NCBI GenBank assembly: GCA_951812345.1
Contig: OX638295.1
Span: 2,668,965 to 2,732,964 of the forward strand
From: Rhodothermales bacterium
GTDB lineage: Bacteria > Bacteroidota > Rhodothermia > Rhodothermales > VXPQ01
DNA: 64,000 bases
Direction of reading: 5' to 3'
The position numbers were made by a program, and so were the translations under genes. The notes under the pieces are model-generated. The model searched no databases, was not told where the DNA came from, and saw nothing but the letters and a program-made list of their open reading frames with translations. Below are positions 1 to 64,000 of this stretch, one piece after another. Each line of letters starts with the position of its first letter. Within the stretch, counting starts at the first letter, position 1.

Positions 1-2
1 AC

Positions 3-149
3 GGGCCCCACTTCATTGTCTGGGGAGGCGGACTCGGCGGGGGCGGCGGGGGATTCGGAGGCGGTCTGGGCGGAGGAGGTCTGGGAGGCGGTTTCGGCGG
101 ATTTGGCGGCGGCGGGTTCGGGGGCGGCGGCGCAGGGGGCGGATGGTAA
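3..149 (+). CDS. C-terminal tail of a TPM-domain-like protein (partial)
   Basis: Only the last 48 codons are inside the window, and the gene is cut by the left edge. They encode a run that is almost entirely Gly with interspersed Phe and Leu, ending GGGGAGGGW before a TAA stop at 147-149. Such Gly-rich tails ending in W are typical of TPM (YgcG-like) domain proteins, which are membrane-anchored and have a disordered glycine tail. The catalytic or binding domain lies outside the window, so the family call is an inference from the tail alone. The following TPR gene is on the same strand. Confidence 0.5.
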   Translation, partial: GPHFIVWGGGLGGGGGGFGGGLGGGGLGGGFGGFGGGGFGGGGAGGGW

Positions 150-210
150 GCTGTCCGACAATTCGCAGGGCATGGTCGGCCCCGGACCTGCCGGCAAGAT
201 TTCTTCCCTC

Positions 211-546
211 ATGATGCAGGCTGACCGGCTACAGGCGCTGCAAGCGTTCCATGAAGAAGATCCTGACGATGCATTCGTCCGGTTCGCTCTGGCGCAGGAA
301 TATCTCAATCGTGGAGACACCGAGGAAGCGCTTCGTTTTTTCGAGGGTCTCGTTTCCAAGGATCCCGAGTACGTGGGCACGTGGTACCATCTCGGGAAAC
401 TGTACCAGGAGCTGGGCCGGAGAGAAGACGCCATACGGACCTATACACAAGGCATCGCGATCGCGGGACGGCAGCGCGATACCCATGCAGAGGCCGAACT
501 CCGGGACGCCCTGATGCAGATAGAAGGAGTGGGATTCGACGATTGA
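211..546 (+). CDS. small tetratricopeptide-repeat protein
   Basis: This is a 111-residue protein with two to three TPR helical hairpins (key stretches FALAQEYLNRGDTEEALRFF and YHLGKLYQELGRREDAIRTY). TPR proteins act as protein-protein adaptors; no enzymatic motif is visible and there is no signal peptide. The start at 211 is chosen because the acidic lead-in DRLQALQAFHEEDPDD resembles the N-terminus of short TPR proteins of this lineage. An in-frame ATG at 172 would add 13 residues, and neither start has a clear Shine-Dalgarno sequence. The gene lies 61 bp after the TPM-like gene and may be co-transcribed with it. The partner is unknown. Confidence 0.75.
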   Translation: MMQADRLQALQAFHEEDPDDAFVRFALAQEYLNRGDTEEALRFFEGLVSKDPEYVGTWYHLGKLYQELGRREDAIRTYTQGIAIAGRQRDTHAEAELRDALMQIEGVGFDD

Positions 547-679
547 AACTGCCGGCAACAGGGGTCCTTGTCGTGTATTGCAACGGGGTACCCGGTTTCC
601 ATCCTGTCAAAAACATTGGGAATCACCCGCACCCATTTATACCGCAACATCTTGTCTACCCGTCGGAGTACGGGAAATC

Positions 680-1426
680 ATGACCGGTGAAGCCATATAT
701 CAACCCGGCGTCTGGAAAACGTACCACAACGCCTCCCGCTCGGCCACCTACGGGTTTCTGGCCGCGCTTCCCCTGCTGATTCTGTACGAATTCCTGATCG
801 TTTTTGCGAACCGCAGCGCCGTGGCGCAGGTGCGCGTTTCGTCCGAGATGTGGCTCAAGCAGTTGCTGCTGGTGGTAGGGGACTACGGCCTGACGGCCTT
901 CGGGATTGCCGTACTGCTCGCCGGGATCGCCGTATTCTGGTACGACCGCAAGAAAAAGGTGCCCTTCAATCCCCGGTATTTCCTGTGGATGTTCCTCGAA
1001 AGCACGGTGTATGCGGTAGTGATCGCAGTCATCGTGTCCGGAGTGGTTTATACGATTCTGCCGGCCTTGGCGCAGTCCGGACCCGCAGAAGGAATCGCCA
1101 TCAAACTGGCCCTTTCGGTCGGGGCGGGCCTGTACGAGGAACTGCTGTTTCGCGTGCTGCTGGTAGGCGCCCTGTTCTGGGTGCTGCGCTGGTTCATGGG
1201 AGACCGGGTACTGGCCTATATCATAGCAGCGGTCGCCGGGGCCTTTCTGTTCAGCCTGGTGCACTACATCGGACCGCTGGGCGATGCGTTCCGCTTGAAC
1301 TCGTTCCTTTTCCGGATGCTTTTCGGACTGGCGCTGAACGTCCTGTACCTTACGCGGGGATTCGGCATCGCCGCCTGGACGCACGCCCTCTACGATGTGA
1401 TGGTCATGGTCGTGCTGGACGGGTAG
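680..1426 (+). CDS. CPBP-family intramembrane glutamic protease
   Basis: This 248-residue integral membrane protein has about six to seven hydrophobic helices. The CPBP (Rce1/Abi) motifs are intact: EELLFR with Glu153/Glu154 and Arg158, then the FSLVHY box with His195, then HALYD with His235. Bacterial members cleave or process small peptides and are sometimes tied to bacteriocin immunity, but the substrate here cannot be deduced. The ATG at 680 follows a GGAG at 665-668 and is preferred over an upstream in-frame ATG at 578 that would add an unlikely hydrophilic leader. It is convergent with the next gene. Confidence 0.88.
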   Translation: MTGEAIYQPGVWKTYHNASRSATYGFLAALPLLILYEFLIVFANRSAVAQVRVSSEMWLKQLLLVVGDYGLTAFGIAVLLAGIAVFWYDRKKKVPFNPRYFLWMFLESTVYAVVIAVIVSGVVYTILPALAQSGPAEGIAIKLALSVGAGLYEELLFRVLLVGALFWVLRWFMGDRVLAYIIAAVAGAFLFSLVHYIGPLGDAFRLNSFLFRMLFGLALNVLYLTRGFGIAAWTHALYDVMVMVVLDG

Positions 1427-1508
1427 GTCGTCTGTTTCCGCACGCAGGCGGGCGACGATTCAACAGCCGCAACGATGCCTATAATGGCAAAAGGACAAGC
1501 CACCCCTC

Positions 1509-1949
1509 TCACTCCATCTCTTCCTCGTCTCCTTCTCCAGACAGGTCAATTCGCTGCCAGACCTCTTCGAGTCGGAAATCGAGAATGTGGCCCACATGGT
1601 ACCACGTATCCCCTTCGATGCGGGCTTCAAAGACGATGGACTGCCCCGCCAACCCCGCAGAACTGTGCCAGGTGATGTGCTCGGTGTACGTGTCCCCGTT
1701 GAACGAATAGGTGCCCCCGCCGGCGAACACCTCCTCGTCCAGTATCTGCCGCCCGAAGGCGAAGTGCGTGGAATTGAGAATCTTGATGGTATACGGTATC
1801 TGATCGGTACGATCTATGGTGCTGTCCGGATACACGGCATGCTGGGAAACCATTTCCCACGTTCCTTCGAGCGGGTTGGCCGGAAGCTGGCCCAGCGCTC
1901 CGGATACGGCGAACAGGGAAACTATTCCGATAAATACTGCGCGTCTCAT
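1509..1949 (-). CDS. secreted lipocalin-like small protein
   Basis: The 146-residue product begins with a classical signal peptide (MRRAVFIGIVSLFAVSGALG, predicted cleavage near Gly-Gln). The mature part starts NPLEGTWEM and alternates short beta-strand-like segments, as in small lipocalin-like/DUF4488-type exported proteins of Bacteroidota. The acidic C-terminus is GEGDEEEME. A strong Shine-Dalgarno sequence, GGAGG, lies 7 nt before the ATG at 1949 and fixes the start. No ligand or function can be assigned. It is a monocistronic gene convergent with the CPBP protease. Confidence 0.7.
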   Translation of the reverse strand: MRRAVFIGIVSLFAVSGALGQLPANPLEGTWEMVSQHAVYPDSTIDRTDQIPYTIKILNSTHFAFGRQILDEEVFAGGGTYSFNGDTYTEHITWHSSAGLAGQSIVFEARIEGDTWYHVGHILDFRLEEVWQRIDLSGEGDEEEME

Positions 1950-2114
1950 ACAGGAACCTCCATGTCTTTGCGGGGGAACATTGAGAGACATATTACGCAA
2001 GCAATTCTTCAATAACAATTCGCACGAAGGAAAACGACGTACGCTTGCTATTTCCCGCAATGCAACGGAGCCACGGCGCCCTTGCGGATCGCCGGATGCA
2101 TGACCCGCCGGCGT

Positions 2115-2891
2115 CTATCCCTTGCAGTGCAACGCGAAACCGGCGCCCTGCGGATCCACGCAATGGGCTATCCGGTCCCCGCCGGGCACCTCCATGGGGC
2201 CCATGACCACCCTGCCGCCGTGTTCCGCGACATCTTCGACGCTCCGGTCAATGTCTTCCACCGTCACGTATAACGCCCACCAGGAAGGCGGAGGACCGGG
2301 CATGCTGTCGATTTTGGTGAATATACCCCCGTAGACAAGATCGTTCTGACCGTACATGCGATAGATGCCCGAGTCGCCCATATCCATTTCGCTCGTAATC
2401 TCCCAGCCGAACAGGGCCTGGTAGAAATCGAACGCGGCCTGGTAGTCCGAGGTGGCCAGTTCATGCCAGGAAAACTCGCCGACGCCCGGCTGCGCTTCCA
2501 TGTCCGGTTCGCCCATGGTCGATGCGAACACCGCAAAAACGCCGCCCTGCGGGTCGGTTGCTATGGCAAAGCGGCCCGCGCCCGGAACGTCCTGCGGCGC
2601 AACGTGGATATTTCCGCCCAGTTCCTGGATTTTTCCGACCGTCTCATCCACGTCCGGCGTAGAAATGTAGGGAAGCCAGTGGGGCGGAATCTCCCCCATT
2701 TCCGGTTCGATCTCCATGAGGCCGCCAAAGGGCGCTCCCTGGTTGGTGAGCATCGTGTAGGGCCCGGGGCCGCCCTCGAACGCCTCGGTTCCCCAACCGA
2801 TGACGTTTCCGTAAAAGTCTATTGCCGCTTCGGTGTTGGTGGTGAGCAGGTCGTACCATACGAAACGACCCGACTGCTGGTGCTTTGCCAT
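2115..2891 (-). CDS. two-domain VOC (glyoxalase/bleomycin-resistance fold) protein
   Basis: This is a 258-residue cytosolic protein built from two tandem vicinal-oxygen-chelate modules. The first begins near GRFVWYDLLTTNTEAAIDFY and the second near GEFSWHELATSDYQAAFDFY, and each ends with the DPQG signature (ATDPQGGVFAVF and CVDPQGAGFALH). Paired VOC proteins of this kind are usually annotated as glyoxalase/bleomycin-resistance/dioxygenase-like proteins. The substrate is unknown. The ATG at 2891 is used because upstream in-frame sequence continues with no plausible coding content and runs into the tRNA. It is a single-gene unit. Confidence 0.85.
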   Translation of the reverse strand: MAKHQQSGRFVWYDLLTTNTEAAIDFYGNVIGWGTEAFEGGPGPYTMLTNQGAPFGGLMEIEPEMGEIPPHWLPYISTPDVDETVGKIQELGGNIHVAPQDVPGAGRFAIATDPQGGVFAVFASTMGEPDMEAQPGVGEFSWHELATSDYQAAFDFYQALFGWEITSEMDMGDSGIYRMYGQNDLVYGGIFTKIDSMPGPPPSWWALYVTVEDIDRSVEDVAEHGGRVVMGPMEVPGGDRIAHCVDPQGAGFALHCKG

Positions 2892-2979
2892 AATTGCGGC
2901 GCCGGACAGCGTTTTGTGAAAGAAGTACGGGACAAAAAACAAACCGGACGGATACACCCGTCCGGCTCGACTTTTTCCG

Positions 2980-3052
2980 TGGAGCTAAGCGGAGTCGAAC
3001 CGCTGACCTCTGCAGTGCGATTGCAGCGCTCTACCAACTGAGCTATAGCCCC
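2980..3052 (-). tRNA. tRNA-Ala (anticodon CGC)
   Basis: On the minus strand a 73-nt cloverleaf can be drawn. The acceptor stem GGGGCTA pairs with TAGCTCC and contains a G3-U70 wobble, the alanine identity element, with A73 as discriminator. The D-loop is AGCTCAGTTGGTAGAGC, the anticodon stem CTGCA/TGCAG encloses ATCGCAC with CGC at 34-36, and the T-loop is GGTTCGACTCC. CCA is not encoded. The tRNA lies just upstream of the VOC gene start. Confidence 0.95.
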
Positions 3053-3115
3053 TATTGATTACCGCATATCCGAACGAGGTTCGGCGGGGTGCGGTTCCGG
3101 AGGGGGATATTATTC

Positions 3116-3296
3116 TATTCACCGCAATTTTTGCGTAGAATAATAATGTCAGTACCTACCGGGTACCCTGTAACTTAGAGCGCGGCCCTATTTTCCGTAA
3201 ATATTGCGTAGAATAAGAACGTGAACTGTATGCGAGCCACCGCCGACCTGGAGCACACTGATATTCACCGCAGATATTGCGTAGAATAGGACATCG
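3116..3296. repeat. three dyad repeats at exact 73-bp spacing
   Basis: An imperfect palindrome with invariant core TTGCGTAGAATA and left arm TATTCACCGCA (or close variants) occurs three times, with the core at 3131, 3204 and 3277. The spacing is exactly 73 bp both times. About 31 bp are conserved per unit and about 42 bp between units are unrelated. It could be a degenerate mini-CRISPR (31 + 42) with no cas genes nearby, or a set of operator sites on one face of the DNA. The 600-bp region up to the aconitase gene holds no convincing gene. Confidence 0.7.
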
Positions 3297-3326
3297 ATAC
3301 GTATCCCAGCCCCAAAAATGCACTTC

Positions 3327-3367
3327 AACCATGAAAATCCATAGCGGCATTTTAGATTTTCATGGTT
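3327..3367. terminator. perfect 13-bp inverted repeat (possible bidirectional terminator or element end)
   Basis: AACCATGAAAATC at 3327-3339 and GATTTTCATGGTT at 3355-3367 are perfect reverse complements separated by 15 nt. The arms are AT-rich, with a TTTT in one strand. It lies between the 73-bp repeats and the aconitase gene. A terminator role is only one reading; no classic U-tract follows. Confidence 0.35.
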
Positions 3368-3658
3368 CATCGGTCATCGCAGATCTGGCGCATCCTGGGA
3401 GAGCTTCGCAGTGCAGGAGACCGCCTCTTCGTCATTTTCCCGGGAGATACCCGCTTCCCCCTGCACGAGGCAGGGCTGTCCATCGCCTGCGCCGAAGGAC
3501 TCTGGCAGCCTTGATCCATCCTTCTCCGATCCATCTTCTCCCCCGAACAATTCGGCCCTTCGGACAGTAGTAATTGCTTGCATTGAAATTTGCGGCAGGG
3601 CTGGCCGGAAGACCCCGGATCGCCTACCCGCCGCTCCGATACCACCTGAAACGGAATC

Positions 3659-6379
<2,721 letters not shown>

Positions 6380-6397
6380 GGGGGACAAATCCCCCCT

Positions 6398-6931
6398 TCA
6401 TATCCCAACCTCCAGTACGGCGCGGCCCGCATCCACGGCTTCCGTGGCGACCTCTTCCAAATGCTCAAGTTCCGCGTGCCATTCGCCGTACGCTCGCGAA
6501 GCCGACATCCATGCATGGGAAGCGTACAGCCCCCCTGCGGCTTTTCTGGCGCTTCGCCTCAGCCCCCTGACTTTCCGCGCGCCCTCCCGGACCAATCTCT
6601 GCAATTCCAGCATACGCTCGGTCCATGCCTCTACATGGTCCACCGATCGGTATTGCATATAGGCGATTTCGGCGATTTCCGAAGAAATGTTCGCGGCGAA
6701 TTTGCGCGTGTTTTCGGCGGCGATCCTTGCTATCCGCTCATGCGTTTCCGCCACACGAGCATGGTTCTCCTGTCTCAATTGCCCCAGGGCCTCGATATCC
6801 TCCATATACCGCACCAACTGCGCTATTTGCACCTGCTGCGCGTCTTCGACGAAAATATCCGAGGATTGCGCGCGGGTATCGGTAGCCAGCGCAACGACGG
6901 CGAGCACAGCGATGGGAATATGCCTTTTCAT
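6398..6931 (-). CDS. secreted alpha-helical (coiled-coil) protein of unknown function
   Basis: The product is 177 residues. A signal peptide (MKRHIPIAVLAVVALATDTRA, cleaved before QSSD) is followed by an almost wholly helical, Glu/Arg/Ala-rich region with heptad-like spacing (AENTRKFAANISSEIAEIAY). No cysteine pair, lipobox or catalytic motif is visible. It lies convergent to acnA, only 18 bp from its stop. I do not recognise a family. A periplasmic structural or adaptor role is possible but unproven. The ATG at 6931 is chosen because the signal peptide begins exactly there. Confidence 0.6.
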   Translation of the reverse strand: MKRHIPIAVLAVVALATDTRAQSSDIFVEDAQQVQIAQLVRYMEDIEALGQLRQENHARVAETHERIARIAAENTRKFAANISSEIAEIAYMQYRSVDHVEAWTERMLELQRLVREGARKVRGLRRSARKAAGGLYASHAWMSASRAYGEWHAELEHLEEVATEAVDAGRAVLEVGI

Positions 6932-7070
6932 TCGGATCTCGTACGGTTCCGTGAAAGAGCTTTGGGAGAGGCGGCCGGAAGCGGTCGTAAAAACCGGGAA
7001 GTGCTCATAAAAACCGGCCGGGGCGTCATCCTGTTTATTGGATGTGCATGCGGGACATCGGTTCCGCCTT

Positions 7071-7282
7071 CCGGCGTTTCGATCCGCAGCACACATCCGG
7101 CTGCCCCCGGTGAGCTTCCCGGTTCAGCTATCCCGTATTTTCTTTATGCGCTTTTTGCATAGATGCAGTTCCTTCTATGCATCTTTCGCATAGAAGCAGC
7201 ATCGGGACACCTGTGCAATGTTCCAGATTACTCTTCACCTTTACCCCAACCTCCGCCGCCCGGCGTTTCGATCCGCAGCACA
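7071..7282. repeat. duplicated hyuB 3'-end fragment plus hairpin
   Basis: A 23-bp segment (CGGCGTTTCGATCCGCAGCA and flanks) occurs at 7071-7093 and again at 7260-7282, where it encodes the VLRIETPG tail of the hydantoinase B gene. The first copy is a non-coding echo downstream of the stop. Between them, CTTCTATGC at 7172-7180 pairs with GCATAGAAG at 7188-7196 to give a 9-bp hairpin that could end hyuB transcripts. Nothing else is visible in 6932-7227. Confidence 0.5.
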
Positions 7283-8799
7283 TCGCCGGCTTCGAGCCGC
7301 CGGCTGAACTTGGCGGGCAACGTTTCCTCCTCGCCGCCGGGCCGCAGAAGCGTATTGCGTCCGCAGGCGCCGGGCGCTCCGCCCTGCAATCCCCAGGGAG
7401 GCGCCTCCCGCCGTTCGCTGATTACCGTCACGGTGGCGTCCCGGAGCAACCGGTAGGCGCGAACCAGGCCGTCTCCACCCCGTCGCTCGCCTGCCCCGCC
7501 GCTTTCCCGGCGCAGCGCGTAGGTCTCTATCCGAAACGGAAACGTCATCTCCAGCGCCTCGACAGGCGTGTTCAGCGTGTTGCTCATGTGTACATGCACG
7601 CCGCTCAAGCCGTCCGCCCCGGCAGAAGCGCCCATGCCTCCCCCGATGGTTTCGTAGTACGCATAGGGCGATCCGTCCGCGCGGGCGCCCCCGATCGTCA
7701 GGTTGTTCATCGTGCCCTGCCCGGCTGCGGACACGCGGGCCGGCATGGCCTGCGCCAGGGCGCCGAAGACCGCGTCCACGATGCGCTGCGAGGTTTCGAC
7801 ATTCCCGGCGGATACCGCATGAGGCGGGCCGGCGTTGACGAGACACCCCGGCGGAGCAATAACCCGCACGGGCGCAAAACATCCCGCATTCATGGGGATG
7901 TCGGAAATGGCCAGACAACGCACCGCATAGTAACAGGCGGACTCCGTGACAGGAAGCACCGCGTTCAGCGAACCGGCCGCGGCGGGAGAGGTACCCTCAA
8001 AATCGAACGTGACGCCGTCCCCCCGGATATGGACCGCCACTCGGATACTTGCCTCTTCCCCGTTCGGCGCTTCGCCGGGAGCGATTTCCAGGCTATCCTC
8101 GAACCGGAAGACCCCGTCCGGCCATTGCCGGATATCCTCGCGAAGCAGGCGCTCGCTCCAGGCCGGCAGATGCGCCGCGTACGCTTCGACTTCGGCCCCG
8201 CCATGCCGGTCGATCAGGGCGACGAGCCGGGTTTCGGCCACCGAGTGGGCCGCCTGTTGCGCCGCCAGATCGCCGCGCCGCTCTTCCGGCGTGCGGACAT
8301 TCCGCAATACGAGTTTTTCCAGATCGGCTGCAAGCTTGCCCTCGTTGCGCCATTTTACGGGGGGGATAATGACGCCTTCCTGGTACAATTCGCGGGAGAG
8401 GGGGAGCGATCCGGGACTCATGCCCCCTACGTCGGCGTGATGCGCCCGGCTGGCGGCAAAGAAAACGAGGCGATCGGCTACGAATACCGGGGAGATCATG
8501 GTGATATCCGGCAAGTGCGTGCCGCCTGCGTAGGGATCGTTCAGGATGACCGTATCGCCGGGGCGCCAGGTATCGATGGCGTCCAGCGCGGCTTCGAGGC
8601 TGCGCGGCATGGCGCCGAGATGCACCGGAATGTGCGCCGCCTGCGCCACCATCCCGCCGCTGCTGTCGAACACGGCGCACGAAAAGTCCAGCCGCTCCTT
8701 GATATTGGGCGACCAGGACGTACGCTGCAGGGTAACGCCCATTTCCTCAGCGACCCCTGAGAAACGATGCCGGTATAGTTCGAGGAGAATCGGGTCCAT
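7228..8799 (-). CDS. hyuB: hydantoinase B / 5-oxoprolinase subunit B family protein
   Basis: This 523-residue cytosolic protein shows the HyuB family landmarks: MDPILLELYRHRFSGVAEEM at the N-terminus, GDTVILNDPYAGGTHLPD, AASRAHHADVGG, and the C-terminal PGGGGWG. With HyuA it forms the ATP-dependent hydantoinase/oxoprolinase complex that opens cyclic amides such as 5-oxoproline or N-methylhydantoin. The true substrate cannot be read from sequence. The start ATG at 8799 lies 4 bp after the hyuA stop, so translation is probably coupled. The C-terminus is glycine-rich as in relatives. Confidence 0.93.
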   Translation of the reverse strand: MDPILLELYRHRFSGVAEEMGVTLQRTSWSPNIKERLDFSCAVFDSSGGMVAQAAHIPVHLGAMPRSLEAALDAIDTWRPGDTVILNDPYAGGTHLPDITMISPVFVADRLVFFAASRAHHADVGGMSPGSLPLSRELYQEGVIIPPVKWRNEGKLAADLEKLVLRNVRTPEERRGDLAAQQAAHSVAETRLVALIDRHGGAEVEAYAAHLPAWSERLLREDIRQWPDGVFRFEDSLEIAPGEAPNGEEASIRVAVHIRGDGVTFDFEGTSPAAAGSLNAVLPVTESACYYAVRCLAISDIPMNAGCFAPVRVIAPPGCLVNAGPPHAVSAGNVETSQRIVDAVFGALAQAMPARVSAAGQGTMNNLTIGGARADGSPYAYYETIGGGMGASAGADGLSGVHVHMSNTLNTPVEALEMTFPFRIETYALRRESGGAGERRGGDGLVRAYRLLRDATVTVISERREAPPWGLQGGAPGACGRNTLLRPGGEEETLPAKFSRRLEAGDVLRIETPGGGGWGKGEE

Positions 8800-8803
8800 C
8801 ACA

Positions 8804-10798
8804 TTATCGCATTCCGGAGAAATGCAGATTACGCCAGGCATCCACCTCGACATGCCACGAGGGAGCCACGAAAACGGTTGCATCGTACTGGGCCACCACG
8901 GCAGGACCGTCCAACGCATGGCCGAAGCGCAACCGGTCGCGATCGTACAGCGCCGCCATGACTTCTTCCCCGCTATCCAGCACGACAGGGGTTTCCCCGA
9001 CCTGCGCGGCTTCGGACGTCTCCGACGCGTCGGCCCGGTCCGTATCCTGCGGCAGACGAACTTCGGCCCCGGCCGCCGTTCCCCGCACGCGTAGCGTCAC
9101 GATCTCCACAAGGACGTCCCGCATGGCGTACCCGTACCGGCGGGTGTGTTGTTCATGGAAACGCTCCCGGGCGCGTTCGGGTCTCGCGGGGTCCATCGGT
9201 ACGGTCAATTCGTAGCTCTGCCCCCGGTACCGCATATCCGCAAGGGTTTCGATGGCGGGACGCCCGCAATCCTCCCCGGAAAAGACGTTCAGAATCCGTT
9301 CGGTTTCCTGCGCATAGAGGGCTTCGAGGCCGGTTGGGTCGTCGGGGGCGGAAACAGACGTATCGTACACGATGTCCGCCATCAACAGACCCAGCGCACT
9401 CAGTACGCCGGGCTGCGGAGGGAGTAGCATGCGGCGGATCGAGAGCGCATCCGCCAGTTCGCAGGCATGAAGCGGTCCGGCGCCCCCGAACGGGACCAGC
9501 GTATGGTCCTTCGGATCGTACCCGCGCTCGACGGATACCCGGCGCAAGGCGCGCTCCATCGACGCATTGGCGATCCGGACGACGCCCAGCGCCGTTTCGT
9601 GGAGGGACAGCCCCAGCGGACGGCCCAGTTTTTCCACGGCGTCCTGCGCAGCGCCAGCGTCGAGGGCGAAATCGCCCCCCAGAAACCGGTCGGGCAGGAT
9701 GCGGCCCAGCGTCACATTCGCATCCGTGACGGTAGGCGCATCTCCGCCCCGCCCGTAGCACGCCGGACCCGGTACGGCCCCGGCGCTTTCGGGGCCGACA
9801 CGGAGCGCCCCCGCCGCGTCGGCATGGGCAATGCTCCCCCCGCCGGCCCCTACTGTATGAATATCGACGGAAGGAAGGCGCAGCGGCAACCCCGCAATGT
9901 CGCTTTCGGCGGTGCGCGGTATTTCGCCGGGGCATAACGCCACGTCCGTACTGGTGCCCCCCATGTCGAGCGTGAGAATCTTCGGCGCCCGCTCGCCGAG
10001 CGCGGTTCCGGCAAGCCGGAAGGCGCCCACGACCCCGCCGGCCGGACCGCTGAGCACAAGGCGGGCGGAACGACGCGCCGCCTGTTTCGTCCCGATGACG
10101 CCCCCGTTCGATTGCATGATGCGCACCCGCCTCGGCGCTACGGCGCGTTCGAGCCGGTCCAGATACCGCGCCACGATGGGTTGCACATAGGCATTCACGA
10201 CGGTGGCGGCCGTCCGTTCGTATTCCCGGTATTCCGGCAGAATATCCGCGCTCAGGGAAAACCGCGCATCGGGAAGGTATTCCTTCAGAATCGCCGCCGC
10301 TTTCCGTTCATGTTCCGGATACAGGAACGAGAACAGAAACACGATGGCCACCCCGGCCACGTCCAGGCGTTGCAGGCTTTCGCCCAGCTCGGCCACTTCG
10401 TGTTCGTCAAGAGGAGTCAGGATCGAGCCGTCGGCACCCACCCGCTCCGTGACTCCGAAGCGCAGGTCCTCGGGCACGAGCGGGGGCGGGCGGTGCTGGG
10501 ACAGCGCATACAGGGCGGGCCGGTTCTGGCGCCCGATCGCCAGGACGTCGCGAAAACCTCTGGTCGTCACAAGGGCGCAGCGCGCGCCGCGATGTTCGAG
10601 GAGCGCATTCGTGGCCGTGGTGGTGCCGTGTGCAATGGCCGCAGTTTCGCCAGCCCCGAGCAGCCGTACGCCTTCTTCCACAGCGCGGCTCTGGTCATCC
10701 GGCGTGGTGGCCGTCTTGCGAATGACAGGCGTACCGCCCTTCAGGTACACGAAATCCGTGAACGTGCCGCCCGTGTCGATCCCGATGCGTTCCGTCAT
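8804..10798 (-). CDS. hyuA: hydantoinase A / 5-oxoprolinase subunit A family protein
   Basis: The 664-residue protein opens with the actin-like ATPase phosphate-binding motif GIDTGGTFTDFVYL. It carries LTLDMGGTSTDVALCPGE, the VGAGGGSIAH segment and VPFGGAGPLHACELA, all hallmarks of the HyuA/oxoprolinase A subunit. It binds and hydrolyses ATP to drive ring opening by the partner hyuB, which follows in the same operon. Upstream lies a 257-bp inverted-repeat element that occupies the whole gap to lexA, so the promoter is either inside or across that element. The length is normal for the family (about 650-700). Confidence 0.94.
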   Translation of the reverse strand: MTERIGIDTGGTFTDFVYLKGGTPVIRKTATTPDDQSRAVEEGVRLLGAGETAAIAHGTTTATNALLEHRGARCALVTTRGFRDVLAIGRQNRPALYALSQHRPPPLVPEDLRFGVTERVGADGSILTPLDEHEVAELGESLQRLDVAGVAIVFLFSFLYPEHERKAAAILKEYLPDARFSLSADILPEYREYERTAATVVNAYVQPIVARYLDRLERAVAPRRVRIMQSNGGVIGTKQAARRSARLVLSGPAGGVVGAFRLAGTALGERAPKILTLDMGGTSTDVALCPGEIPRTAESDIAGLPLRLPSVDIHTVGAGGGSIAHADAAGALRVGPESAGAVPGPACYGRGGDAPTVTDANVTLGRILPDRFLGGDFALDAGAAQDAVEKLGRPLGLSLHETALGVVRIANASMERALRRVSVERGYDPKDHTLVPFGGAGPLHACELADALSIRRMLLPPQPGVLSALGLLMADIVYDTSVSAPDDPTGLEALYAQETERILNVFSGEDCGRPAIETLADMRYRGQSYELTVPMDPARPERARERFHEQHTRRYGYAMRDVLVEIVTLRVRGTAAGAEVRLPQDTDRADASETSEAAQVGETPVVLDSGEEVMAALYDRDRLRFGHALDGPAVVAQYDATVFVAPSWHVEVDAWRNLHFSGMR

Positions 10799-10802
10799 GC
10801 CG

Positions 10803-11059
10803 GGGATACTCTGATTAAGTCCTCAAATCTCAGAGGCTTGCGAGGGGTGCGCTGGCAAGGAATGACGAAGCAATGTGGCAGGCCCCACATAATGAGGAAT
10901 GACACAGCCAGCGCACCCCTCGCAGCCTCCCGAAGGGCGCGTCACGCCCTCGACGACCCGAATCCGCGGTGTTTTTTGCCGATTTCAACCATGCAATCAT
11001 GACATCCTTTACGGGCGAAAGTGACGCGCTGAGCGAAGTGGTTTTGATCAGAGTGTCCC
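10803..11059. repeat. inverted-repeat element, copy A (full length, 257 bp)
   Basis: It is bounded by GGGATACTCTGAT (10803-10815) and ATCAGAGTGTCCC (11047-11059), a 13-bp terminal inverted repeat with one mismatch. Inside, arms at 10833-10856 and 10907-10929 (GCGAGGGGTGCGCTGGC and its complement) form a long near-perfect hairpin. It encodes no protein. The right end abuts the TAA of lexA at 11060-11062. Related copies lie at 11895, 46315 and 50512. This is a MITE-like or REP-like element; a terminator role is suggested by its position. Confidence 0.8.
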
Positions 11060-11713
11060 TTAATAATTGCGAGGCGGGCCGTACGTATGGGTATGGTGGA
11101 TGCCGGTATGGTTCACATGCCCTACGTATCGTCCCAGCACCCGGACTTCCTCGAAAATATCCGGCTTGATGCGGATATCCTCGTACTCCTCGTTGGCCGG
11201 TTCGAGGCGCAACCCGTCCCCATCGTAGTACACCCGCTTCAAAGACGTCTCGCCATTGTAGAGAATGGCGCCGATGCCCCCGTTGGGAATATCGTCGTCT
11301 ATCAGCAGCACATAATCGCCGTCACGGATGTCGGCGCCGATCATCGATTGCCCCGATACACGGATCGCAAAGATGCGGTCGAGATTAGGAAAGAGCGTCT
11401 CCAGCGTGATGGTCCCCAGATCGGCATCGACAGCTTCCTGCAACTGTCCCGCCGATATAATGCCGCGCACAGGGATACCCACTGCACTCGTCAGAAAGTC
11501 GTCTTCGTTGATGAGGCGGTATCCCCGGTTGCCCCGCGTCAGAAATTCCTTCTTCCAGAGGGCATCCAGGTTCTGGGTTACGCTGTTGGGAGATCGGAAC
11601 CCGAAATGAGCAGCAATCTGGCGATACGTGGGCCACACCCGGTGGGCGCGCACGTATTCCGAGATATACCGGAGAAATTCGTATTGCTTCGATGTCAGTT
11701 TTTTACGACTCAT
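11060..11713 (-). CDS. lexA: LexA-type SOS repressor
   Basis: This 217-residue protein has an N-terminal winged helix (KQYEFLRYISEYVRAH to NSVTQNLDAL) followed by an S24 peptidase domain. The self-cleavage site is Ala88-Gly89 in ISAGQ, the nucleophile is Ser123 in SGQSM, and the general base is Lys159 in SLKRVYY. The spacing matches E. coli LexA (84/85, 119, 156). RecA-stimulated self-cleavage would derepress DNA-damage genes. recO lies just upstream on the same strand, a fitting neighbour. The C-terminal tail HHTHTYGPPRNY is an extension of unknown use. Confidence 0.92.
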   Translation of the reverse strand: MSRKKLTSKQYEFLRYISEYVRAHRVWPTYRQIAAHFGFRSPNSVTQNLDALWKKEFLTRGNRGYRLINEDDFLTSAVGIPVRGIISAGQLQEAVDADLGTITLETLFPNLDRIFAIRVSGQSMIGADIRDGDYVLLIDDDIPNGGIGAILYNGETSLKRVYYDGDGLRLEPANEEYEDIRIKPDIFEEVRVLGRYVGHVNHTGIHHTHTYGPPRNY

Positions 11714-11751
11714 GACGGTTGAACGCGCCTGTTTTTATGACACCACGAGGA

Positions 11752-11831
11752 CTGTACAGGCGCCGCGAGCGGAGCAATTATCCGGTGCGATACCCGATAC
11801 CATACCCGGTGCCTTGTACATATAACGTACA
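11752..11831 (-). promoter_or_regulatory. candidate lexA operator region
   Basis: Upstream of the lexA ATG are CTGTACAG (11752-11759), a perfect 8-bp palindrome 38 bp before the start, and TGTACATATAACGTACA (11815-11831), with perfect 5-bp TGTAC/GTACA arms. The shared TGTAC half-site suggests autoregulation by LexA, but the operator of this lineage is not known to me and no other copy upstream of a repair gene was confirmed here. Confidence 0.4.
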
Positions 11832-11894
11832 GTATATGATTGTTTCTTTGCAACGTCAAGAGAAACGTCAAAAAATCTTCCGAACGCGGAGTGC

Positions 11895-12014
11895 AAGGAT
11901 ACTCTGATTACGTCCACAAAGCTCAGAGGCTGAGAGGGGGCGCTGGCAAGGAATGACGCCCTGTACTTGCGAACGTGACATGCTGAGCGAAGCGGTCTTG
12001 ATCAGAGTATCCTT
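11895..12014. repeat. inverted-repeat element, copy B (120 bp, internally deleted)
   Basis: AAGGATACTCTGAT at 11895-11908 and ATCAGAGTATCCTT at 12001-12014 are a perfect 14-bp terminal inverted repeat. The left about 65 bp and right about 45 bp match copy A, while the long central hairpin is missing. The right end stops 1 bp from the recO stop codon (12016-12018), the same orientation and placement as copy A behind lexA. Confidence 0.82.
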
Positions 12015-12015
12015 G

Positions 12016-12774
12016 TCATTTGGGGTTGAGGAGTTGCTTCACCACGCGGCTCCCGCGTGTCGGCAAGGCGTCCTCGACGTGATACCGCAGAAAATCCTCG
12101 ATCAGCCGACCCAGTTCCGCAGCCGTGCGCTCGTCCAGTCGCATCTGCATGATCGTATCGGGATCGGCGCAGGCGACAATAGCGAACGCACGCAAGGTCC
12201 GGCGTGGGGCAAAGCGCATGGTTTCACGGTTCCGGAGAGACCCGGACGGCTCCACCGACCCGGTTTCCAGCAGGAGCACACCGCCGGATTCAGGGATGCG
12301 CTCGACCTCTTCCCGGTCGATGTGCGGCGCAAAACCAAGAATGTTCGCCAGCCGCAACTGGAAGAAATAGAATATGTGCTCGGCTCGATCCGCATGACGA
12401 TCCAGCCGGTCCAGCACATTCAGGATAAGCTGGAACACGAGCGGGTTCTCGTCCTCGTCCTGCATCAGCGCTTGAACGAGTTCGACCACGCGCTGGCCGT
12501 ATGCGAGCGCCGCAAGATGCTTGTGCAGGTCCCCGAACGTTCGAATGTGGCTGCTTTCGGAAAGCGTCTGTACCTGCCGGGTATCCTTCCAGTACAGGAC
12601 GGCCTGCACATACGACATGGGTTGCAGGGTCGATCCGAACCGGCTTTTCGGCCGTAGCGCTCCCCGGGCCATGACAGCAACCTTTCCCTTCTCCCTTGTA
12701 AAGAGGGTCACAATCCGGCTGGTCTCGCCGTACTGGATACTTCTGAGCACGATGGCTTCCGTGCGAACGATCAT
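12016..12774 (-). CDS. recO: DNA repair protein RecO
   Basis: This 252-residue protein has an N-terminal OB fold (MIVRTEAIVLRSIQYGETSR, then TREKGKVAVMARGALRPKS), followed by the helical C-terminal domain. RecO loads RecA at gaps together with RecR and anneals SSB-coated strands in the RecFOR pathway. The zinc-finger cysteines found in some RecO proteins are absent here (GFAPHIDREE has none). It lies upstream of lexA on the same strand with the copy B element between them, and is divergent from comEA, whose ATG is 55 bp away. Confidence 0.93.
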   Translation of the reverse strand: MIVRTEAIVLRSIQYGETSRIVTLFTREKGKVAVMARGALRPKSRFGSTLQPMSYVQAVLYWKDTRQVQTLSESSHIRTFGDLHKHLAALAYGQRVVELVQALMQDEDENPLVFQLILNVLDRLDRHADRAEHIFYFFQLRLANILGFAPHIDREEVERIPESGGVLLLETGSVEPSGSLRNRETMRFAPRRTLRAFAIVACADPDTIMQMRLDERTAAELGRLIEDFLRYHVEDALPTRGSRVVKQLLNPK

Positions 12775-12829
12775 TTTTCGGGATGGAAGTTATATCCGCG
12801 GCTTTTTTGTGTCTGTGTCAGGAAAAAAC

Positions 12830-13399
12830 ATGCGACTGCTTCATCGCTTGCAGCAACGACTAAGCCTGACGAAACACGAGGCCATGGCACTTGCGTGCCT
12901 GTCGGGGTTGTTCATTATCGGCATTATTGTGCGTCAAGTCCAGCAACAAGCCATATTGGTGCCGCCGGACGCGTACGACGAACTGGACCGCATCTTTTTC
13001 GAGCGGTCGGAGAAAGAAAACGGCGCAACGCCGGATGCTATTGCGCCGGCGCTTCTTGCCGCCGCCAGCGAAGCAGATTCCGGCAAGCACGAGATAGCCG
13101 CCGCGACGGCCTCCTCGATCCGCGAGCCGCCCGGGAAACCATCCGCTTCGGGAGCACTGCACATCGACATAAACCGGGCGGGCGCATCGGAGCTCGAAAA
13201 ACTGCCCCGTATCGGACCGAAGACCGCCGAACGCATTCTTGCGTTTCGGGATGCCTATGGGGCGTTTCGCTCGGTAAACGATCTGCAGCAGGTGAAAGGC
13301 ATCGGACCAAAGACCCTTGAACTCCTTCGACCTCACGTTTACGTGGGGGCGTCTCCCCCGCTCGCCGATTCGTCTTCCAGCGATTCGTCGGCCGGGTGA
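12830..13399 (+). CDS. comEA: ComEA-family helix-hairpin-helix DNA-binding protein
   Basis: The 189-residue protein has a single N-terminal membrane helix (ALACLSGLFIIGIIVRQV), a low-complexity Ala/Ser/Glu linker, then a C-terminal double helix-hairpin-helix: INRAGASELEKLPRIGPKTA and VKGIGPKTLELL. ComEA proteins bind incoming double-stranded DNA at the outer face of the membrane during natural transformation. The ATG at 12830 follows AGGA at a good distance. The C-terminal Ser/Asp tail overlaps, on the other strand, the last codons of a small membrane-protein gene. No other competence gene is in the window. Confidence 0.88.
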   Translation: MRLLHRLQQRLSLTKHEAMALACLSGLFIIGIIVRQVQQQAILVPPDAYDELDRIFFERSEKENGATPDAIAPALLAAASEADSGKHEIAAATASSIREPPGKPSASGALHIDINRAGASELEKLPRIGPKTAERILAFRDAYGAFRSVNDLQQVKGIGPKTLELLRPHVYVGASPPLADSSSSDSSAG

Positions 13400-13533
13400 T
13401 ACGGGTCTTCCGTCCAGGCTTCGGCAACCTGTTCCTCGCGCTTCAGAAACCGGTATACCGGCACCAGCAACAATGCGGCCAGCGCAAAAAAACCGACCAG
13501 TGCAAGAAGAATGACCCCGTTGTACCCATTCAT
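13339..13533 (-). CDS. small single-pass membrane protein
   Basis: A 64-residue product with one hydrophobic helix near the N-terminus (GVILLALVGFFALAALLLVP), then a basic KRE segment and an acidic tail with DPYHPADESLEDES. The 3' end overlaps comEA by 61 bp on the opposite strand. No clear Shine-Dalgarno sequence is visible before the ATG at 13533. The coherent membrane segment followed by a charged cytosolic tail argues for a real gene, but it could be chance in a GC-rich overlap. Function unknown. Confidence 0.5.
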   Translation of the reverse strand: MNGYNGVILLALVGFFALAALLLVPVYRFLKREEQVAEAWTEDPYHPADESLEDESASGGDAPT

Positions 13534-13574
13534 GGAATCACGCAAAAAATCATTGAAACAGGAGGTTAATCCCT

Positions 13575-14333
13575 ATGAAGAACGCCCCTGCACGCATGTT
13601 GATCGTCGACGGCGACATAAAAATGTCCACAAGCTTGCGTAGCATCTTTGAACAGCAGGAATACACCGTAACCGGGGCCTGGGACGGAGAGCAGGGGCTC
13701 CACCTCCTGACCCGGATGCCCGCATACGACATCGTACTGCTCGAAACCGCGATACCCCGAAAAAACGGCTTCGATGTATTACGCGAAGCTCGGCTCGCCG
13801 GCGTCACGACCCCGATTATCATGCTGACATTTCAGGCAAACGCCAACGACAAGCTGCGGGCATTCGATATCGGCGCAGACGATTACGTAACAAAACCGTT
13901 TCATATAGAGGAACTCGCGGCCCGGGTAAAGGCAATGCTTCGACGCAGCAGCCTACCGGCCGAACACCCCTCGGATACCTACGATTTCGGGAGCCTGCAT
14001 GTGAATTTCAGCAGTCACACGGCCCATCGCAACGGCGACGCCGTTCGACTCACCGCAAAAGAGTTCGATATACTCCGGTATTTTATCGAACACCGGGGCC
14101 GGGCCGTCAGCCGGAGACAGATCCTGCGCAACATATGGGGGATTCCGTTCGACGTGTCGACGCGCACTATCGACCGGCATGTCTCGGCGCTCCGCAAGAA
14201 AATAGAACCCGATCCCGAAGACCCGACATGGATCAAGACCGTGTACGGCGTCGGGTACCGGTTCGTGCAGCGCCCGTGCCACGAGGCAAAGCTCCATCCT
14301 GTGCCGGCGCCCGGATACTACGGGCACACGTGA
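13575..14333 (+). CDS. OmpR/PhoB-type response regulator with Glu at the phosphoacceptor position
   Basis: The 252-residue protein has an N-terminal receiver domain and a C-terminal winged-helix domain (RLTAKEFDILRYFIEHRGRA ... TIDRHVSALRKKIEPDP ... TVYGVGYRF). In the receiver, the position normally held by the phosphorylated Asp is Glu57 (DIVLLETAIP), and the acidic pair reads VDGD. The conserved Thr (IIMLTF) and Lys (VTKPF) remain. A D-to-E change can mimic the phosphorylated state, so it may be constitutively active. No histidine kinase is next to it. A strong GGAGG precedes the ATG. Targets unknown. Confidence 0.9.
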   Translation: MKNAPARMLIVDGDIKMSTSLRSIFEQQEYTVTGAWDGEQGLHLLTRMPAYDIVLLETAIPRKNGFDVLREARLAGVTTPIIMLTFQANANDKLRAFDIGADDYVTKPFHIEELAARVKAMLRRSSLPAEHPSDTYDFGSLHVNFSSHTAHRNGDAVRLTAKEFDILRYFIEHRGRAVSRRQILRNIWGIPFDVSTRTIDRHVSALRKKIEPDPEDPTWIKTVYGVGYRFVQRPCHEAKLHPVPAPGYYGHT

Positions 14334-14385
14334 AACAGAACGCCGAAAACGGTATATTATTAATCTCAGGCCATCCGAAAACGCC

Positions 14386-14655
14386 ATGGTCAACACCCTT
14401 TCCATCGCCAGCGATCTTTCCGAAGCAGGCATCGAAAAGCCCCACGCCGAAGCGATTGCGAACGCTATCGGAACCCGGCAAGAAGACGTTGCCACAAAAG
14501 ATTTTGTGCGCGCGGAAATAAGCACTGTGCGCGCTGAAATAAGCACCGTCCGCACTGAAATGAGCGCCCTCGAAACCCGCCTTGTGCGCTGGATGGTCGG
14601 AACGGTTTTCGCAGCCTCCGGCCTGCTGTTCGCCACCCTGCGATTCATACCGTAA
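14386..14655 (+). CDS. short coiled-coil membrane protein (DUF1640/CCDC90-like)
   Basis: An 89-residue protein with an N-terminal helix rich in acidic residues and Ala (AGIEKPHAEAIANAIGT), a middle coiled coil made of near-identical 7-residue blocks (RAEISTV, RAEISTV, RTEMSAL), and a C-terminal membrane helix (MVGTVFAASGLLFATLRF). Small proteins of this pattern are common in bacteria and are usually annotated DUF1640. The role is unknown. It follows the response regulator by 50 bp on the same strand and ends about 10 bp from the convergent nagB gene. Confidence 0.7.
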   Translation: MVNTLSIASDLSEAGIEKPHAEAIANAIGTRQEDVATKDFVRAEISTVRAEISTVRTEMSALETRLVRWMVGTVFAASGLLFATLRFIP

Positions 14656-14664
14656 ACCCGCCCT

Positions 14665-15441
14665 TTACTCTTTCACCTCGGCGATCCCGTCGCGGTGGGT
14701 GTACGCAAGCGCAGAGGCGGCCTCTTCGTCCAGCAGGATGTGGGCATGGGGATGCATCTGCAGGACGGAAGCCGGACACATGGCGGTAACCGGACCCTCC
14801 AGGGCATCGCGGACGGCGGCGGCCTTCCCCGTTCCGCTCGCCAGCATCAGCAGTTTGCGCGCCTCCATGATGGTGCCGAGCCCCATCGTGACGGCCGTGT
14901 GGGGCTGCGTTTCCCCCTCCCCGAAAAAGCGCGCGTTGTCGGCCAGCGTTTTTTCGGTCAGTATCTGGACCCGCGTGCGGGAGCCGAGCGAGGAGCCCGG
15001 TTCGTTGAACGCGAGGTGCCCATTGGACCCGATGCCGAGAATCTGCAGGTCGATGCCCCCGGCCTCGGCGATACGTCGTTCGTACGCAGCGCAGGCGGCG
15101 TCCAGATCGGTAGCCATTCCGTCCGGCATATGAATCCGGTCGGCGGGAATGTCTACGTGATCGAAAAGATACTCCCGCATGAAATACCCGTAGCTCTGCG
15201 GGTGCTCGGGGGGCAGCCCCACGTATTCGTCGAGATTGAACGTGGCCACCCTGGAGAAATCCGGGGCTTCCGGGCCGTCGCGCGCAATCAGGCGTCGGTA
15301 GAGACCGATCGGCGTGCTTCCCGTCGCGCAGCCGAGAACCGCGCGCCCTGTACGCAGCGAGCGGCGGCGTATCTCTTCGGAGACAAGCCGGGCCGCCCGT
15401 TCGCTGAGGGCGTCGTAATCCGGAAGTGTTTCGACCAGCAT
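14665..15441 (-). CDS. nagB: glucosamine-6-phosphate deaminase
   Basis: A 258-residue NagB-family enzyme converting glucosamine-6-phosphate to fructose-6-phosphate and ammonia. Recognisable motifs are LGCATGSTPIGLYR (phosphate loop), the NLDEYVGL catalytic Asp region, ILGIGSNGHLAFNEPGS and MGLGTIMEARKL. The ATG at 15441 is preferred; the frame extends to a TTG at 15453. It lies downstream of the M16 peptidase genes on the same strand with a 40-bp gap. No other amino-sugar gene is close. Confidence 0.95.
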   Translation of the reverse strand: MLVETLPDYDALSERAARLVSEEIRRRSLRTGRAVLGCATGSTPIGLYRRLIARDGPEAPDFSRVATFNLDEYVGLPPEHPQSYGYFMREYLFDHVDIPADRIHMPDGMATDLDAACAAYERRIAEAGGIDLQILGIGSNGHLAFNEPGSSLGSRTRVQILTEKTLADNARFFGEGETQPHTAVTMGLGTIMEARKLLMLASGTGKAAAVRDALEGPVTAMCPASVLQMHPHAHILLDEEAASALAYTHRDGIAEVKE

Positions 15442-15481
15442 GGGAGCCCGCAAACGTCGCTAAGACATCGCTAAAACGTCG

Positions 15482-17617
15482 TTAAAACGACCCGCCGGAC
15501 GCCTCGAGTTCAAAGAGGTGATCCGGCATTTCGACGTTGATCTCGGTCTCCATTTCCGTAGAACCTGCGGGCTGGCCGTCCTGGTACAATTCAAGCCTGC
15601 TCGGAAGCCGCACGGCGCCAACCTCCTGCATCTCTGTGATGATCCCGAGCAACTGCATGGCCCCCTGGTTATACCGCACCCCGACCGGTTCGTGCGTATC
15701 GGGGTCGATCAGTAACTGGATGGGATTCGCCACGCCGGGCATCGTAACGGAAAGCACCTCCACCGTCTGACCCGTATCGAGCTCTTCCTGCCCCAGATGC
15801 TGCACCGTGAGATCGTCGCGGGCCAGCATGGAGATCATGTCCTGATCCATCTGCGACTTGACCTGGTCGCGCACCTGTGGCGGCGCCGGCATCACGCCCT
15901 GCGGGGTGTCCATCACAATGTCGTCCCCGTTCACCACAACAGTCATTTGGCCCATTCCGGCCGGCAACGTCATTTCCATACGCACCCGGTCCGGATACGC
16001 CACATACTGCGTCTGCTCTATCTCGATCTGCTGCCCGTCAGGGGTGGACATTGCCATTGTCAAGGACTGACGCAAGGTCTCGATGGCCGCAAAGGCTTCC
16101 TGCCCGCCGACCGTATCCACGGCTTTCTCGAAGAGTTCCTGCCCTTCCGAAAGGGTTTCCTCGGTGGCTTCGGGCGCCGGCTCCAAGCCCGTCGGAATGG
16201 TAATGTCTATCGTTTCCACCTCGCCGAGATCGGCAAGCGGGCGCCCGAAATCGTCCCCGTTGCCGACGGCGAGAATCTTCATGTCGTCCGGACGGAGGTA
16301 CTTTTGCGCCACGCGGTGCACCTCGCTCGCATCGACGGCCTGCACGCCTTCCCGCACCTGATTCAGGAAATCCAGCGGATAATCGTAGTACGCATAGGTC
16401 ATCATGCGATTCACGATTTCCTGGCGCGTATCGAAATTGAAGACAAAACTGTTCAGGTAGTTATCCTTCGCCAGTTCCAGTTCCTCGTCGGACGGCGGCG
16501 CGGCGCGCATCTTTTCGATTTCCTCGCGCACGGCTTCCGTCCCGTCCACCGTCGATTCCGACTTGGTCATAATGCCCGCATAGAACTGCCCGGGCCGCTC
16601 GAAATTGGCGGTGTAGCCGCCGAACACCGAGTAGGCGAGCCCCTTGTCGTCGCGCACGTTCTGGAAAAGCCGTCCGGTAAACCCGCTCAGCACCTGGTTC
16701 ATCACCGTGACCGCAAAATAGTCCGGGTGATTCATCATGATCTCGCCCGGATGCCCCATCAGAATGGCGCTCTGCGTCACATCCGGCTTGGGCGCATAGT
16801 ACACGCCGTACTCGGACCCCGTATCGGGGGAAGGTTGGGTCGGGCGCACGAAATCCTCCTGCGCCTGCCATGCGGCAAAGGCGTTTTCGAGTTTCGCCAC
16901 CATCTCGGCCGTATCGAAATCCCCCCATACGCCGAGAATCGTATTGTTCGGGAGGAAATACCGCCCGTGAAAGTCAATCAGGTCCTGGCGTTCGATGGCG
17001 TCGATGGTCGCGTATTCGGTATGCCGCGCATACGGGGAATCGGCTCCGTACAACAACTTGTCGAATTCGCGATTCACGATGGACTGGGCCTGGTCGTTGC
17101 GCCGCGCAATCCCCGATTTCGACTGGGTTTTCGCCAGATCTATCTTGTCCTCGGGGAATGCGGGATGCATGAGCACATCGGCGAACAGCGGCAGCACCTC
17201 GTCCACCGTCTCGGTCAGGGAGGACATGAACACCTGGCCGGAAACCGTCCCGATCGACGCTTCGATCTGGGCGCCCATGTTTTCCAGCCGGAGGTTCAGG
17301 GCGTCGGCGTCCACGTTTTCCGTGCCGCCGGTCCGCATGACCTGACCGGCGATGGAGGCCAGCCCGATCTTGTCGGCCGGTTCGTAGAGCGCGCCCGCAC
17401 CCACGCGCGCCGACATGGAAATGAGCGGCAGTTCATGATTTTCGATGAGAAAGACGATCATGCCGTTGGGGAGCGTTACCTGCTCCGGTTCCGGAATGTC
17501 GAATTCGGGAAGCGGCGGCGTGTCGATATCCGCATAATGGGATTGCGCGAAGGCGGGCAGCGCGCACAGGGCGGCAACGATGCAGGCGGTCAGCATGCGA
17601 TACACAGAGCGTGTCAT
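15482..17617 (-). CDS. M16-family peptidase-like protein lacking the zinc motif, with LolA-like C-terminal region
   Basis: A 711-residue exported protein with signal peptide MLTACIVAALCALPAFAQ. Two M16 half-domains are present, but the HxxEH zinc site is replaced by LASIAGQVMRTGG, so this is the non-catalytic partner of the adjacent gene. After about residue 480 comes an extra region of about 230 residues (from GQELFEKAVDTVGGQEAFAA onward) that resembles the LolA/outer-membrane lipoprotein-sorting fold by pattern (TMAMSTPDGQQ, VRMEMTLPAGMGQ, GVRYNQGAMQLLG). The start at 17617 is chosen for the signal peptide; in-frame ATGs at 17680 and 17692 are alternatives. Confidence 0.85.
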   Translation of the reverse strand: MTRSVYRMLTACIVAALCALPAFAQSHYADIDTPPLPEFDIPEPEQVTLPNGMIVFLIENHELPLISMSARVGAGALYEPADKIGLASIAGQVMRTGGTENVDADALNLRLENMGAQIEASIGTVSGQVFMSSLTETVDEVLPLFADVLMHPAFPEDKIDLAKTQSKSGIARRNDQAQSIVNREFDKLLYGADSPYARHTEYATIDAIERQDLIDFHGRYFLPNNTILGVWGDFDTAEMVAKLENAFAAWQAQEDFVRPTQPSPDTGSEYGVYYAPKPDVTQSAILMGHPGEIMMNHPDYFAVTVMNQVLSGFTGRLFQNVRDDKGLAYSVFGGYTANFERPGQFYAGIMTKSESTVDGTEAVREEIEKMRAAPPSDEELELAKDNYLNSFVFNFDTRQEIVNRMMTYAYYDYPLDFLNQVREGVQAVDASEVHRVAQKYLRPDDMKILAVGNGDDFGRPLADLGEVETIDITIPTGLEPAPEATEETLSEGQELFEKAVDTVGGQEAFAAIETLRQSLTMAMSTPDGQQIEIEQTQYVAYPDRVRMEMTLPAGMGQMTVVVNGDDIVMDTPQGVMPAPPQVRDQVKSQMDQDMISMLARDDLTVQHLGQEELDTGQTVEVLSVTMPGVANPIQLLIDPDTHEPVGVRYNQGAMQLLGIITEMQEVGAVRLPSRLELYQDGQPAGSTEMETEINVEMPDHLFELEASGGSF

Positions 17618-17693
17618 GGCGTCACGGGATTGGGTGCTTGAAACAGGGGGTCCGGAAAACGGCGTAGTCTGATGGTTCATGGGCAGGCGCATG

Positions 17694-19286
17694 TCAGTTC
17701 GAGGCCTCCTCGTCCATGTCTTCTTCCATATCATCCTCCATAGCTTCTTCGTCTTCCATCTCCTCCTCCATATCGGGCGTCGTGGTGCTGATCATCGCAA
17801 CGGTCCGGTTGGACTTCGTAAAGGTTTCTCCGATCACGCGCTGGATATCCTCGCCGGAGACCTGATCAATCTTGTCGAGATAGGTGAAGATGTCGCTCCA
17901 GTCGCCGGTTACCGCCTCATGATAGGAAAAGAGGACGGTCAGCCCGGTGTTCGACTGCAACTGGCGCACCAACTGGGCGCGGGCCTGCGTTTTCGCCCGT
18001 TCGATTTCTTCCTCGGAAACGCCGTTCTCCCCGATGTCTTCGAGGATGGCGTACGTCGCCTCTTCGAATGCTTCCGGCGTATGCCCCTGATTGATCACCG
18101 CGTAGATCAGGAACAGGTGCGGGTACTTGTTCATGCCGGGGAAGCCGTTCAGCGCCTGCGCCTGCAGGGCGATCTGTTTGTCCTCGACAACGTCCCGGTA
18201 CAGGCGGCTGGTCCGCCCGTCGCTGAGGATGCGTTCGAGGATGTCGTACACGGCCTGATCGGGATGATTCACGCTGCCCTTGTGCCACCCGGCAATGACG
18301 ATCGGCTGGCTCTGCTCCTCGATCACGACGCGCCGCTCGCCAATCTGCGGGGGTTCGACCGTTTCCACGGGATCGGGCCGGGCGCCTTCGGGAAGCCTCC
18401 CGAAATAGGTTTCGGCCAGCGTACGGATTTCGTCCGGGTCCACATCTCCGGCGATCGCCACGATCAGGTTGGCGGGGTTGTAGAATTTATGGAAGAAATC
18501 TATGGCCTCGGCCCGCGTGTAGGATTGGATATCGGACATATGGCCGATGCCGGGCTCGCCGTACGGATGGGCCTTGAACGCCGTGGTCCAGAACTCCTCG
18601 AGGAGGCGTCCGAAGGGATTGCTCTCGGTGCGCATGCGGCGCTCTTCGGCCACCACGTCGCGTTCGATATAGAACTCCCGCAGGACCGGGTCCAGAAACC
18701 GTTCCGACTCCAGAGCAAACCAGAGTTCGGTCTGATTGACCGGCAGGCTCACGAAATAATCCGTCCGGTCGTTCGCGGTGGAGGCGTTGAGTCCCGTGCC
18801 GCCGTTGCGCTCAAGCGCTTCTTCGAATTCGGGGGTGCTGTAGGTCTGTGCAGAATCGCGGGCCGCAGCGAACGCCGCTTCCAGCTCGGCGATTTTGTCG
18901 GGATCGGCATGGAGGCCCTTGTGCTGCTCGGCCTTGAGCATGTCGTAGGCGGCGTCCACCTGGTCGAGGGCCGCCTGTTCTGCGGCGTAATCCGTCGAGC
19001 CGATGGTGGAGGTCCCCTTGAAGGCCATGTGCTCGAACATGTGCGCCAGCCCCGTAATGCCCTTGACCTCATCCACCGAGCCGACGTCGGCATAGGTGTA
19101 GAATGTGGCGACAGGGGCATCGTGGCGTTCGATTACGATGAAGCGCAGTCCGTTGTCGAGGGTGAACTCCGTGACGCGTTCTTCGAACCGGTCGAGCAGG
19201 TCCTGTTCTTGCGCGGGCGCCATGTACACGGGTAGCATACAGGCGAGAAGAAGGAAAAAGATGACCAGAATGGTGCGGGCGCTCAT
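17694..19286 (-). CDS. zinc-dependent M16-family peptidase (catalytic subunit)
   Basis: The 530-residue exported protein has signal peptide MSARTILVIFFLLLACMLPV and the inverted zinc motif HMFEH in GLAHMFEHMAFKGT. The second half-domain contains GWHKGSVNHPDQAVYDIL and SRLYRDVVEDK. It probably forms a dimer with the non-catalytic M16 protein encoded immediately downstream and degrades peptides in the periplasm. The last about 30 residues are extremely acidic (MEEEMEDEEAMEDDMEEDMD), unlike typical family members. It is divergent from the ABC exporter gene, with 23-bp tandem repeats in the shared upstream region. Confidence 0.92.
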   Translation of the reverse strand: MSARTILVIFFLLLACMLPVYMAPAQEQDLLDRFEERVTEFTLDNGLRFIVIERHDAPVATFYTYADVGSVDEVKGITGLAHMFEHMAFKGTSTIGSTDYAAEQAALDQVDAAYDMLKAEQHKGLHADPDKIAELEAAFAAARDSAQTYSTPEFEEALERNGGTGLNASTANDRTDYFVSLPVNQTELWFALESERFLDPVLREFYIERDVVAEERRMRTESNPFGRLLEEFWTTAFKAHPYGEPGIGHMSDIQSYTRAEAIDFFHKFYNPANLIVAIAGDVDPDEIRTLAETYFGRLPEGARPDPVETVEPPQIGERRVVIEEQSQPIVIAGWHKGSVNHPDQAVYDILERILSDGRTSRLYRDVVEDKQIALQAQALNGFPGMNKYPHLFLIYAVINQGHTPEAFEEATYAILEDIGENGVSEEEIERAKTQARAQLVRQLQSNTGLTVLFSYHEAVTGDWSDIFTYLDKIDQVSGEDIQRVIGETFTKSNRTVAMISTTTPDMEEEMEDEEAMEDDMEEDMDEEASN

Positions 19287-19407
19287 GGGTGATGGCGGAT
19301 GGATGATGGATGAGGGGGCGGGTGGTTCCGGGATGGTCCGGGGTGGTCCGGATCGCCGGCGGGGAATAGAACTGCTCAGAACGCCGGACGATGCGACTAT
19401 ATTTTAT

Positions 19408-19470
19408 GGCATACGGTACGATATATATAGGACATACGGTACGATATATATAGGGCATACGGTACGATTT
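19408..19470. repeat. three 23-bp tandem repeats in a divergent promoter region
   Basis: CATACGGTACG occurs at 19410, 19433 and 19456, each followed by ATATATATAGG or a variant, giving a strict 23-bp period (about two helical turns). The array sits between the divergent M16 peptidase and ABC exporter genes, a likely regulator-binding site. The rest of 19287-19618 holds no gene. Confidence 0.75.
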
Positions 19471-19584
19471 CGTCAAAGTTTGGGTTTCCGGGTGGATTTG
19501 GGGAGAAGAGTCGCATCCTGACGGACGGCAAAGGGTGACGGGACAGCCCCCATGTCTCCTTTTTTCGGGTTCTGTACACCCCGC

Positions 19585-19629
19585 GAACCGCACCGCCCGC
19601 AAGAACGTACCAAGGCGCATGGGTCCGCT
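19585..19629. repeat. 45-bp repeat, copy 1 (exporter start region)
   Basis: The segment spanning the start codon of the ABC exporter (GCCCGCAAGAACGTACCAAG, then ATGGGTCCGCT) recurs at 40750-40794 with 40 of 45 positions identical and the ATG in the same relative place. The second copy precedes the ankyrin-repeat gene. Confidence 0.7.
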
Positions 19630-21418
19630 CGCCGATCTAAATAAGTACTACTGGAAGTACAAGCATCTCTTCATTCCGGGATTGCTGTGCGCCATCGTAT
19701 CCGCCGGGTTTTCCGTCACGGTGCCCATCGTGGTGCGCATCGCGGTCGATAGCATTCCGCGCCTCGTGAACCTGTACCACGTGTACGAGGGGACTCCGGT
19801 CCGGGACTACCTGTATGCAAGCTTCTTCGCGGGATTGCTTGCGTTCGGGCTGATCATCATCGCGTTGAGCCTGCTGAGCGGCGCGTTCTCGTTTCTGCAG
19901 CGGCAGACGGTGGTGGTGGCTTCGCGGCATATCGAGTTCGATCTGCGCAATGCGCTGTACGACAAGTTGCAGCGGCTGTCGCAGGGATTCTATCACACGT
20001 ACTCGACGGGAGACGTGATGGCCCGCGCCACGAGCGACATCGAGAGCGTGCGGCGCTACATCGGTCCGGCCATTATGTATATCGTGCGCGCCGGGGTGGT
20101 CATCGCCACGGCCATGACAGTGATGTTCATTATCTCGCCGAGGCTCACCCTGTATGCGCTCATTCCCATGCCTTTTCTGGCGGTGGCGGTCTTCTTCATG
20201 GCGAGCATGCAGCACCGCCGCAGCGATGCGCTCCAGGCGCAGTATTCCCGGCTCACCAGCCGGGTGCAGGAAGCGCTCGCGGGGATCCGCGTCCTGAAAG
20301 CCTATACGCGGGAAGACGCGGAAGCCGAGATGTTCGAAGAGGAAAGCGCGGCCTACCGCCAGCGCAACCTCGATCTGGCCGTGGTGGATGCGGGGTTCCG
20401 GCCCGTATTTCTTCTGCTGGTAGGCATGGCGGGCATCATCGTGGTCTGGCTCGGCGGGCGGCTTGTGGCCGAGGGGTCCATCACCATCGGCAACATCGCC
20501 GAATACATGATCTATGTGGCGTATATGACCTGGCCGGTGGCCTCGATGGGCTTCGTGGTTACGATGATCCAGCGCGCATCCGCTTCGATGATTCGTCTGA
20601 ACCGCATTTTCGACACGGAGCCGGACATCGCCGACACGGAAGAAATGGTCGCGTCCGTGCGGGACATTCGCGGGTCGATCCGGTTCGACAATGTCTCGTT
20701 TCGCTACGGAGAAAAGGGGCCCTATGTGCTGCAGGACGTGTCGTTCGATGTGCCCGCCGGGTCCACGCTGGCCGTCGTGGGGCGCACGGGCTCCGGTAAA
20801 ACGACGCTCGTCGAGATGATTCCCCGACTCCTGGAAGCCACGCGGGGTACGGTGCGCATCGACGACCGGCCTATCCGGCGCATCCCGCTGGACGTGGTTC
20901 GCTCGTCGATCGGGTATGTGCCCCAGGACGTATTTCTTTTCAGCGACACGGTAGGAAACAACATTGCCTTCGGGGCGCCGGATGCGGACGGAGAGCGCAT
21001 CGAACAGGCTGCCAGAGAGGCAGCGCTACTGGAGAATGTGCGCGATTTTCCGGACGGATTCGAAACACTCGTGGGGGAACGGGGCATCACGCTTTCCGGC
21101 GGGCAGAAACAGCGAGCCTCCATTGCGCGGGCGCTCATTCGCCGGCCCGCTATCCTGATTCTGGACGACGCGCTTTCGGCGGTGGACACGAGCACCGAGA
21201 ACGAATTGCTGGGGCATTTGCGCCGGTACTACGGCTCCTGTACGGTCGTCATTGTCAGTCACCGTATTTCCTCGGTGATGGACGCCGATCTCATTCTGGT
21301 GCTGGAAGACGGGATTATTTCCGAGCGGGGATCGCACGAGGAACTGCTGCGCCGCGAAGGATTGTATGCGGATATCTACCGGAAGCAGTTGCTGGAGCAG
21401 GAGATTGCGGAGTTGTAG
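19619..21418 (+). CDS. ABC exporter, fused membrane and ATPase domains
   Basis: A 599-residue half-transporter with six membrane helices in the first about 330 residues and a C-terminal ATPase: Walker A VGRTGSGKTT, Q-loop YVPQDVFLF, signature LSGGQKQR, Walker B ILILDDALSAVD and switch VSHRIS. It belongs to the MsbA/MDR-like type I exporters that act as dimers, moving lipids, peptides or drugs; the substrate cannot be told. The ATG at 19619 gives MGPLADLNKYYWKYK, a typical N-terminus. Its 3' end is duplicated at 22391, around an MNT-HEPN module. Confidence 0.92.
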   Translation: MGPLADLNKYYWKYKHLFIPGLLCAIVSAGFSVTVPIVVRIAVDSIPRLVNLYHVYEGTPVRDYLYASFFAGLLAFGLIIIALSLLSGAFSFLQRQTVVVASRHIEFDLRNALYDKLQRLSQGFYHTYSTGDVMARATSDIESVRRYIGPAIMYIVRAGVVIATAMTVMFIISPRLTLYALIPMPFLAVAVFFMASMQHRRSDALQAQYSRLTSRVQEALAGIRVLKAYTREDAEAEMFEEESAAYRQRNLDLAVVDAGFRPVFLLLVGMAGIIVVWLGGRLVAEGSITIGNIAEYMIYVAYMTWPVASMGFVVTMIQRASASMIRLNRIFDTEPDIADTEEMVASVRDIRGSIRFDNVSFRYGEKGPYVLQDVSFDVPAGSTLAVVGRTGSGKTTLVEMIPRLLEATRGTVRIDDRPIRRIPLDVVRSSIGYVPQDVFLFSDTVGNNIAFGAPDADGERIEQAAREAALLENVRDFPDGFETLVGERGITLSGGQKQRASIARALIRRPAILILDDALSAVDTSTENELLGHLRRYYGSCTVVIVSHRISSVMDADLILVLEDGIISERGSHEELLRREGLYADIYRKQLLEQEIAEL

Positions 21419-21422
21419 GGGG
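21337..21422. repeat. direct repeat, left copy (3' end of ABC exporter)
   Basis: The last about 28 codons of the exporter plus 4 bp (CGAGGAACTGCTGCGCCGCG to GGAGTTGTAGGGG) recur at 22391-22473 with about 93% identity and one 3-bp deletion. The interval between copies is about 970 bp and contains only the MNT and HEPN genes. Confidence 0.85.
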
Positions 21423-21656
21423 ATATCCTGGTGCGATTCGACGTATCGACCTGAAAAAGAATGGGTTCCGGAACGCAACGGTATTCTGCCCAAAAGGTAC
21501 GGGGGGATGCTGCGAAAGCGAACAAATGCATAAACGCCTTCGTGTAATATTCTCGTAACGCATCATCCTTTCAGGGCCATCGAAAATCGCCAAGCCGGGT
21601 AACAAGACGGCTGAAACCACTGCGCAGGGGATGGGGATAGAACAGCTAAAGGGAAT

Positions 21657-21983
21657 ATGAAAATCGCTGCCTCGAAAGCGTTCATACCGACGATGGTGGA
21701 TCGTATCGTGGAGGGCTTCCAGCCTTTGCGTATCATTCTCTTCGGGTCCCATGCACGGGGTACGGCAAACGAATGGAGCGATGTAGACCTGCTCGTAATT
21801 TTGCCGGATGTGCCCGACAAACGGGCTGCGACGATCAAGATCCGCCGGGCCTTAAGAGATCTGCCGGTCTCCAAGGACATAGTGGTAACAACTCCTGAGG
21901 AAATCATTCGCCGGGGCGACCGTGTGGGAACCGTGTTGCGTTCGGCGCTTCGTGGAGGGCAAGTAATCTATGAGCACCCCTGA
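21657..21983 (+). CDS. mntA: MNT-type nucleotidyltransferase (HEPN-partner antitoxin)
   Basis: A 108-residue minimal nucleotidyltransferase with the motif GSHARGTANEWSDVDLLV (GS-x-DxD, the metal-binding aspartates). In MNT-HEPN (type VII, HepT/MntA) modules this protein neutralises the HEPN ribonuclease by adding AMP groups to it. Its 3' end overlaps the HEPN gene by 14 bp, which suggests translational coupling. GGG lies just upstream of the ATG. The pair lies between duplicated exporter-gene ends, so it was probably acquired. Confidence 0.88.
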   Translation: MKIAASKAFIPTMVDRIVEGFQPLRIILFGSHARGTANEWSDVDLLVILPDVPDKRAATIKIRRALRDLPVSKDIVVTTPEEIIRRGDRVGTVLRSALRGGQVIYEHP

Positions 21984-22377
21984 ACTCCTTAGTGAAACGC
22001 GCCGATGGCTACGCTTCGCAAAGGAAGATCTCGAAAGTTGCATAAACCTTGCGTCGAACGAGTCAGCACCTCGTCATATCTGCTTCCTTGCCCAGCAAGC
22101 TGCCGAAAAAGCATTGAAGGCGGCGCTGGTGCTTGAAGAAATAGATTTTCCGTTCTGGCATGACCTGGATGCATTGCGCAACCTTCTTCCTGACACTTGG
22201 TCGGTGCACCGTACACACGCCGATCTCGTTGAATTGACGGAATGGGCCGTTGAGGCACGGTATCCGGGTGATTGGGAAGAAGCAACGGCAATGGATGCCG
22301 AACAGGCGATGTCGCAGGCACAAGGAGTTTACGAATCCATTGCGACCGAGTTAAAACAGCGTACAAGCACCACCTAA
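21970..22377 (+). CDS. hepT: HEPN-domain protein (partner of MNT)
   Basis: A 135-residue, all-helical protein with the HEPN core CFLAQQAAEKALKAALVLEE and the later helix LVELTEWAVEARYPGDW. HEPN toxins cut RNA through an R-x(4-6)-H pair. Here the region APRHICFLAQQ does not show a clean R-x4-6-H, so catalytic activity is uncertain and it may be a nucleotide- or substrate-binding HEPN. It overlaps the mntA-like gene upstream. The stop at 22375-22377 is followed 13 bp later by the right copy of the exporter 3'-end repeat. Confidence 0.85.
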   Translation: MSTPELLSETRRWLRFAKEDLESCINLASNESAPRHICFLAQQAAEKALKAALVLEEIDFPFWHDLDALRNLLPDTWSVHRTHADLVELTEWAVEARYPGDWEEATAMDAEQAMSQAQGVYESIATELKQRTSTT

Positions 22378-22390
22378 GCAGGGGCAGATA

Positions 22391-22473
22391 CGAAGAACTG
22401 CTGCGCCGCGAAGGGTTGTATGCGGATATCTACCGGAAGCTGCTGGAGCAGGAAATTGCGGAGTTGTAGGGGG
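22391..22473. repeat. direct repeat, right copy (exporter 3'-end duplicate)
   Basis: It still encodes EELLRREGLYADIYRKLLEQ followed by EIAEL and a stop in one frame, but no upstream exporter sequence is attached. It marks the right border of the MNT-HEPN insertion or duplication. Confidence 0.85.
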
Positions 22474-22580
22474 TGTAACGGAGCAAGGGGTCTTCCCTAA
22501 TGTATACCTTCGTGCTTCCGGTGACGTCGAATTCGGAAAGATCGAGTGCCGAGTTACTGGAACGAAAAAGTACTTCATAG

Positions 22581-22883
22581 TTAGCGGGTCACTACGTGAG
22601 TGCGAAAGCGGCCCTGAGCAAAGCGAAGCGTATCCGGGAGTGTCTCAAACTTTCTTCCCCCGGTTGTATCCCGGACTACCGTAAGAGCAAAAGTACCCTC
22701 AATCATGCAGGTAGAGGGGTTGTAAGAAGTAATGGTTACAGCCCGTTTATCTGATTTGTAGAGTAGATAGACATCGAAAAGAACGTCGCCGCCTGTCGTT
22801 GCAAAAAACAGCGTTTGCTCTTGCGTTGTCTCTTTTCTTGGAAGTCGGTAAAAGCCTTCTCTTTTGGGAATACCTGCAAAATA
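22581..22883 (-). pseudogene. 5'-truncated gene fragment, secreted DUF6252/lipocalin-like
   Basis: A 100-codon stretch reads as ordinary protein on the minus strand (for example QTLFFATTGGDVLFDVYLLY and TSYNPSTCMIEGTFALTVV) and ends with TAA at 22581-22583. No start codon exists: the frame runs into the IS256-like end at 22885 and then a stop. The pattern resembles C-terminal parts of secreted lipocalin-like/DUF6252 proteins of Bacteroidota. It is a gene cut by the insertion sequence. Confidence 0.6.
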
Positions 22884-22884
22884 A

Positions 22885-23140
22885 GGGCGTGTCCGCTAAA
22901 CTGTGTAAGCGGGATTATTGTTCAATGGAGACACAGTCCCCGTAGAGTATGACGAACCGGTTGGGGGGGCTTTCCGGTCACGTATGGGCCGCTTCCACTT
23001 CTTCGAGGCTTCCCTCAGGCCAGCCATAGCAATTCGGAGATCGCCTCGTCGTTCGGAAGAGCGCCCTTGTCCTTGACAATCCTGCGAAGGCTGTAGCTCA
23101 GCGATTGGCTCGGAAGCTCCCGCCGTCTGGCTAAAAGTCC
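22885..23140 (-). mobile_element. IS256-family insertion sequence remnant (transposase C-terminus, frameshifted)
   Basis: The left end GGGCGTGTCCGCTAAACTGT resembles IS256-family terminal repeats. Reading leftward from about 23140, two frames together give the conserved transposase C-terminus: LRRIVKDKGALPNDEA, then after a frameshift AGLREASKKWKRPIRD, comparable to the family signature KKWTMPIRDW. The rest of the element is missing. It truncates the gene fragment at 22581-22883. Confidence 0.7.
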
Positions 23141-23164
23141 CCACATTATCCAAGTTTTTCCTGA

Positions 23165-23241
23165 TTTGTAAAGAAATATTAAAGGATAATTTGTATTATT
23201 GTACTTTACATTTATTAAAATAATATTTACTTTTGTAAAGT
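23165..23241. promoter_or_regulatory. candidate operators of the XRE-ImmA regulator
   Basis: Three copies of a TGTAAAG/CTTTACA half-site lie at 23167-23173, 23204-23210 and 23234-23240, the last two forming an inverted pair (ACTTTACA and TGTAAAGT). The AT-rich segment is immediately upstream of the preferred start at 23265 and would include the alternative ATG at 23199, which argues for the downstream start. Confidence 0.5.
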
Positions 23242-23264
23242 TACGCCATAGACAGACACCACCC

Positions 23265-24347
23265 TTGATAGGACAACGACTCAAAATCGCCCGCGCCGCT
23301 TCGGGACTTTCCCTGCGCGGCCTATCGGACAAAATCGGAAACCTCGTGAGCGCGCAGGCCATCAGCTACTACGAGCGCGATGTGACCACGCCGGGTTCGG
23401 AGGTCCTCCTTGCCCTTGCTGCCGCACTCGACGTCTCTTTGGATTACCTGATTGGAACCCAGGACATGACGGTGGAGAGCATCGATTTTCGCAAAAAGAA
23501 AATCACGAGGAAGCGTGAAGTGGCGCGCGTCGAGGCCACCATCCTGCACGACCTTGAACGCTACCTTGCGATCGAAAGCATCCTCGGCCTACCGGGCTTC
23601 GACTGGGACAAACCGCGCGAAGCCCCCTACCCTGTCGCCAACGATCTATGGGAAGCCGATCGAGCCGCGCATCTTTTGCGCAGCGCCTGGAATCTTGGAC
23701 TGGACCCTATCTCGAACCTCCTGGGGCTTTTGGAGGAACACGGAATCAAAGTGTTGTCGATAGACCTTACGAACAATATCGCCGGGCTGACGGCTCGCGT
23801 GCGCCGGGCAAACGAGGATGTCGTATCCGTGATTGTCGTAAACGGCCAGGAATGCGGCGAGCGGCAACGCTTTACCATTGCCCATGAACTCGGACACCTG
23901 ATGCTGGATGTAGCCCCTGACATGGATGAAGAAAAGGCTGCGCATCGCTTTGCAGGGGCATTCCTCATGCCGGCAGAGATGATATGGGCTACTGTAGGCA
24001 AGCATCGCCACTCCATAGGCTACAGCGAGCTTTTCGCCCTCAAGAATCTTTTCGGCGTAAGCGTGCAGGCTCTTACGTACAGGTGCAAGGACCTCGGCGT
24101 CTTTAACGACACGTTGTTCCGAAGACTCTTCCGGGATTTTTCCCGTCGTGGCTGGCGCAGTCCGCCTTACGAGGAGCCACACCAACTACAAGGCGAAAAG
24201 CCGCAACGTTTCGAACGCTTGTGCTTTCGCGCCTTATCCGAAGATGCGGTATCAGAGCCTAAAGCGGCCGAATTGCTCGACATATCGGTGCATGAATTGT
24301 ACCGGCAAATGGCAGAACCTCCATCAAATAAATCGATGAATGAGTAA
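23265..24347 (+). CDS. XRE-family regulator fused to an ImmA/IrrE metallopeptidase
   Basis: A 360-residue protein: N-terminal helix-turn-helix (IGQRLKIARAASGLSLRGLS to VSAQAISYYERDVTTPG), a linker, then a COG2856 ImmA/IrrE domain with zinc motif TIAHELGHLM and FAGAFLMPAEMIW. Relatives sense stress or phage and cleave repressors, or act as antitoxin-like regulators. The TTG at 23265 matches the normal start of this family; an in-frame ATG at 23199 would add a hydrophobic leader encoded inside the operator region. A damaged PIN-domain gene follows within 10 bp, the usual pairing of such proteins. Confidence 0.88.
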   Translation: MIGQRLKIARAASGLSLRGLSDKIGNLVSAQAISYYERDVTTPGSEVLLALAAALDVSLDYLIGTQDMTVESIDFRKKKITRKREVARVEATILHDLERYLAIESILGLPGFDWDKPREAPYPVANDLWEADRAAHLLRSAWNLGLDPISNLLGLLEEHGIKVLSIDLTNNIAGLTARVRRANEDVVSVIVVNGQECGERQRFTIAHELGHLMLDVAPDMDEEKAAHRFAGAFLMPAEMIWATVGKHRHSIGYSELFALKNLFGVSVQALTYRCKDLGVFNDTLFRRLFRDFSRRGWRSPPYEEPHQLQGEKPQRFERLCFRALSEDAVSEPKAAELLDISVHELYRQMAEPPSNKSMNE

Positions 24348-24352
24348 ATATC

Positions 24353-24667
24353 ATGACGGTGCTGGTTTCGGATGTCTCCGTCCTGATCGATCTCGAACAT
24401 GGATCGCTTCTGGAGGCCGCTTTTCGATTACCCTTCAAATTTGTCGTCCCGGACGTGCTTTACGAGCTCGAACTGAAAGCATACAACGGTCCGGCTCTCC
24501 TCGAACTGGGGCTTATCGGGCATAGAAGCCGACATTCCCTCAGGCGCTTCGGAACAGGTTGTGCGCGAATCTCTCGGAAAAAAGAAACTGCCCCCCACCT
24601 GTTCCCAACGCAAGGCCCCCCACCACGCATCCTCCCCCCCATCCCAGACTATCGGGTCCGGGCGTAA
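24353..24667 (+). pseudogene. PIN-like domain protein, frameshifted
   Basis: The first about 60 residues match PIN-like proteins that accompany XRE-ImmA genes: VLVSDVSVLIDLEHGSLLEA and PDVLYELELKAY, with the first acidic residue (SDVSVL). After LLELGL the frame changes to Arg/Ser/Pro-rich sequence. Another frame continues as IEADIPSGASEQVVRESLGK for a short way and then also decays. The nuclease active site is therefore incomplete. The gap to 24688 contains only C-rich sequence. Confidence 0.65.
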
Positions 24668-24688
24668 TCCATCGGCTCCGGCTGTAAT

Positions 24689-27600
24689 CTATTCCTCAAT
24701 CACCGCCCCTGCATCCGGCAACGCGCAGAGCGCATTCACCAAACGCATTTGCTCCACGGTAGCGCAGTGCGTATGCAGTAGCCGCGGGGAGGCGAAAACG
24801 AGGCTCAGGCCCTTGCCTCTGCTCACGGCGACATTGAGACGCTCCCGGGACAACAGAAAATCCAGCCCGCGCGAGGTCTCCTCGGAAGACGACGCGGTCA
24901 TGGAAACCAACGCAACCGGCGCCTCCTGCCCCTGGAACTTGTCGACGGTGCCGACACGAATTCCAGGCAGGGCCTCGGAAAGCGCGTTTACCTGCGCGTT
25001 GTACGGAGCGACCACGATGATGTCGCGCTCGCAAACAGGGCGGCTGCGTCCATCCCGATCTGTCCAGGCACCCGCGAGCAGCCTTTCGATGGTATCGCGG
25101 ATCGCCTCTACTTCCTCGCGACAATTTTGCGCGCGGCCTTCATGATCGACCGGAACCCGCCAAGCGCCGCAGCGGGGCAGGCCCCGGGCCTCGACAGACT
25201 GACGAGCGGTCGAAGGATGACTCGCCAGCCGATCTTCGTAGAACTGAGACGATATATATCTGCATAGATCGGGATGCATTCTCCAGGTTTCGGGCAGAAA
25301 AATGCCGTACGCAGGATCGACGTTTTGGCCTTCGCCCAGCATCCAGTCGAGACAAGACAGATTCGCCGGATGGGGGTGCGCGCCCTGCAGGACCTGCGGA
25401 AGCTGGCGAGGATCCCCGATCAGGACGAGGTTGTCCGCCGCATTGGACATGGCGACCAGATTGGCCAGCGAAACCTGGCCGGCCTCGTCGACAAAGAGGT
25501 AGTCGAACGCGCCCTCAAGTTCATCCCTCGAAAACAGCCACGCCGTTCCTCCAACGACATTGGCGGAATAAATTGCGCTGGCGCTGTTGCCGGTTACACA
25601 GGAGATGGCCCTTCGGACTCCTTCCGGGATATCGCCCCCACGAGAAGGTACCTTGTGGGCGATGTGCACGTCGTCCGCGGAGAGGCCGGTCTCGCCCGTA
25701 CGCAGCGCATCGACGCATCCCATCAGCACGTTGCGTATAGCCGCGTGACTGTTCGAGGACACCGCAACACGCTTGCCGTCCCGGACAAGCGCGAGCATTG
25801 CCCGCGCCGCCACATAAGTCTTGCCGGTGCCAGGCGGTCCCTGGACCGGCAGAACCGATCGGTTCATAGCGCGCACAGCCGCGATCAGACCATCGAGCGC
25901 TTCTGTGCCTTCGTTTAGAGGAAGCGGCGACGGACCATGGAAACGGGGAGGATTGTGCGAAAGAAGATCGTCGGCCGCACAGTTCGACCGGGGCCCGCAT
26001 TGATCCGCTATGACCTTCCATATGGCGCCCGGAATCGGCCGCGCGTTCAGGGCGAAGTTGGGAAGAAGGTCCAGCCGGTCGGGGAGTTCGGCGCCCCAAC
26101 GAGGTCCCATTTTCAAGCATATCCTGCGCTGGCTGCGGTCCAGTAGGATTATATCGACCGAAACAAACCCGTCATCGCTCGTGAACAACGCCGAGCTTCC
26201 CTCCCGCAATTTCGTTTCCTGCGGCGGATAGCCGTATTCGCGCCCGATGGAGTGTTTTACGGGATAATGCCCGCCGGTCGCAACCAGCCCGGCAAGGCAT
26301 TCCATGTCGTCGCATAGATCCTCGAAGTCCTTTGCGGCGGAGTCGAAGACGGACCACGCTTGCGGCTTGCTCTCCCGCCAATGAAACACGCCGAGATCAT
26401 AGAGCATGCGCTGTCGCTCTTCCGGCAAGCCGGAAGCGCTCAGTAAATCCGAGAGTGCTTCGTGCTCGGCCTGCTGCGCTACCGACCTTTCCGTTTCTCC
26501 TTCGCCGATTTCGAGCCAGGGCCCCTCGGGCCGTATCCCGAGCAGCCAGTTGCGCAGCCTCTCCGTAGAGATGCAGTCGATGCGGTTGTATTCCTGTATT
26601 TCGTCGAGTATCCCGGCGTCGCCGGCGTCCCGCCATTTCTCGTACGCAACGATCGAGCCGCCGGCGGTCTTTACCTCCCCCATGCGAGGCATATCGTAGA
26701 AAGCCTCCAGGTCCTTGAGGGAGTAGGAGGGCTCGGAAGCGAAGACGCCTCCGCGTACGACGGCATAGAGGTCCACGAACCGCCTCTCGCGCAGCCACTG
26801 GTCCAGCCGCGCCTCCCCGACCCCGTGGCGCGTGGCGAGCCTGCGCAACGCGGTGATCTCGTAGGTAGCGTAGTGGTAGATGTGCGCGTTCGGATATCTC
26901 CGGAGGCGCTTTTCGAAAAGATCGAACAGCGAAGCGAGTGCTTTCTTTTCCTCCGCAAGATCGTGCGACCACAGCGCGGCGAACTGCTCGCCGTCCCACA
27001 CGCCATGGAGATATTCGAGCCCCTCGGAGCCCGCTTCGGAATAGAACGGGTCTCCTTCGATATCGTAGAACAGATCGCCGGGATCGGGGCGCGGCATCAG
27101 ATCGAACCCTTTCCCCGGAACACGCTCCCGCAGTTCAAAGGTCGGCGCCCCCGTCTTTCGGGCGTGTTGCAGCCCCGCCTGGATCCGCAGCTTCTCCAAC
27201 GTAGTATCGGCGAGTCTGCGCACCCGGCCCTCGCGCCCAGCAAGCGCAGCCATGGTATCGACGCCCGCCGCTTCGAGCTTGCTGACCTGGCTCTTCATAA
27301 TACCTGCGGTCAGGTAGAGGCTGTCTGCCTCCTGCCATGCATCCCCGCAATGGTCCCGCCATCGACAAAGATCGCAGAGCGAACACGGGACGGGACGGGT
27401 TTGCGGAGGATTCCGGACGAAATCCTCCAGGCGCTCGCGTGCGAAACGCGCATATTCGGAATACTCCGACAGCCGAAAGCTAACCCGCTCGCCCGTGCCG
27501 AGCTGGATGTGCGCCTTCTCCGGCGCATGTCCCTGGATCGCAGCGAGCAGATCCGAATACAGCGCCAGTTGAAGCACGTGGCCCGGAGCGGGCTTACGCT

Positions 27601-28018
27601 TCAGTTTGGCATCCGCGACCTCATAGGAAAACGCCCCCAGGTCCGACGGAACGGGCACGCGTTCCAGGAAGTCCGCGTACCCTCCCCACATTCCGCCATC
27701 GAGCGCCGCCTGAAAGATAATGTCCGGCCCGTCGGCCAAGGCATCCCGGGTGGCTTTTAGGGACTCTTCAAAGGGCACATCTTCCGTTTCGATACGGATC
27801 ACCTCCTTGTCCTCGGCCTCGAGGCGCTCAAGATGCGCAATTTCGTGCCGATCCCCGTGCTGCTGGAGCAAGACGGCGTCTTCACTGGCATCCACCGGCG
27901 CAAGGCCTTCGTCTTCGCCCCGGAGCCAAGCCAGATCAAGGCGCGCGGCATGCGGACATGCCATGAACCGCATGAGATCGGAAGCCGACAGCCGAATTTG
28001 ATTACCATTCCATCTCAT
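24689..28018 (-). CDS. TM0106-type RecB-like nuclease fused to a superfamily 1 helicase
   Basis: A 1109-residue protein with three parts. N-terminal: RecB-like nuclease with YEVADAKLKRKPAPGHVLQL, and cysteines in ACPHAA and CSLCDLCRWRDHC that can hold an iron-sulfur cluster. Middle: RNase H-like YprB domain (DLFYDIEGDPF ... EYNRIDCIST). C-terminal: DNA2/NAM7-type helicase with Walker A GPPGTGKT, Walker B FVDEAGQ, IGDPRQLPQV, VGTVDKFQGQE and LNVAVSRGK. It is likely DNA- or RNA-processing and possibly antiviral. It is divergent from the NYN gene. Confidence 0.88.
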   Translation of the reverse strand: MRWNGNQIRLSASDLMRFMACPHAARLDLAWLRGEDEGLAPVDASEDAVLLQQHGDRHEIAHLERLEAEDKEVIRIETEDVPFEESLKATRDALADGPDIIFQAALDGGMWGGYADFLERVPVPSDLGAFSYEVADAKLKRKPAPGHVLQLALYSDLLAAIQGHAPEKAHIQLGTGERVSFRLSEYSEYARFARERLEDFVRNPPQTRPVPCSLCDLCRWRDHCGDAWQEADSLYLTAGIMKSQVSKLEAAGVDTMAALAGREGRVRRLADTTLEKLRIQAGLQHARKTGAPTFELRERVPGKGFDLMPRPDPGDLFYDIEGDPFYSEAGSEGLEYLHGVWDGEQFAALWSHDLAEEKKALASLFDLFEKRLRRYPNAHIYHYATYEITALRRLATRHGVGEARLDQWLRERRFVDLYAVVRGGVFASEPSYSLKDLEAFYDMPRMGEVKTAGGSIVAYEKWRDAGDAGILDEIQEYNRIDCISTERLRNWLLGIRPEGPWLEIGEGETERSVAQQAEHEALSDLLSASGLPEERQRMLYDLGVFHWRESKPQAWSVFDSAAKDFEDLCDDMECLAGLVATGGHYPVKHSIGREYGYPPQETKLREGSSALFTSDDGFVSVDIILLDRSQRRICLKMGPRWGAELPDRLDLLPNFALNARPIPGAIWKVIADQCGPRSNCAADDLLSHNPPRFHGPSPLPLNEGTEALDGLIAAVRAMNRSVLPVQGPPGTGKTYVAARAMLALVRDGKRVAVSSNSHAAIRNVLMGCVDALRTGETGLSADDVHIAHKVPSRGGDIPEGVRRAISCVTGNSASAIYSANVVGGTAWLFSRDELEGAFDYLFVDEAGQVSLANLVAMSNAADNLVLIGDPRQLPQVLQGAHPHPANLSCLDWMLGEGQNVDPAYGIFLPETWRMHPDLCRYISSQFYEDRLASHPSTARQSVEARGLPRCGAWRVPVDHEGRAQNCREEVEAIRDTIERLLAGAWTDRDGRSRPVCERDIIVVAPYNAQVNALSEALPGIRVGTVDKFQGQEAPVALVSMTASSSEETSRGLDFLLSRERLNVAVSRGKGLSLVFASPRLLHTHCATVEQMRLVNALCALPDAGAVIEE

Positions 28019-28374
28019 CTCGCAATTTCCGGGCTTGGGCTTTTTCTACGAACGTTTCTACTGAAGTTGTGCTGCGTCACAGGATGGACTGTGGACGGGC
28101 GTCGGGTCGGTGGACTAATCGCCGTTCGGCCCTCAAAAGGGCTAATTATACGGAAAACTTGCCAACACCCGGTTATTTCCCAGGGGCGACGGTTCTTTTT
28201 CATGGAGATGTTGCGGAGCGCAGCGCCTTCGGAAGTGCAGATGATAGCGTGACCGTATCGAGTGCAAAACTTTTTTGGGCCGCGTCCGTTGACTATTTTC
28301 CGCCGAGTTGTTACCTTGGCAAACGATACAACCCACCGGCATTGCGGCATTGCGGCATGTAAGGACCGGTTCTT

Positions 28375-28410
28375 GGAGGCACCCCGTCTCTCGACAGATA
28401 GGGTGCCTCC
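28375..28410 (+). promoter_or_regulatory. perfect 10-bp hairpin in the leader of the NYN gene
   Basis: GGAGGCACCC (28375-28384) and GGGTGCCTCC (28401-28410) are exact complements around a 16-nt loop, ending 23 bp before the NYN start and followed by CTGCTTTTG. It could be a terminator-attenuator or an RNA substrate for autoregulation. A short tandem repeat of GCATTGCGG precedes it near 28339-28360. No gene is seen in 28019-28433. Confidence 0.6.
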
Positions 28411-28433
28411 CTGCTTTTGTACACAAAAAGGCC

Positions 28434-29222
28434 ATGAATATACGTGTTTATATTGACGGGTTCAATCTGTATTATGGCGCACTCAAGAACAGGCCTGAGT
28501 ACAAATGGCTTGATCTTGTAAAGTTATCTCAGAAAACGGCCTGGGAATTTTTTCCTCAAAACGATTGCAATATAGATCTTGTCCGATATTTTACATCATT
28601 GGTAAAGGGTAGGCTCAGGAACAGGCAAAAAAAATATATAAGAGCTTTGAAATTTTTACCCACGAATCAAGACAAAATAGAAATACATTACGGATCATTT
28701 CGCTATAGACCCTTCACGGCAAAGTTAGTAAATATCCCCATTGCAAATAATAACATAGTAAGAGTTGATGATGAAGGCGGATGTTTAGATGAAAATATCC
28801 GACTTGTCACTGGAGACTATGAAGTTAATAGTCGCATTTTACCGGTCAGGCTTAGATTGGAAGATGAAGGTTTCGCCAATGCCCCAAAGGCATTAAGTGT
28901 CAAAGCATCCAAACCTGAAGAAAAACGTACGGATGTAAACATTGCATGTCATCTATTAAATGATGCCTGGAAGGATTTGTTCGATGTGGCAATCATTATA
29001 TCAAATGACTCAGATCTTATGGAACCTATTAAGATGGTTATTGAAGAACGGGGTAAACCAGTATATGTTATGTCTCCCCAGATAGGAAAAAGGGTTGCTG
29101 AGGATCTAACTAAACACGCCACAGGCACAAGGCATATGCACACAAGCATGCTTAGGGGATGTCTGTTACCGGATAATATCCCCGGAACTAATATCCGGCG
29201 CCCCATCGTATGGAATACGTAA
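28434..29222 (+). CDS. NYN-domain ribonuclease-like protein
   Basis: A 262-residue PIN-like NYN (LabA/DUF88) protein. The catalytic-core motifs are NIRVYIDGFNLYYGAL at the N-terminus, KRTDVNIACHLLNDAW, and IIISNDSDLMEPIKMVIEE, with acidic residues at the expected points. NYN proteins are metal-dependent RNases or tRNA/RNA processors, and several act in phage defence. Base composition is clearly AT-richer than its neighbours, a sign of transfer. The ATG at 28434 is 9 residues before the DGFN motif. It is divergent from the nuclease-helicase gene, with a shared 415-bp region and a leader hairpin. Confidence 0.9.
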   Translation: MNIRVYIDGFNLYYGALKNRPEYKWLDLVKLSQKTAWEFFPQNDCNIDLVRYFTSLVKGRLRNRQKKYIRALKFLPTNQDKIEIHYGSFRYRPFTAKLVNIPIANNNIVRVDDEGGCLDENIRLVTGDYEVNSRILPVRLRLEDEGFANAPKALSVKASKPEEKRTDVNIACHLLNDAWKDLFDVAIIISNDSDLMEPIKMVIEERGKPVYVMSPQIGKRVAEDLTKHATGTRHMHTSMLRGCLLPDNIPGTNIRRPIVWNT

Positions 29223-29505
29223 CAAAACAGGATGTTCGCAGTGCTCTAAGTGAAGTAGTTTAGTAATCTTCCGCCGGTTCTTTCATACCCTCTACCGCCG
29301 TTCCGGCAACCTGCAGCGGCGTCTTCAACACCCGGTCGTACACCGGGTCCGGGTACTCCTGCTACCGGCAGCCGTCAAGAGTGTTGCCGCCAGCCCTGGG
29401 AGTACGGCCTCCCCACTGATTGAAGAAGAAGGCGACCCGTTGTTCCCGGCAAAGGCCCGGGAAGGCGTGCCGTTTCCGGTGGCGGACGGCATTACGCTTG
29501 TCGCC
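29223..29505. other. scar region with two short coding remnants
   Basis: On the minus strand 29260-29352 encodes EYPDPVYDRVLKTPLQVAG then TAVEGMKEPAEDY and a stop, like the C-terminus of a lost protein. On the plus strand 29380-29510 encodes PLIEEEGDPLFPAKAREGVP then FPVADGITLVALG without a start. Neither is a gene today; both look like debris from insertions or deletions. Confidence 0.35.
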
Positions 29506-30726
29506 CTAGGGACGCGTCAGGCCAGCTCTTCCACCCGGTGCCCGAGTTCGCGGAACCTGGCCACAATCGTCGCGATATGGTCGTGGCCGCGCGTCTCGAT
29601 CGTGAGTTCGATCCCCACCTTCCCCACGGAGATATCCCCGAAGGCGCGTGTGTTCGATGTGGAGAACGTTCGCACCCTCGATCGCAACGAGGGCCGTCAC
29701 CTCGCTGAGGTAGCCGGGGCGGTCGCGAACGACGACAGCGAGACGCGCGAGCCGGCCGTCGGCCCAGAGTGCACGGTCGATGACCCGCGATACGAGGTTC
29801 ATGTCGATGTTGCCGCCCGAGAGGATGCAGACGGTGACATCGGAGGAGCCGAGTTCGACCTTTCCCTCGAGGACGGCGGCCACGGACACCGCTCCACCGC
29901 CTTCTACGACGAACTTCTCGGATTCGAGGAGGAAGAAGATCGCACGGGTGATCTGTTCCTCGTCGATGAGGACGATGTCGTCCACGAGCGTCGCCAGGTG
30001 AGGGAATGTGAGGTCGCCGATCCGCTTCACGGCGATGCCGTCCGCGAGCGTGTTGGAGTTCTCCAGGCGTACGGGTTTTCCGGCAGCCAGCGACTCCCGG
30101 GCCCCCGGTGAGGCTGCGGCCTCCACGCCGATCACGCGCACATTGGGGCGCTGCGCCTTCACCACCGTCGCGATACCGGAAATCATCCCGCCCCCTCCGA
30201 CAGGGACGATGACCGTCGTGAGGTCGGGCACCTGTTCGAGGATCTCCAGCCCGATCGTCCCCTGGCCAGCCATCACATCAAGGTCGTCGAAGGCGTGGAC
30301 GGGCGTGAGTCCCTCCTCTCGGGCCAGGCGGTCGACGAGCGCCATCCCGTCGGAGAGGGTTTCGCCGGTCTGAATCACGCGGGCGCCATAGCCGCGCGTG
30401 TGGGCGATCTTGATGAGGGGCGCATGGGTGGGCATCACGATCGTACACGCGATCCCCAGCCGGGAGGCGTGATACGCGAGGGCCTGGGCGTGATTCCCGG
30501 CGCTGGCCGCAACGACACCACCCTCGCGGGCGGTCGGGCCGAGACGCTGAAGCTTGTTGAGCGATCCCCGATCCTTGAACGATCCGGTGCGCTGCCGGAA
30601 CTCGGTTTTGAGATAAAACCGGCCGTCGGCGCGTGCCTCAAGGGCGAAGGATTGCGGGCAGGTGGTCCGCGCCACCCCGGACCGGATCCGTTCGTGGGCC
30701 GCGACGATATCTGAGTTCTTGAGCAT
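29506..30726 (-). CDS. threonine ammonia-lyase (PLP), frameshifted in the ACT domain
   Basis: A fold-type II PLP enzyme: Schiff-base Lys in RTGSFKDRGSLNKL, SAGNHAQALAYHAS, and the phosphate loop VPVGGGGMISG. It deaminates threonine/serine to 2-oxo acids. The usual C-terminal ACT domain begins (VVRDRPGYLSEVTALVAIEG), but after HIEHTR the frame turns into Arg-rich nonsense. A one-base shift restores FGDISVGKVGIELTIETRG to VEELA with a stop at 29517-29519. So the gene is either damaged or carries a sequencing error; the catalytic domain is intact. Base composition is higher in GC than the neighbours. The ATG is at 30726; the frame extends to a TTG at 30735. Confidence 0.85.
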   Translation of the reverse strand: MLKNSDIVAAHERIRSGVARTTCPQSFALEARADGRFYLKTEFRQRTGSFKDRGSLNKLQRLGPTAREGGVVAASAGNHAQALAYHASRLGIACTIVMPTHAPLIKIAHTRGYGARVIQTGETLSDGMALVDRLAREEGLTPVHAFDDLDVMAGQGTIGLEILEQVPDLTTVIVPVGGGGMISGIATVVKAQRPNVRVIGVEAAASPGARESLAAGKPVRLENSNTLADGIAVKRIGDLTFPHLATLVDDIVLIDEEQITRAIFFLLESEKFVVEGGGAVSVAAVLEGKVELGSSDVTVCILSGGNIDMNLVSRVIDRALWADGRLARLAVVVRDRPGYLSEVTALVAIEGANVLHIEHTRLRGYLRGEGGDRTHDRDARPRPYRDDCGQVPRTRAPGGRAGLTRP

Positions 30727-30731
30727 GGGAA

Positions 30732-30905
30732 TCAAAGACCCGGCTGACGGTGACGGGGTTCCGTGACAGGCGTTGAGCCCCGAACGCGCCGCCGCAGGTT
30801 CACGCTCTTCCCAACATGGAGGGGATGCCCGTGTGCATCCACAAAGACATAGACTCGGGGAGATCGGAATCCTTCGAGCCGATATTCAATCGCTTGACAG
30901 GAAAC
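30732..30905 (-). pseudogene. GIY-YIG-like nuclease fragment
   Basis: The minus strand encodes RVYVFVDAHGHPLHVGKSVN followed by LRRRVRG, the shape of a GIY-YIG N-terminus (compare YVF-x-D-x-x-G-x-x-LYVGKS-x-NLR). The frame has no start of its own, runs in from the end of the ATPase gene, and stops at 30732. The rest of the domain is missing. It is probably a remnant left between the ammonia-lyase and the ATPase genes. Confidence 0.45.
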
Positions 30906-32143
30906 TACCGATGGCCTCGAATCGACGACCACAGCGTCGAAATCGGTGCGGCAACCATTCGCTCGCCAAACGGGACGGCCTGCTCGTGGTCGTACAAAAC
31001 CAGGCCGAGCGCGAATCGGTCGCCGCAAGCATTCGCAAGGCGGCGCATGCCGGAAAAATCTTTTCTGGAGACCGTTGCCGACGCCTTCACCTCGATGCCG
31101 ACAATCCGCCCGCGCCCGTCTTCGATCACGATATCGACCTCATTGCGCTCCTTGCTGCGGAAGTGGGAGAATGTATACCGGTCCTCGGACCAACTCGCGA
31201 GCTTGAGAAGTTCGCCGAACACGAAGGTCTCCAGTATCGCTCCAAATGGCGTCCGGTCGCGGCGCAGGCGATCCGGCGTGATACCTCTAAGCGCCGCCAG
31301 CAATCCGGCATCGAGGAAATGCAGTTTCGGGGACTTCGTCATGCGCTTGAGAGCGCTGGCGTACCAGGGCGGCAGGGCGTGCACGAGAAACAGGTTTTCC
31401 AGGATTCCTATATATTTGCGCGTGGTAACATGGTTCATAGTGAGCGGTGCGCCGAATCCGGAGTAGTTGACGAGTTGCCCGGAATGCTCGGCGAGAATGC
31501 GCAGTAACTGCGGCATCGCGCTCAGTTGTTCTATCCGGGCAATGTCACGGACATCGCGTTGAATGATCGCCTCGATATAATCCAGGTGCCAATCTTGCCG
31601 TCGTCGCCATCCGGAACGGGTCAGCGCCTCGGGATAGCCGCCCGCGAGAACGATCTCCACAAGGTCATCGCCGACAACCGCGGTTCCGCATGTCGGGGTC
31701 TCCCCCGCAAACACCTGGTCGAAGAAGAGCGGCCGCGCGCCGCGCAACTCTGCCTGGGCCAATGGCAGCAAACGGGTAATTCCCATGCGACCGGCGAGTG
31801 AATCCGCAACGCGCGGAAGCGTCAGCAAGTTGGCAGACCCGGTGAGCAGGAACCGTCCGGGGCGCGGGTCGGCGTCCACGGCAGCCTTGATCGCCAGGAT
31901 GATGTTCGGCGCACGTTGTATCTCGTCGATGATTGCTCTGTCGAGCTCGCGCACGAAGCCGACGGGGTCGGCCATGGCGGCGTCGAGGGTCGTGGCGTCA
32001 TCGAGAGTAACGAAGGGAATGGCCTCGCCCGCGATCTGCCGCGCCAGTGTGGTCTTTCCCGATTGTCGGGGGCCGCAGAGCAGCACCACTCTGGTATCGG
32101 CCAGAGCCTCTCTGATCAGCTGTTTGACGAAGCGAGGATACAT
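30905..32143 (-). CDS. AAA_14 / DUF4143 ATPase
   Basis: A 412-residue protein with Walker A LLCGPRQSGKTTLA, Walker B RAIIDEIQRAP, sensor LLTGSANLL, and a C-terminal DUF4143 region containing a PD-(D/E)xK-like core (FRSKERNEVDIVIEDGRGR, IVGIEVKAS). Such proteins are common in accessory islands; proposed roles include DNA processing and toxin-antitoxin-like functions, but none is proven. The start is preceded by six 22-bp iterated repeats, suggesting tight control. The length is normal for the family. It is followed by a GIY-YIG remnant. Confidence 0.88.
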   Translation of the reverse strand: MYPRFVKQLIREALADTRVVLLCGPRQSGKTTLARQIAGEAIPFVTLDDATTLDAAMADPVGFVRELDRAIIDEIQRAPNIILAIKAAVDADPRPGRFLLTGSANLLTLPRVADSLAGRMGITRLLPLAQAELRGARPLFFDQVFAGETPTCGTAVVGDDLVEIVLAGGYPEALTRSGWRRRQDWHLDYIEAIIQRDVRDIARIEQLSAMPQLLRILAEHSGQLVNYSGFGAPLTMNHVTTRKYIGILENLFLVHALPPWYASALKRMTKSPKLHFLDAGLLAALRGITPDRLRRDRTPFGAILETFVFGELLKLASWSEDRYTFSHFRSKERNEVDIVIEDGRGRIVGIEVKASATVSRKDFSGMRRLANACGDRFALGLVLYDHEQAVPFGERMVAAPISTLWSSIRGHR

Positions 32144-32161
32144 GCGGCAGTTTCGGATGAG

Positions 32162-32290
32162 CGACTATTTGAAAAATGTTCTCCGACTATTTGAAAGATA
32201 TTTGCCGACCAATTGAAAGTCAACATCCGACTGATTGAAAGCCAACCATCGACTGATTGAAAGAAAAAACCGTCTGATTAAGTCTGCCGC
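32162..32290. repeat. six 22-bp iterated repeats upstream of the AAA_14 gene
   Basis: The motif CGACTGATTGAAAG (with variants such as CGACTATTTGAAA) starts at 32162, 32184, 32206, 32228, 32250 and 32271. Spacing is 22 bp four times, then 21. It begins 19 bp before the ATPase start codon and spans about 125 bp. The strict period of about two helical turns suggests cooperative binding of a repressor or of the ATPase complex itself (iteron-like). Confidence 0.85.
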
Positions 32291-32349
32291 TGCGTCAGCC
32301 AGACAGTCTCCCGGGCGAGCCGCACATCCACGCGCATCTCGCCATCGGG
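32278..32349 (-). pseudogene. N-terminal fragment of a RhuM-family gene
   Basis: The minus strand reads MRVDVRLARETVWLTQRQT then stops (TAA at 32278-32280), preceded by PDGE. This matches the N-terminal box of RhuM/virulence-type proteins (VRL-x-x-ETVWL-x-Q-x-QMAELF), broken exactly where the 22-bp repeats begin. The rest of the gene is absent. Nothing else coding is evident in 32350-32684. Confidence 0.45.
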
Positions 32350-32684
32350 GACAGAAAACCGGGTTGGAAATCGGCTGAATGCAAGGTTTCGGGAGAAAGG
32401 GGCCTGTCCGGGACGACAGGAAAGCATATGCCGGAGGCGGTTCTAAAGGAGGGGACGGCGGACCGTCCCGGTTATCCGCCGCACGATCCTTCGGGCCAGG
32501 GCAACGGCTGTTTCGAGCCGAAGATTGTCGAGAACCGCCAGCGCAACAGATGTTTGTGCGCCAACATGGAAGGGTTTCCGGTCCGGCAAAAACCCCGGAA
32601 ATAGTCACCCTTGCAACTTTGATATATAATGTCCTGATTTTTTTAATACCTTGATCCGTATCCCTAACTATCCGGAGCAGCGAT

Positions 32685-33350
32685 ATGGCTTTGCACAAGG
32701 AAGACAAGTTCAACCTGAAGAACAAGTACACGCTTTATATGCAGACGGGCCTGATCGTCACGCTGGGCATTCTCATCGTTGCCTTCCGCGCCGACTGGTC
32801 CAACAAGAGCGATTTCGAGATTGTGCTTCCGGAACAGGAGCAGATCACCATGGAGGAAATCCAGCAAACGGAGCAGATTGAGCAACCTCCGCCGCCGCCC
32901 AAGCCGCCTGTCCCCATAGAGGTGCCGAACGACGAGATTCTGGAGGACGATATCCTTGACCTCGATGCTTCGCTGGATCTCGACGCCCCTGCGGCTGCCC
33001 TGCCTCCGCCCCCTGCACCGGATAAGGAAGAGGAAGAAGAGCCTGAAATTTTCCTGATCGTGGAGCAAATGCCCGAGTTGGTCGAGGGCTATGCCGCTTT
33101 AGTCAGCAGGGTGAAATATCCTGAGATCGCCCGCAAGGCCGGCGTGGAAGGGCGCGTAACCGTGGAGTTCGTCGTCAACGAACAGGGCAACGTACAGGAT
33201 GTGGTGGTAAAGCCGGGCTATGGCATTGGCGCCGGGTGTGACGAGGAAGCCATACGCGTCGTGAGCGAGACAAAGTTTACACCCGGCAAGCAACGCGGCA
33301 AGGCCGTCCCGGTACGGATGTCGCTTCCGATCACTTTCAAGTTGAAATAA
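32685..33350 (+). CDS. tonB: TonB energy transducer
   Basis: A 221-residue inner-membrane protein: a cytosolic start, one membrane helix (LYMQTGLIVTLGILIVAF), a Pro-rich and then strongly acidic periplasmic linker (PPPPPKPPVP; EEEEEPEIF), and a C-terminal TonB domain (YPEIARKAGVEGRVTVEFVV ... GAGCDEEAIRVVSETKFTPG). It couples the ExbBD proton motor to TonB-dependent receptors such as the one at 55892. exbB/exbD are not in the window. A TATATAAT box lies about 60 bp upstream. A degraded ABC gene fragment follows. Confidence 0.92.
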   Translation: MALHKEDKFNLKNKYTLYMQTGLIVTLGILIVAFRADWSNKSDFEIVLPEQEQITMEEIQQTEQIEQPPPPPKPPVPIEVPNDEILEDDILDLDASLDLDAPAAALPPPPAPDKEEEEEPEIFLIVEQMPELVEGYAALVSRVKYPEIARKAGVEGRVTVEFVVNEQGNVQDVVVKPGYGIGAGCDEEAIRVVSETKFTPGKQRGKAVPVRMSLPITFKLK

Positions 33351-33410
33351 ACGGTGGCAGGCGGGCTATAGAGGAGACAGCGCATCCGTTTCCACTCAAG
33401 ATTCGCCGCC

Positions 33411-33680
33411 CCCCCTACTCCCCGCGGAAGGTTGCCGTAGAGACTGCTGTGCTGGCTGCCAGCACGCCCAGCAGAATCAGACCGGACAGGCTGTTCCAGG
33501 CGCCGTCAAGTCATATATCCTGCAACAGATGCACGACATGGATCAGGGGCAGCCAGTTGGCAAACCCCTGGACACCCGGCGGCATAACCATCGCGGTCGC
33601 ACAGGTACTCGGCTTTATCCATGAAGTGGGTAACGATCACCACCGTCTTGTCCTCTGTCCGGATCGTCCGATTTTTGAGG
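33411..33680 (-). pseudogene. internally deleted duplicate of the ABC-2 ATPase/permease genes
   Basis: 33411-33592 matches the last about 60 codons of the permease gene at 38589, and 33592-33680 matches part of the ATPase gene near 39820-39905 (encoding KTVVIVTHFMDKAEYLCDR). The two pieces, in the native order on the minus strand, are joined directly, so about 1.05 kb between them is deleted. It is not functional. The repeat satellite follows immediately. Confidence 0.8.
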
Positions 33681-33690
33681 ATCACGTATG

Positions 33691-33905
33691 TCAATAACTC
33701 CTAAATCGCAACAATATCCGATACATACTTTCTTGTAAAAAGTTGTCAATAACTCCTAAATCGTAGTAAAATCTGATACATATTTCTTGTGAATAGTTGT
33801 CAATAACTCCTAAGTCATAATAAAATATTATATGTAATTTCTTATAAATAGTTGTCAATAACTCCTAAATCGTAATATATCCAATACATACCTTCTTTGG
33901 ACTGG
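33691..33905. repeat. four 54-55 bp AT-rich tandem repeats
   Basis: Units begin with TCAATAACTCCTAAATCG at 33691, 33746, 33800 and 33855 (spacing 55, 54, 55). The first about 18 bp are nearly invariant and the remainder is a diverging AT-rich stretch ending TAAATAGTTG. They sit just upstream of the peptide/lipoprotein cluster. They are too short-spaced and too uniform along the unit for a CRISPR. Confidence 0.85.
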
Positions 33906-33972
33906 ACAATTTGATTTTTCATGCCGGTGCCTTTACTATATGCGTCGAAGTCCTGAGGCAATACGTTCCTCA

Positions 33973-33988
33973 GGGATGTATCACAAAC
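33973..33988 (+). promoter_or_regulatory. shared 16-bp leader motif, copy 1
   Basis: GGGATGTATCACAAAC lies 17 bp before the start of the first Cys-rich peptide gene; the same motif with one change precedes the second peptide gene at 35007. It is probably a common translation or transcription control element. Confidence 0.5.
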
Positions 33989-34005
33989 CCCCAACAGAGG
34001 AAAAC

Positions 34006-34221
34006 ATGAGTAAACGGATTTTCGCCACATTGGTGGTTGCCATTTGTATGATTTTTCCATATACCGCCGATGCAGCAAGGGAACCTGACTGTGCATGGTC
34101 GGGATACGGATGTACCGTTCGCGGTTACAATAGTGGAGATGGTACTGCCAGCTATTCGTGGGAGTGCGAGGATGGTCCCAATCAATGGGTCTATTTTTAT
34201 GAGACCGGCCCAGCTTGTTAA
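34006..34221 (+). CDS. small secreted four-cysteine protein (unit 1)
   Basis: A 71-residue precursor: signal peptide MSKRIFATLVVAICMIFPYT then cleavage near ADA-AREP. The mature part of about 47 residues has four Cys (PDC, GYGC, WEC, terminal GPAC), is rich in Gly, Tyr and Trp, and probably forms two disulfides. A paralogue follows at 35036, and its C-terminal half is repeated inside the anti-sigma-like gene at 36875. A lipoprotein gene follows 34 bp downstream. GAGGAAAA is the ribosome site. I know of no matching family; toxin, signal or adhesin are all possible. Confidence 0.8.
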   Translation: MSKRIFATLVVAICMIFPYTADAAREPDCAWSGYGCTVRGYNSGDGTASYSWECEDGPNQWVYFYETGPAC

Positions 34222-34948
34222 TCCCAACCCAACCCGAAACCAAACGGAAATAGCCATGAAAACAATCAGGAACCTTACCGCCATTCTGGCTCTAATCCTG
34301 TTTGCAGGATGCGGCGCCGCAACGGACTCTATGTCTCCGGCTTCGGTTGGAAGTACAGATGTTTCGTTCAGTTCGGCCATGGTCGTGAAAGCGGAGGACA
34401 GTCAGGGGTACGAACCCCAGGGAGCAGAAATCTCCAACGCCATGAATGAGGCAGGAACAAGAATGCGTGAGCTGACAAAACAGTACCACGCAGGAGACAT
34501 AACTGCCGAAGATCTGAGCAAAGAGGCTGACAAGATCGTGGCGGAGCATACGCAGAACCCGATCGTGCGCACAGTCATACCCCAGTTGGTGTCTCATGCG
34601 GCTTTAAGCGCATTGTTAGAGAGCGAAAACCCTGAGACCATCAAGCCGCAGATAGCGCACCATACGCAAGCGTTGGCCAACACCAACTCGCCGCATGCCG
34701 AGGACATTGCCCGAGCGCTTGAAGTGCTGGACGGCTATTGGACAAGCGAAAAGATCGAGACTGCGGCGAACAAGGCCGTGGACAATGCTGAGTACTACCT
34801 CACACGGCCAGCGCACAAAATGGATCAAGCGTCAAAGGACCAGCCCGATAACGAGGTTCCCCTGGAAGAACTCCAGGACAACAGATCAAGGGCGAAAGCC
34901 GACATCGGCTCCGGCGTAAAACAGCTGGAAGCGATGCTTGATAACTAA
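34101..34948 (+). repeat. duplicated peptide-lipoprotein segment, copy 1
   Basis: This DNA segment (3' half of the peptide gene, spacer and whole lipoprotein gene) is highly similar to 37193-38027, with long identical stretches (for example around 34482-34620 and 37561-37700). This indicates a recent duplication or gene conversion. Confidence 0.85.
34256..34948 (+). CDS. helical lipoprotein (unit 1)
   Basis: A 230-residue exported lipoprotein with lipobox in ALILFAGCG (Cys19 or so) and a mature region that is largely alpha-helical (AMNEAGTRMRELTKQYHAGD, DLSKEADKIVAEHTQ, LEVLDGYWTSEKIETAANKA). There are no cysteines in the mature part and no known domain. Unit 3 encodes a close copy, unit 2 a distant homologue. 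Each such gene follows a small Cys-rich protein gene, so a partner role (immunity, receptor or carrier for the peptide) is a reasonable but untested inference. Confidence 0.8.
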   Translation: MKTIRNLTAILALILFAGCGAATDSMSPASVGSTDVSFSSAMVVKAEDSQGYEPQGAEISNAMNEAGTRMRELTKQYHAGDITAEDLSKEADKIVAEHTQNPIVRTVIPQLVSHAALSALLESENPETIKPQIAHHTQALANTNSPHAEDIARALEVLDGYWTSEKIETAANKAVDNAEYYLTRPAHKMDQASKDQPDNEVPLEELQDNRSRAKADIGSGVKQLEAMLDN

Positions 34949-35006
34949 GGGAATTATATACGAAAGTTCCGGAAGGCGGGGCTATAGCACATACTCCTTT
35001 TTCTCG

Positions 35007-35022
35007 GGGATGTATCACTAAC
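35007..35022 (+). promoter_or_regulatory. shared 16-bp leader motif, copy 2
   Basis: GGGATGTATCACTAAC lies 13 bp before the second peptide start and differs from the copy at 33973 at a single position. Nearby sequence is otherwise different, so the motif is conserved beyond simple duplication. Confidence 0.5.
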
Positions 35023-35035
35023 ACGGAGAACGACA

Positions 35036-35245
35036 ATGAAACGGTTTTTCCTCATACTGACTACAGTCCTGTTTATGGGCATTCCTCTTGTCGCTGAAGC
35101 CAAACCGCCGGACTGCTCGTACAGCTACGGAAACGGCTGTGTGGCCTATGGCTGGAACTACGAAAGCAGCGAAAGTTCATTCTTCCGTGTGTACTGTGAC
35201 GGTGAGCAGGTGTGGTCCGGCTATGGGCCTCAAGGAAGTTGTTAA
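35036..35245 (+). CDS. small secreted four-cysteine protein (unit 2)
   Basis: A 69-residue precursor with signal peptide MKRFFLILTTVLFMGIPLVA and mature start near KPPDC. Four Cys are placed as in unit 1 (PDC, NGC, VYC, terminal GSC), and Tyr, Gly and Ser are abundant, but most other positions differ, so this is an old paralogue under selection to keep the cysteine frame. GGAGA precedes the ATG. The cognate lipoprotein gene begins 57 bp later. Confidence 0.8.
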   Translation: MKRFFLILTTVLFMGIPLVAEAKPPDCSYSYGNGCVAYGWNYESSESSFFRVYCDGEQVWSGYGPQGSC

Positions 35246-35302
35246 GAATACCTGTTTTATAAATAGGTATTCGCCTAACACAAAACAAACGAGGTGAACA
35301 AA

Positions 35303-35920
35303 ATGAAACTCCAATTTGCTATCCTTGCAATAGCTGTTCTGGCTTTCGCTACCGGATGTCAGGAGGCAACCACGCAAGAAGCCACGCAGACCTCTTTCAG
35401 GATAAGTGAGCCGATGGTGATCACATACTCGGCTCCCGGGTCTTATGTAGTGCCTGACGGCGATACCAAGGCCGACGCCGAGAGATACTTCGAGGTTGTG
35501 GCTGAACCGCTTTTCGGCATGATTCAGAACTACAAAACTGGCGTTATCTCGTCGGATGAGTTCGATGAGCAGGCACGGGATATTATCGCCTCTGCCAAAA
35601 AAGAAGCGTTCTATCCTTCGGCTGCTCAGGAAGTATCCCATAACGCGCTTCGTTACCTCATGCAGGATGAGAACGCCGATCCGGATGCTATAGCCTGGCA
35701 CACCGACATACTCATTACGTACCGTTCGCCTCATGCAGATGCAATCTCCGAGGCTTTGGAGGCGCTCGAAAGCCACTGGACGGATGAGAAGATCGACAAG
35801 GCTTCTGAAGAAACGGTTGCGAACGCTGAAGCATGGCTGGTATCAACCGATGAACGTGAGCATATGCCTGAAGGGGCCCGCCACGTTATCAGTACGGCTG
35901 TGAAGGAGATGTCCCAATAG
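35303..35920 (+). CDS. helical lipoprotein (unit 2)
   Basis: A 205-residue lipoprotein with signal peptide MKLQFAILAIAVLAFATGC (lipobox ATGC). The mature region aligns by pattern with the unit 1 and unit 3 lipoproteins (SSDEFDEQARDIIASAKKEA; SPHADAISEALEALESHWTD; DEKIDKASEETVANAEAW), so the three form a family. GAGGTG precedes the ATG at 35303, with an in-frame GTG at 35294 as alternative. A strong terminator follows at 35945, closing the first two units as a probable four-gene operon. Confidence 0.8.
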   Translation: MKLQFAILAIAVLAFATGCQEATTQEATQTSFRISEPMVITYSAPGSYVVPDGDTKADAERYFEVVAEPLFGMIQNYKTGVISSDEFDEQARDIIASAKKEAFYPSAAQEVSHNALRYLMQDENADPDAIAWHTDILITYRSPHADAISEALEALESHWTDEKIDKASEETVANAEAWLVSTDEREHMPEGARHVISTAVKEMSQ

Positions 35921-35944
35921 TTCCTGATCCGTCATCGAAAGAAG

Positions 35945-35985
35945 AAGGCCCCGCTGGTTCGTCCTGCGGGGCCTTTGTCTTTGTA
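35945..35985 (+). terminator. rho-independent terminator
   Basis: AAGGCCCCGC pairs perfectly with GCGGGGCCTT around an 11-nt loop and is followed by TGTCTTTGT. It ends the transcript of the first two peptide-lipoprotein units. Confidence 0.88.
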
Positions 35986-36272
35986 GTCCATTCCGCATCT
36001 TCCCGGATATTCTCGTTTCCCCGTTCCGGCACTTTCTTATATAATTTCCCGCTTTGTATTCCCGGATTCAACGCCGAAATAATCTCGGAAAAGCCGCTTC
36101 AACAGGGCCGCGCGCCGAACGATCCGCAGGTGAAGCGGTTCTTTTTCCTGTCGGGAATAGGTACTACGGGCCTCTTGTGGATTATACATGCGAGCTTTCC
36201 GTGGATTGGTTCGGGCTCCGGTGGCACGTATGAGACGTACCTGCTTGATAACAAAACACGTGCATACACAAC

Positions 36273-36878
36273 ATGGATGAACGGTCATTGACGCGGAACG
36301 ACACGTTGCCGAGGGGAGAAATACCGTTCGACCAGCATCAAAAGCAATGGCTGCTGGCTCTGCGACACTCGAACGCCGACGCCTTCGATGCGCTCTATCA
36401 GGCGTTGTCCGAGCCCCTGCTGCGCTATGCCTGGATGTTGACGCGAGACGAGGACATGATCTACGATATCGTACAGGAAGCGTTTCTCAAGCTCTGGCAT
36501 AAACGGGCGGAGCTCGATCCCGAGCAATCGATCAAAGCCTGGCTGTTTCGGGTTGTGAGGAACCTGGCCTATAAGGCGCATCGCACGAGGCGCATCCGGA
36601 GCGAGGTGGCGTTGGATCGGGAACCGCCCTTGCGTGAAACACCTGAATCGGGCTACATCGGGCAGGAGCTGGATCGGCTCATCCAGCGGTGGATCTCGGA
36701 GATGCCGCCACGCCGCCGGGAAGTGTTTCAGTTGAGCCGTGTCGAATGCCTGTCCCACCAGGAGATAGCCGACGTGCTGGCAATCTCCGGCAAGACCGTC
36801 AACAACCATCTGGTGGAAGGACTTCGGTTTCTTCGCGGCAAGATCCGGGCCTATGGATTAAACGAATACATGCTATGA
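36273..36878 (+). CDS. ECF-type RNA polymerase sigma factor
   Basis: A 201-residue sigma-70 family protein with region 2 (ALYQALSEPLLRYAWMLTRD, IYDIVQEAFLKLW) and region 4 (MPPRRREVFQLSRVECLSHQ, EIADVLAISGKTVNNHL). The 3' end overlaps the next gene by an ATGA junction (ATG 36875, TGA 36876-36878), typical of sigma/anti-sigma pairs. It lies between peptide-lipoprotein units 2 and 3 and may direct their expression. Upstream 35986-36272 contains no gene; a promoter is expected there but I cannot name it. Confidence 0.9.
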   Translation: MDERSLTRNDTLPRGEIPFDQHQKQWLLALRHSNADAFDALYQALSEPLLRYAWMLTRDEDMIYDIVQEAFLKLWHKRAELDPEQSIKAWLFRVVRNLAYKAHRTRRIRSEVALDREPPLRETPESGYIGQELDRLIQRWISEMPPRRREVFQLSRVECLSHQEIADVLAISGKTVNNHLVEGLRFLRGKIRAYGLNEYML

Positions 36879-37306
36879 CAGCACACAAGCCCTCACCCTC
36901 CGACCCGGTTCGGGACGCCCTCGAGCCGCTCGAAGAAGACGAACGTTCCGAACTCGCAGCGACCTGGGAAACCGTCCGGAACGATTCCAGTTGGCCCGGC
37001 ATCGATGCAGATCGACGCGACCGGACAGGAGCGTTTCTCAGCGCCCATGTCCGGGCCAGGTCTCGTGCAAGCCAGAAAGGGAGAATCCAGGCGCGACCGC
37101 TGCTTCGTCTCGTCCGTCGGCGCTGGGCAGTGCTGTCTGCCGCTACCGCCGCCGTAGTGGTCATGATTGCTATAGGACTGGCCTTGCGGGACGGATGCTC
37201 CATTCGCGGTTACGGTAATGAAGATGGTACTGTCAGCTACTCGTGGGAGTGCGAGGATGGTCCCAATCAATGGGTCTATTTTTATGAGACCGGCCCATCC
37301 GGTTAA
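36875..37306 (+). CDS. anti-sigma-like membrane protein fused to a Cys-rich peptide domain
   Basis: A 143-residue protein: a cytosolic acidic/basic N-terminal region of about 90 residues, one membrane helix (VLSAATAAVVVMIAIGLAL), then an extracytoplasmic tail of about 40 residues that is the C-terminal part of the unit 1 secreted protein (DGTVSYSWECEDGPNQWVYF). The first and last peptide cysteines are lost (start RDGCS, end GPSG). In place of the longer outer domain usual for anti-sigma factors, it carries a peptide module. Translationally coupled to the sigma gene. It may be a true sensor fusion or a truncation created by recombination. Confidence 0.75.
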   Translation: MTAHKPSPSDPVRDALEPLEEDERSELAATWETVRNDSSWPGIDADRRDRTGAFLSAHVRARSRASQKGRIQARPLLRLVRRRWAVLSAATAAVVVMIAIGLALRDGCSIRGYGNEDGTVSYSWECEDGPNQWVYFYETGPSG

Positions 37307-38027
37307 TCCCAACCCAACCCGAAACCAAACGAAAATAGCCATGAAAACAATCAGGAAGCTTAGCGCCATTGTGGCTCTGATCCTGTTTGCAGGATGTGGT
37401 ACCGGAACGGACTCTATGTCTCCGGCTTCGGTTGGAAGCACAGATGCTTCGTTCAGTTCGGCTATGGTTGTCAAAGATAGTGAAGGTTATCAGCCGCAAG
37501 GAGCGGAGATAGCCAACGCTATCAACGACGCGGGAACGAAGATGCGCGAACTGGCAAAACAGTATCACGCAGGAGACATAACTGCCGAAGATCTGAGCAA
37601 AGAGGCTGACAAGATCGTGGCGGAGCATACGCAGAACCCGATCGTGCGCACAGTCATACCCCAGTTGGTGTCCCATGCGGCTTTAAGCGCATTGTTAGAG
37701 AGTGAAAACCTTGAGGCCATCAAGCCGCAGATAGCATACCATACACAGGCTTTGGTCGAAACAAACTCTCCGCATGCCGAGGAGGTTGCCCGCGCCCTTG
37801 AAGTGTTGGACGGCTACTGGACAAGCGAAAAGGTCGGAGATGTAGCAAACAAGGCCGTAGACAACGCCGAGTATTACCTCGGACGCCCAGCGCACAAAAT
37901 GGATCAAGCTTCAAAGAACCAGCCCGATAACGAGATTCCTTTGGAAGAACTCCAGGACAACAGATCAAGGGCGAAAGCCGACATCGGCTCTGGCATAAAG
38001 CAGCTGGAAGCGATGATTGGGCGCTAA
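37193..38027 (+). repeat. duplicated peptide-lipoprotein segment, copy 2
   Basis: Homologous to 34101-34948; it begins within the outer part of the anti-sigma-like gene and ends at the unit 3 lipoprotein stop. The junction near 37193 is where the anti-sigma sequence gives way to peptide sequence. Confidence 0.85.
37341..38027 (+). CDS. helical lipoprotein (unit 3)
   Basis: A 228-residue lipoprotein nearly identical to unit 1 over most of its length (lipobox ALILFAGCG; shared DLSKEADKIVAEHTQNPIVR), differing mainly near residues 40-60 and 140-160. It begins 35 bp after the fusion gene. Its role is unknown; its retention next to the sigma/anti-sigma pair suggests it may be co-expressed with them. 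No terminator is obvious downstream. Confidence 0.8.
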   Translation: MKTIRKLSAIVALILFAGCGTGTDSMSPASVGSTDASFSSAMVVKDSEGYQPQGAEIANAINDAGTKMRELAKQYHAGDITAEDLSKEADKIVAEHTQNPIVRTVIPQLVSHAALSALLESENLEAIKPQIAYHTQALVETNSPHAEEVARALEVLDGYWTSEKVGDVANKAVDNAEYYLGRPAHKMDQASKNQPDNEIPLEELQDNRSRAKADIGSGIKQLEAMIGR

Positions 38028-38085
38028 AGGCATGTAAAGCTAACAACCCTCCACCTCAGTTATTTAGTGCCAAATTCGCGTCGTT

Positions 38086-38574
38086 ATGATCCCGAAATAT
38101 TTCACTCGCCTTGACAACACCCAAGTTTGGGATTCGCAAAAAAATGATAGAGAATCACTGGAAGATCTCATAATAGGAAAAGCTTACAAAGAATTCCTTA
38201 AAACGGATGCAGCGCATGCAGAAAAGGTTGATATCCTGCTCGCGCTCGATTATATCCATGAAAATCTATTATCGCCCTCCCTGTCCGTACGGCAGGTAAT
38301 TACGAAATGCCGCATTCGGACGCATGCATTCCATGAACGATTTGCAGGCGAAGTTGCGTTACGCGGCAATGTACGGAGAACACCTGGAAAATACATAGAA
38401 TGGGCGCGTATCCAAGTGGCCCGGCGCATACTCGATAATAATAATGGCTATTATATGGCGGAACTGGCATACAAGGTCGGATTCGGCTCTTACCGCACTT
38501 TCTATCGGGCTTGTCGTAAACACCTGGGCTGCAAGCCGTCGGATATTTTGGGTATGAGTAGCGAGGTTCGTTGA
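38086..38574 (+). CDS. AraC-family-like transcription regulator (HTH domain)
   Basis: A 162-residue protein with a C-terminal AraC-type DNA-binding region: first helix-turn-helix near DYIHENLLSPSLSVRQVITK, then EWARIQVARRILDNN and AELAYKVGFGSYRTFYRACR, then HLGCKPSDILGMS. The N-terminal part is short and has no recognised ligand domain. It lies between unit 3 and the ABC-2 transporter (convergent, 14 bp gap), so either could be a target. The start at 38086 is the only good ATG; ribosome site weak. Confidence 0.78.
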   Translation: MIPKYFTRLDNTQVWDSQKNDRESLEDLIIGKAYKEFLKTDAAHAEKVDILLALDYIHENLLSPSLSVRQVITKCRIRTHAFHERFAGEVALRGNVRRTPGKYIEWARIQVARRILDNNNGYYMAELAYKVGFGSYRTFYRACRKHLGCKPSDILGMSSEVR

Positions 38575-38588
38575 ACAACCACACCCCC

Positions 38589-39386
38589 CTACTCCCAACG
38601 AAAGGTTGCCGTAGAGACCGCTGTGCCGACGGCCAGTACGCCCAGAAGGATCAGGCCGGACAGGCTGTTCCAGGCGCCGTCGAGCCATATATCCTGCAAC
38701 AAATGCACCACATGGGTCAGGGGCAGCCAGTTTGCAACCTCCTGGACGCCCGGCGGCATAGCCATCAGAGGGATGGTCATGCCGGAAAGAAACATCATCG
38801 GGAAGAACGCCACCATTCCGGCTATCTGAGCCAGTTTACTGGTGGGCGCCAGGCTGGCGATGATGTATCCAAGCGAGATAAACGCCAGAAGGCTCAGGGT
38901 AAAGCCGGCCAGCACGACAGCCCAGTTGCCATCGAAGCGCAGCCCGAAGAACAGTTTCGCCACCAGGATCAACAACGCCGCGCCCACCAGCGCCACCCCG
39001 AAGTACACGCTCACGTCCGCGGTGAAATAGACGATCGGACGCATGGGCGTGACCTGATAGCGCCGCAGGAGCTTCTGTTCCCTGTCGCTCGCCGTGGCCA
39101 CGGGAATCGTCATGAAAGCGACCGTGGCGATAATCAGCCCGATCAACGCCGGCGTCATCATGTCGATATAACCGAACCCCGGGTTGAAATAGCCACCCGG
39201 TTCGTTCCCCCATATGAAGCCGAAGAGCACCAGCACCAGGACCGGGAAGCACAAATTGAAGAACAGCGCGATCGGCTCGCGCAGGAACAGCTTCGTCTTT
39301 ACGACAGTGAGTTTGCCATAGGAGCGCAGGAAAGGAGCAAAAACGCTTCCTGTTGCGGGCCGAATCTGTGGAGTGGTTGTCGTCAT
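38589..39386 (-). CDS. ABC-2-type transporter permease
   Basis: A 265-residue membrane protein with six hydrophobic helices. Family signatures include TKLFLREPIALFFNLCFPVL, the ASDREQKLLRRYQVTPM cytosolic loop and MFLSGMTIPLMAMPPGVQEV. It works with the adjacent ATPase to export drugs, lipids or peptides. The order is ATPase then permease on the minus strand with a 112-bp gap. A broken copy of this pair exists at 33411. Proximity to the peptide cluster raises the chance of a link but does not prove it. Confidence 0.9.
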   Translation of the reverse strand: MTTTTPQIRPATGSVFAPFLRSYGKLTVVKTKLFLREPIALFFNLCFPVLVLVLFGFIWGNEPGGYFNPGFGYIDMMTPALIGLIIATVAFMTIPVATASDREQKLLRRYQVTPMRPIVYFTADVSVYFGVALVGAALLILVAKLFFGLRFDGNWAVVLAGFTLSLLAFISLGYIIASLAPTSKLAQIAGMVAFFPMMFLSGMTIPLMAMPPGVQEVANWLPLTHVVHLLQDIWLDGAWNSLSGLILLGVLAVGTAVSTATFRWE

Positions 39387-39498
39387 GCGGCTTTCCCGTT
39401 ACGGACGCGAAAATGGCTGCCGATCTGCGATAAGCGAATCGGGCATTCGCGTCCCGGCGATCGTTCTCCTGTGTGCTGTGCTATGCGGCGCGCGGTCG

Positions 39499-40416
39499 TC
39501 ATGAATCCCGAATCGCCCGCCCGGTAAGCCGCAGGAAGACATCCTCCAGATCGGCCTGTTCCGTGCGCAGGCTCCGGAACGGAATGCGCTCTTCTTCCAG
39601 CCGGGCGACCACTGCGGCAAGCAGTCCGTCCGTGTCGCCGGAAACGATCGCCTGGCGACCGCTGCGCGTCACTTCCTTTACCTGCGGGAGAGATTGCAGC
39701 GGCGACAGGTCGAATTCCGGCTCCACCTCGAACACGATACGCCTTTCCTCATCCAATGCTTTCACTAACCCGGCCGGCGTGTCCAGCGCAATGATTTTGC
39801 CCCGATCGACGATTGCGATGCGGTCGCACAGGTGCTCGGCTTCATCCATGAAGTGGGTAACGAGCACCACTGTTTTGCCCTGTGCCCGGATCGTCCGGAC
39901 CAGTTCCCAGGTGGCCCGGCGGGCTTGCGGGTCCAATCCGCTGGTCAGTTCGTCCAGAAACACGACGTCCGGATCGTTGACCAGCGCCAAGGCGATAAAC
40001 AGTCGTTGCTTCTGACCGCCGGAAAGGTTTCCGAAGGCCGCATTGCGCTTGTCGGCCAGCCCCCATTGTTTTAGGAGCGGCTCGTAGGGGACGGTATGCG
40101 CGTACAAGGAGGAGAACAGGTCCAGCGCCTCCCACACTTTCATGCGTTCGGCGAGGGCTGCGGCCTGCAGTTGTACGCCGATACGTTGCGCCAGCGCAGC
40201 CCGCTCCCTGACGGGGTCCAGCCCCAGCACCGATATCCGGCCCCGATCCGGCTTGCGCAGGCCGATGACGCTCTCGACCGTCGTCGTCTTGCCGGCGCCG
40301 TTCGGTCCGATGATCCCGAAGATTTCGCCCGGCTGTACGGAAAACGACACGTCGTCAACCGCCACGGTTTCCCCGTAGGTCTTGCGGATTCCTTCGACTT
40401 CGATGATGGGTTGCAT
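39499..40416 (-). CDS. ABC-2-type transporter ATPase
   Basis: A 305-residue ATPase with Walker A IGPNGAGKTTTVESVIG, Q-loop (IGVQLQAAAL), signature LSGGQKQRLFIAL, Walker B DVVFLDELTSGLDP and switch His in VLVTHFMDEAEHL. The C-terminal about 80 residues form the regulatory tail usual in CcmA/DrrA-like proteins. The ATG at 40416 begins MQPIIEVEGIRKTYGE. A TATATAATATATA element lies about 40 bp upstream and could be the promoter. The operon is two genes with the permease. Confidence 0.93.
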   Translation of the reverse strand: MQPIIEVEGIRKTYGETVAVDDVSFSVQPGEIFGIIGPNGAGKTTTVESVIGLRKPDRGRISVLGLDPVRERAALAQRIGVQLQAAALAERMKVWEALDLFSSLYAHTVPYEPLLKQWGLADKRNAAFGNLSGGQKQRLFIALALVNDPDVVFLDELTSGLDPQARRATWELVRTIRAQGKTVVLVTHFMDEAEHLCDRIAIVDRGKIIALDTPAGLVKALDEERRIVFEVEPEFDLSPLQSLPQVKEVTRSGRQAIVSGDTDGLLAAVVARLEEERIPFRSLRTEQADLEDVFLRLTGRAIRDS

Positions 40417-40546
40417 AGCGTTTTGGCGGACTTCGGTTCTGCGCCGGAAGGACTCTATATAATATATACGAAAGGCGATCCGAATCGGGATCGTCTTGCC
40501 GGGCTGCCGGGAACCGGTAACGGGTGCGACAGACCGGGGCCGGGGG

Positions 40547-40569
40547 TTGGCGGTTTTTCGTTGGGACAG
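40547..40569. repeat. 23-bp direct repeat, left of ankyrin gene
   Basis: TTGGCGGTTTTTCGTTGGGA then CAG. The same 23 bp, with two changes, occurs at 42555-42577 on the far side of the ankyrin gene. The repeats enclose about 2 kb containing only that gene. The rest of 40417-40814 holds the 45-bp repeat and no gene. Confidence 0.65.
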
Positions 40570-40749
40570 TACTGGGGGTATATCGTGTGTACGGGGGGAG
40601 GGGTTGCGGGTTGCGTTTGGAATGCAGATGGCGGGGGGGAAAAAACCCGAATCGGAGGCCGAGGAAACCCACCGATTCAGTACCTTGGAGGATACGCTGG
40701 CTTGCCTCATAGATGACTTCCAGGTGAGTGGAATCAGGGCCCAGCCCCT

Positions 40750-40794
40750 GAACCCCGCTGCCCGCAAGAACGCACCAAGGCACATGGGTCCGCT
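40750..40794. repeat. 45-bp repeat, copy 2
   Basis: Matches the start region of the ABC exporter at 19585-19629 (40/45), including ATGGGTCCGCT at 40784. Here the frame after the ATG is short and not an exporter. The ankyrin gene begins 21 bp later in another frame. Confidence 0.7.
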
Positions 40795-40814
40795 TACGAA
40801 GCCTATCGAAAACC

Positions 40815-42506
40815 ATGAGAATAATCAGGGAAACGAGTCTGCACCAGGCAGCTATTAAGGACACGGAATCTGTTCACGCCCTGATCGACGCAGGCGCCGA
40901 CGTAAACGAAAAAAACGTCCGCGACGAAACGCCTCTGCACTGGGCGGTTTTGGGAAGGAATCTGGAAGCCATCCGCATTCTTATCGAAGCGGGCGCGGAC
41001 GTACACGAAAAAGACGAAAAGGACCAAACGCCTCTGCACCAAGCGTTCAGAGGAGACACAGCATGGAATAACCCTTTGCATCTTAGTTCACGGGATTCCC
41101 ACCGTGCATGGGGGGCCAATGAAGACACTATCCGCGTTCTTATCGAGGCAGGCGCCAATGTACATGCAAAAGACAACGAGAACCGAACGTCTCTGCATCG
41201 GGCAGCTTTGGGAAGTGACGTGGAATCCATCCTCGTTCTTATCGAAGCGGGCGCCGACGCACATGCAAAAGACGACGAGGGCCAAACGCCTTTGCACCAA
41301 GCAGCCTCAATGAACGAGGCGGAAATTATCCGCGTTCTGATCGAAGCGGGGGCGGACGTACACGCAAAAACAAACGGGGGCCAAACGCCTCTGCACAAAG
41401 CGGCCTGGAGTGCCCACACGGAATCCATCCGTATTCTGATCGAAACGGGCGCCGACGTACATGCGAAAGACAATTGGGGCCGAACGCCTCTGCATGGGAT
41501 GCATAATAGCGTCGATGCAGAATCTATCCGCATCCTGATCGAAGCAGGAGCAGACATACATGCAAAAGACGACGGAGGAAAAACGCCTCTGCATGTCTTG
41601 GCTGGGACTGTCGATGCAGAATCTATCCGCATCCTTATCGAGGCGGGCGCAGACGTACATGCGAAAGACAATTGGGCCCGAACGCCTCTGCACACGGCGG
41701 CCTGGGCGAACCGAGCGGAAGTTGTCCGTATTCTGATCGAAGCGGGCGCAGACGTACATGTAAAAACAAACGGGGACCAAACACCTCTGCACGAAGCGGC
41801 TCAGAACGCCGGGGAGGAAACTATCCGCGCTTTGATCGAAGCAGGCGCAGACGTACATGCGAAAGACAACAAGGGCCAAACGCCTCTGTACCAAGCGGCT
41901 CATAACGCCGGGGATAAATCTGTCCTCCGCGTTTTTATCGAAGCGGGCGCCGACGTAAACGCAAAAGACGACGAGGGCCAAACGCCTCTGCACCAAATGG
42001 CTTGGGGGGGCAATATCATATGGGAAATCGGAATGGCATGGGAAGAAGGCGGAGACGCTATCCGCACTCTTATCGAAGCAGGCGCCGACATACACGCAAA
42101 AGACGGCGAGGGCCAAACGCCTCTGCACTGGGTATGCGATGAACGCGCCACCCGCCCTCTGATTGAAGCAAGCGCCGACGTACATGCAAAAGACGGCAAG
42201 GGAAAAACGCCTCTGCACGAAGCGGTTCAGAGCGCCGATGCGGAATCTGTCTGCCTTCTAATCGAAGCAGGAGCAGACATACATGCAAAAGACGACGAGG
42301 GAAAAACGCCTCTGCATTGGGCAGCCAACAGAAGCTTCGAGGAAGTTGTCCGCACTTTGATCGAAGCGGGCGCCGACGTACACGCAAAAGACGACGAAGG
42401 AAAAACGCCTCTGGACTGGGCGAGAAGTCAGGAGTGGGACGATCCGGACGTGATTGAACTGCTATCCGGAGCGGTACATGGAAATAGCGCTCCTACTTCA
42501 GATTAA
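40815..42506 (+). CDS. ankyrin-repeat protein
   Basis: The 563-residue protein consists of 15 full ankyrin repeats plus a partial one. Each repeat is about 33 residues of the form TPLHxAA-x9-IRxLIEAGADVHAKDDxGQ. Repeats 3 and 12 carry insertions. There is no signal peptide or membrane helix, so it is cytosolic unless exported by another route. Repeats are similar even at the DNA level, a sign of recent expansion. Ankyrin proteins bind other proteins; the target is unknown. Flanking 23-bp direct repeats suggest it arrived as a cassette. No strong ribosome site. Confidence 0.9.
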   Translation: MRIIRETSLHQAAIKDTESVHALIDAGADVNEKNVRDETPLHWAVLGRNLEAIRILIEAGADVHEKDEKDQTPLHQAFRGDTAWNNPLHLSSRDSHRAWGANEDTIRVLIEAGANVHAKDNENRTSLHRAALGSDVESILVLIEAGADAHAKDDEGQTPLHQAASMNEAEIIRVLIEAGADVHAKTNGGQTPLHKAAWSAHTESIRILIETGADVHAKDNWGRTPLHGMHNSVDAESIRILIEAGADIHAKDDGGKTPLHVLAGTVDAESIRILIEAGADVHAKDNWARTPLHTAAWANRAEVVRILIEAGADVHVKTNGDQTPLHEAAQNAGEETIRALIEAGADVHAKDNKGQTPLYQAAHNAGDKSVLRVFIEAGADVNAKDDEGQTPLHQMAWGGNIIWEIGMAWEEGGDAIRTLIEAGADIHAKDGEGQTPLHWVCDERATRPLIEASADVHAKDGKGKTPLHEAVQSADAESVCLLIEAGADIHAKDDEGKTPLHWAANRSFEEVVRTLIEAGADVHAKDDEGKTPLDWARSQEWDDPDVIELLSGAVHGNSAPTSD

Positions 42507-42554
42507 TGCTAATAAACCGCACGAGTACACACCCTACTCCCATCAGGCCGAGAT

Positions 42555-42577
42555 TTGGCGGTTTTTCGTTAAGACAG
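42555..42577. repeat. 23-bp direct repeat, right of ankyrin gene
   Basis: TTGGCGGTTTTTCGTTAAGA then CAG, matching 40547-40569 at 21 of 23 positions. Confidence 0.65.
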
Positions 42578-42659
42578 AGGTGGTCCGGATTGATTGGACA
42601 AATTTCGTCGGAATGTAAGGTGTAATGTTACAGCCTTGTTCCGATTCCCCCCCACCCCC

Positions 42660-43805
42660 CTACACCATCTGCCCGCCACACGAACTCCCCGCCCCTGCCG
42701 TGCATCCGTAACAATGCCGCGCCGTCCGCACCGCATGCCGGCGCCACGCCTCCAGATCGAAATCCCGTACATGCGGACGCAGCCCGCCGGGCAGATCGAG
42801 CCGCATATCGAGCTGCTGGTTGAAATCGCAATCGTACAGATACCCGTCCCAGGACACCGACAACGTATTGCGGCACATCAACCCCGGAATGGCCGCCGGA
42901 TTGAAGGCCTGCACGATCCGGTGCATATATTCCTCGACAAGCCCCTTGCCCGCCAGCCATTCGAGATACCGGGACATCGGCATATTGTTAAGCGCAATCA
43001 GGCGATCGAACGCAATCCCGTGATTCCGCGCCAGCGCCTCCTTCCATTCCCTTTCGAGCGACTGCTGGCTGGCCGCAAGAAACGCCCCGACCGGATTCGT
43101 CACCAGCGTCAATATCCGGTCCGCATCCCCCCGGCCGTATCCCGCCGCATTCAGCTTGCGGATCGCGGCAATGCTCCGTTCGTACGCCCCCTCCCCCCGC
43201 TGCGCGTCCGTGCCCGACTGCCGGTAATGCGGCAGCGAACACACCACCTCCACCCCCCGCTCGGCCATCCACTCCGGCAGATCGGCAAAGCGGCGCGTCA
43301 TCAGAATGGTCAGGTTACACCGGTCGATGACATGCTTGCCCCGCCGAACGCACTCCTCCACCAGATACCTGAAATGAGGATTCAGCTCCGGCGCCCCGCC
43401 CGTCAGATCGACCGTGTGCGCGCCGGACAGGTCGATCGCCCGCAGACAGGCGTCCACCGTTTCCCGGTCCATGTTCTCCTCCGTCCGGTCCGGCCCCGAA
43501 TCGACATGGCAATGCCGGCAGGTCATGTTGCACAGCTTGCCCACATTGATCTGGAACACGTCCAGCTGCGCAGGCGCCAGACGCCCCCACCCCGAAACGG
43601 CCAGATCCCTGTCGAAATCCCCCGTTTTCGAGGGGCCCGCCTCGATTTCGAGCGCATTCAGCACGCGCAACTGCTCCTCCGGCCGGGCCAGCGGTTCGCG
43701 CCGGTACCGGAGACTGGTGGTCACCCTCGGCCCTTCGAGTTCGAGCGCACTGCCGTCCCCCCCGGGGAGCTGCTCCAAAGCGATGAATTCAGTGGATACT
43801 TCCAT
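42660..43805 (-). CDS. arsS: arsenosugar biosynthesis-type radical SAM protein (ArsS-like)
   Basis: A 381-residue enzyme with the radical SAM cluster motif CNMTCRHCHVDSG and a C-terminal DUF3641 region bearing further cysteines (GLMCRNTLSVSWDGYLYDCD; CYGCTAGAGSSCGGQ). In ArsS-type enzymes a 5'-deoxyadenosyl group is moved to arsenic in arsenosugar formation, or a related reaction occurs. The partner peroxidase-like gene lies 63 bp upstream on the same strand. No arsM is in the window. Length and motifs are normal. The substrate remains an inference from family. Confidence 0.88.
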   Translation of the reverse strand: MEVSTEFIALEQLPGGDGSALELEGPRVTTSLRYRREPLARPEEQLRVLNALEIEAGPSKTGDFDRDLAVSGWGRLAPAQLDVFQINVGKLCNMTCRHCHVDSGPDRTEENMDRETVDACLRAIDLSGAHTVDLTGGAPELNPHFRYLVEECVRRGKHVIDRCNLTILMTRRFADLPEWMAERGVEVVCSLPHYRQSGTDAQRGEGAYERSIAAIRKLNAAGYGRGDADRILTLVTNPVGAFLAASQQSLEREWKEALARNHGIAFDRLIALNNMPMSRYLEWLAGKGLVEEYMHRIVQAFNPAAIPGLMCRNTLSVSWDGYLYDCDFNQQLDMRLDLPGGLRPHVRDFDLEAWRRHAVRTARHCYGCTAGAGSSCGGQMV

Positions 43806-43868
43806 ATGCGAAAAACCGTCCCGCAGAACGAATAGACACCCGGCCTACGAACCGGCACAAGAAATGGT

Positions 43869-44201
43869 TCACATAGTTTGTGCTTCGGCTTGCTCCAGCA
43901 TCTGTACGCCGTGCACCAGCGAAGCCCCGCCCCGGATCGCCGAGGCCACATGCACCGCCTCGGTCATCTGCTCGAGGTCCGCCCCCTTCCCGAGACACTC
44001 GTCCGTGTAGGCGTCGATACAATAAGGACACTGTACGGTATGCGCCACAGCCAGCGCAATCAGCGCCTTTTCGCGCACCGTCAGAGCGCCCTCCTCGAAC
44101 ACCTTCCCGTACCAGGCAAAGAAAAGATCGGCCAACTCCTTGTTCCCCTTCCCGATATCGCCAAAGCGGGACAGGTGGTGCGATTCGTAATAGGCGGTCA
44201 T
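43869..44201 (-). CDS. AhpD-like peroxidase of the arsenosugar cluster
   Basis: A 110-residue carboxymuconolactone decarboxylase/AhpD-family protein with the redox pair CPYCIDAYTDEC (Cys-x-x-Cys and nearby Cys) and helices LTVREKALIALAVAHTVQ and MTEAVHVASAIRGGASLVH. Small AhpD proteins of this type occur next to ArsS radical SAM genes and are named for that association. It is probably co-transcribed with arsS. The exact redox role is not established. Confidence 0.85.
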   Translation of the reverse strand: MTAYYESHHLSRFGDIGKGNKELADLFFAWYGKVFEEGALTVREKALIALAVAHTVQCPYCIDAYTDECLGKGADLEQMTEAVHVASAIRGGASLVHGVQMLEQAEAQTM

Positions 44202-44264
44202 GGCGTGCGGTGTATCAGGTGAATGGCGCGGGGAAATCGGATCGAAAAGTGGATTGTAAACACC

Positions 44265-46073
44265 TCAGGCGGCCTGCTGCCCTTCCTGTTCTGCGTATTG
44301 CAATTCGTACAACCGGCGGTACAGACCGTCCATCGCCAGCAATTCCTGGTGAGCGCCCTGCTCCCGGATCCGGCCCTTGTGCATGACAAGGATCCGATCC
44401 GAATGCTGGATGGTGGACAGCCGGTGCGCCACCACAAGGGACGTACGGCCCGCCATCAACTTCTCCAGGGCCTGCTCGATGAGGCGTTCGGTTTCCGTGT
44501 CCACGCTAGACGTCGCCTCGTCCAGCACCAGAAACTCCGGATCGTACACGAGGGCCCGCACGAACGAAAGCAACTGCCGCTGTCCATGCGAAAGCGAAGC
44601 GCCCCGTTCGCGCACGTCCTGTCCGTACCCGTCGGGCAGTTTGCGGATGAACGCGTCGGCACCCACCAGTTCGGAAGCCCGCCGCATGTCCGCCTCGGTA
44701 ATGTCCGGATCTTCCAGCGTCAGGTTGTGGGCGATCGACCCGGAAAACAGAAACACGTCCTGCAAGACCAGGCCCACGCGGCGGCGCAGTTCGGCCAGCC
44801 GCAGGTCCCGGATATCGATCCCGTCGATGAAAATACCCCCCCGCTGGATATCGTAGAAACGCAGAAGCGTATTGATGATCGTCGTCTTCCCGGCCCCCGT
44901 CGCCCCCACAATGGCCACCTGCTGCCCCGGCTCCACCACAAACGACACGTCGCGCAGAATCCAGTCGGTTTCCCGGTCGCCGTCCTCCTCTTCGGGACGA
45001 TACGAAAACCAGACATTCCGGAACTCGATGCGGCCCTGCACGCGGTCCAGCACCAGCGGCGTCGTTTTCTCGACCAGCGAGGCGTCCTCGTCGAGCAGCC
45101 CGAAAATGCGTTCCGCCCCAGCCATCGCGCTCTGCAACGTGTTGTACTGATCCGAAAGATTGCGAATGGGCTCGAAAAACTGCCGGGAAAACTGGATAAA
45201 GGCAATGAGCACGCCGATCGTGAGCGTCCCCGCCATGGCCTGCAACCCCCCGAACCAGATCACCAGACCCAGCGCCGTGGACGCCACGATATCCACCATC
45301 GGCCAGAAAAGCGCAAAGTAGAAAATGGTCTTGATCTGCGCGGCGCGGTGCTCGTGATTGATGCCGCTGAACCGCTTCATTTCCTCCCGTTCCCGGTTGA
45401 ACGCCTGCACGATGTGCATCCCCGAAATGTGCTCCTGCAGGAACGAATTGAGCCGGGCCACCTGCTTGCGCGTCTCCCTGTACTGCACGCGCACCTTGCG
45501 GCGAAACTGGAAGACCCCGTACGTCATGACGGGCATCACGGCCAGCACAACCAGCGCCAGCACCCAGTTCAGGGAGAACATGAAATACAGGATGAAGGCG
45601 ATCCGGAACAGATTGCCCATAATCACCACCACGCCTGCCGACAACACGTCGCTGAGCGCCTCCACGTCGCTCGTCGCCCGCGTGATCAACCGGCCCACGG
45701 GCGTGCGGTCGAAGAAACGAAGCGGCTGCCGCTGGATATGGCGAAAAACTTTGGTGCGCAGATCGTAGATCGCATTCTGCCCGATCCACTGCGTCAGATA
45801 CCCCTGCATGAGCGAAAAAACGCCCTCGCCGACCAGCGCGCCCACCAGAATCAGAATGATCCCCTGCAACCCTTCGAGGTCCCCCGGCACGATATACCCG
45901 TCGATGGCCTCCTGCACCAGCCTGGGGCGGAGCGGCCCCAGAAAAGAAGCGCCCGCCGTCAGCACGAACGCCGCCAGCACCCACCACTTGTAGGGCGCCA
46001 GATAGCGCACGATGCGGCGCATCAGGCGCCCGTCGAAGCCTTGGGTATCCTTATCCTCTTGGGACTTGCGCAT
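44265..46073 (-). CDS. ABC exporter, fused membrane and ATPase domains (second)
   Basis: A 602-residue type I exporter. Six membrane helices fill the first about 330 residues, then an ATPase domain follows with Walker A VGATGAGKTT, Q-loop LVLQDVFLFSG, signature LSHGQRQLL (His instead of Gly), Walker B FLVLDEATSSVD and switch VAHRLST. The region between Walker A and the membrane part includes an acidic insert (RPEEEDGDRE). It is a separate paralogue of the exporter at 19619. The ATG at 46073 is chosen; one at 46160 is possible. The substrate is unknown. Confidence 0.92.
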   Translation of the reverse strand: MRKSQEDKDTQGFDGRLMRRIVRYLAPYKWWVLAAFVLTAGASFLGPLRPRLVQEAIDGYIVPGDLEGLQGIILILVGALVGEGVFSLMQGYLTQWIGQNAIYDLRTKVFRHIQRQPLRFFDRTPVGRLITRATSDVEALSDVLSAGVVVIMGNLFRIAFILYFMFSLNWVLALVVLAVMPVMTYGVFQFRRKVRVQYRETRKQVARLNSFLQEHISGMHIVQAFNREREEMKRFSGINHEHRAAQIKTIFYFALFWPMVDIVASTALGLVIWFGGLQAMAGTLTIGVLIAFIQFSRQFFEPIRNLSDQYNTLQSAMAGAERIFGLLDEDASLVEKTTPLVLDRVQGRIEFRNVWFSYRPEEEDGDRETDWILRDVSFVVEPGQQVAIVGATGAGKTTIINTLLRFYDIQRGGIFIDGIDIRDLRLAELRRRVGLVLQDVFLFSGSIAHNLTLEDPDITEADMRRASELVGADAFIRKLPDGYGQDVRERGASLSHGQRQLLSFVRALVYDPEFLVLDEATSSVDTETERLIEQALEKLMAGRTSLVVAHRLSTIQHSDRILVMHKGRIREQGAHQELLAMDGLYRRLYELQYAEQEGQQAA

Positions 46074-46212
46074 GGTGGCGGATCGGCGGGGTCGGGGGGC
46101 GCCGGAGCGAAGCGGTGGAAGGTCTTTAATCCCGTCTTTTAATTCCCCAATCCTTCCCATGTTCTTGGCGGACCAAAAGAGAGAAGTCGGAGGCCCGCGC
46201 ACGCGAATTGAG

Positions 46213-46286
46213 TAGAAAAGGTATAAAAAAGGTGTAGAAAAGGAGTAAAAAAAGTATATTTTTTACTCAAAACGGTTCTTCTTGAA
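46213..46286. promoter_or_regulatory. four 11-bp phased A-tracts and a 10-bp palindrome
   Basis: TAGAAAAGG or TAAAAAAGG begins at 46213, 46224, 46235 and 46246, exactly 11 bp apart, which favours intrinsic DNA bending. GAGTAAAAAA and TTTTTTACTC (inverted, around AGTATA) overlap the end. It lies between the ABC exporter (minus) and the metal importer operon (plus). Confidence 0.65.
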
Positions 46287-46314
46287 ATTTAGCCGAAACT
46301 AAAAGTATATTTAG

Positions 46315-46440
46315 GGGTAGTCTGATTACGTCTGCAAAACGCACAAGCTGAAAGGGCTGCGCTGGCGAAATGCGCTGGCGAAATGCGCTGGCAAGATAAT
46401 GACGAAGCAATGTATGTGGCGGCCCCGCATACTATGATAT
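46315..46440. repeat. inverted-repeat element, copy C (left half, truncated)
   Basis: Begins GGGTAGTCTGAT and follows copy A for about 120 bp (GCGCTGGCAAGATAATGACG, then GAAGCAATGT), but the right half and right end are missing. It contains a local 13-bp duplication (GAAATGCGCTGGC twice). It lies upstream of the metal-importer operon. Confidence 0.7.
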
Positions 46441-46488
46441 GATCCGGCGATTCCCCGCCCTCCTTCCTTAACCAACCGGCATGCGCCC

Positions 46489-47436
46489 ATGCGATCGTAC
46501 CCCTTCTTCCTTGCGGTGCTGCTTTCCGCCGGCGTAGCCGCTTCCTGCGGCCAAACGCACGGCAACGACGCAGCCCTCCCGGACCGCCTCGGCGTCGTCG
46601 CCACCACCGGCATGCTGGCGGACCTGACCGCGCAGATAGGCGGCGACCACGTATCGGCGACCGGCCTCATGGGGCCGGGCGTGGACCCGCACCTGTACAA
46701 GGCAAGCGCCGGAGACGTGAACCGCCTGGCCGGGGCCGACGTGATCCTCTACAACGGCTTGCATCTGGAAGGAAAAATGGGCGACGTGTTCGAGCGGATG
46801 CGGGAGCGCGGCGTCCCCGTGTTCGCCGTGGCCGAAGAAAGCGTTACCGAGGAGGACCTGATCGATTCGGAACTGTTTCAGGGCAACTACGACCCCCATA
46901 TCTGGTTCGACGTGACCCTCTGGCAGGATGCAGCCCGGCGCGTACAGGAAATCCTTGCGGAAGCCGATCCGCTTCGGGCGGAAACCTACCGCGAACGGCT
47001 CGACAACTACCTTGCGGAGATGGATCGCGCGCATGCGTACGTGCGGGAACGGACCGCGACGATTCCGGCGGACCGCCGCGTGATCGTCACGTCGCACGAC
47101 GCGTTCGGATATTTCGGCAGAGCGTACGGCTTCGAGGTGCACGGCCTGCAAGGCATCAGCACGGCAGCGGAAGCCGGCACGGCGGATGTGCAGCAACTGG
47201 CCGACATGGTGGCCGCCCGCCGGATTCCGGCCATGTTCGTCGAAACCTCCATTTCCCCGCGCGGCATAGAGGCCGTGCAGGAAGCCGTGCGGTCGCGGGG
47301 TTTCGAGGTGGGGATCGGAGGGACGCTCTACGGCGACGCCCTCGGAGACCCCGATTCGCAGGCGGGCACCTACCTCGGCATGATCCGCGAAAATATCGAC
47401 ACCATCGCGGCGGCCCTTGCCGGGGACCCCGTGTGA
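46489..47436 (+). CDS. troA: metal ABC transporter substrate-binding lipoprotein
   Basis: A 315-residue periplasmic lipoprotein (lipobox GVAASC) of the ZnuA/TroA cluster. Metal ligands expected from the family are His in GPGVDPHLYKA, His in NYDPHIWFD, a residue in TSHDAFGYFG and Asp near the end. The substrate is probably manganese or zinc; the His-rich loop of zinc-specific ZnuA is missing, which favours TroA/PsaA-like manganese or broad use. First gene of a four-gene importer operon, overlapping the next by 4 bp. Confidence 0.92.
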   Translation: MRSYPFFLAVLLSAGVAASCGQTHGNDAALPDRLGVVATTGMLADLTAQIGGDHVSATGLMGPGVDPHLYKASAGDVNRLAGADVILYNGLHLEGKMGDVFERMRERGVPVFAVAEESVTEEDLIDSELFQGNYDPHIWFDVTLWQDAARRVQEILAEADPLRAETYRERLDNYLAEMDRAHAYVRERTATIPADRRVIVTSHDAFGYFGRAYGFEVHGLQGISTAAEAGTADVQQLADMVAARRIPAMFVETSISPRGIEAVQEAVRSRGFEVGIGGTLYGDALGDPDSQAGTYLGMIRENIDTIAAALAGDPV

Positions 47437-48203
47437 GCGACCCTGCGGCCATAGAAGTGCGCGACCTGACCGTCGCCTACCGGGACAAGCCCGTCCTGTG
47501 GGACATCGACCTTACCGTGCCCTCCGGCGTGCTCATGGCGGTCGTGGGTCCGAACGGCGCCGGGAAAACCACCTTCGTCAAGGCCCTGCTGGATCTCCTG
47601 AAGATATCCGCAGGGCGCATCCGCTTCTTCGGATCGCCGTACGAGGCGTGCCGGCAGGACATCGCCTATGTGCCGCAACGGGGCAGCGTCGATTGGGATT
47701 TCCCGACCAGCGTGCTCGACGTGGTGATGATGGGGCGGTACGGGCAGCTGGGATGGATACGCAGGCCGGGCAGACGCGAACGCGAACGCGCCCGGGAAGC
47801 CTTGAGAAGGGTGGGCATGGAAGATTTCGCCCACCGGCAGATCCGGCAACTCTCCGGCGGGCAGCAGCAGCGCGTTTTTCTGGCGCGCGCACTGGTGCAG
47901 GACGCCCGCATCTACCTGATGGACGAACCGTTGCAAGGGGTCGACGCCGTCACCGAACGCGCCATTATCGACCTCTTGCGCGAACTCCGGGAAAGGGGGC
48001 GCACGCTGCTGGTCGTGCATCACGATCTGCAAACCGTCACGGAGTATTTCGATCATGTGATGCTGCTGAATGTGCGGCGGATCGCTTCCGGTCCGGTGGA
48101 CGAAGCGTTTACGCCGGACAACCTGCGCCTTGCGTACGGCGGACGCATCGCCTTTCTGCGGAGTGCGGACGCCGCCGGGCTCTCCGACGCAATCGCCCCG
48201 TAG
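47433..48203 (+). CDS. troB: metal ABC transporter ATPase
   Basis: A 256-residue ATPase: Walker A VGPNGAGKTTFVKALL, signature LSGGQQQRVFLARAL, Walker B IYLMDEPLQGVD and switch His in LLVVHHDLQTV. It starts with GTG at 47433 overlapping the troA stop (GTGTGA), showing coupling. It energises import of the metal bound by the upstream lipoprotein. The tail after residue 230 is Ala-rich and variable. Confidence 0.93.
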   Translation: MSDPAAIEVRDLTVAYRDKPVLWDIDLTVPSGVLMAVVGPNGAGKTTFVKALLDLLKISAGRIRFFGSPYEACRQDIAYVPQRGSVDWDFPTSVLDVVMMGRYGQLGWIRRPGRRERERAREALRRVGMEDFAHRQIRQLSGGQQQRVFLARALVQDARIYLMDEPLQGVDAVTERAIIDLLRELRERGRTLLVVHHDLQTVTEYFDHVMLLNVRRIASGPVDEAFTPDNLRLAYGGRIAFLRSADAAGLSDAIAP

Positions 48204-48210
48204 CCATTCC

Positions 48211-48234
48211 CCGGGAAATTTCCCGGAATATTCC
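48211..48234. promoter_or_regulatory. two adjacent palindromes in the importer operon
   Basis: CCGGGAAATTTCCCGG (48211-48226) is a perfect 16-bp palindrome and GGAATATTCC (48225-48234) a perfect 10-bp one, overlapping by two bases. They fill the only sizeable gap (77 bp) in the operon, between the ATPase and first permease genes. This could be a DtxR/MntR-type operator or an mRNA processing stem. Confidence 0.5.
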
Positions 48235-48280
48235 CAAAAACTCCCCAGGACACGTCCCGAAACATTCCCCGGACAACGCG

Positions 48281-49387
48281 ATGGAGCAACTGTTCAGCGA
48301 CTATACGCTGCGGATGGTGGCGCTGGGTTCCGCCGTGCTGGGTATCGTAAGCGGCGGACTGGGGACCTACGCCGTATTGCGCGGGCAAAGCCTGCTGGGC
48401 GACGCCATTTCCCACGCAGCCTTGCCCGGCATAGCGATCGCGTTTCTGCTGACGGGCGGCAAGACGCCCCTTGCGCTCATGATCGGGGCGGCGCTTGCGG
48501 GCTGGCTTGCGACGCTCTGGATCATGTCCGTCACCGGGACCACCCGGATCAAGTACGACAGCATGCTCGCCCTGACCCTGTCCGTGTTCTTCGGCGTCGG
48601 GCTGGTGCTGCTGACCTATATCCGGCAGCGGGCCGGGGCCGCGCAGGCCGGCCTCGACACGTTCCTGTTCGGGCAGGCCTCCTCGCTCGTCCGGCGCGAC
48701 GTCGTTACGATGGCGGTTCCGGGAGGAGCGGCGCTCCTCCTGATGGCGCTCTTCTGGAAAGAATTGAAACTGCTGGCCTTCGACCCGGAGTTCGGGCGCA
48801 CGCTGGGCCTGCCCATGCGCCGCGTGGATCTTTTCCTGACCGCGCTGCTCGTCGTGGCGATCGTGATCGGGTTGCAGACCGTCGGCGTGGTGCTGATGAG
48901 CGCCATGATCGTGGCGCCTGCGGCCGCCGGGCGGCAATGGACCGATACGCTGTGGAAGATGGTGCTGCTGTCCGCCGGGTTCGGCGCGGCGGCTGGCGTA
49001 ACCGGCGCGGTGCTCAGCAGCACCGGGACCGGCCTGCCCACCGGCCCGCTGATCGTGCTCTGCATGGGCGTGATCATGGTGCTGTCGCTCTTGTTCGCGC
49101 CCAATCGCGGCCTGGCGGCGCGGCACCTTCGGGCCCGCCGGAGCACGGGACGCTTCCAGCTGGAAACCGTGCTGCTGGACCTGTACGCCCTCGGCATGCA
49201 ACACAACGATCCGCTTCGCCCCCACCCGAAGGGGGCCGTGCAGGCCATGCGCGCGAAAGAGGTCCCGGTGGACCGCCTGCTGGGGCGCCTCGAAAAGGAC
49301 GGCCTGGTCCGCCGCGCAGCGAGCGGGTGGGCGCTCACCGACACCGGCCTGCGAAACGTGGAAACCCTGAAAGAGGAGCGAACATGA
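48281..49387 (+). CDS. troC: metal ABC transporter permease with C-terminal winged-helix tail (first)
   Basis: A 368-residue protein. Residues 1-285 form the ZnuB/TroC permease (GLGTYAVLRGQSLLGDAISH, then HAALPGIAIAFLL; VGVVLMSAMIVAPAAAGRQW). The last about 80 residues (LLDLYALGMQHNDPLRPHPK, VDRLLGRLEKDGLVRRAASG, WALTDTG) look like a DtxR/IDE-type winged helix without a visible metal site. The fusion of a DNA-binding-like domain to a membrane permease is unusual. The ATG at 48281 lies after the palindromes. Overlaps the next gene by 4 bp (ATGA). Confidence 0.88.
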   Translation: MEQLFSDYTLRMVALGSAVLGIVSGGLGTYAVLRGQSLLGDAISHAALPGIAIAFLLTGGKTPLALMIGAALAGWLATLWIMSVTGTTRIKYDSMLALTLSVFFGVGLVLLTYIRQRAGAAQAGLDTFLFGQASSLVRRDVVTMAVPGGAALLLMALFWKELKLLAFDPEFGRTLGLPMRRVDLFLTALLVVAIVIGLQTVGVVLMSAMIVAPAAAGRQWTDTLWKMVLLSAGFGAAAGVTGAVLSSTGTGLPTGPLIVLCMGVIMVLSLLFAPNRGLAARHLRARRSTGRFQLETVLLDLYALGMQHNDPLRPHPKGAVQAMRAKEVPVDRLLGRLEKDGLVRRAASGWALTDTGLRNVETLKEERT

Positions 49388-50511
49388 CCCAGGGCGAGAT
49401 TGAAATACAACTCCTTGCGGTGGTGGTGGCCGCAGCATGCGCGCTGCCGGGCGCGTTTCTCGTGCTGCGCAAGATGGCCATGATGAGCGACGCCATCAGC
49501 CATGCGATCCTGCCGGGTATCGTAATCGCCTTCTTTCTGACCCACAATCTCAATTCCCCCCTGCTGATTCTGGCTGCGGCGGCCACGGGCGTGCTCACCG
49601 TGATGCTGGTCGAACTGCTCATGTCCACCCGGCTGGTCCGGGAAGACGCCGCGATCGGGCTGACGTTTCCCGTGCTGTTCAGCATCGGCATTATTCTTAT
49701 TGCCCGCTTTGCCGGGGACGTACACCTCGACACGGACGCGGTGCTGCTGGGCGAACCGGCCTTTGCGCCCTTCGACCGGCTGATCGTGGGAGGCAGGGAT
49801 ATCGGACCGCGCGCCCTGTATATAATGAGCGCCGTCGGGCTGGCGAACGTCGCCTTCATCACCCTCTTCTACAAGGAACTGAAGATCGCCACGTTCGACG
49901 CCGGGCTGGCGGCGGCGCTGGGTTTCGGGCCGGTGCTGATTCATTACGGCCTGATGACCTTCGTGTCCATCACGGCGGTGGCGGCGTTCGACGCCGTGGG
50001 ATCGATCCTGGTCGTAGCCATGATGGTGGCGCCGTCCGCAGCGGCCTACCTGCTCACGGACCGGCTTCGCGACATGATCCTGCTGAGCGTGGCCCTCGGG
50101 GCGGCGTCCGCCGTGGGCGGGTTTCAGATGGCCCGCCTTTTCGACGTATCCATTGCGGGGGCCATGGCCGCTGCGTCGGGCGTCGTGTTCCTGGCCGTCT
50201 GGCTGGGCGCTCCCCGGTACGGCATCCTTGCGGGCCGGCAGCGGCGCATCCGGCAGAAGTGGGAATTCGCCGAGACGATGCTCGCCATCCACCTCTTCAA
50301 CCACGAGGGCCTTCCCGAGGCGGACATAGAACATCGTGTCGGGCACCTCGAGGAACACCTCTCCTGGGAACGGGATTTTGCGCGGCGGGTCGTCCGCAGG
50401 GCGCAGTCGAACGGACTGGTGCAGCGGACGAATGACGATGACGAGAATGATCTGCTGGCGCTGACTCCCCAAGGCCGCAAGGCGGCGTCCGAGGCGATCG
50501 AGAATTTGTAG
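49384..50511 (+). CDS. troD: metal ABC transporter permease with C-terminal winged-helix tail (second)
   Basis: A 375-residue paralogue of the preceding gene: permease region FLVLRKMAMMSDAISHAILP, TFVSITAVAAFDAVGSILVV and AMMVAPSAAAYLL, then a tail of about 90 residues (EFAETMLAIHLFNHEGLPEA, SWERDFARRVVRRAQSNGLV, LLALTPQGRKAA) with the same winged-helix-like pattern. The importer probably works as a heterodimer of TroC and TroD. The stop at 50509-50511 is followed at once by an inverted-repeat element, which may serve as terminator. Confidence 0.88.
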   Translation: MTQGEIEIQLLAVVVAAACALPGAFLVLRKMAMMSDAISHAILPGIVIAFFLTHNLNSPLLILAAAATGVLTVMLVELLMSTRLVREDAAIGLTFPVLFSIGIILIARFAGDVHLDTDAVLLGEPAFAPFDRLIVGGRDIGPRALYIMSAVGLANVAFITLFYKELKIATFDAGLAAALGFGPVLIHYGLMTFVSITAVAAFDAVGSILVVAMMVAPSAAAYLLTDRLRDMILLSVALGAASAVGGFQMARLFDVSIAGAMAAASGVVFLAVWLGAPRYGILAGRQRRIRQKWEFAETMLAIHLFNHEGLPEADIEHRVGHLEEHLSWERDFARRVVRRAQSNGLVQRTNDDDENDLLALTPQGRKAASEAIENL

Positions 50512-50622
50512 GGGATGCTTTGATTAATTCTGCAAAGTTCAGAGGCGCGCGGGCAAGAAATGACGCGGCCAGCGACCTCTCTCAGCCTCCCGAAGGACGC
50601 TCCGCGCCCGCACTACCCCTAA
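50512..50622. repeat. inverted-repeat element, copy D (left half)
   Basis: GGGATGCTTTGAT begins directly after the troD stop codon; the next about 95 bp follow copy A (TTCAGAGGC, AAGAAATGACG, CAGCCTCCCGAAGGA), without the right end. It sits between convergent troD and ccmF. Confidence 0.7.
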
Positions 50623-50625
50623 CCC

Positions 50626-53136
50626 CTAATCAGCCTGCCCGGATGTCCGCTCCGCCCGCTGCGCGCTGTGGCGGTTGTCCGCATAGCGCCGGTACGCCGC
50701 GAACCCGAAGCCGCAGGTAAGAAGCAGGAACCCGAACCAGAGGAAGTTGATGAACGGCTTCTCGTAGGCCTGCACGACGAGCCAGTCGTTGGGGGCTACG
50801 GCAACGCCTTCCAGAAAGAGGCGGATGGAGCCGGTATCCACGTTCATCCCCGTAAACGTGACCGTCAGGCCCCAGTCGCTTACGCGATTCTGAATGTATT
50901 GCTGGGTACGGTCCTGCATGATCAGGTAGACCGGCGTCAAGCGGCGGGTTTCGCCGGTTTCGAGATGGGTCACGTCCAGCAAGGCCGCCACCCCGATCTC
51001 CGTGGAATCGGGCAGATCGGCCAGGTCCGTCCGGTAATTGACGAACTCTATGGCGAAGGCGTCGTCGCCCACCACCATGGAATCGCCGCGAGAAATCGTG
51101 AGTTCGCCCTGCTGCGCCACAGGATCGTCGTTGGACGCCCTGCTAACATCCTCCTGCATCACGCTCGGCGACACCGCGACGAAGACATCCTTGTCCGGGT
51201 ACATTTCGTGGTCGGGATGCTGAATCCACTGGGCCTGAGCGCTTTTATACACGACCGGCCTGACCGTGAATTCCCGCCCGTTCGGATCGACGAAATCCAG
51301 CACGTACACAGGCCTGTTGCGGGCTGTGCGTTCGCGCCCCGAATAGGTCACGCGGTATCCGCCGATCATGCGCGTCTGGCCGCGCTCGATCACGAAACTG
51401 TCGCGGCCCTCGTCGAGCGGCGCGCCGCGTACGGCCCCGATCGGCTTGCTGAACCCGCTCGACGCCACAATGGCGAGGACCATAATGGCGAACCCTACAT
51501 GCGCCGTAGCGCCGCCCGCCATGCGCGGATTGCCGCGCCCGATCCTCCAGAGCACCATGCCGTTTCCGTAGAGGGCGAAGAACGCCATGAACACGAGCAA
51601 GAGCAGGAGAATGCCCGTTCCGTAGATCTGCCCGAAATTCTGGAAGCCTTCAAGGAATCCGACGCTGCCGAACCCGAATCCGGCCTGAGTAACATCCTGC
51701 GCCGCGCCCGCTGCCGAAAGGTCGGGCCGCTGGACGGTCGTCGCCACGAACGGCGTAAAGATGAGCACGGCGACCGTACTGACCACGGCCCCTGCAATCG
51801 GCTTGATGAGCACCCGGTTCACCTGCTCGATGTCCATTCTGTGCCACCAGAAAAGCTGCCCCAGACCCGCCAGAAACACAAGCAGGATGGAAATCGGGAT
51901 CGTCCACTTGTTGTAGAAGGCGATCGGCACGGTGGAGGGCGCTTCGCGGAACAGTTTCCCCAGAATGGGAGAACTGGTGCCCACGATGATGACCGCCGCC
52001 AGGCAGGCCAGCAGCATCGCCCCGCAAAACGTCATGAATTCGCGCGAAAGCAGGTTGGGCTCGCGGTCGGGCGCCGGAAGCTCCCGGTAGCGGTACGCGA
52101 AAAGCCCGAACCCGACGGCGCCCATGCCCAGTATCCAGACCAGGAGCTGGTTCATCATCCCCAGATCGACGAAGGAATGCACCGACACGTCGCCAAGAAT
52201 CCCGCTCCGCGTCAGGAAGGTCGAGTAAATGACCAGCATGTACGAAAGAATGCAGAACAGGAAGGTGGACTTGTGCCCTCTTCCGCTTCTCTTCCGGATA
52301 ATCATGGCGTGTACGGCGGCGATCCCCGTAAGCCAGGGCACCAGCGAGGAATTTTCCACGGGGTCCCACGCCCAGTAGCCGCCGAAATTGAGGGTTTCGT
52401 ACGCCCAGTAGCCGCCCATGGCGATGCCCACGCCCAGCACCGCAGTGGCGACCAGCGCCCACGGCAGCGCCTGCGGAATCCACTCGGTATACCGGCGTTT
52501 CCATAGCGCCGCGACAGCGAAGGCGAACGGAACGGCCATCAGGGTGAACCCCAGAAAGAGCGTAGGGGGATGAATGACCATCCAGTAATTCTGGAGCAGG
52601 TCGTTGAGCCCCGATCCGTCCGCCGGGATGAACCCGGGGATTTGCAGCATGGGCGCGTCTGGAAATTTCTCGGCCAGCGTGGCGAAGGGCGAGGCGCCTA
52701 TGCGCAGCGGTCCCAGTTGCAAGCCCGCAATCATGGAAATCAGGAACCACTGCGACCCCGCTACGATCGCCATGACCGGGGCCTCCCATGTGCGTTTCGT
52801 GCGCATCAGGACCAGCCCGAGGGCGCTCATCAGGAGGATCCAGAGCAGAAACGATCCCTCCTGACCGGCCCAGAAAGAGGAAATCAGAAAGTGGGTCGGC
52901 AGCGAGCGGGAGGTCTGCTGGTATACGTAGGAATACTGGAACTGGTGCGTCAGAAGCAGGACCATCAGGATCACTGCCGCCGCCGCAAGGCTTGCGGTCA
53001 TGGCGCCCCAGGCGGCCCGTCCAATCCACCGCCATTCCGGATCGCCGGTGCGCGCGGCCTGAAGGTACGCGTAGCCCGCGAGCGCGCAGACTACAAAGCC
53101 GAAAAGGACCAGAATGTGTCCGATGACGCCGGACAT
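50626..53136 (-). CDS. ccmF: cytochrome c-type biogenesis protein CcmF
   Basis: An 836-residue membrane protein with about 15 helices and the tryptophan-rich WWD-type haem-handling motif GGYWAWDPVENSSLVPWLTG, with conserved histidines in NYWMVIHPPTLFLGFT and the later VHSF and HRM stretches. CcmF ligates haem to apocytochrome c in system I. The C-terminal about 250 residues form the large periplasmic loop (VIERGQTRMIGGYRVTYSGR). It is longer than proteobacterial CcmF (about 650) but normal for this lineage. It stands alone here; other ccm genes are not in the window. Confidence 0.95.
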   Translation of the reverse strand: MSGVIGHILVLFGFVVCALAGYAYLQAARTGDPEWRWIGRAAWGAMTASLAAAAVILMVLLLTHQFQYSYVYQQTSRSLPTHFLISSFWAGQEGSFLLWILLMSALGLVLMRTKRTWEAPVMAIVAGSQWFLISMIAGLQLGPLRIGASPFATLAEKFPDAPMLQIPGFIPADGSGLNDLLQNYWMVIHPPTLFLGFTLMAVPFAFAVAALWKRRYTEWIPQALPWALVATAVLGVGIAMGGYWAYETLNFGGYWAWDPVENSSLVPWLTGIAAVHAMIIRKRSGRGHKSTFLFCILSYMLVIYSTFLTRSGILGDVSVHSFVDLGMMNQLLVWILGMGAVGFGLFAYRYRELPAPDREPNLLSREFMTFCGAMLLACLAAVIIVGTSSPILGKLFREAPSTVPIAFYNKWTIPISILLVFLAGLGQLFWWHRMDIEQVNRVLIKPIAGAVVSTVAVLIFTPFVATTVQRPDLSAAGAAQDVTQAGFGFGSVGFLEGFQNFGQIYGTGILLLLLVFMAFFALYGNGMVLWRIGRGNPRMAGGATAHVGFAIMVLAIVASSGFSKPIGAVRGAPLDEGRDSFVIERGQTRMIGGYRVTYSGRERTARNRPVYVLDFVDPNGREFTVRPVVYKSAQAQWIQHPDHEMYPDKDVFVAVSPSVMQEDVSRASNDDPVAQQGELTISRGDSMVVGDDAFAIEFVNYRTDLADLPDSTEIGVAALLDVTHLETGETRRLTPVYLIMQDRTQQYIQNRVSDWGLTVTFTGMNVDTGSIRLFLEGVAVAPNDWLVVQAYEKPFINFLWFGFLLLTCGFGFAAYRRYADNRHSAQRAERTSGQAD

Positions 53137-53878
53137 GCTGCTTTATTTCAGAGGATTAGTACAGGATACTCGCCAGGCCCTGAATCGCTTCTTTGGCATG
53201 GCGGCGCGTAGCGTTGGATCAGGCGGCCTGGCGGCGGCGAAAATTTTACGGAAGGCTTCTTCGGGGGACAGGCGGGGTATGCGCCATATGCACCGTTTCC
53301 GCCCTGTCGCTGATATAAAGAAACGCCCCGGCCCGTACAGGCGCAACGAAGCGCCCGAAGTCGGCGCCGGGGCGGCTCCCGAAAAGGGCGCGCGCCCGAG
53401 CGGTGGATAGAAGAACCTCTACCTTACATAAGCGGGAGTCACTCGCATTCCTTCGATCGTCCCTGCCTTTCCGAAGAAAGGACCTCGCTTGTTTGCGCAA
53501 GGAGGGTGGGCCTGCCGTCCGAATGTGAAGACCAACTCCCTGAAGATATATTTGTCAGGTTCTTATACGCATCCGCACCAGGTGCGCGATATCCGCGTCC
53601 GTTTACGAACACGGATAGGGCTTGTAATGGCAAGAGGATGGTCTGTTCCCCGGATAGGGTGGTCACCTGCTCTCTCGTGAAACACGGATAGGTTTCGGCT
53701 TCCTGAAGATTTGCAAAATCTCCAATTTTTCCCATTTGTAAACCCAAACAGCCCCTCGAGACCATACGGGAGGATATGAGATTACAGCATTTCAGTCGAT
53801 TACAGCTGTATATCAAAATGTCATTGGGTGCTCGATTGGGTGCTGGAGTTTGAAGTTTAGCCTGTTCGTCTGGCGCAA
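53137..53878. other. region without a convincing gene
   Basis: About 740 bp between ccmF and a phage remnant. A minus-strand open frame at 53439-53816 exists (125 codons; contains QEAETYPCFTREQVTTLSGE) but has no ribosome site, no known motif and biased composition; I do not accept it as a gene. No tRNA or strong hairpin was seen. It may be decayed sequence at the edge of an inserted element. Confidence 0.5.
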
Positions 53879-54719
53879 ATGCTGCGAGGATTCCGAAAAG
53901 ACCCGGCGGCGGCGAAGATCGCGGCGAAATCCCTTGCAGGTCTAAGCGGCATCACCGGGACCCTTGCCGGTTTTGCGGCTTCTTATGGGTTGGGACATCG
54001 GAGAGGACCCGGACGATGCGGACTTTTTGAAAGCCGTCCGGGGCAATACGAGAGTAGACCTGACTACCGGCTTTGGTCCTTACTTGCGCTCTGCCGTGCG
54101 CATTGTCAGCAATATCGGCGAGACCTACGGCTTTGTGGAAGACGACAGAAACACCCGGCTTGATCTTACCGAGCTATTCGCCCAGTTCTTCCAGTACCGG
54201 TTTAATCCTCTGATGGGCCTCATCCATGATGTTGCCGAAAAGAAGACCGTCGCAGGAGAGCCTTCAAGTATCACCAACTGGGATCTGACCGACGGCGTTC
54301 AGCATCCTCTACTCAGCCGCCTGTATCCTCTATGGATCGAGGACGTGAAAGATGCTGTCAACCAGTATGGTGCGCGGGGCTTGGCGGCGGCACCTGCTGC
54401 TTTCGCCGGTCTATCCGTTTCGACGTACGGCAATGCGCTGAAGAAGGGCAAGATCAATGTGATGCTTGACCGGGTAGGTTATCTGCCATTGCCTCCAACC
54501 ATACCTGAAGGATTTGACATCCGTCCGCGCGGCAAGAAGGCTGTCGAAGACATGTGGGTGGGCATCCTTGCTCAGAGCATCTCCAGTCAGTACGGCTATC
54601 TTCTTGCTCTTCCCCCAGATCAGGCTAAAGAGAGGATAGAGAAGATGGCTCGTCGCGCCCGACGATCTGTCGAACCGCTATGGGTAGCCCATGGCGCCCG
54701 GCCGGCTACTGAACGTTAA
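53879..54719 (+). pseudogene. phage polyvalent-protein remnant (LPD38-like), frameshifted
   Basis: Two frames joined near 53990 give one protein: first MLRGFRKDPAAAKIAAKSLA and GLSGITGTLAGFAASY, then MGWDIGEDPDDADFLKAVRG, NTRVDLTTGFGPYLRSAVRI, ... PLWIEDVKDAVNQYGARGLA and APAAFAGLSVSTYG. This is the pattern of the C-terminal LPD38 module of large polyvalent proteins from phages and conjugative elements. The bulk of the host protein is missing. In-frame ATG at 53964 heads the longer piece (251 codons). Probably not functional. Confidence 0.65.
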
Positions 54720-54782
54720 CTTTCGCGCCTGCGCCCCTGCTATCTCTCGGCAAAGGGGCAAAGGCGCAACCTTGCGGTCGAG

Positions 54783-55466
54783 TCAAAAAAGCCCAAAGGA
54801 AAGCCCTAGTTTATACGCAAGCTGGCTTTTATGGGGATTACGCTCCACGATGGAACGATGAATATACTTTTGCACTTCTGTAGTAACCGCCAGCCTGTTG
54901 CCAAGGGGAACCGCTACGCGTAGACCGGCTTCCCAAGCCTTGAAGCGATCATGATAATCACTAGGCGGATAATCGTGATAATCACTAGGCGGAATAGCAT
55001 CATCGCATCTGGATGGTGGGATATCTAAGCATGTGGAGAAACCACCTACATAGTCACCACTGACAAAGTGCCAGGATAGGCCGCTGAACAAGCTCAAGGA
55101 AACAAGAGGGATTTTTGTAGGAACCACATAAAAGCGGGCTCCGGCAATGTGGCTGCTATGAGAATAGGCGATGAGGTGGGGCTGCCACTTATGATCAGGC
55201 ACCTTATACTCATGCACCCTATCACCCCAATATCCCCAGTGTAAGCCGCCTTGTAAGGAAATCGCGTCAGCGAGCGGAAAAAGCCGGCTGGCAATTTGCA
55301 CTTCCGGATAGAGCGTGTAGAGGGGCTGTCTTAAATCCTCAGGCTGAAGATTTCGGATGACTCCGCCCTGCACGGATACGTTCAACCGGGCAGGTGGTGC
55401 TATTTGTGCCGCTGCTGATGAGATCAACAGGAGGGAAACGGCAAGTAGCAAGGTGTAACGCAGCAT
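54783..55466 (-). CDS. outer-membrane beta-barrel protein (small)
   Basis: A 227-residue protein with signal peptide MLRYTLLLAVSLLLISSAAA (cut before QIAPP), followed by alternating beta-strand segments and a terminal aromatic (LGLSFGLF), typical of an OMP barrel. A short internal repeat PPSDYHD occurs twice in a loop. Two cysteines lie in that loop (FSTCLDIPPSRCDD). AGAGGTGG precedes the ATG at 55466. The function is unknown. It lies between the phage remnant and a T9SS-tail fragment. Confidence 0.75.
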   Translation of the reverse strand: MLRYTLLLAVSLLLISSAAAQIAPPARLNVSVQGGVIRNLQPEDLRQPLYTLYPEVQIASRLFPLADAISLQGGLHWGYWGDRVHEYKVPDHKWQPHLIAYSHSSHIAGARFYVVPTKIPLVSLSLFSGLSWHFVSGDYVGGFSTCLDIPPSRCDDAIPPSDYHDYPPSDYHDRFKAWEAGLRVAVPLGNRLAVTTEVQKYIHRSIVERNPHKSQLAYKLGLSFGLF

Positions 55467-55504
55467 ATGGGCCACCTCTTTTGGTAATCTCCTACGAAGA
55501 GAGC

Positions 55505-55843
55505 TTACTTGATAAGCGCCATACGTCTGGTTTGCGTGAAAGATCCTGCCTCGATCCGATAGAGATAGACTCCACTGGGTAGACCCGTTGCATCCCACCT
55601 CACTTCATGATAACCGGCTTCAAGGGTCTTGTCAAGAAGGCGTTCCACCTCGCGTCCCATCACATCGTAGACAACGAGTGAAACTGCCGAGGCCTCCGGT
55701 AAGGCAAATCGTATCTCCGTAGACGGATTGAAGGGATTCGGGTAGTTACTCGCCAGCACGTAGGCTCCCGGCAGAGCCATCAACAACTGATTCTGCAGCG
55801 CCTCGCCAGCAGTTGGCTTGTATACGGGAGGAGCACGGAGTCA
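55505..55843 (-). pseudogene. C-terminal fragment with type IX-type sorting tail
   Basis: The minus strand encodes the typical tail ASNYPNPFNPSTEIRFALPE, ASAVSLVVYDVMGREVERLL and DATGLPSGVYLYRIEAG, ending MALIK and TAG/TAA-type stop at 55505. It is open only to about 55843 where a stop interrupts; no start codon or N-terminal domain remains. Such tails direct secretion and surface attachment in Bacteroidota-like bacteria. The host protein has been lost, so this is a remnant unless the upstream part was moved. Confidence 0.7.
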
Positions 55844-55891
55844 CGCATTTTCAGATAGGGGAGGGTGAAAACCGCAAAAAAGATGTTGTTT

Positions 55892-58333
55892 TCACCATTC
55901 CACACGAGCCCGGACGTTGAATGTGCGCGGGGTCAGGCGCGTGGGGATCCGCTCCCAGATGCCGTCGTTGGCGGGCGTCCAGGTATACGTAACCGTGTTC
56001 GTCATATTGAACGCATTAAGCAGCTCCGCGGTCAATTCCAGACGCATTCCGGCCCCGACGACCACGATTTTCGTGATGCCGAGGTCCACCCGCTGGTACG
56101 GGGGATACCGGGCCGAATTTCTTTCGCCGGGCACCTGAATCACGAATCTCCCGAGCTGACGGTCGGGCACGGGCGGGGTGTACGGGAAGCCGCTCCCGAA
56201 GAGACCGCGCAAATGCACTTTCCATGTGGCGTCTCCCGGTATATAATCCTGCACAAAAAGAGAGATGGTGTGGCGCTGGTCCGAGGGACGCGGAATCGTT
56301 CCGTCCAGAACCTCCGACCGGTACTCCGGCAGAAAGGTCTCGACGGCATTCAGGTACGCGTAATTCAGCCGGCTTTCGAGCCCGGGTACGAGTTCGCCGT
56401 ACAGATGCACATCCAGCCCGAACGCCTGCCCCTCTGCGTCGTTTTCTCCGGAATACAGGAGGCGCACGTTCCGCACGTCGTACGATATGAGACGGTCCAT
56501 ATCCTTGTAAAAAGCGGTGGCGCGTACGTACAGCCGCCTTGCGGGCAGGAAATATTCGCCCCCCAGCACATACTGTACAGCCCGCTGGGACCGGATATCC
56601 CGGTTGAGGGCGCCAAGAATCGTTTCGCCCGGCACCGGTTTTCCGCGAAATTCGCGGTAGGTCGGGGTCTGGTGATAGTAGCCCCACGAGCCGGTGGCCG
56701 TCATGCGTTCGCTCACGACGTACCGCGCCGAGAGTCTGGGGGCGACCGTCCATGCGCCGTTGAAAGAGAACCGGTCCGCCCGCAGGCCGCCCGTGACGAG
56801 CAACCCGCCCCGGCGGATCGTGTCCTGCAGGTACGCGCCGGTTTTCCATGCGGAAAGGGAGGCCTCGTCGGAGAGGCGGTTCGCTTCGATGCGAACGGAT
56901 TCGCCCCTCGTGTTCCTGCCGTACAAAACGGCGTACTCGTCGATGCGGTCGGAAAAGGAAAAGGCGCGCACGCTCCAGCCTGCCTCCATGACATGCCGCG
57001 CGCCCTGGAGCCGGTACCGGCCCTGTCCGGTCCATGCGGCGCTTTCTATGATATTATCGGCAAATTCCTCTTCGGTCACGTTGCCTGTGGGAATATGCCC
57101 CGCGCCGGTATTGGGATCGCTGTTCGGATCGACGCGAAACACGATGGAGGTCCCCTGAATATCGAAGCGTTCCGTTTCGGAAACGCTGAAGTACGCCGCG
57201 TCGTGTTCGACGGACCAGGAAGAGGTGATCCGGTTGATCAGGCGCACGCCGGCGAACCGCGTCCGGTATCCGTCGTTTTCGGCGCCCTCGTAGCGGGTCC
57301 AGAAGGAACGCAGGTCCGACGGCTCGTCGGGATCGGCGCTCACAATGCCGAAATAGGTTTTGCGGCTCTCCGGTTCGAAGCGGAACACATGGTTGGCGTA
57401 AATGCCCAGCGCTTCGATTTCGTGTCCCGGCGCGAAGCGCCAGGTGGCCAGGCCCTGCACGTCCGTGTAGTCGGGACGGTAATCCCCCTTCTTTTCCTGC
57501 GTGCGGAAGAAGTGGCGGGCCTGCGCTTTTCGGAAGCCCGCGTTCCACCCGAAACGTCCGTCCGCAACCGCGCCCCGGTGCGAAAGGCCTGCATCCAGCA
57601 GGGAAGCCGTGGCGGACCCGCGCATGGATTCGCCGCCATCCGGCCGGTCGTAGCGGGTTTCCAGCACGGACGACAATTTGCCCCCGTACTTCGCCGGGAA
57701 TCCGCCCGTGTACAGCACGATCCGGTCCGCCAGTTCCGGGTTCAGCAAGCCGAGCCCCTCCTGCTCCCCCTGCCTCGGGCGCAACGGCATGAATACCTCG
57801 AAGCCGTTGACGAAAATCAGGTTCTCGTGAAATCCGCCGCCGTGGACCGAGTACTGGTTGGAGAGTTCGTTGTTGGCGGCTACGCCCGGGAGTACGCTCA
57901 GCGCCTGGAACCCCTTGAACGGAGAGGGCAGGTTGCGAACGGCTTCCGGCTCCAGTTCGTACACCCCGGGTTCCGGGAAGAACAACTCCTCCTCCACCAC
58001 GATATCCTGCATCAGGACGACGGCTGTCTCGAGGCGAACATTCAGGACGGTCGTTTCGTCGGGCAGGATCTGTACGCGACGCCAGGTCGTTTCGTACCCC
58101 ACTGCCGAGAATCGCAACACATGCGCGCCGACAGGCAACCGGAGCGTGTAGTTCCCGTCCTCCTTGCTTGCGGTCCCGAATTCGGTATCGCTTACGAGGA
58201 TGCTGACGTTGGGAACGGAAACATTCTCTTCCGCGGACAGGACGTGTCCGGACGCCATGCCCCATTCCTGGGCAAGGACACAGGAAGGCCACAAGGCTGC
58301 TGCGACGGCGAAAAGGGCGAAGGCTGTGCGCAC
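55892..58333 (-). CDS. TonB-dependent outer-membrane receptor with carboxypeptidase-regulatory-like domain
   Basis: An 813-residue protein: signal peptide (MRTAFALFAVAAALWPSCVL), a CarboxypepD_reg-like domain (GHVLSAEENVSVPNVSILVS to LETAVV), a plug (LPSPFKGFQALSVLPGVAAN, YSVHGGGFHENLIFVNGFEV) and a 22-strand-type barrel ending RTFNVRARVEW with a terminal aromatic. It probably imports a scarce nutrient or siderophore using TonB (32685). No partner SusD gene is next to it. The ligand is unknown. The 5' end faces the 3' end of proS on the same strand. Confidence 0.92.
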   Translation of the reverse strand: MRTAFALFAVAAALWPSCVLAQEWGMASGHVLSAEENVSVPNVSILVSDTEFGTASKEDGNYTLRLPVGAHVLRFSAVGYETTWRRVQILPDETTVLNVRLETAVVLMQDIVVEEELFFPEPGVYELEPEAVRNLPSPFKGFQALSVLPGVAANNELSNQYSVHGGGFHENLIFVNGFEVFMPLRPRQGEQEGLGLLNPELADRIVLYTGGFPAKYGGKLSSVLETRYDRPDGGESMRGSATASLLDAGLSHRGAVADGRFGWNAGFRKAQARHFFRTQEKKGDYRPDYTDVQGLATWRFAPGHEIEALGIYANHVFRFEPESRKTYFGIVSADPDEPSDLRSFWTRYEGAENDGYRTRFAGVRLINRITSSWSVEHDAAYFSVSETERFDIQGTSIVFRVDPNSDPNTGAGHIPTGNVTEEEFADNIIESAAWTGQGRYRLQGARHVMEAGWSVRAFSFSDRIDEYAVLYGRNTRGESVRIEANRLSDEASLSAWKTGAYLQDTIRRGGLLVTGGLRADRFSFNGAWTVAPRLSARYVVSERMTATGSWGYYHQTPTYREFRGKPVPGETILGALNRDIRSQRAVQYVLGGEYFLPARRLYVRATAFYKDMDRLISYDVRNVRLLYSGENDAEGQAFGLDVHLYGELVPGLESRLNYAYLNAVETFLPEYRSEVLDGTIPRPSDQRHTISLFVQDYIPGDATWKVHLRGLFGSGFPYTPPVPDRQLGRFVIQVPGERNSARYPPYQRVDLGITKIVVVGAGMRLELTAELLNAFNMTNTVTYTWTPANDGIWERIPTRLTPRTFNVRARVEW

Positions 58334-58505
58334 GAGACGTTACGCTCCCGGTTTGAGGTCAGGGCCGGATGAATCAATGTAGCCGTTCGGTCGATGGGCA
58401 GTCCGAGGGATGGGTCTTTCTGTGAATGCTGTGAATGCGTGCTTGCGTAATTAAAGGATATTCCGGGTAAATCCGCTTCGATCAGGGTTTCCTAATTAAT
58501 AGGAT

Positions 58506-59981
58506 CTAATAGGCCCTGGCGAAAAGAACGCGGCGCTCCGACGGGTTGCCGGTCAGCATATCCTTGCCCGTTTCCTTGTCCTCGTCCATTGGAATACAAC
58601 GAATGGTCGCTTTCGTTTCCTGTTTGATGCGGGCCTCGGTTTCCGGCGTGCCGTCCCAGTGAGCCAGCACGAAGCCGCCATGCCGGTCCAGGGTATCCTT
58701 GAACGCTTCGTAGTCGTCGACGCGCCGGGTGGAGGCTTCGCGCATGGCCAGCGCCCGGTCGAACAAGCCCTGCTGAATGTCTTCGAGCACGGCCCCGATC
58801 CGGTCGGGAAGTCCCTCCTGCGACACGATTTCCTTGCCGGGCTGGTCGCGGCGGGCCATTTCCACGTTGCCTTTCTTGACGTCGCGGGGACCGATGGCGA
58901 GGCGGACCGGCACCCCCTGCACTTCGTATTCGTTGAATTTCCAGCCGGGACGGTGCGTTTCGCGGGCGTCCACCTTGACGCGGACGCCGGCAGCGCGCAG
59001 CGCTTCCTCGACGCGGTCCGCAGCCTCGAGCACGACGGTCCGCTCTTCGTCTTTCCGGAAAATGGGCACGATCACGACTTGCGTGGGGGCGAGACGGGGC
59101 GGCAGAATCAGTCCCCGGTCGTCCGAATGGGTCATGATGAGCGCCCCGATCAGCCGGGTCGAGACCCCCCAGGAGGTAGCCCACACATATTCGAGCCGGT
59201 TTTCGCGGTTCTGGAACTGGCAGTCGAACGCTTTGGCGAAGTTCTGGCCGAGGAAATGGCTGGTGCCCGCCTGCAAGGCCTTGCCGTCCTGCATCATGGC
59301 TTCGATACAGTACGTGTCCACCGCACCCGCAAAACGTTCGCTGGCCGTTTTCACGCCCCGGATCACCGGCATGGCCATCCATTCCTCAGCAAATGTGGCG
59401 TATACTTCCAGCATGCGCCGCGTTTCCTCAATGGCTTCCTCCTTCGTTTCGTGGGCCGTGTGCCCTTCCTGCCAGAGAAATTCCATCGTGCGCAGAAACA
59501 GCCTCGTGCGCATTTCCCAGCGCACGACGTTCGCCCACTGATTGACCAGAATGGGCAGGTCGCGCCAAGACTGAATCCAGTTCCGGTAGGCGTCCCAGAT
59601 GATTGTTTCGCTGGTGGGACGGACGATCAGATTCTCCTCCAGCTTCGAATCGGGATCGGGCAAAAGCCCGTCGCCGGACGGGTTCTCCATAAGACGCGAG
59701 TGGGTGACCACGGCGCACTCCTTGGCGAAACCCTCTACATGCTCGGCCTCCCGCGCCAGGAAGGATTGCGGAATGAACAAGGGGAAATAAGCATTCTCGT
59801 GCCCGGTTTCCCGGAACATGTCGTCGAGCGCCCGCTGCATGTTCTCCCACAGTGCACACCCGTTCGGGCGAATGACCATGCACCCGCGCACCGCCGAGTA
59901 ATCGGCCAGCTTCGCATGCTGCACAATGTCCAGATACCATTGCGCATAATCTTTCTCGCGGCTTGTGATTACATCGGCCAT
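58506..59981 (-). CDS. proS: prolyl-tRNA synthetase (type without editing insertion)
   Basis: A 491-residue class II synthetase of the archaeal/eukaryote-like (ProS3) form. Motif 2 region [20 protein letters not shown], motif 3 near [18 protein letters not shown], the [19 protein letters not shown] segment and the C-terminal ending FARAY (a family-specific Tyr at the terminus) are present; the INS editing domain of bacterial-type ProRS is absent. It charges tRNA-Pro with proline using ATP. The start [20 protein letters not shown] is standard. Single gene on the minus strand. Confidence 0.97.
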
Positions 59982-60100
59982 AATATTGTACAGTGGGTGC
60001 CGTTTATTAAGTACAGTCGGGGGAAGAAACAGGGGGATTGCGGGGGGAAACGCAGGCGGACCGGAACGAATCCGGACAGGATCAAAGGAGGAAAAACCAG

Positions 60101-60190
60101 ATGTTTCGTGGAAAATCCGGGATTGGCCCGATGTTTGCCTTATACCGGAACGAAGCCGTTAGAGCCGGACGGACGTCGTTCTTCCTTTGA
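60101..60190 (+). CDS. possible 29-residue small protein
   Basis: A strong AAAGGAGG (9 bp spacing) precedes an ATG at 60101; the frame runs 29 codons ([20 protein letters not shown], then RAGRTSFFL) to TGA at 60188-60190. It is basic and has no signal peptide. The ribosome site is unusually strong for this window. It may be a leader peptide or a small protein, or chance. The rest of 59982-60305 has no gene. Confidence 0.35.
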
Positions 60191-60305
60191 GGAAAGAAAT
60201 AAGTTCCGTCATTTACTTGCAACTAATCCGGCTCTTGTGCATCATAACCTGTATACACTGTAACGGAACCACTGTCGCCAAGTTTTCACCAAAGCGGGTG
60301 TCATC

Positions 60306-61439
60306 ATGGAACAATCGACATTACACGAGCGGAGAGCCTATCGCCTCCCCTTGCGCGCGGCGCCATTCGCTGCCGGACTGCTTGTAGTGCTGCTGGCCGG
60401 TTGTTACACCCAGTTGGGCACCGTACAGTACGAGCGGATTCCTGATTACGTCGAGGTGGTGCAAAGCTCCGAGGACACCGTCGTAACGGAACGCTATTAC
60501 AATGACCGGTATGTCTACAGCGGCCCCTATAGCTACCGCCGTTACTTCGACCGGTTCGATTACGGATGGAGTCCGCGGTACTACCGGGACCCGTACTGGT
60601 CCTATAGCTCGTTCTACGGGCCTTCATGGTACGATCCCTGGGGATACAATTCCTGGGGGTATAGCCCCTATGGGTATGGATACAGCAGCTTTTACGCGGG
60701 CATTTCCGTCGGTCCTGGCTGGGGCTGGGGCGGATATCCCTATTATTACAGCCCCTACCGCTATCGCTATGGCGGATATTACCCGGGCTATGCGCACACC
60801 TGGAATCCCTATTACGGCGGGTGGCGGTACGATTACCCCGGAACAATTCGGCCGAGAGGCGGGCAATGGGGCCCGCGCGGCGCCAGCATGGGGCGGGGTG
60901 CAGGAGCACGCGGCGAATATGCAGGCGATTATGGGGGAGGCGGAATCCGCGAGATAGGCAACACAGGGAACGCTTCCGTTGGAAAGACGCGCGGCACACC
61001 CACCGTTTCCGGAGAGCGCTCGACGCGTTCCGGAAGATCGACTGCTGTGCAGGGAAGCCGCTCGGGAACGGGCAGGTCGACCGATACGGTTCGCGATACG
61101 CGCCGGACAACCACCGCGCGCAGCAGCGGGTCGAGCGGGCGTACTGTCCGCTCGTCCCCGTCGTCCCGGACCTCGTCGTCTTCCGGCAACCGGGGGACTG
61201 TGCGCTCCTCCGGGTCTTCGCGCAGCAGCGGGTCCAGCGGGGGTACCGTCCGTTCGAAGCCCTCCTCGAGCAGCAGCAGTGGATCGAGTGGCCGTACCGT
61301 CCGTTCAGCGCCTTCCTCGCGCAGCAGCGGATCGAGTGGACGCACCGTCCGTTCATCCCCGCCGCCCCGGTCTTCGTCGGGCAGCAGCGGGCGGTCTTCG
61401 GGCCGGTCCTCGTCCTCTTCGGGTCGTTCCCGCAATTGA
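60306..61439 (+). CDS. Tyr/Gly-rich lipoprotein with long Ser/Arg repeats
   Basis: A 377-residue lipoprotein (lipobox VVLLAGC). Residues about 55-180 are very rich in Tyr, Gly, Ser and Trp (SYRRYFDRFDYGWSPRYYRD, YGYSSFYAGISVG), and residues about 230-377 consist of repeats built on SGSSGRTVRSSPSSR. Low-complexity, probably disordered and surface exposed. No family can be named. It may be an adhesive or matrix component. The C-terminal repeats are the main source of length variation to be expected between strains. Confidence 0.75.
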   Translation: MEQSTLHERRAYRLPLRAAPFAAGLLVVLLAGCYTQLGTVQYERIPDYVEVVQSSEDTVVTERYYNDRYVYSGPYSYRRYFDRFDYGWSPRYYRDPYWSYSSFYGPSWYDPWGYNSWGYSPYGYGYSSFYAGISVGPGWGWGGYPYYYSPYRYRYGGYYPGYAHTWNPYYGGWRYDYPGTIRPRGGQWGPRGASMGRGAGARGEYAGDYGGGGIREIGNTGNASVGKTRGTPTVSGERSTRSGRSTAVQGSRSGTGRSTDTVRDTRRTTTARSSGSSGRTVRSSPSSRTSSSSGNRGTVRSSGSSRSSGSSGGTVRSKPSSSSSSGSSGRTVRSAPSSRSSGSSGRTVRSSPPPRSSSGSSGRSSGRSSSSSGRSRN

Positions 61440-61603
61440 TAAGCGCACCGCTGCGAACCGTGTAACCACGGCGTTGCGACTACCCCGGAAGTGTTGTCAG
61501 GATCGTGCTTTTCATACGATCCCTAACCCTACCTGTACCCATGCGAATCGCCGGATACCCCAAAAAACCCATTCGTAACCCGGAAAACCAGACAGATACT
61601 CCC

Positions 61604-63157
61604 ATGAAAAGGCGCTTCTTACCGGTATTTGCCCTTGTCTTGTTTGCGGTGTCCTCCACGTATGCGCAGACGCCCAACGACGCCTATCTCTTCGCTGCAC
61701 GGTCCCCTGCGACCGGTCCGCGCATGATGGGCATGGCGGGGGTCGGCATTGCCGGCGTAGCGGACTACGGCGCATTGCGTACGAATCCGGCCGGTCTGGG
61801 CTATTTCAGCAACTCGGAACTCGGCGGTTCCCTGCATACGTTCTCGGCCACGGAGGATGCGCAGTATTTCACCGGGATCCGTACGTCGTCCGCAGCGGAA
61901 GCCGACGTGCGGGCCACCCGCTTCAGCAACCTGGCCTACATACAGAAGCTTCCGACGTCGCAAGGATCGTTCGTACTCGGCCTCGCATTCAATCAGGTCA
62001 ACACGTTCGACCGTAATCTCGCGTTCGGGGGAACGAACGCCACCAGTTCGATCAGTACGTCCTTCCTGCCCTATGCGGACGAGTTTACGATAGAGGAAGA
62101 CGGCGATGGATATTCCCCGAGCTTTTTCAACGATATTCCCCAACTGGCCTATGAGGCGGGAGCGATCGAATTCCTGTTCGAGAATGTGGGAACGGACAAC
62201 GACCTTTTCTACGAGGCGGTTACGCCGGGCGCCCGAATCGACCAGCTGGGAGACGTGCTCGAAAAGGGACGGACAAACGAATTGAACCTTGGCGGCGCGT
62301 GGGAGGCGAGCCAGGGCGTGATGGTCGGCCTTGCGGCCAACTTTGCATTCGGGTCGTACAACTTCGAAAGCATTTACGAGGAAGCGGATACCTACAACGA
62401 AAACGCCCCGTCAGACTACGAAGTGGCTCTGTCCGACGGCTCGCTGTTCGGGTTTAACAGACTGCTGTACGAAGAAGGGTTCGAGGCGGACCTGAGCGGA
62501 TTCAACCTGCGCGGCGGGGTATCGACAACGACGCTTGCGAATGGGTTGCGCGTGGGCGTGACGCTGGAGACCCCTACGTTCTACGAAATCAGGGAAAATT
62601 TCTACCGGGAATTGACTACCTGGTTCGACGAAGGAGGCTCCCTGGACGCCGAAACCAATAACGAATACGAATACGAGTTGCGGACCCCCTGGCGCATCGG
62701 GGCTGGCGCATCCTGGGAAATCGGGAGCTTTCTTCTGTCCGGGGACCTGGAATATGTAGACTGGTCCCAGATGGAGTTTGACGGGGATGCGGCGGACGGC
62801 GACCTGTTCAGGGATTTGAACAGGGAGGTCCGGAATACCATGGACCCGGTCTGGAATATGCGTATCGGCGGGGCGTATGAATTCGGAGACTTCACGGTGC
62901 GGGGAGGCGTGGCCGCCTATCCCGATCCGTTCGACCGGAACGTGTCGCGGGGCGGCGGCGAAGCCGATCGCGACCGGCGCTTCGTCTCCGCTGGCGCGTC
63001 GTACCGTTTCGCCCAGAATTTTCATCTCGATGCGGGATGGACACGCATGAAATTCGACGACCAATACACTCCGTATGCCGATGTGGACGAGCCGCCTCTC
63101 GTTGAGGAAAGCGTAACGCAGCACCGGTTCCTGCTGGGCGTGCGCATAGGGTTCTGA
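61604..63157 (+). CDS. OMPP1/FadL/TodX-family outer-membrane porin
   Basis: A 517-residue beta-barrel protein with signal peptide MKRRFLPVFALVLFAVSSTY (cut before AQTP). The FadL-type N-terminal hatch RMMGMAGVGIAGVADYGALR then TNPAGLGYFS is present, followed by repeated strands and a terminal aromatic (HRFLLGVRIGF). FadL-like porins take up hydrophobic compounds such as fatty acids. The ATG at 61604 is chosen because the signal peptide begins there. The cargo is unknown. It follows the Tyr-rich lipoprotein gene by 165 bp. Confidence 0.9.
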   Translation: MKRRFLPVFALVLFAVSSTYAQTPNDAYLFAARSPATGPRMMGMAGVGIAGVADYGALRTNPAGLGYFSNSELGGSLHTFSATEDAQYFTGIRTSSAAEADVRATRFSNLAYIQKLPTSQGSFVLGLAFNQVNTFDRNLAFGGTNATSSISTSFLPYADEFTIEEDGDGYSPSFFNDIPQLAYEAGAIEFLFENVGTDNDLFYEAVTPGARIDQLGDVLEKGRTNELNLGGAWEASQGVMVGLAANFAFGSYNFESIYEEADTYNENAPSDYEVALSDGSLFGFNRLLYEEGFEADLSGFNLRGGVSTTTLANGLRVGVTLETPTFYEIRENFYRELTTWFDEGGSLDAETNNEYEYELRTPWRIGAGASWEIGSFLLSGDLEYVDWSQMEFDGDAADGDLFRDLNREVRNTMDPVWNMRIGGAYEFGDFTVRGGVAAYPDPFDRNVSRGGGEADRDRRFVSAGASYRFAQNFHLDAGWTRMKFDDQYTPYADVDEPPLVEESVTQHRFLLGVRIGF

Positions 63158-63212
63158 GACATTTCGCGGAACGGATTCGCGGGGTTTGTGAGCGGGTTTT
63201 TAGGTAGATTAC

Positions 63213-63227
63213 GTACGTGAAACGTAC
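63213..63227. promoter_or_regulatory. palindrome before the AAA ATPase gene
   Basis: GTACGT-GAA-ACGTAC is a perfect 6-bp inverted repeat located about 25 bp before the ATPase start. A similar GTAC-based dyad lies before lexA (11815). It is a candidate operator only. Confidence 0.35.
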
Positions 63228-63251
63228 CGGAGAACCCCTGCAGGAGCATTG

Positions 63252-64000
63252 ATGATTCGTCGCATCCAGGCCCTGAACTACCGTTGCCTGCGTCATGTGG
63301 ATGTGGCGCTGGATCCTTTTCATGTGCTGGTTGGGCCCAACGCCAGTGGGAAAAGTACGCTATTCGATGTAGTCACCTTCCTCGGTGACATGGTGCGGGA
63401 TGGCCTTGAAGCAGCTGTTGCAAAACGCACCGACAATTTTCAGGATCTTGTTTGGGGAAGACATCAGGACGACCTTGGTTTCGAACTCGCGGTGGAGTTC
63501 GACATTTCCGACTCCATAAAGCAGAAGCTTCCCTCCGACAAAGATTATGAAGTATTTCGTTACGAAGTGGCCATAAAGGAAAAGGCGGATGGCGTAGTTA
63601 TCGACGCGGAGAGGGGACTGCTTATGAAGCATCATAACGTGGAAAGGGCACAACTATCCATGTTTCCTTCCCCTTTACCTCCGGTTGATACCATCTTGCT
63701 GGGGGGGTGGCGCCACGGTGCAAGAACCATACTCAGTAAATCTCCTGAGGGGAAGGACAATTTCAACATTGAGGTTTCACCCTTGCCTGGAAAGGGTTGG
63801 GCAACCAGTATTTCCTTCGGCCCGTATCGTTCGGCGCTTGGCAGTTTGCCTGAGTCCCCTGACAAATTTCCCGTCGCCACCGGCGTCAAACGCATGCTGG
63901 CAACTCAGGTAAAACTCCTGGCTCTGGACAGTGTGAAGATGCGCGAGGCCAGCCCTCCTGCACTTCGTCGCAATGGCTTCTCCAGCGATGGCGCCAATCT
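63252..64000 (+). CDS. AAA-family (SMC/OLD-like) ATPase, 5' part
   Basis: The gene is cut by the right edge. The visible 249 codons start MIRRIQALNYRCLRHVDVAL, with Walker A LVGPNASGKSTLFD, the arrangement of RecF/SMC/OLD-like AAA_21 ATPases that often act in defence or DNA repair, with a C-terminal domain (possibly Toprim or HNH) still to come. AGGAG precedes the ATG at 63252 by 5 bp. No stop appears up to 64000. Whether it is part of a defence system depends on genes beyond the window. Confidence 0.82.
   Translation, partial: MIRRIQALNYRCLRHVDVALDPFHVLVGPNASGKSTLFDVVTFLGDMVRDGLEAAVAKRTDNFQDLVWGRHQDDLGFELAVEFDISDSIKQKLPSDKDYEVFRYEVAIKEKADGVVIDAERGLLMKHHNVERAQLSMFPSPLPPVDTILLGGWRHGARTILSKSPEGKDNFNIEVSPLPGKGWATSISFGPYRSALGSLPESPDKFPVATGVKRMLATQVKLLALDSVKMREASPPALRRNGFSSDGAN

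Follow-up and report, generated by a model that had tools for sequence, protein, structure and literature searches.

Aspartate-less receivers, or pseudo-receivers, are defined in PMC4395418 and PMC12632262 as receivers without the phosphorylated Asp. They amount to roughly 4% of all receivers (cited in PMC12632262), and the Asp is most often replaced by Glu, in 26% (PMC4395418). The residue at T+1 is generally small, giving access to the phosphorylation site; a small T+1 residue and an acidic second metal-binding position are described as less common in the pseudo-receivers (PMC12632262). The same 2025 review calls the activation and inactivation of bacterial pseudo-receivers a mystery. Among the closest described systems is CmrT (Clostridioides difficile). 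In PMC12548384 it is presented as an OmpR-family regulator whose receiver lacks the Asp, and constitutive activity is inferred for it. Its crystal structure (PDB 2QZJ) contains hydrogen bonds among the D-G-D, E, T, and K residues, and no metal. In the mutants described there, dimerisation was reduced by D9A and by K102A but not substantially affected by E53A or T80A; the quadruple mutant showed the severest motility defect. ChxR (Chlamydia trachomatis), of the OmpR/PhoB family, is reported to form dimers, bind DNA, and activate without phosphorylation (PMC3960148). HP1043, also called HsrA (Helicobacter pylori), is reported as an orphan OmpR/PhoB regulator that works without phosphorylation.

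The window analysed here, a 64-kb stretch at contig positions 2668965-2732964 of a 2.8-Mb Rhodothermales genome assembled as one contig, contains an aspartate-less regulator of the OmpR/PhoB type. Its features and those of the neighbouring genes are given below, with window coordinates; the names recO-like and lexA-like are our presumption.

11060..11713, minus strand: presumed lexA-like gene, syntenic marker, positioned by neighbourhood comparison
12016..12774, minus strand: presumed recO-like gene, syntenic marker, positioned by neighbourhood comparison
12836..13399, plus strand: helix-hairpin-helix (HHH) protein, syntenic marker from gene-neighbourhood comparison, start codon not settled
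13560..13565, plus strand: AGGAGG, likely ribosome-binding site, from the sequence
13575..14333, plus strand: OmpR/PhoB-family response regulator with an aspartate-less receiver, 252 amino acids, from the ORF, Pfam, and the predicted fold
13599..13931, plus strand: receiver domain, residues 9-119, Pfam Response_reg (81.3 bits, cut-off 30.2), predicted fold matching solved receivers
13608..13616, plus strand: acidic pair D12-G13-D14, in which Gly stands at the place of the second acid (Gly in three genus copies, Ser in two, Asp in one)
13743..13745, plus strand: codon GAA for Glu57 at the phosphorylated-Asp site, GAA in 6/6 genus copies
13827..13832, plus strand: retained switch Thr T85 and, at T+1, F86, from the alignment (Phe in 6/6 genus copies and 0/32 other subfamily copies)
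13884..13895, plus strand: Y104 to K107, the switch aromatic residue and the pocket Lys, kept in 6/6 genus copies
14037..14264, plus strand: winged-helix DNA-binding domain, residues 155-230, Pfam Trans_reg_C (98.6 bits, above cut-off)

The ORF starts with ATG, nine bases after the AGGAGG. The predicted structure (mean pLDDT 83.3, pTM 0.58) contains a complete receiver, with five strands alternating with five helices. Over its full length, the model fits PrrA best (Z 24.7, rmsd 2.8 over 225 residues). The structure 2hqr, an "atypical orphan response regulator" that we take to be HP1043, is also among the fold matches. NCBIfam matches came from 95 families; the 25 shown all fell below their cut-offs, and thus gave no named equivalog. 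The protein has the receiver and the Trans_reg_C domain of the OmpR/PhoB family, with Glu57 in place of the Asp phospho-acceptor in all six genus copies. Judged by its sequence, it is an atypical OmpR/PhoB member by descent and domain make-up, not a canonical phospho-regulator. Its PF00072 receiver without the phospho-Asp places it among the aspartate-less receivers; with no partner kinase gene nearby, it is also an orphan.

The gene is present in five other genomes of the genus, with 78-88% identity, and each of the six copies sits in a block with lexA-, recO-, and HHH-like genes. The alignment of these copies showed that D12, D14, Glu57, T85, F86, Y104, and K107 are invariant. The P61 and G65 residues are likewise invariant, and residues 195-214 of the DNA-binding domain are identical in all six. 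The preliminary description had read a Glu at the phospho-site, a VDGD stretch in place of the usual acidic pair, and a retained switch Thr and Lys; each of these readings was confirmed, and Y104 is retained as well. It had proposed an alignment of orthologues for the conservation of Glu57, which proved to be complete in the genus. It had further stated that orthologues with Asp would refute its reading and suggest a strain-specific mutation or an error. A strain-specific mutation or sequencing error is rejected at the genus level, where all six genomes carry Glu57, although Asp prevails in the rest of the subfamily (29/32 copies).

Four pocket positions are atypical in the genus (13, 57, 59, and 86), including two changes that the preliminary description did not mention: the Phe at T+1, and an Ala (five copies) or Val (one copy) at D+2, position 59. 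The acidic pair reads D-G-D in the window, G003, and G004, D-S-D in G001 and G002, and D-D-D in G005, with Glu57 throughout. The codons at position 13 (GGC, AGC, and GAC) fit a loss of D13 on the genus stem followed by a return of Asp in G005; the changes may also have occurred in other orders. Marks that are typical of the pseudo-receivers, though not required of them, are found in the Gly or Ser at position 13 (5/6) and the Phe at T+1 (6/6), in a sample of six related genomes that provides weak statistics for any single residue. A Phe at T+1 would be expected to cover the phosphorylation site.

Homologues of the regulator were searched in 114 genomes of the order, and 93 copies were identified at E <= 1e-60 in 50 genomes; all 93 were recovered. 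From the tree of these sequences, a subfamily of 38 copies (six from the genus and 32 others) was set apart by hand, leaving 55. Asp occupies position 57 in 84 of the 93 copies, and it is universal in the remaining 55/55. The non-genus subfamily copies have Asp57 in 29/32 and Asp13 in 31/32; the three without Asp57 contain Asn (G034), Lys (G016), and Glu (G011). At T+1, these 32 copies never carry Phe: Val occurs in 21, all of them with Asp57, Ala in 9, and Ser and Gly in one each. The comparison is uneven, with 24 of the 32 copies coming from family f14, all with Asp, so neither the Asp nor the Val count is made up of independent observations. Outside f14 and the genus, Asp is found in 5/8 subfamily copies, which belong to the other five families. 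The eight aligned subfamily copies from other Rhodothermales families show 47-60% identity. In the 55 remaining copies, T+1 is Gly or Ala in 54. The 69 relatives outside the order (the best 80 loci of a search, minus 11 from the order) all have Asp57, Asp13, and Ala at T+1, and 63 of them have Met at D+2. Six receiver matches were found for other proteins of the same genome; five were aligned and all have Asp, and the sixth, a weak match, was left unaligned. Against this background, the Glu57 shared by the genus is no product of chance.

Two of the non-Asp copies have further changes in the pocket. The G016 copy (L039, 9072-9758, plus strand), located beside recO and HHH, contains Lys57, Ala85, and Gly107, and no kinase hit was found for it. 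G027, from the same family as G016, has an intact pocket and a kinase. The G011 copy (G011:C47; L275, 10950-11627, minus strand) contains Glu57, Ala85 for the switch Thr, and Leu107 for the pocket Lys. Its DNA-binding part is well conserved, with 64.2% mean identity to the Asp copies.

A tree of 48 rows was built without the pocket columns. The genus Glu group has one origin (99/99), on a long stem of 0.53. By parsimony, the nine copies without Asp imply four changes; a single clade of all nine was rejected (p-AU 0.0104). A shared Glu origin of the genus and G011 gave a p-AU of 0.575, so that the losses may be three instead of four; the well-supported branches alone force two changes of Asp. 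Phylogenetic analysis thus indicates that Asp was lost more than once in the subfamily.

The preliminary description had noted that no kinase gene is adjacent. This is true, as the profile search identified 14 HATPase_c matches in the genome and none inside the 64-kb window, but it is not diagnostic. Among the 28 non-genus subfamily copies whose flanks were examined (of 32; 25 Asp-bearing, 20 from family f14), a kinase lies directly upstream in two, G010 and G027. A further kinase hit lies about 1.4 kb downstream of the G074 copy, on the other strand. No kinase hit was found in the fetched flanks of 22/25 Asp-bearing copies, in a search with two kinase proteins as queries (E 1e-5 or 1e-3) that a divergent kinase could escape. 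The absent neighbour was therefore rejected as evidence: the Asp copies mostly lack one too (2/25 directly upstream), and a missing kinase by itself carries little information. The kinases of G010 and G027 are 60% identical over 349 residues; across 40 genomes, further hits of the G010 kinase reach 47% identity at most among the matches listed. HisKA matches number five in this genome, 5-8 across the six genus genomes, and 17-69 in seven genomes of other families. The corresponding receiver matches are 5-9 in the six genus genomes versus 30-77 in the seven others.

The gene neighbourhood extends beyond the genus. Of the 28 subfamily copies examined in other Rhodothermales families, 19 adjoin recO and HHH. 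In the window, a 64-residue ORF oriented divergently from the regulator (13339-13533, minus strand), with the look of a single-span membrane protein, overlaps the end of the HHH gene. Its conserved core reads GF..LA..LL.P...FL..E......WT. No Pfam family matches it above cut-off, and counterparts occur in 89/114 genomes of the order. A role as a dedicated partner of the regulator was rejected for this ORF, since the regulator is found in 0/9 further stretches around it; six of these nine lie beside recO and HHH and three (G011, G086, and G008) beside neither. Just downstream of the regulator (14386-14655, plus strand) is an 89-residue ORF, which resembles a CCDC90-like coiled coil weakly (29.3 bits, cut-off 33.5). 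Within it, a short motif (RAEISTV/RTEMS) is repeated, apparently a different number of times in different genus members. At L031, a sister regulator (9263-9940, plus strand) faces a second regulator of OmpR type tail to tail (9975-10682, minus strand), and the same arrangement is found in L030, L033, L037, L040, L104-L106, and L108, giving nine loci. The nearest kinase hit is 4.5-5.4 kb away in L031, L033, L104, L105, and L108, and none was seen in the stretches examined for L030, L037, L040, and L106. The DNA upstream of the six genus copies was aligned; no binding motif was derived and no target genes were found, and the conservation there may stem from the overlapping small ORF.

Taken together, these data make it likely that the regulator is an orphan OmpR/PhoB-type factor with a pseudo-receiver, which acts independently of phosphorylation and probably dimerises constitutively. 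Phosphorylation independence, as predicted in the preliminary description, is well supported at the sequence level by the loss of Asp (6/6), the loss of the second acid (5/6), the Phe at T+1 (6/6), and purifying selection. The Glu57, D12, D14, T85, and K107 residues might form a metal-free hydrogen-bonded pocket like the one solved for CmrT, which would lock the receiver in an active-like state. The locked receiver could then support dimerisation and DNA binding without a kinase, and control might be exerted via the amount of the protein or via partners. The further claim of permanent activity is plausible by analogy, because the pocket matches that of CmrT. Against the preferred reading stands G005, in which the acidic pair is intact together with Glu57. 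According to PMC4395418, an Asp-to-Glu change alone is often insufficient, and the small effect of E53A and T80A in CmrT likewise weighs against it.

A less probable explanation is that the receiver is unphosphorylated yet not simply "on", and responds to another input, such as a ligand, a partner protein, a heterodimer, or another modification; RitR and BldM/WhiI are examples. PMC12632262 describes inputs of this kind for other pseudo-receivers, and selection maintains the receiver in the genus. However, no candidate input was found. The sole Cys of the window protein, C235, lies in the variable tail and is unconserved in the genus, which makes a conserved redox switch improbable. The retained set of T85, Y104, and K107 fits a frozen phospho-like state instead.

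It is quite improbable that the receiver is merely an inactive remnant in decay, with the protein acting, if at all, by its DNA-binding domain alone. The pocket is far gone in the two families of G016 and G011, and the genus receiver is more diverged from the Asp copies than the DNA-binding domain (51.4% versus 61.4% identity; among the Asp copies 67.2% versus 72.5%). This gap is even larger in two Asp copies, G013 and G072, so the divergence of the genus receiver is not specific. Moreover, P61, G65, T85, Y104, and K107 do not vary within the genus, and pairwise dN/dS, over 15 pairs for each domain, ranges from 0.09 to 0.20 in the receiver and from 0.06 to 0.25 in the DNA-binding domain. The receiver values point to purifying selection, and the reading frames are intact in 6/6 copies. 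From these codon comparisons, the regulator is a protein under selection and no pseudogene.

It is barely credible that the protein is still phosphorylation-dependent, with Glu57 or a nearby acid accepting phosphate from a distant kinase or small phosphodonors: the five HisKA matches in the genome, the D-D-D of G005, and a phosphorylatable Glu, as cited in PMC4395418, might speak for it, but the second metal-binding acid is lost in 5/6 copies, Phe stands at T+1 in 6/6, and the authors of PMC4395418 state that they knew of no example of Glu phosphorylation in bacterial signalling.

An orphan factor with a constitutively dimerising pseudo-receiver, the preferred explanation, might also be viewed against its relatives. 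Kinase control in the subfamily may have weakened before Asp was lost in the genus, because a kinase lies directly upstream of any copy in only two of the seven families seen, T+1 is Val in 21/29 Asp copies, and Asp was lost repeatedly. We tentatively suggest, as a possibility on which we would not insist, a natural series within the order: G010 and G027, normal and with a kinase; the orphans that keep Asp; the locked-on genus factor; and the strongly altered G016 and G011 copies. Under this suggestion, the subfamily was already drifting from kinase control, and repeated Asp losses followed. Such a series of states in one subfamily, within one bacterial order, is the added value of this locus. 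The phospho-site of one gene varies between Asp, Glu, Asn, and Lys, and some copies have a kinase next to them while others have none; the sequence of kinase loss, narrowed access to the site, and Asp replacement would thus be open to testing. Among the papers listed on Rhodothermales/Rhodothermaeota response regulators and two-component systems, none had a title concerning this gene.

By comparison with the known systems, the regulator joins the well-described class of aspartate-less receivers, for which ChxR and HP1043 are the OmpR-type precedents. ChxR, likened here by its description, also has Glu at the phospho-site, but it is described as lacking part of the secondary structure in the pocket region (PMC4395418), whereas all five strands and helices are present in the window receiver model. 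The HP1043 receiver is described as highly degenerate (PMC8345958), whereas the window protein keeps the Thr, Tyr, and Lys. AtvR (Pseudomonas aeruginosa) is similar in the Asp-to-Glu change, the loss of one DD residue, and the retained T/S, K, and Y residues, although it belongs to the NarL family and not to the OmpR family, as described in PMC12548384. CmrT shares the D-G-D, the Glu at the phospho-site, and the retained Thr and Lys (PMC12548384); the full set is present in the window protein, G003, and G004. The sequence match to CmrT has an E value of 2.8e-13, and the window receiver model fits 2qzj with a Z of 21.2 and an rmsd of 1.2 over 121 residues (30% identity), a fit that many ordinary receivers equal. 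In the available description, CmrT is encoded together with a kinase and another regulator (cmrRST), and has no Pro at D+4; the window protein has no nearby kinase, and has P61 at D+4.

Follow-up and report, generated by a model that had tools for sequence, protein, structure and literature searches.

The window, by which we mean the whole stretch of 64,000 nucleotides analysed, covers positions 2668965-2732964 of the single-contig 2.82 Mb genome of a Rhodothermales bacterium. It was compared with six genomes of the genus, among which the window genome is G000, and with 114 genomes of the order Rhodothermales. The features on which the following argument turns are listed in window coordinates.

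34006..34221, + strand: secreted four-Cys protein of the family that donated the tail of the fusion (signal peptide in the sequence, homologues, AlphaFold2)
34256..34948, + strand: lipoprotein copy 1, partner of the protein at 34006 (homology)
34106..34948, + strand: duplicated block (copy at 37191-38027), which placed the tail and a lipoprotein beside the anti-sigma gene
35036..35245, + strand: second, divergent secreted four-Cys protein (34% to P0003 over 62 residues, E 1.5e-4; 80.7 bits to the family profile)
35303..35920, + strand: lipoprotein copy 2, divergent (31% to copy 3; 198 bits to the family profile)
36273..36878, + strand: FecI-like ECF sigma factor, 201 aa (TIGR02985 Sig70_bacteroi1; Pfam Sigma70_r2/r4)
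36875..37306, + strand: the fusion, an anti-sigma factor of 143 aa whose start overlaps the sigma stop codon (ATGA)
36875..37123, + strand: putative cytosolic sigma-binding domain of FecR type, residues 1-83 (profile; dN/dS)
37124..37189, + strand: single membrane helix, residues 84-105, with RRR just before it (hydropathy; low-confidence model helix 89-105)
37190..37303, + strand: outer tail, residues 106-143, the C2-C3 part of a four-Cys domain without strand 1, C1 and C4 (alignments)
37341..38027, + strand: lipoprotein copy 3 (87% protein identity to 34256-34948; lipobox LFAGC)
38086..38574, + strand: short AraC-type HTH protein (PF12833, 50.5 bits), about 60 bases 3' of lipoprotein copy 3

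The sigma factor scores 131.3 bits against NCBIfam TIGR02985, for which the cut-off is 126.4. Within the genus its orthologues are those of G003 (96%) and G004 (93%) and no others, and the congener search found neither the sigma gene nor the fusion in G001, G002 and G005. Across the 114 genomes of the order, the sigma model A3 separates three orthologues at 461-464 bits from a next best score of about 154. With a dN/dS of 0.15-0.20 among G000, G003 and G004 the sigma factor is strongly conserved.

Directly 3' of this gene lies the fusion. Throughout the order, the gene 3' of a homologous sigma gene encodes a FecR-type protein of about 300-370 residues, with an N-terminal domain, a helix, FecR motifs (LPDGS, GEAFFDV, VLGTxFNVR) and a C-terminus that we read as STN-like; by a simple rule the motifs are found in 23 of 29 extracted partner ORFs, a few of which are spurious frames. 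A profile of the N-terminal and transmembrane halves, built from 24 such partner proteins, matches the fusion with 34.9 bits (E 1e-9) and the fusion of G004 with 28.8 bits, compared with 17.5 bits for the best of 1000 shuffles in which the compositions of the cytosolic part and the helix were kept apart. As the cytosolic part alone reaches 17.6 bits and the helix contributes to the score, the homology depends on domain and helix jointly, together with the position of the gene. The anti-sigma identity proposed from the sequence alone can thus be made more precise through these relatives as membership of the FecR family. The best hydrophobic window of 19 residues in the fusion is VLSAATAAVVVMIAIGLAL, with a mean hydropathy of 2.5.

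The usual outer domain is indeed missing, as had been claimed: the fusion has no Pfam match, neither FecR PF04773 nor an STN-like C-terminus among them, and no FecR motif occurs in it or in the downstream sequence in any frame. A genus-wide scan for PF04773 found as the sole FecR protein of this genome the product of an unlinked gene at 846502. From the 300-370-residue FecR proteins of the relatives and the profile match of the fusion it follows that the lost part is the FecR and STN-like outer region. The sequence-only reading had suggested looking for an intact longer anti-sigma gene, and the search of the 114 order genomes with the sigma model returned no such orthologue. Comparison of the fusion with PDB sequences gave no match. 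That the gene encodes a real, conserved FecR-type anti-sigma variant that arose by domain replacement is well supported, and no earlier description of this variant was found in the literature.

After the helix the protein continues with the 38 residues RDGCSIRGYGNEDGTVSYSWECEDGPNQWVYFYETGPSG; aligned over 36 residues with the secreted product of the gene at 34006, they reach 81% identity (E 8.7e-18), just as the near-copy noticed in the sequence would predict. The profile of the four-Cys family (18 rows, the fusion tails being among them) matches the fusion tails with 33-35 bits at positions 31-68, the core of the C2-C3 hairpin. In place of a signal peptide and four cysteines, the fusion has an internal helix and two cysteines, whereas all four cysteines are present in every aligned stand-alone member. 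The two that were said to be lost are C1 and C4, and C1 is absent because of the position of the junction.

The similarity is also present at the DNA level and continues, as described before, through the spacer into the lipoprotein gene: 34106-34391 and 37191-37476 are 91% identical, and 34397-34696 and 37476-37775 are 87% identical. The copy starts within the Cys gene at 34106/37191, takes in its 3' half and the spacer, and reaches the ends of the lipoprotein genes. Recombination with the block of secreted protein and lipoprotein is borne out by this duplication and places the junction at 37190/37191, close to the position near 37193 given at first. Lipoprotein copy 3 begins 34 bases 3' of the fusion in the same orientation, and a copy lies directly 3' of the fusion in all three species that have it.

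The insert in the window also contains AT-rich repeats and a decayed ABC-transporter duplicate. At 33380-33670 a decayed duplicate of an ABC permease 3' end (38584-38766) is fused to an internal fragment of the ATPase gene (39820-39897). At 33689-33890, 5' of the secreted gene, lie AT-rich repeats of about 54 bases (TGTCAATAACTCCTAAATCG...), which are also present in G004 and as fragments in G005. The sequence GGATGTATCACNAAC is common to 33974-33989 and 35008-35023, shortly 5' of both secreted Cys genes, and could be a control element. Relatives of the AraC-type protein adjoin the cassette in G027 and G012 (L177 6305-6827; L183 8037-8670), making three genera in all. An ankyrin-repeat protein of 563 residues is encoded at 40815-42506.

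The donor of the tail belongs to a two-gene cassette, in which a secreted protein is encoded about 50 bases 5' of a lipoprotein of about 230 residues; it is patchily distributed in the order and possibly outranks the fusion in interest. Of the 114 order genomes, 22 encode a member of the lipoprotein family, which also occurs in a few other genomes of the phylum. An ORF with the secreted four-Cys pattern lies at most 450 bases upstream of 14 lipoproteins, compared with one chance occurrence among about 450 other neighbourhood ORFs; the pattern was written after the members had been seen, and this count measures linkage and not discovery. Some lipoprotein loci are without a recognisable Cys partner. 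The cassette proteins belong to no Pfam, NCBIfam or PADLOC family, giving sub-threshold weak matches only, and a literature search for a cassette of secreted protein and lipoprotein found nothing. Many lipoproteins outside the genus (L028, L030, L031, L033, L044, L046) carry a C-terminal CxxC (CADC, CKDC, CDSC, CENC, CDGC), which is missing from the copies in the window; a thiol link between this motif and the four-Cys partner is possible. At L154 (G003:C1:787500-792500) there are three tandem distant relatives of the lipoprotein.

AlphaFold2 models were made from the sequences of the window and of L105 with shallow alignments, namely four aligned sequences for the tail and secreted models. 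The mature secreted protein is modelled as a four-stranded sheet with a pLDDT of 88, in which C1 opens strand 1, C2 opens strand 2, C3 lies near the end of strand 3 and C4 follows strand 4. A search of this fold against the PDB gave a best E of 0.6, which for such a small sheet is uninformative. In the model of the fusion the tail has a mean pLDDT of 46 and forms only a hairpin of strands 108-114 and 120-126. For the earlier suggestion that the sensor displays the peptide fold, the support is therefore only partial: the tail is a copy, but strand 1 and two cysteines are missing and the tail is modelled at 46 as against 88. A hairpin of strands 2 and 3 would bring C2 and C3 to one and the same end, where a disulfide would be possible. 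Loss of C1 and C4 with retention of C2 and C3 fits a pairing of C1-C4 and C2-C3, without proving it.

Related genomes were to show whether the same fusion recurs, and it does: G003 (93%) and G004 (78%) encode it in full length, with the same junction and 143 residues. Searching the contigs of named genomes with the fusion yielded a single record, OX638293.1, which is the single-chromosome MAG G003. All three fusion tails have lost C1 and C4 and retained C2 and C3. Three states are fixed in the three fusions, namely C4 to G, T to S after C2, and A to V (DGTVSY), where the secreted copies of G000 and G004 have C, T and A. Over the 850-base copy, 19 informative sites split fused from secreted copies and 10 group by species, and 31 further sites, many of which fall in one tract of some 90 bases, join the fused copy of G004 with the secreted copies. 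Because the fusion-only states are fixed in all three species and 19 sites separate fused from secreted copies, these alignments show one old origin of the fusion, followed by patches of gene conversion. No secreted four-Cys copy was found in G003 with the family profile. The four-Cys domain occurs at 28 places in the order, three of which are in fusions, all orthologous; the remaining places are in short frames, and no further fusions of the Cys domain were seen. In G004 the secreted cassette lies on contig C56, a short one whose end resembles window 36108-36219, upstream of the sigma gene; contig C35 ends just 5' of the sigma gene, the two ends having no clear overlap. Judging from these end sequences, the cassette was probably a neighbour of the sigma operon before it was copied.

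The cytosolic domain has a dN/dS of 0.39-0.56, and tail comparisons that include G004 give 0.30-0.34. A single non-synonymous change, and no synonymous one, separates the tails of G000 and G003. In the two comparisons that involve G003, 1 and 8 non-synonymous changes were observed where 8 and 19 were expected from the synonymous rate of the operon (P ~0.002 each); for the three pairs, which are non-independent and involve small numbers, the neutral test gives P values of 0.002, 0.02 and 0.002. G003, which today has no secreted copy to convert from, is one side of both comparisons with P ~0.002. Purifying selection thus acts on the tail, and in the comparisons with G004 gene conversion may inflate its conservation.

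Our main reading, to which we assign a probability of roughly 0.4, is that the protein is a working anti-sigma factor of the FecR family whose sensor has been exchanged for a bait tail that is read by the lipoprotein of the cassette. In this reading, a single in-frame recombination in the ancestor of the three species replaced the FecR and STN-like region with a piece from the C-terminal end of a secreted four-Cys protein. How the fusion is controlled is a hypothesis: it would reside in the inner membrane, as its predicted topology suggests, and its N-terminal domain would hold the FecI-like sigma factor, as expected by homology; sigma factors are bound by N-terminal domains of FecR, and short fragments can activate them (PMC9249621). 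The tail of 38 residues, probably pinned by one C2-C3 disulfide, would be a bait in the periplasm, most likely bound by the lipoprotein encoded downstream, the presumed usual partner of the secreted protein. RseP cuts FecR with a shortened outer part (PMC8144685), and the outer part of the fusion has just 38 residues, so that an unprotected fusion should be cut; site-2 proteases (M50) are encoded in the genome. Binding by the lipoprotein might shield the tail from such a protease, just as the outer domain of FoxR is protected from proteolysis when bound by the transducer domain (PMC11637429), and on departure of the partner the protease would cut the helix and release the sigma factor. Protection by the lipoprotein is suggested because the tail is conserved and the lipoprotein is fixed downstream. 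The mechanism cannot depend on the tail competing with the secreted protein, because G003 does not have the latter. The missing strand and cysteines, the low model confidence for the tail and the lipoprotein loci that have no recognisable Cys partner speak against this reading.

Possible as well, though in our view somewhat less likely, is a permanently pre-cleaved regulator: an exterior of 38 residues would mimic FecR or RseA after site-1 cleavage and lead to an immediate site-2 cut, the sigma factor would be constitutively active, and the tail would be a sequence joined by chance, FecR fragments serving even as pro-sigma factors. The tail is indeed near the approximately 30 residues of DegS-cleaved RseA that pass the size filter of RseP (PMC8144685), FecR 1-59, FecR 1-116 and truncated IutY cause constitutive activity (PMC9249621), M50 proteases are available, and the FecR/STN region for the transducer signal is gone. 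However, this explanation accounts neither for the constraint on the tail sequence, nor for the fact that all three species kept C2 and C3 and lost C1 and C4, nor for the lipoprotein that stays directly downstream. The plain broken regulator that the sequence-only reading had offered as its second option is disfavoured because the sequence of the tail is constrained.

A plain anti-sigma factor with an inert stub, in which N-terminal domain and helix keep the sigma factor always off and blind to signals, is unlikely. An N-terminal domain alone has anti-sigma activity in FpvR (PMC9249621) and in Leptospira LIC12756, and the NTD-TMD form of the latter lacks the full signal response (PMC13118517), but a sigma factor that is never used should decay, which is at odds with its dN/dS, and an inert stub should not be constrained as the tail is. 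Still less credit is due to a functionless pseudogene or recombination scar maintained solely by conversion from the secreted copy: signs of conversion between the copies are clear and decayed ABC-transporter duplicates make the region a patchwork, yet the frame is open in three species at a synonymous divergence of 0.1-0.25, fusion-specific differences persist despite conversion, and the tail is kept in G003, which has no secreted copy at all. An assembly artefact joining two separate genes was rejected: near-identical copies 3 kb apart are a known cause of collapse, but the assembly of the window contains both of them next to each other and the identical junction is common to the assemblies of three species, two of them single-contig.

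Anti-sigma factors are thought to change the signal to which they respond through swaps of their outer domains. Like the FecI/FecR systems (E. coli FecIR, Pseudomonas FoxIR and PupIR, and in Bacteroidota TIGR02985 with FecR), the locus has a FecI-like sigma gene followed by an anti-sigma gene, whose cytosolic N-terminal domain is homologous to the FecR proteins of the order and is followed by one membrane helix. Unlike them, the fusion has no outer PF04773/STN-like domain and carries instead a tail of 38 residues from an unrelated secreted protein; and unlike in FecIRA, no TonB-dependent transducer with a signalling domain was seen among the ORFs listed at 31-41 kb of the window. With the FecR, RseA and IutY proteins pre-cleaved or truncated in the laboratory it shares an outer remainder of about 30-40 residues, but the fusion is natural and conserved, and its remainder is foreign, constrained and equipped with two cysteines. 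Its tail and the downstream lipoprotein are a copy of the cassette, from which it differs in having a partial Cys domain, no signal peptide and an anti-sigma part joined on. An unusual outer sensor domain with a protein as its ligand is known from RsiV, which binds lysozyme (PMC4183432); the likeness is one of idea, and no sequence relation is claimed.

Returning to the reading of the tail as bait, the locus may, as we put forward tentatively, represent a natural sensor swap by which an ECF sigma/anti-sigma pair moved from TonB-receptor signalling to a module of secreted protein and lipoprotein. A natural swap with its donor still adjacent is valuable in that a stretch of 4 kb holds the donor, its copy and the junction, and the fused product has persisted in three species. 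The fusion also provides a handle on the unnamed cassette, for which it predicts an interaction between secreted protein and lipoprotein. If the sensor swap is true, the two proteins of the module would bind each other in the periplasm and their state would be worth sensing, and if the tail gates cleavage, its 38 residues would be a minimal outer domain controlling site-2 proteolysis.
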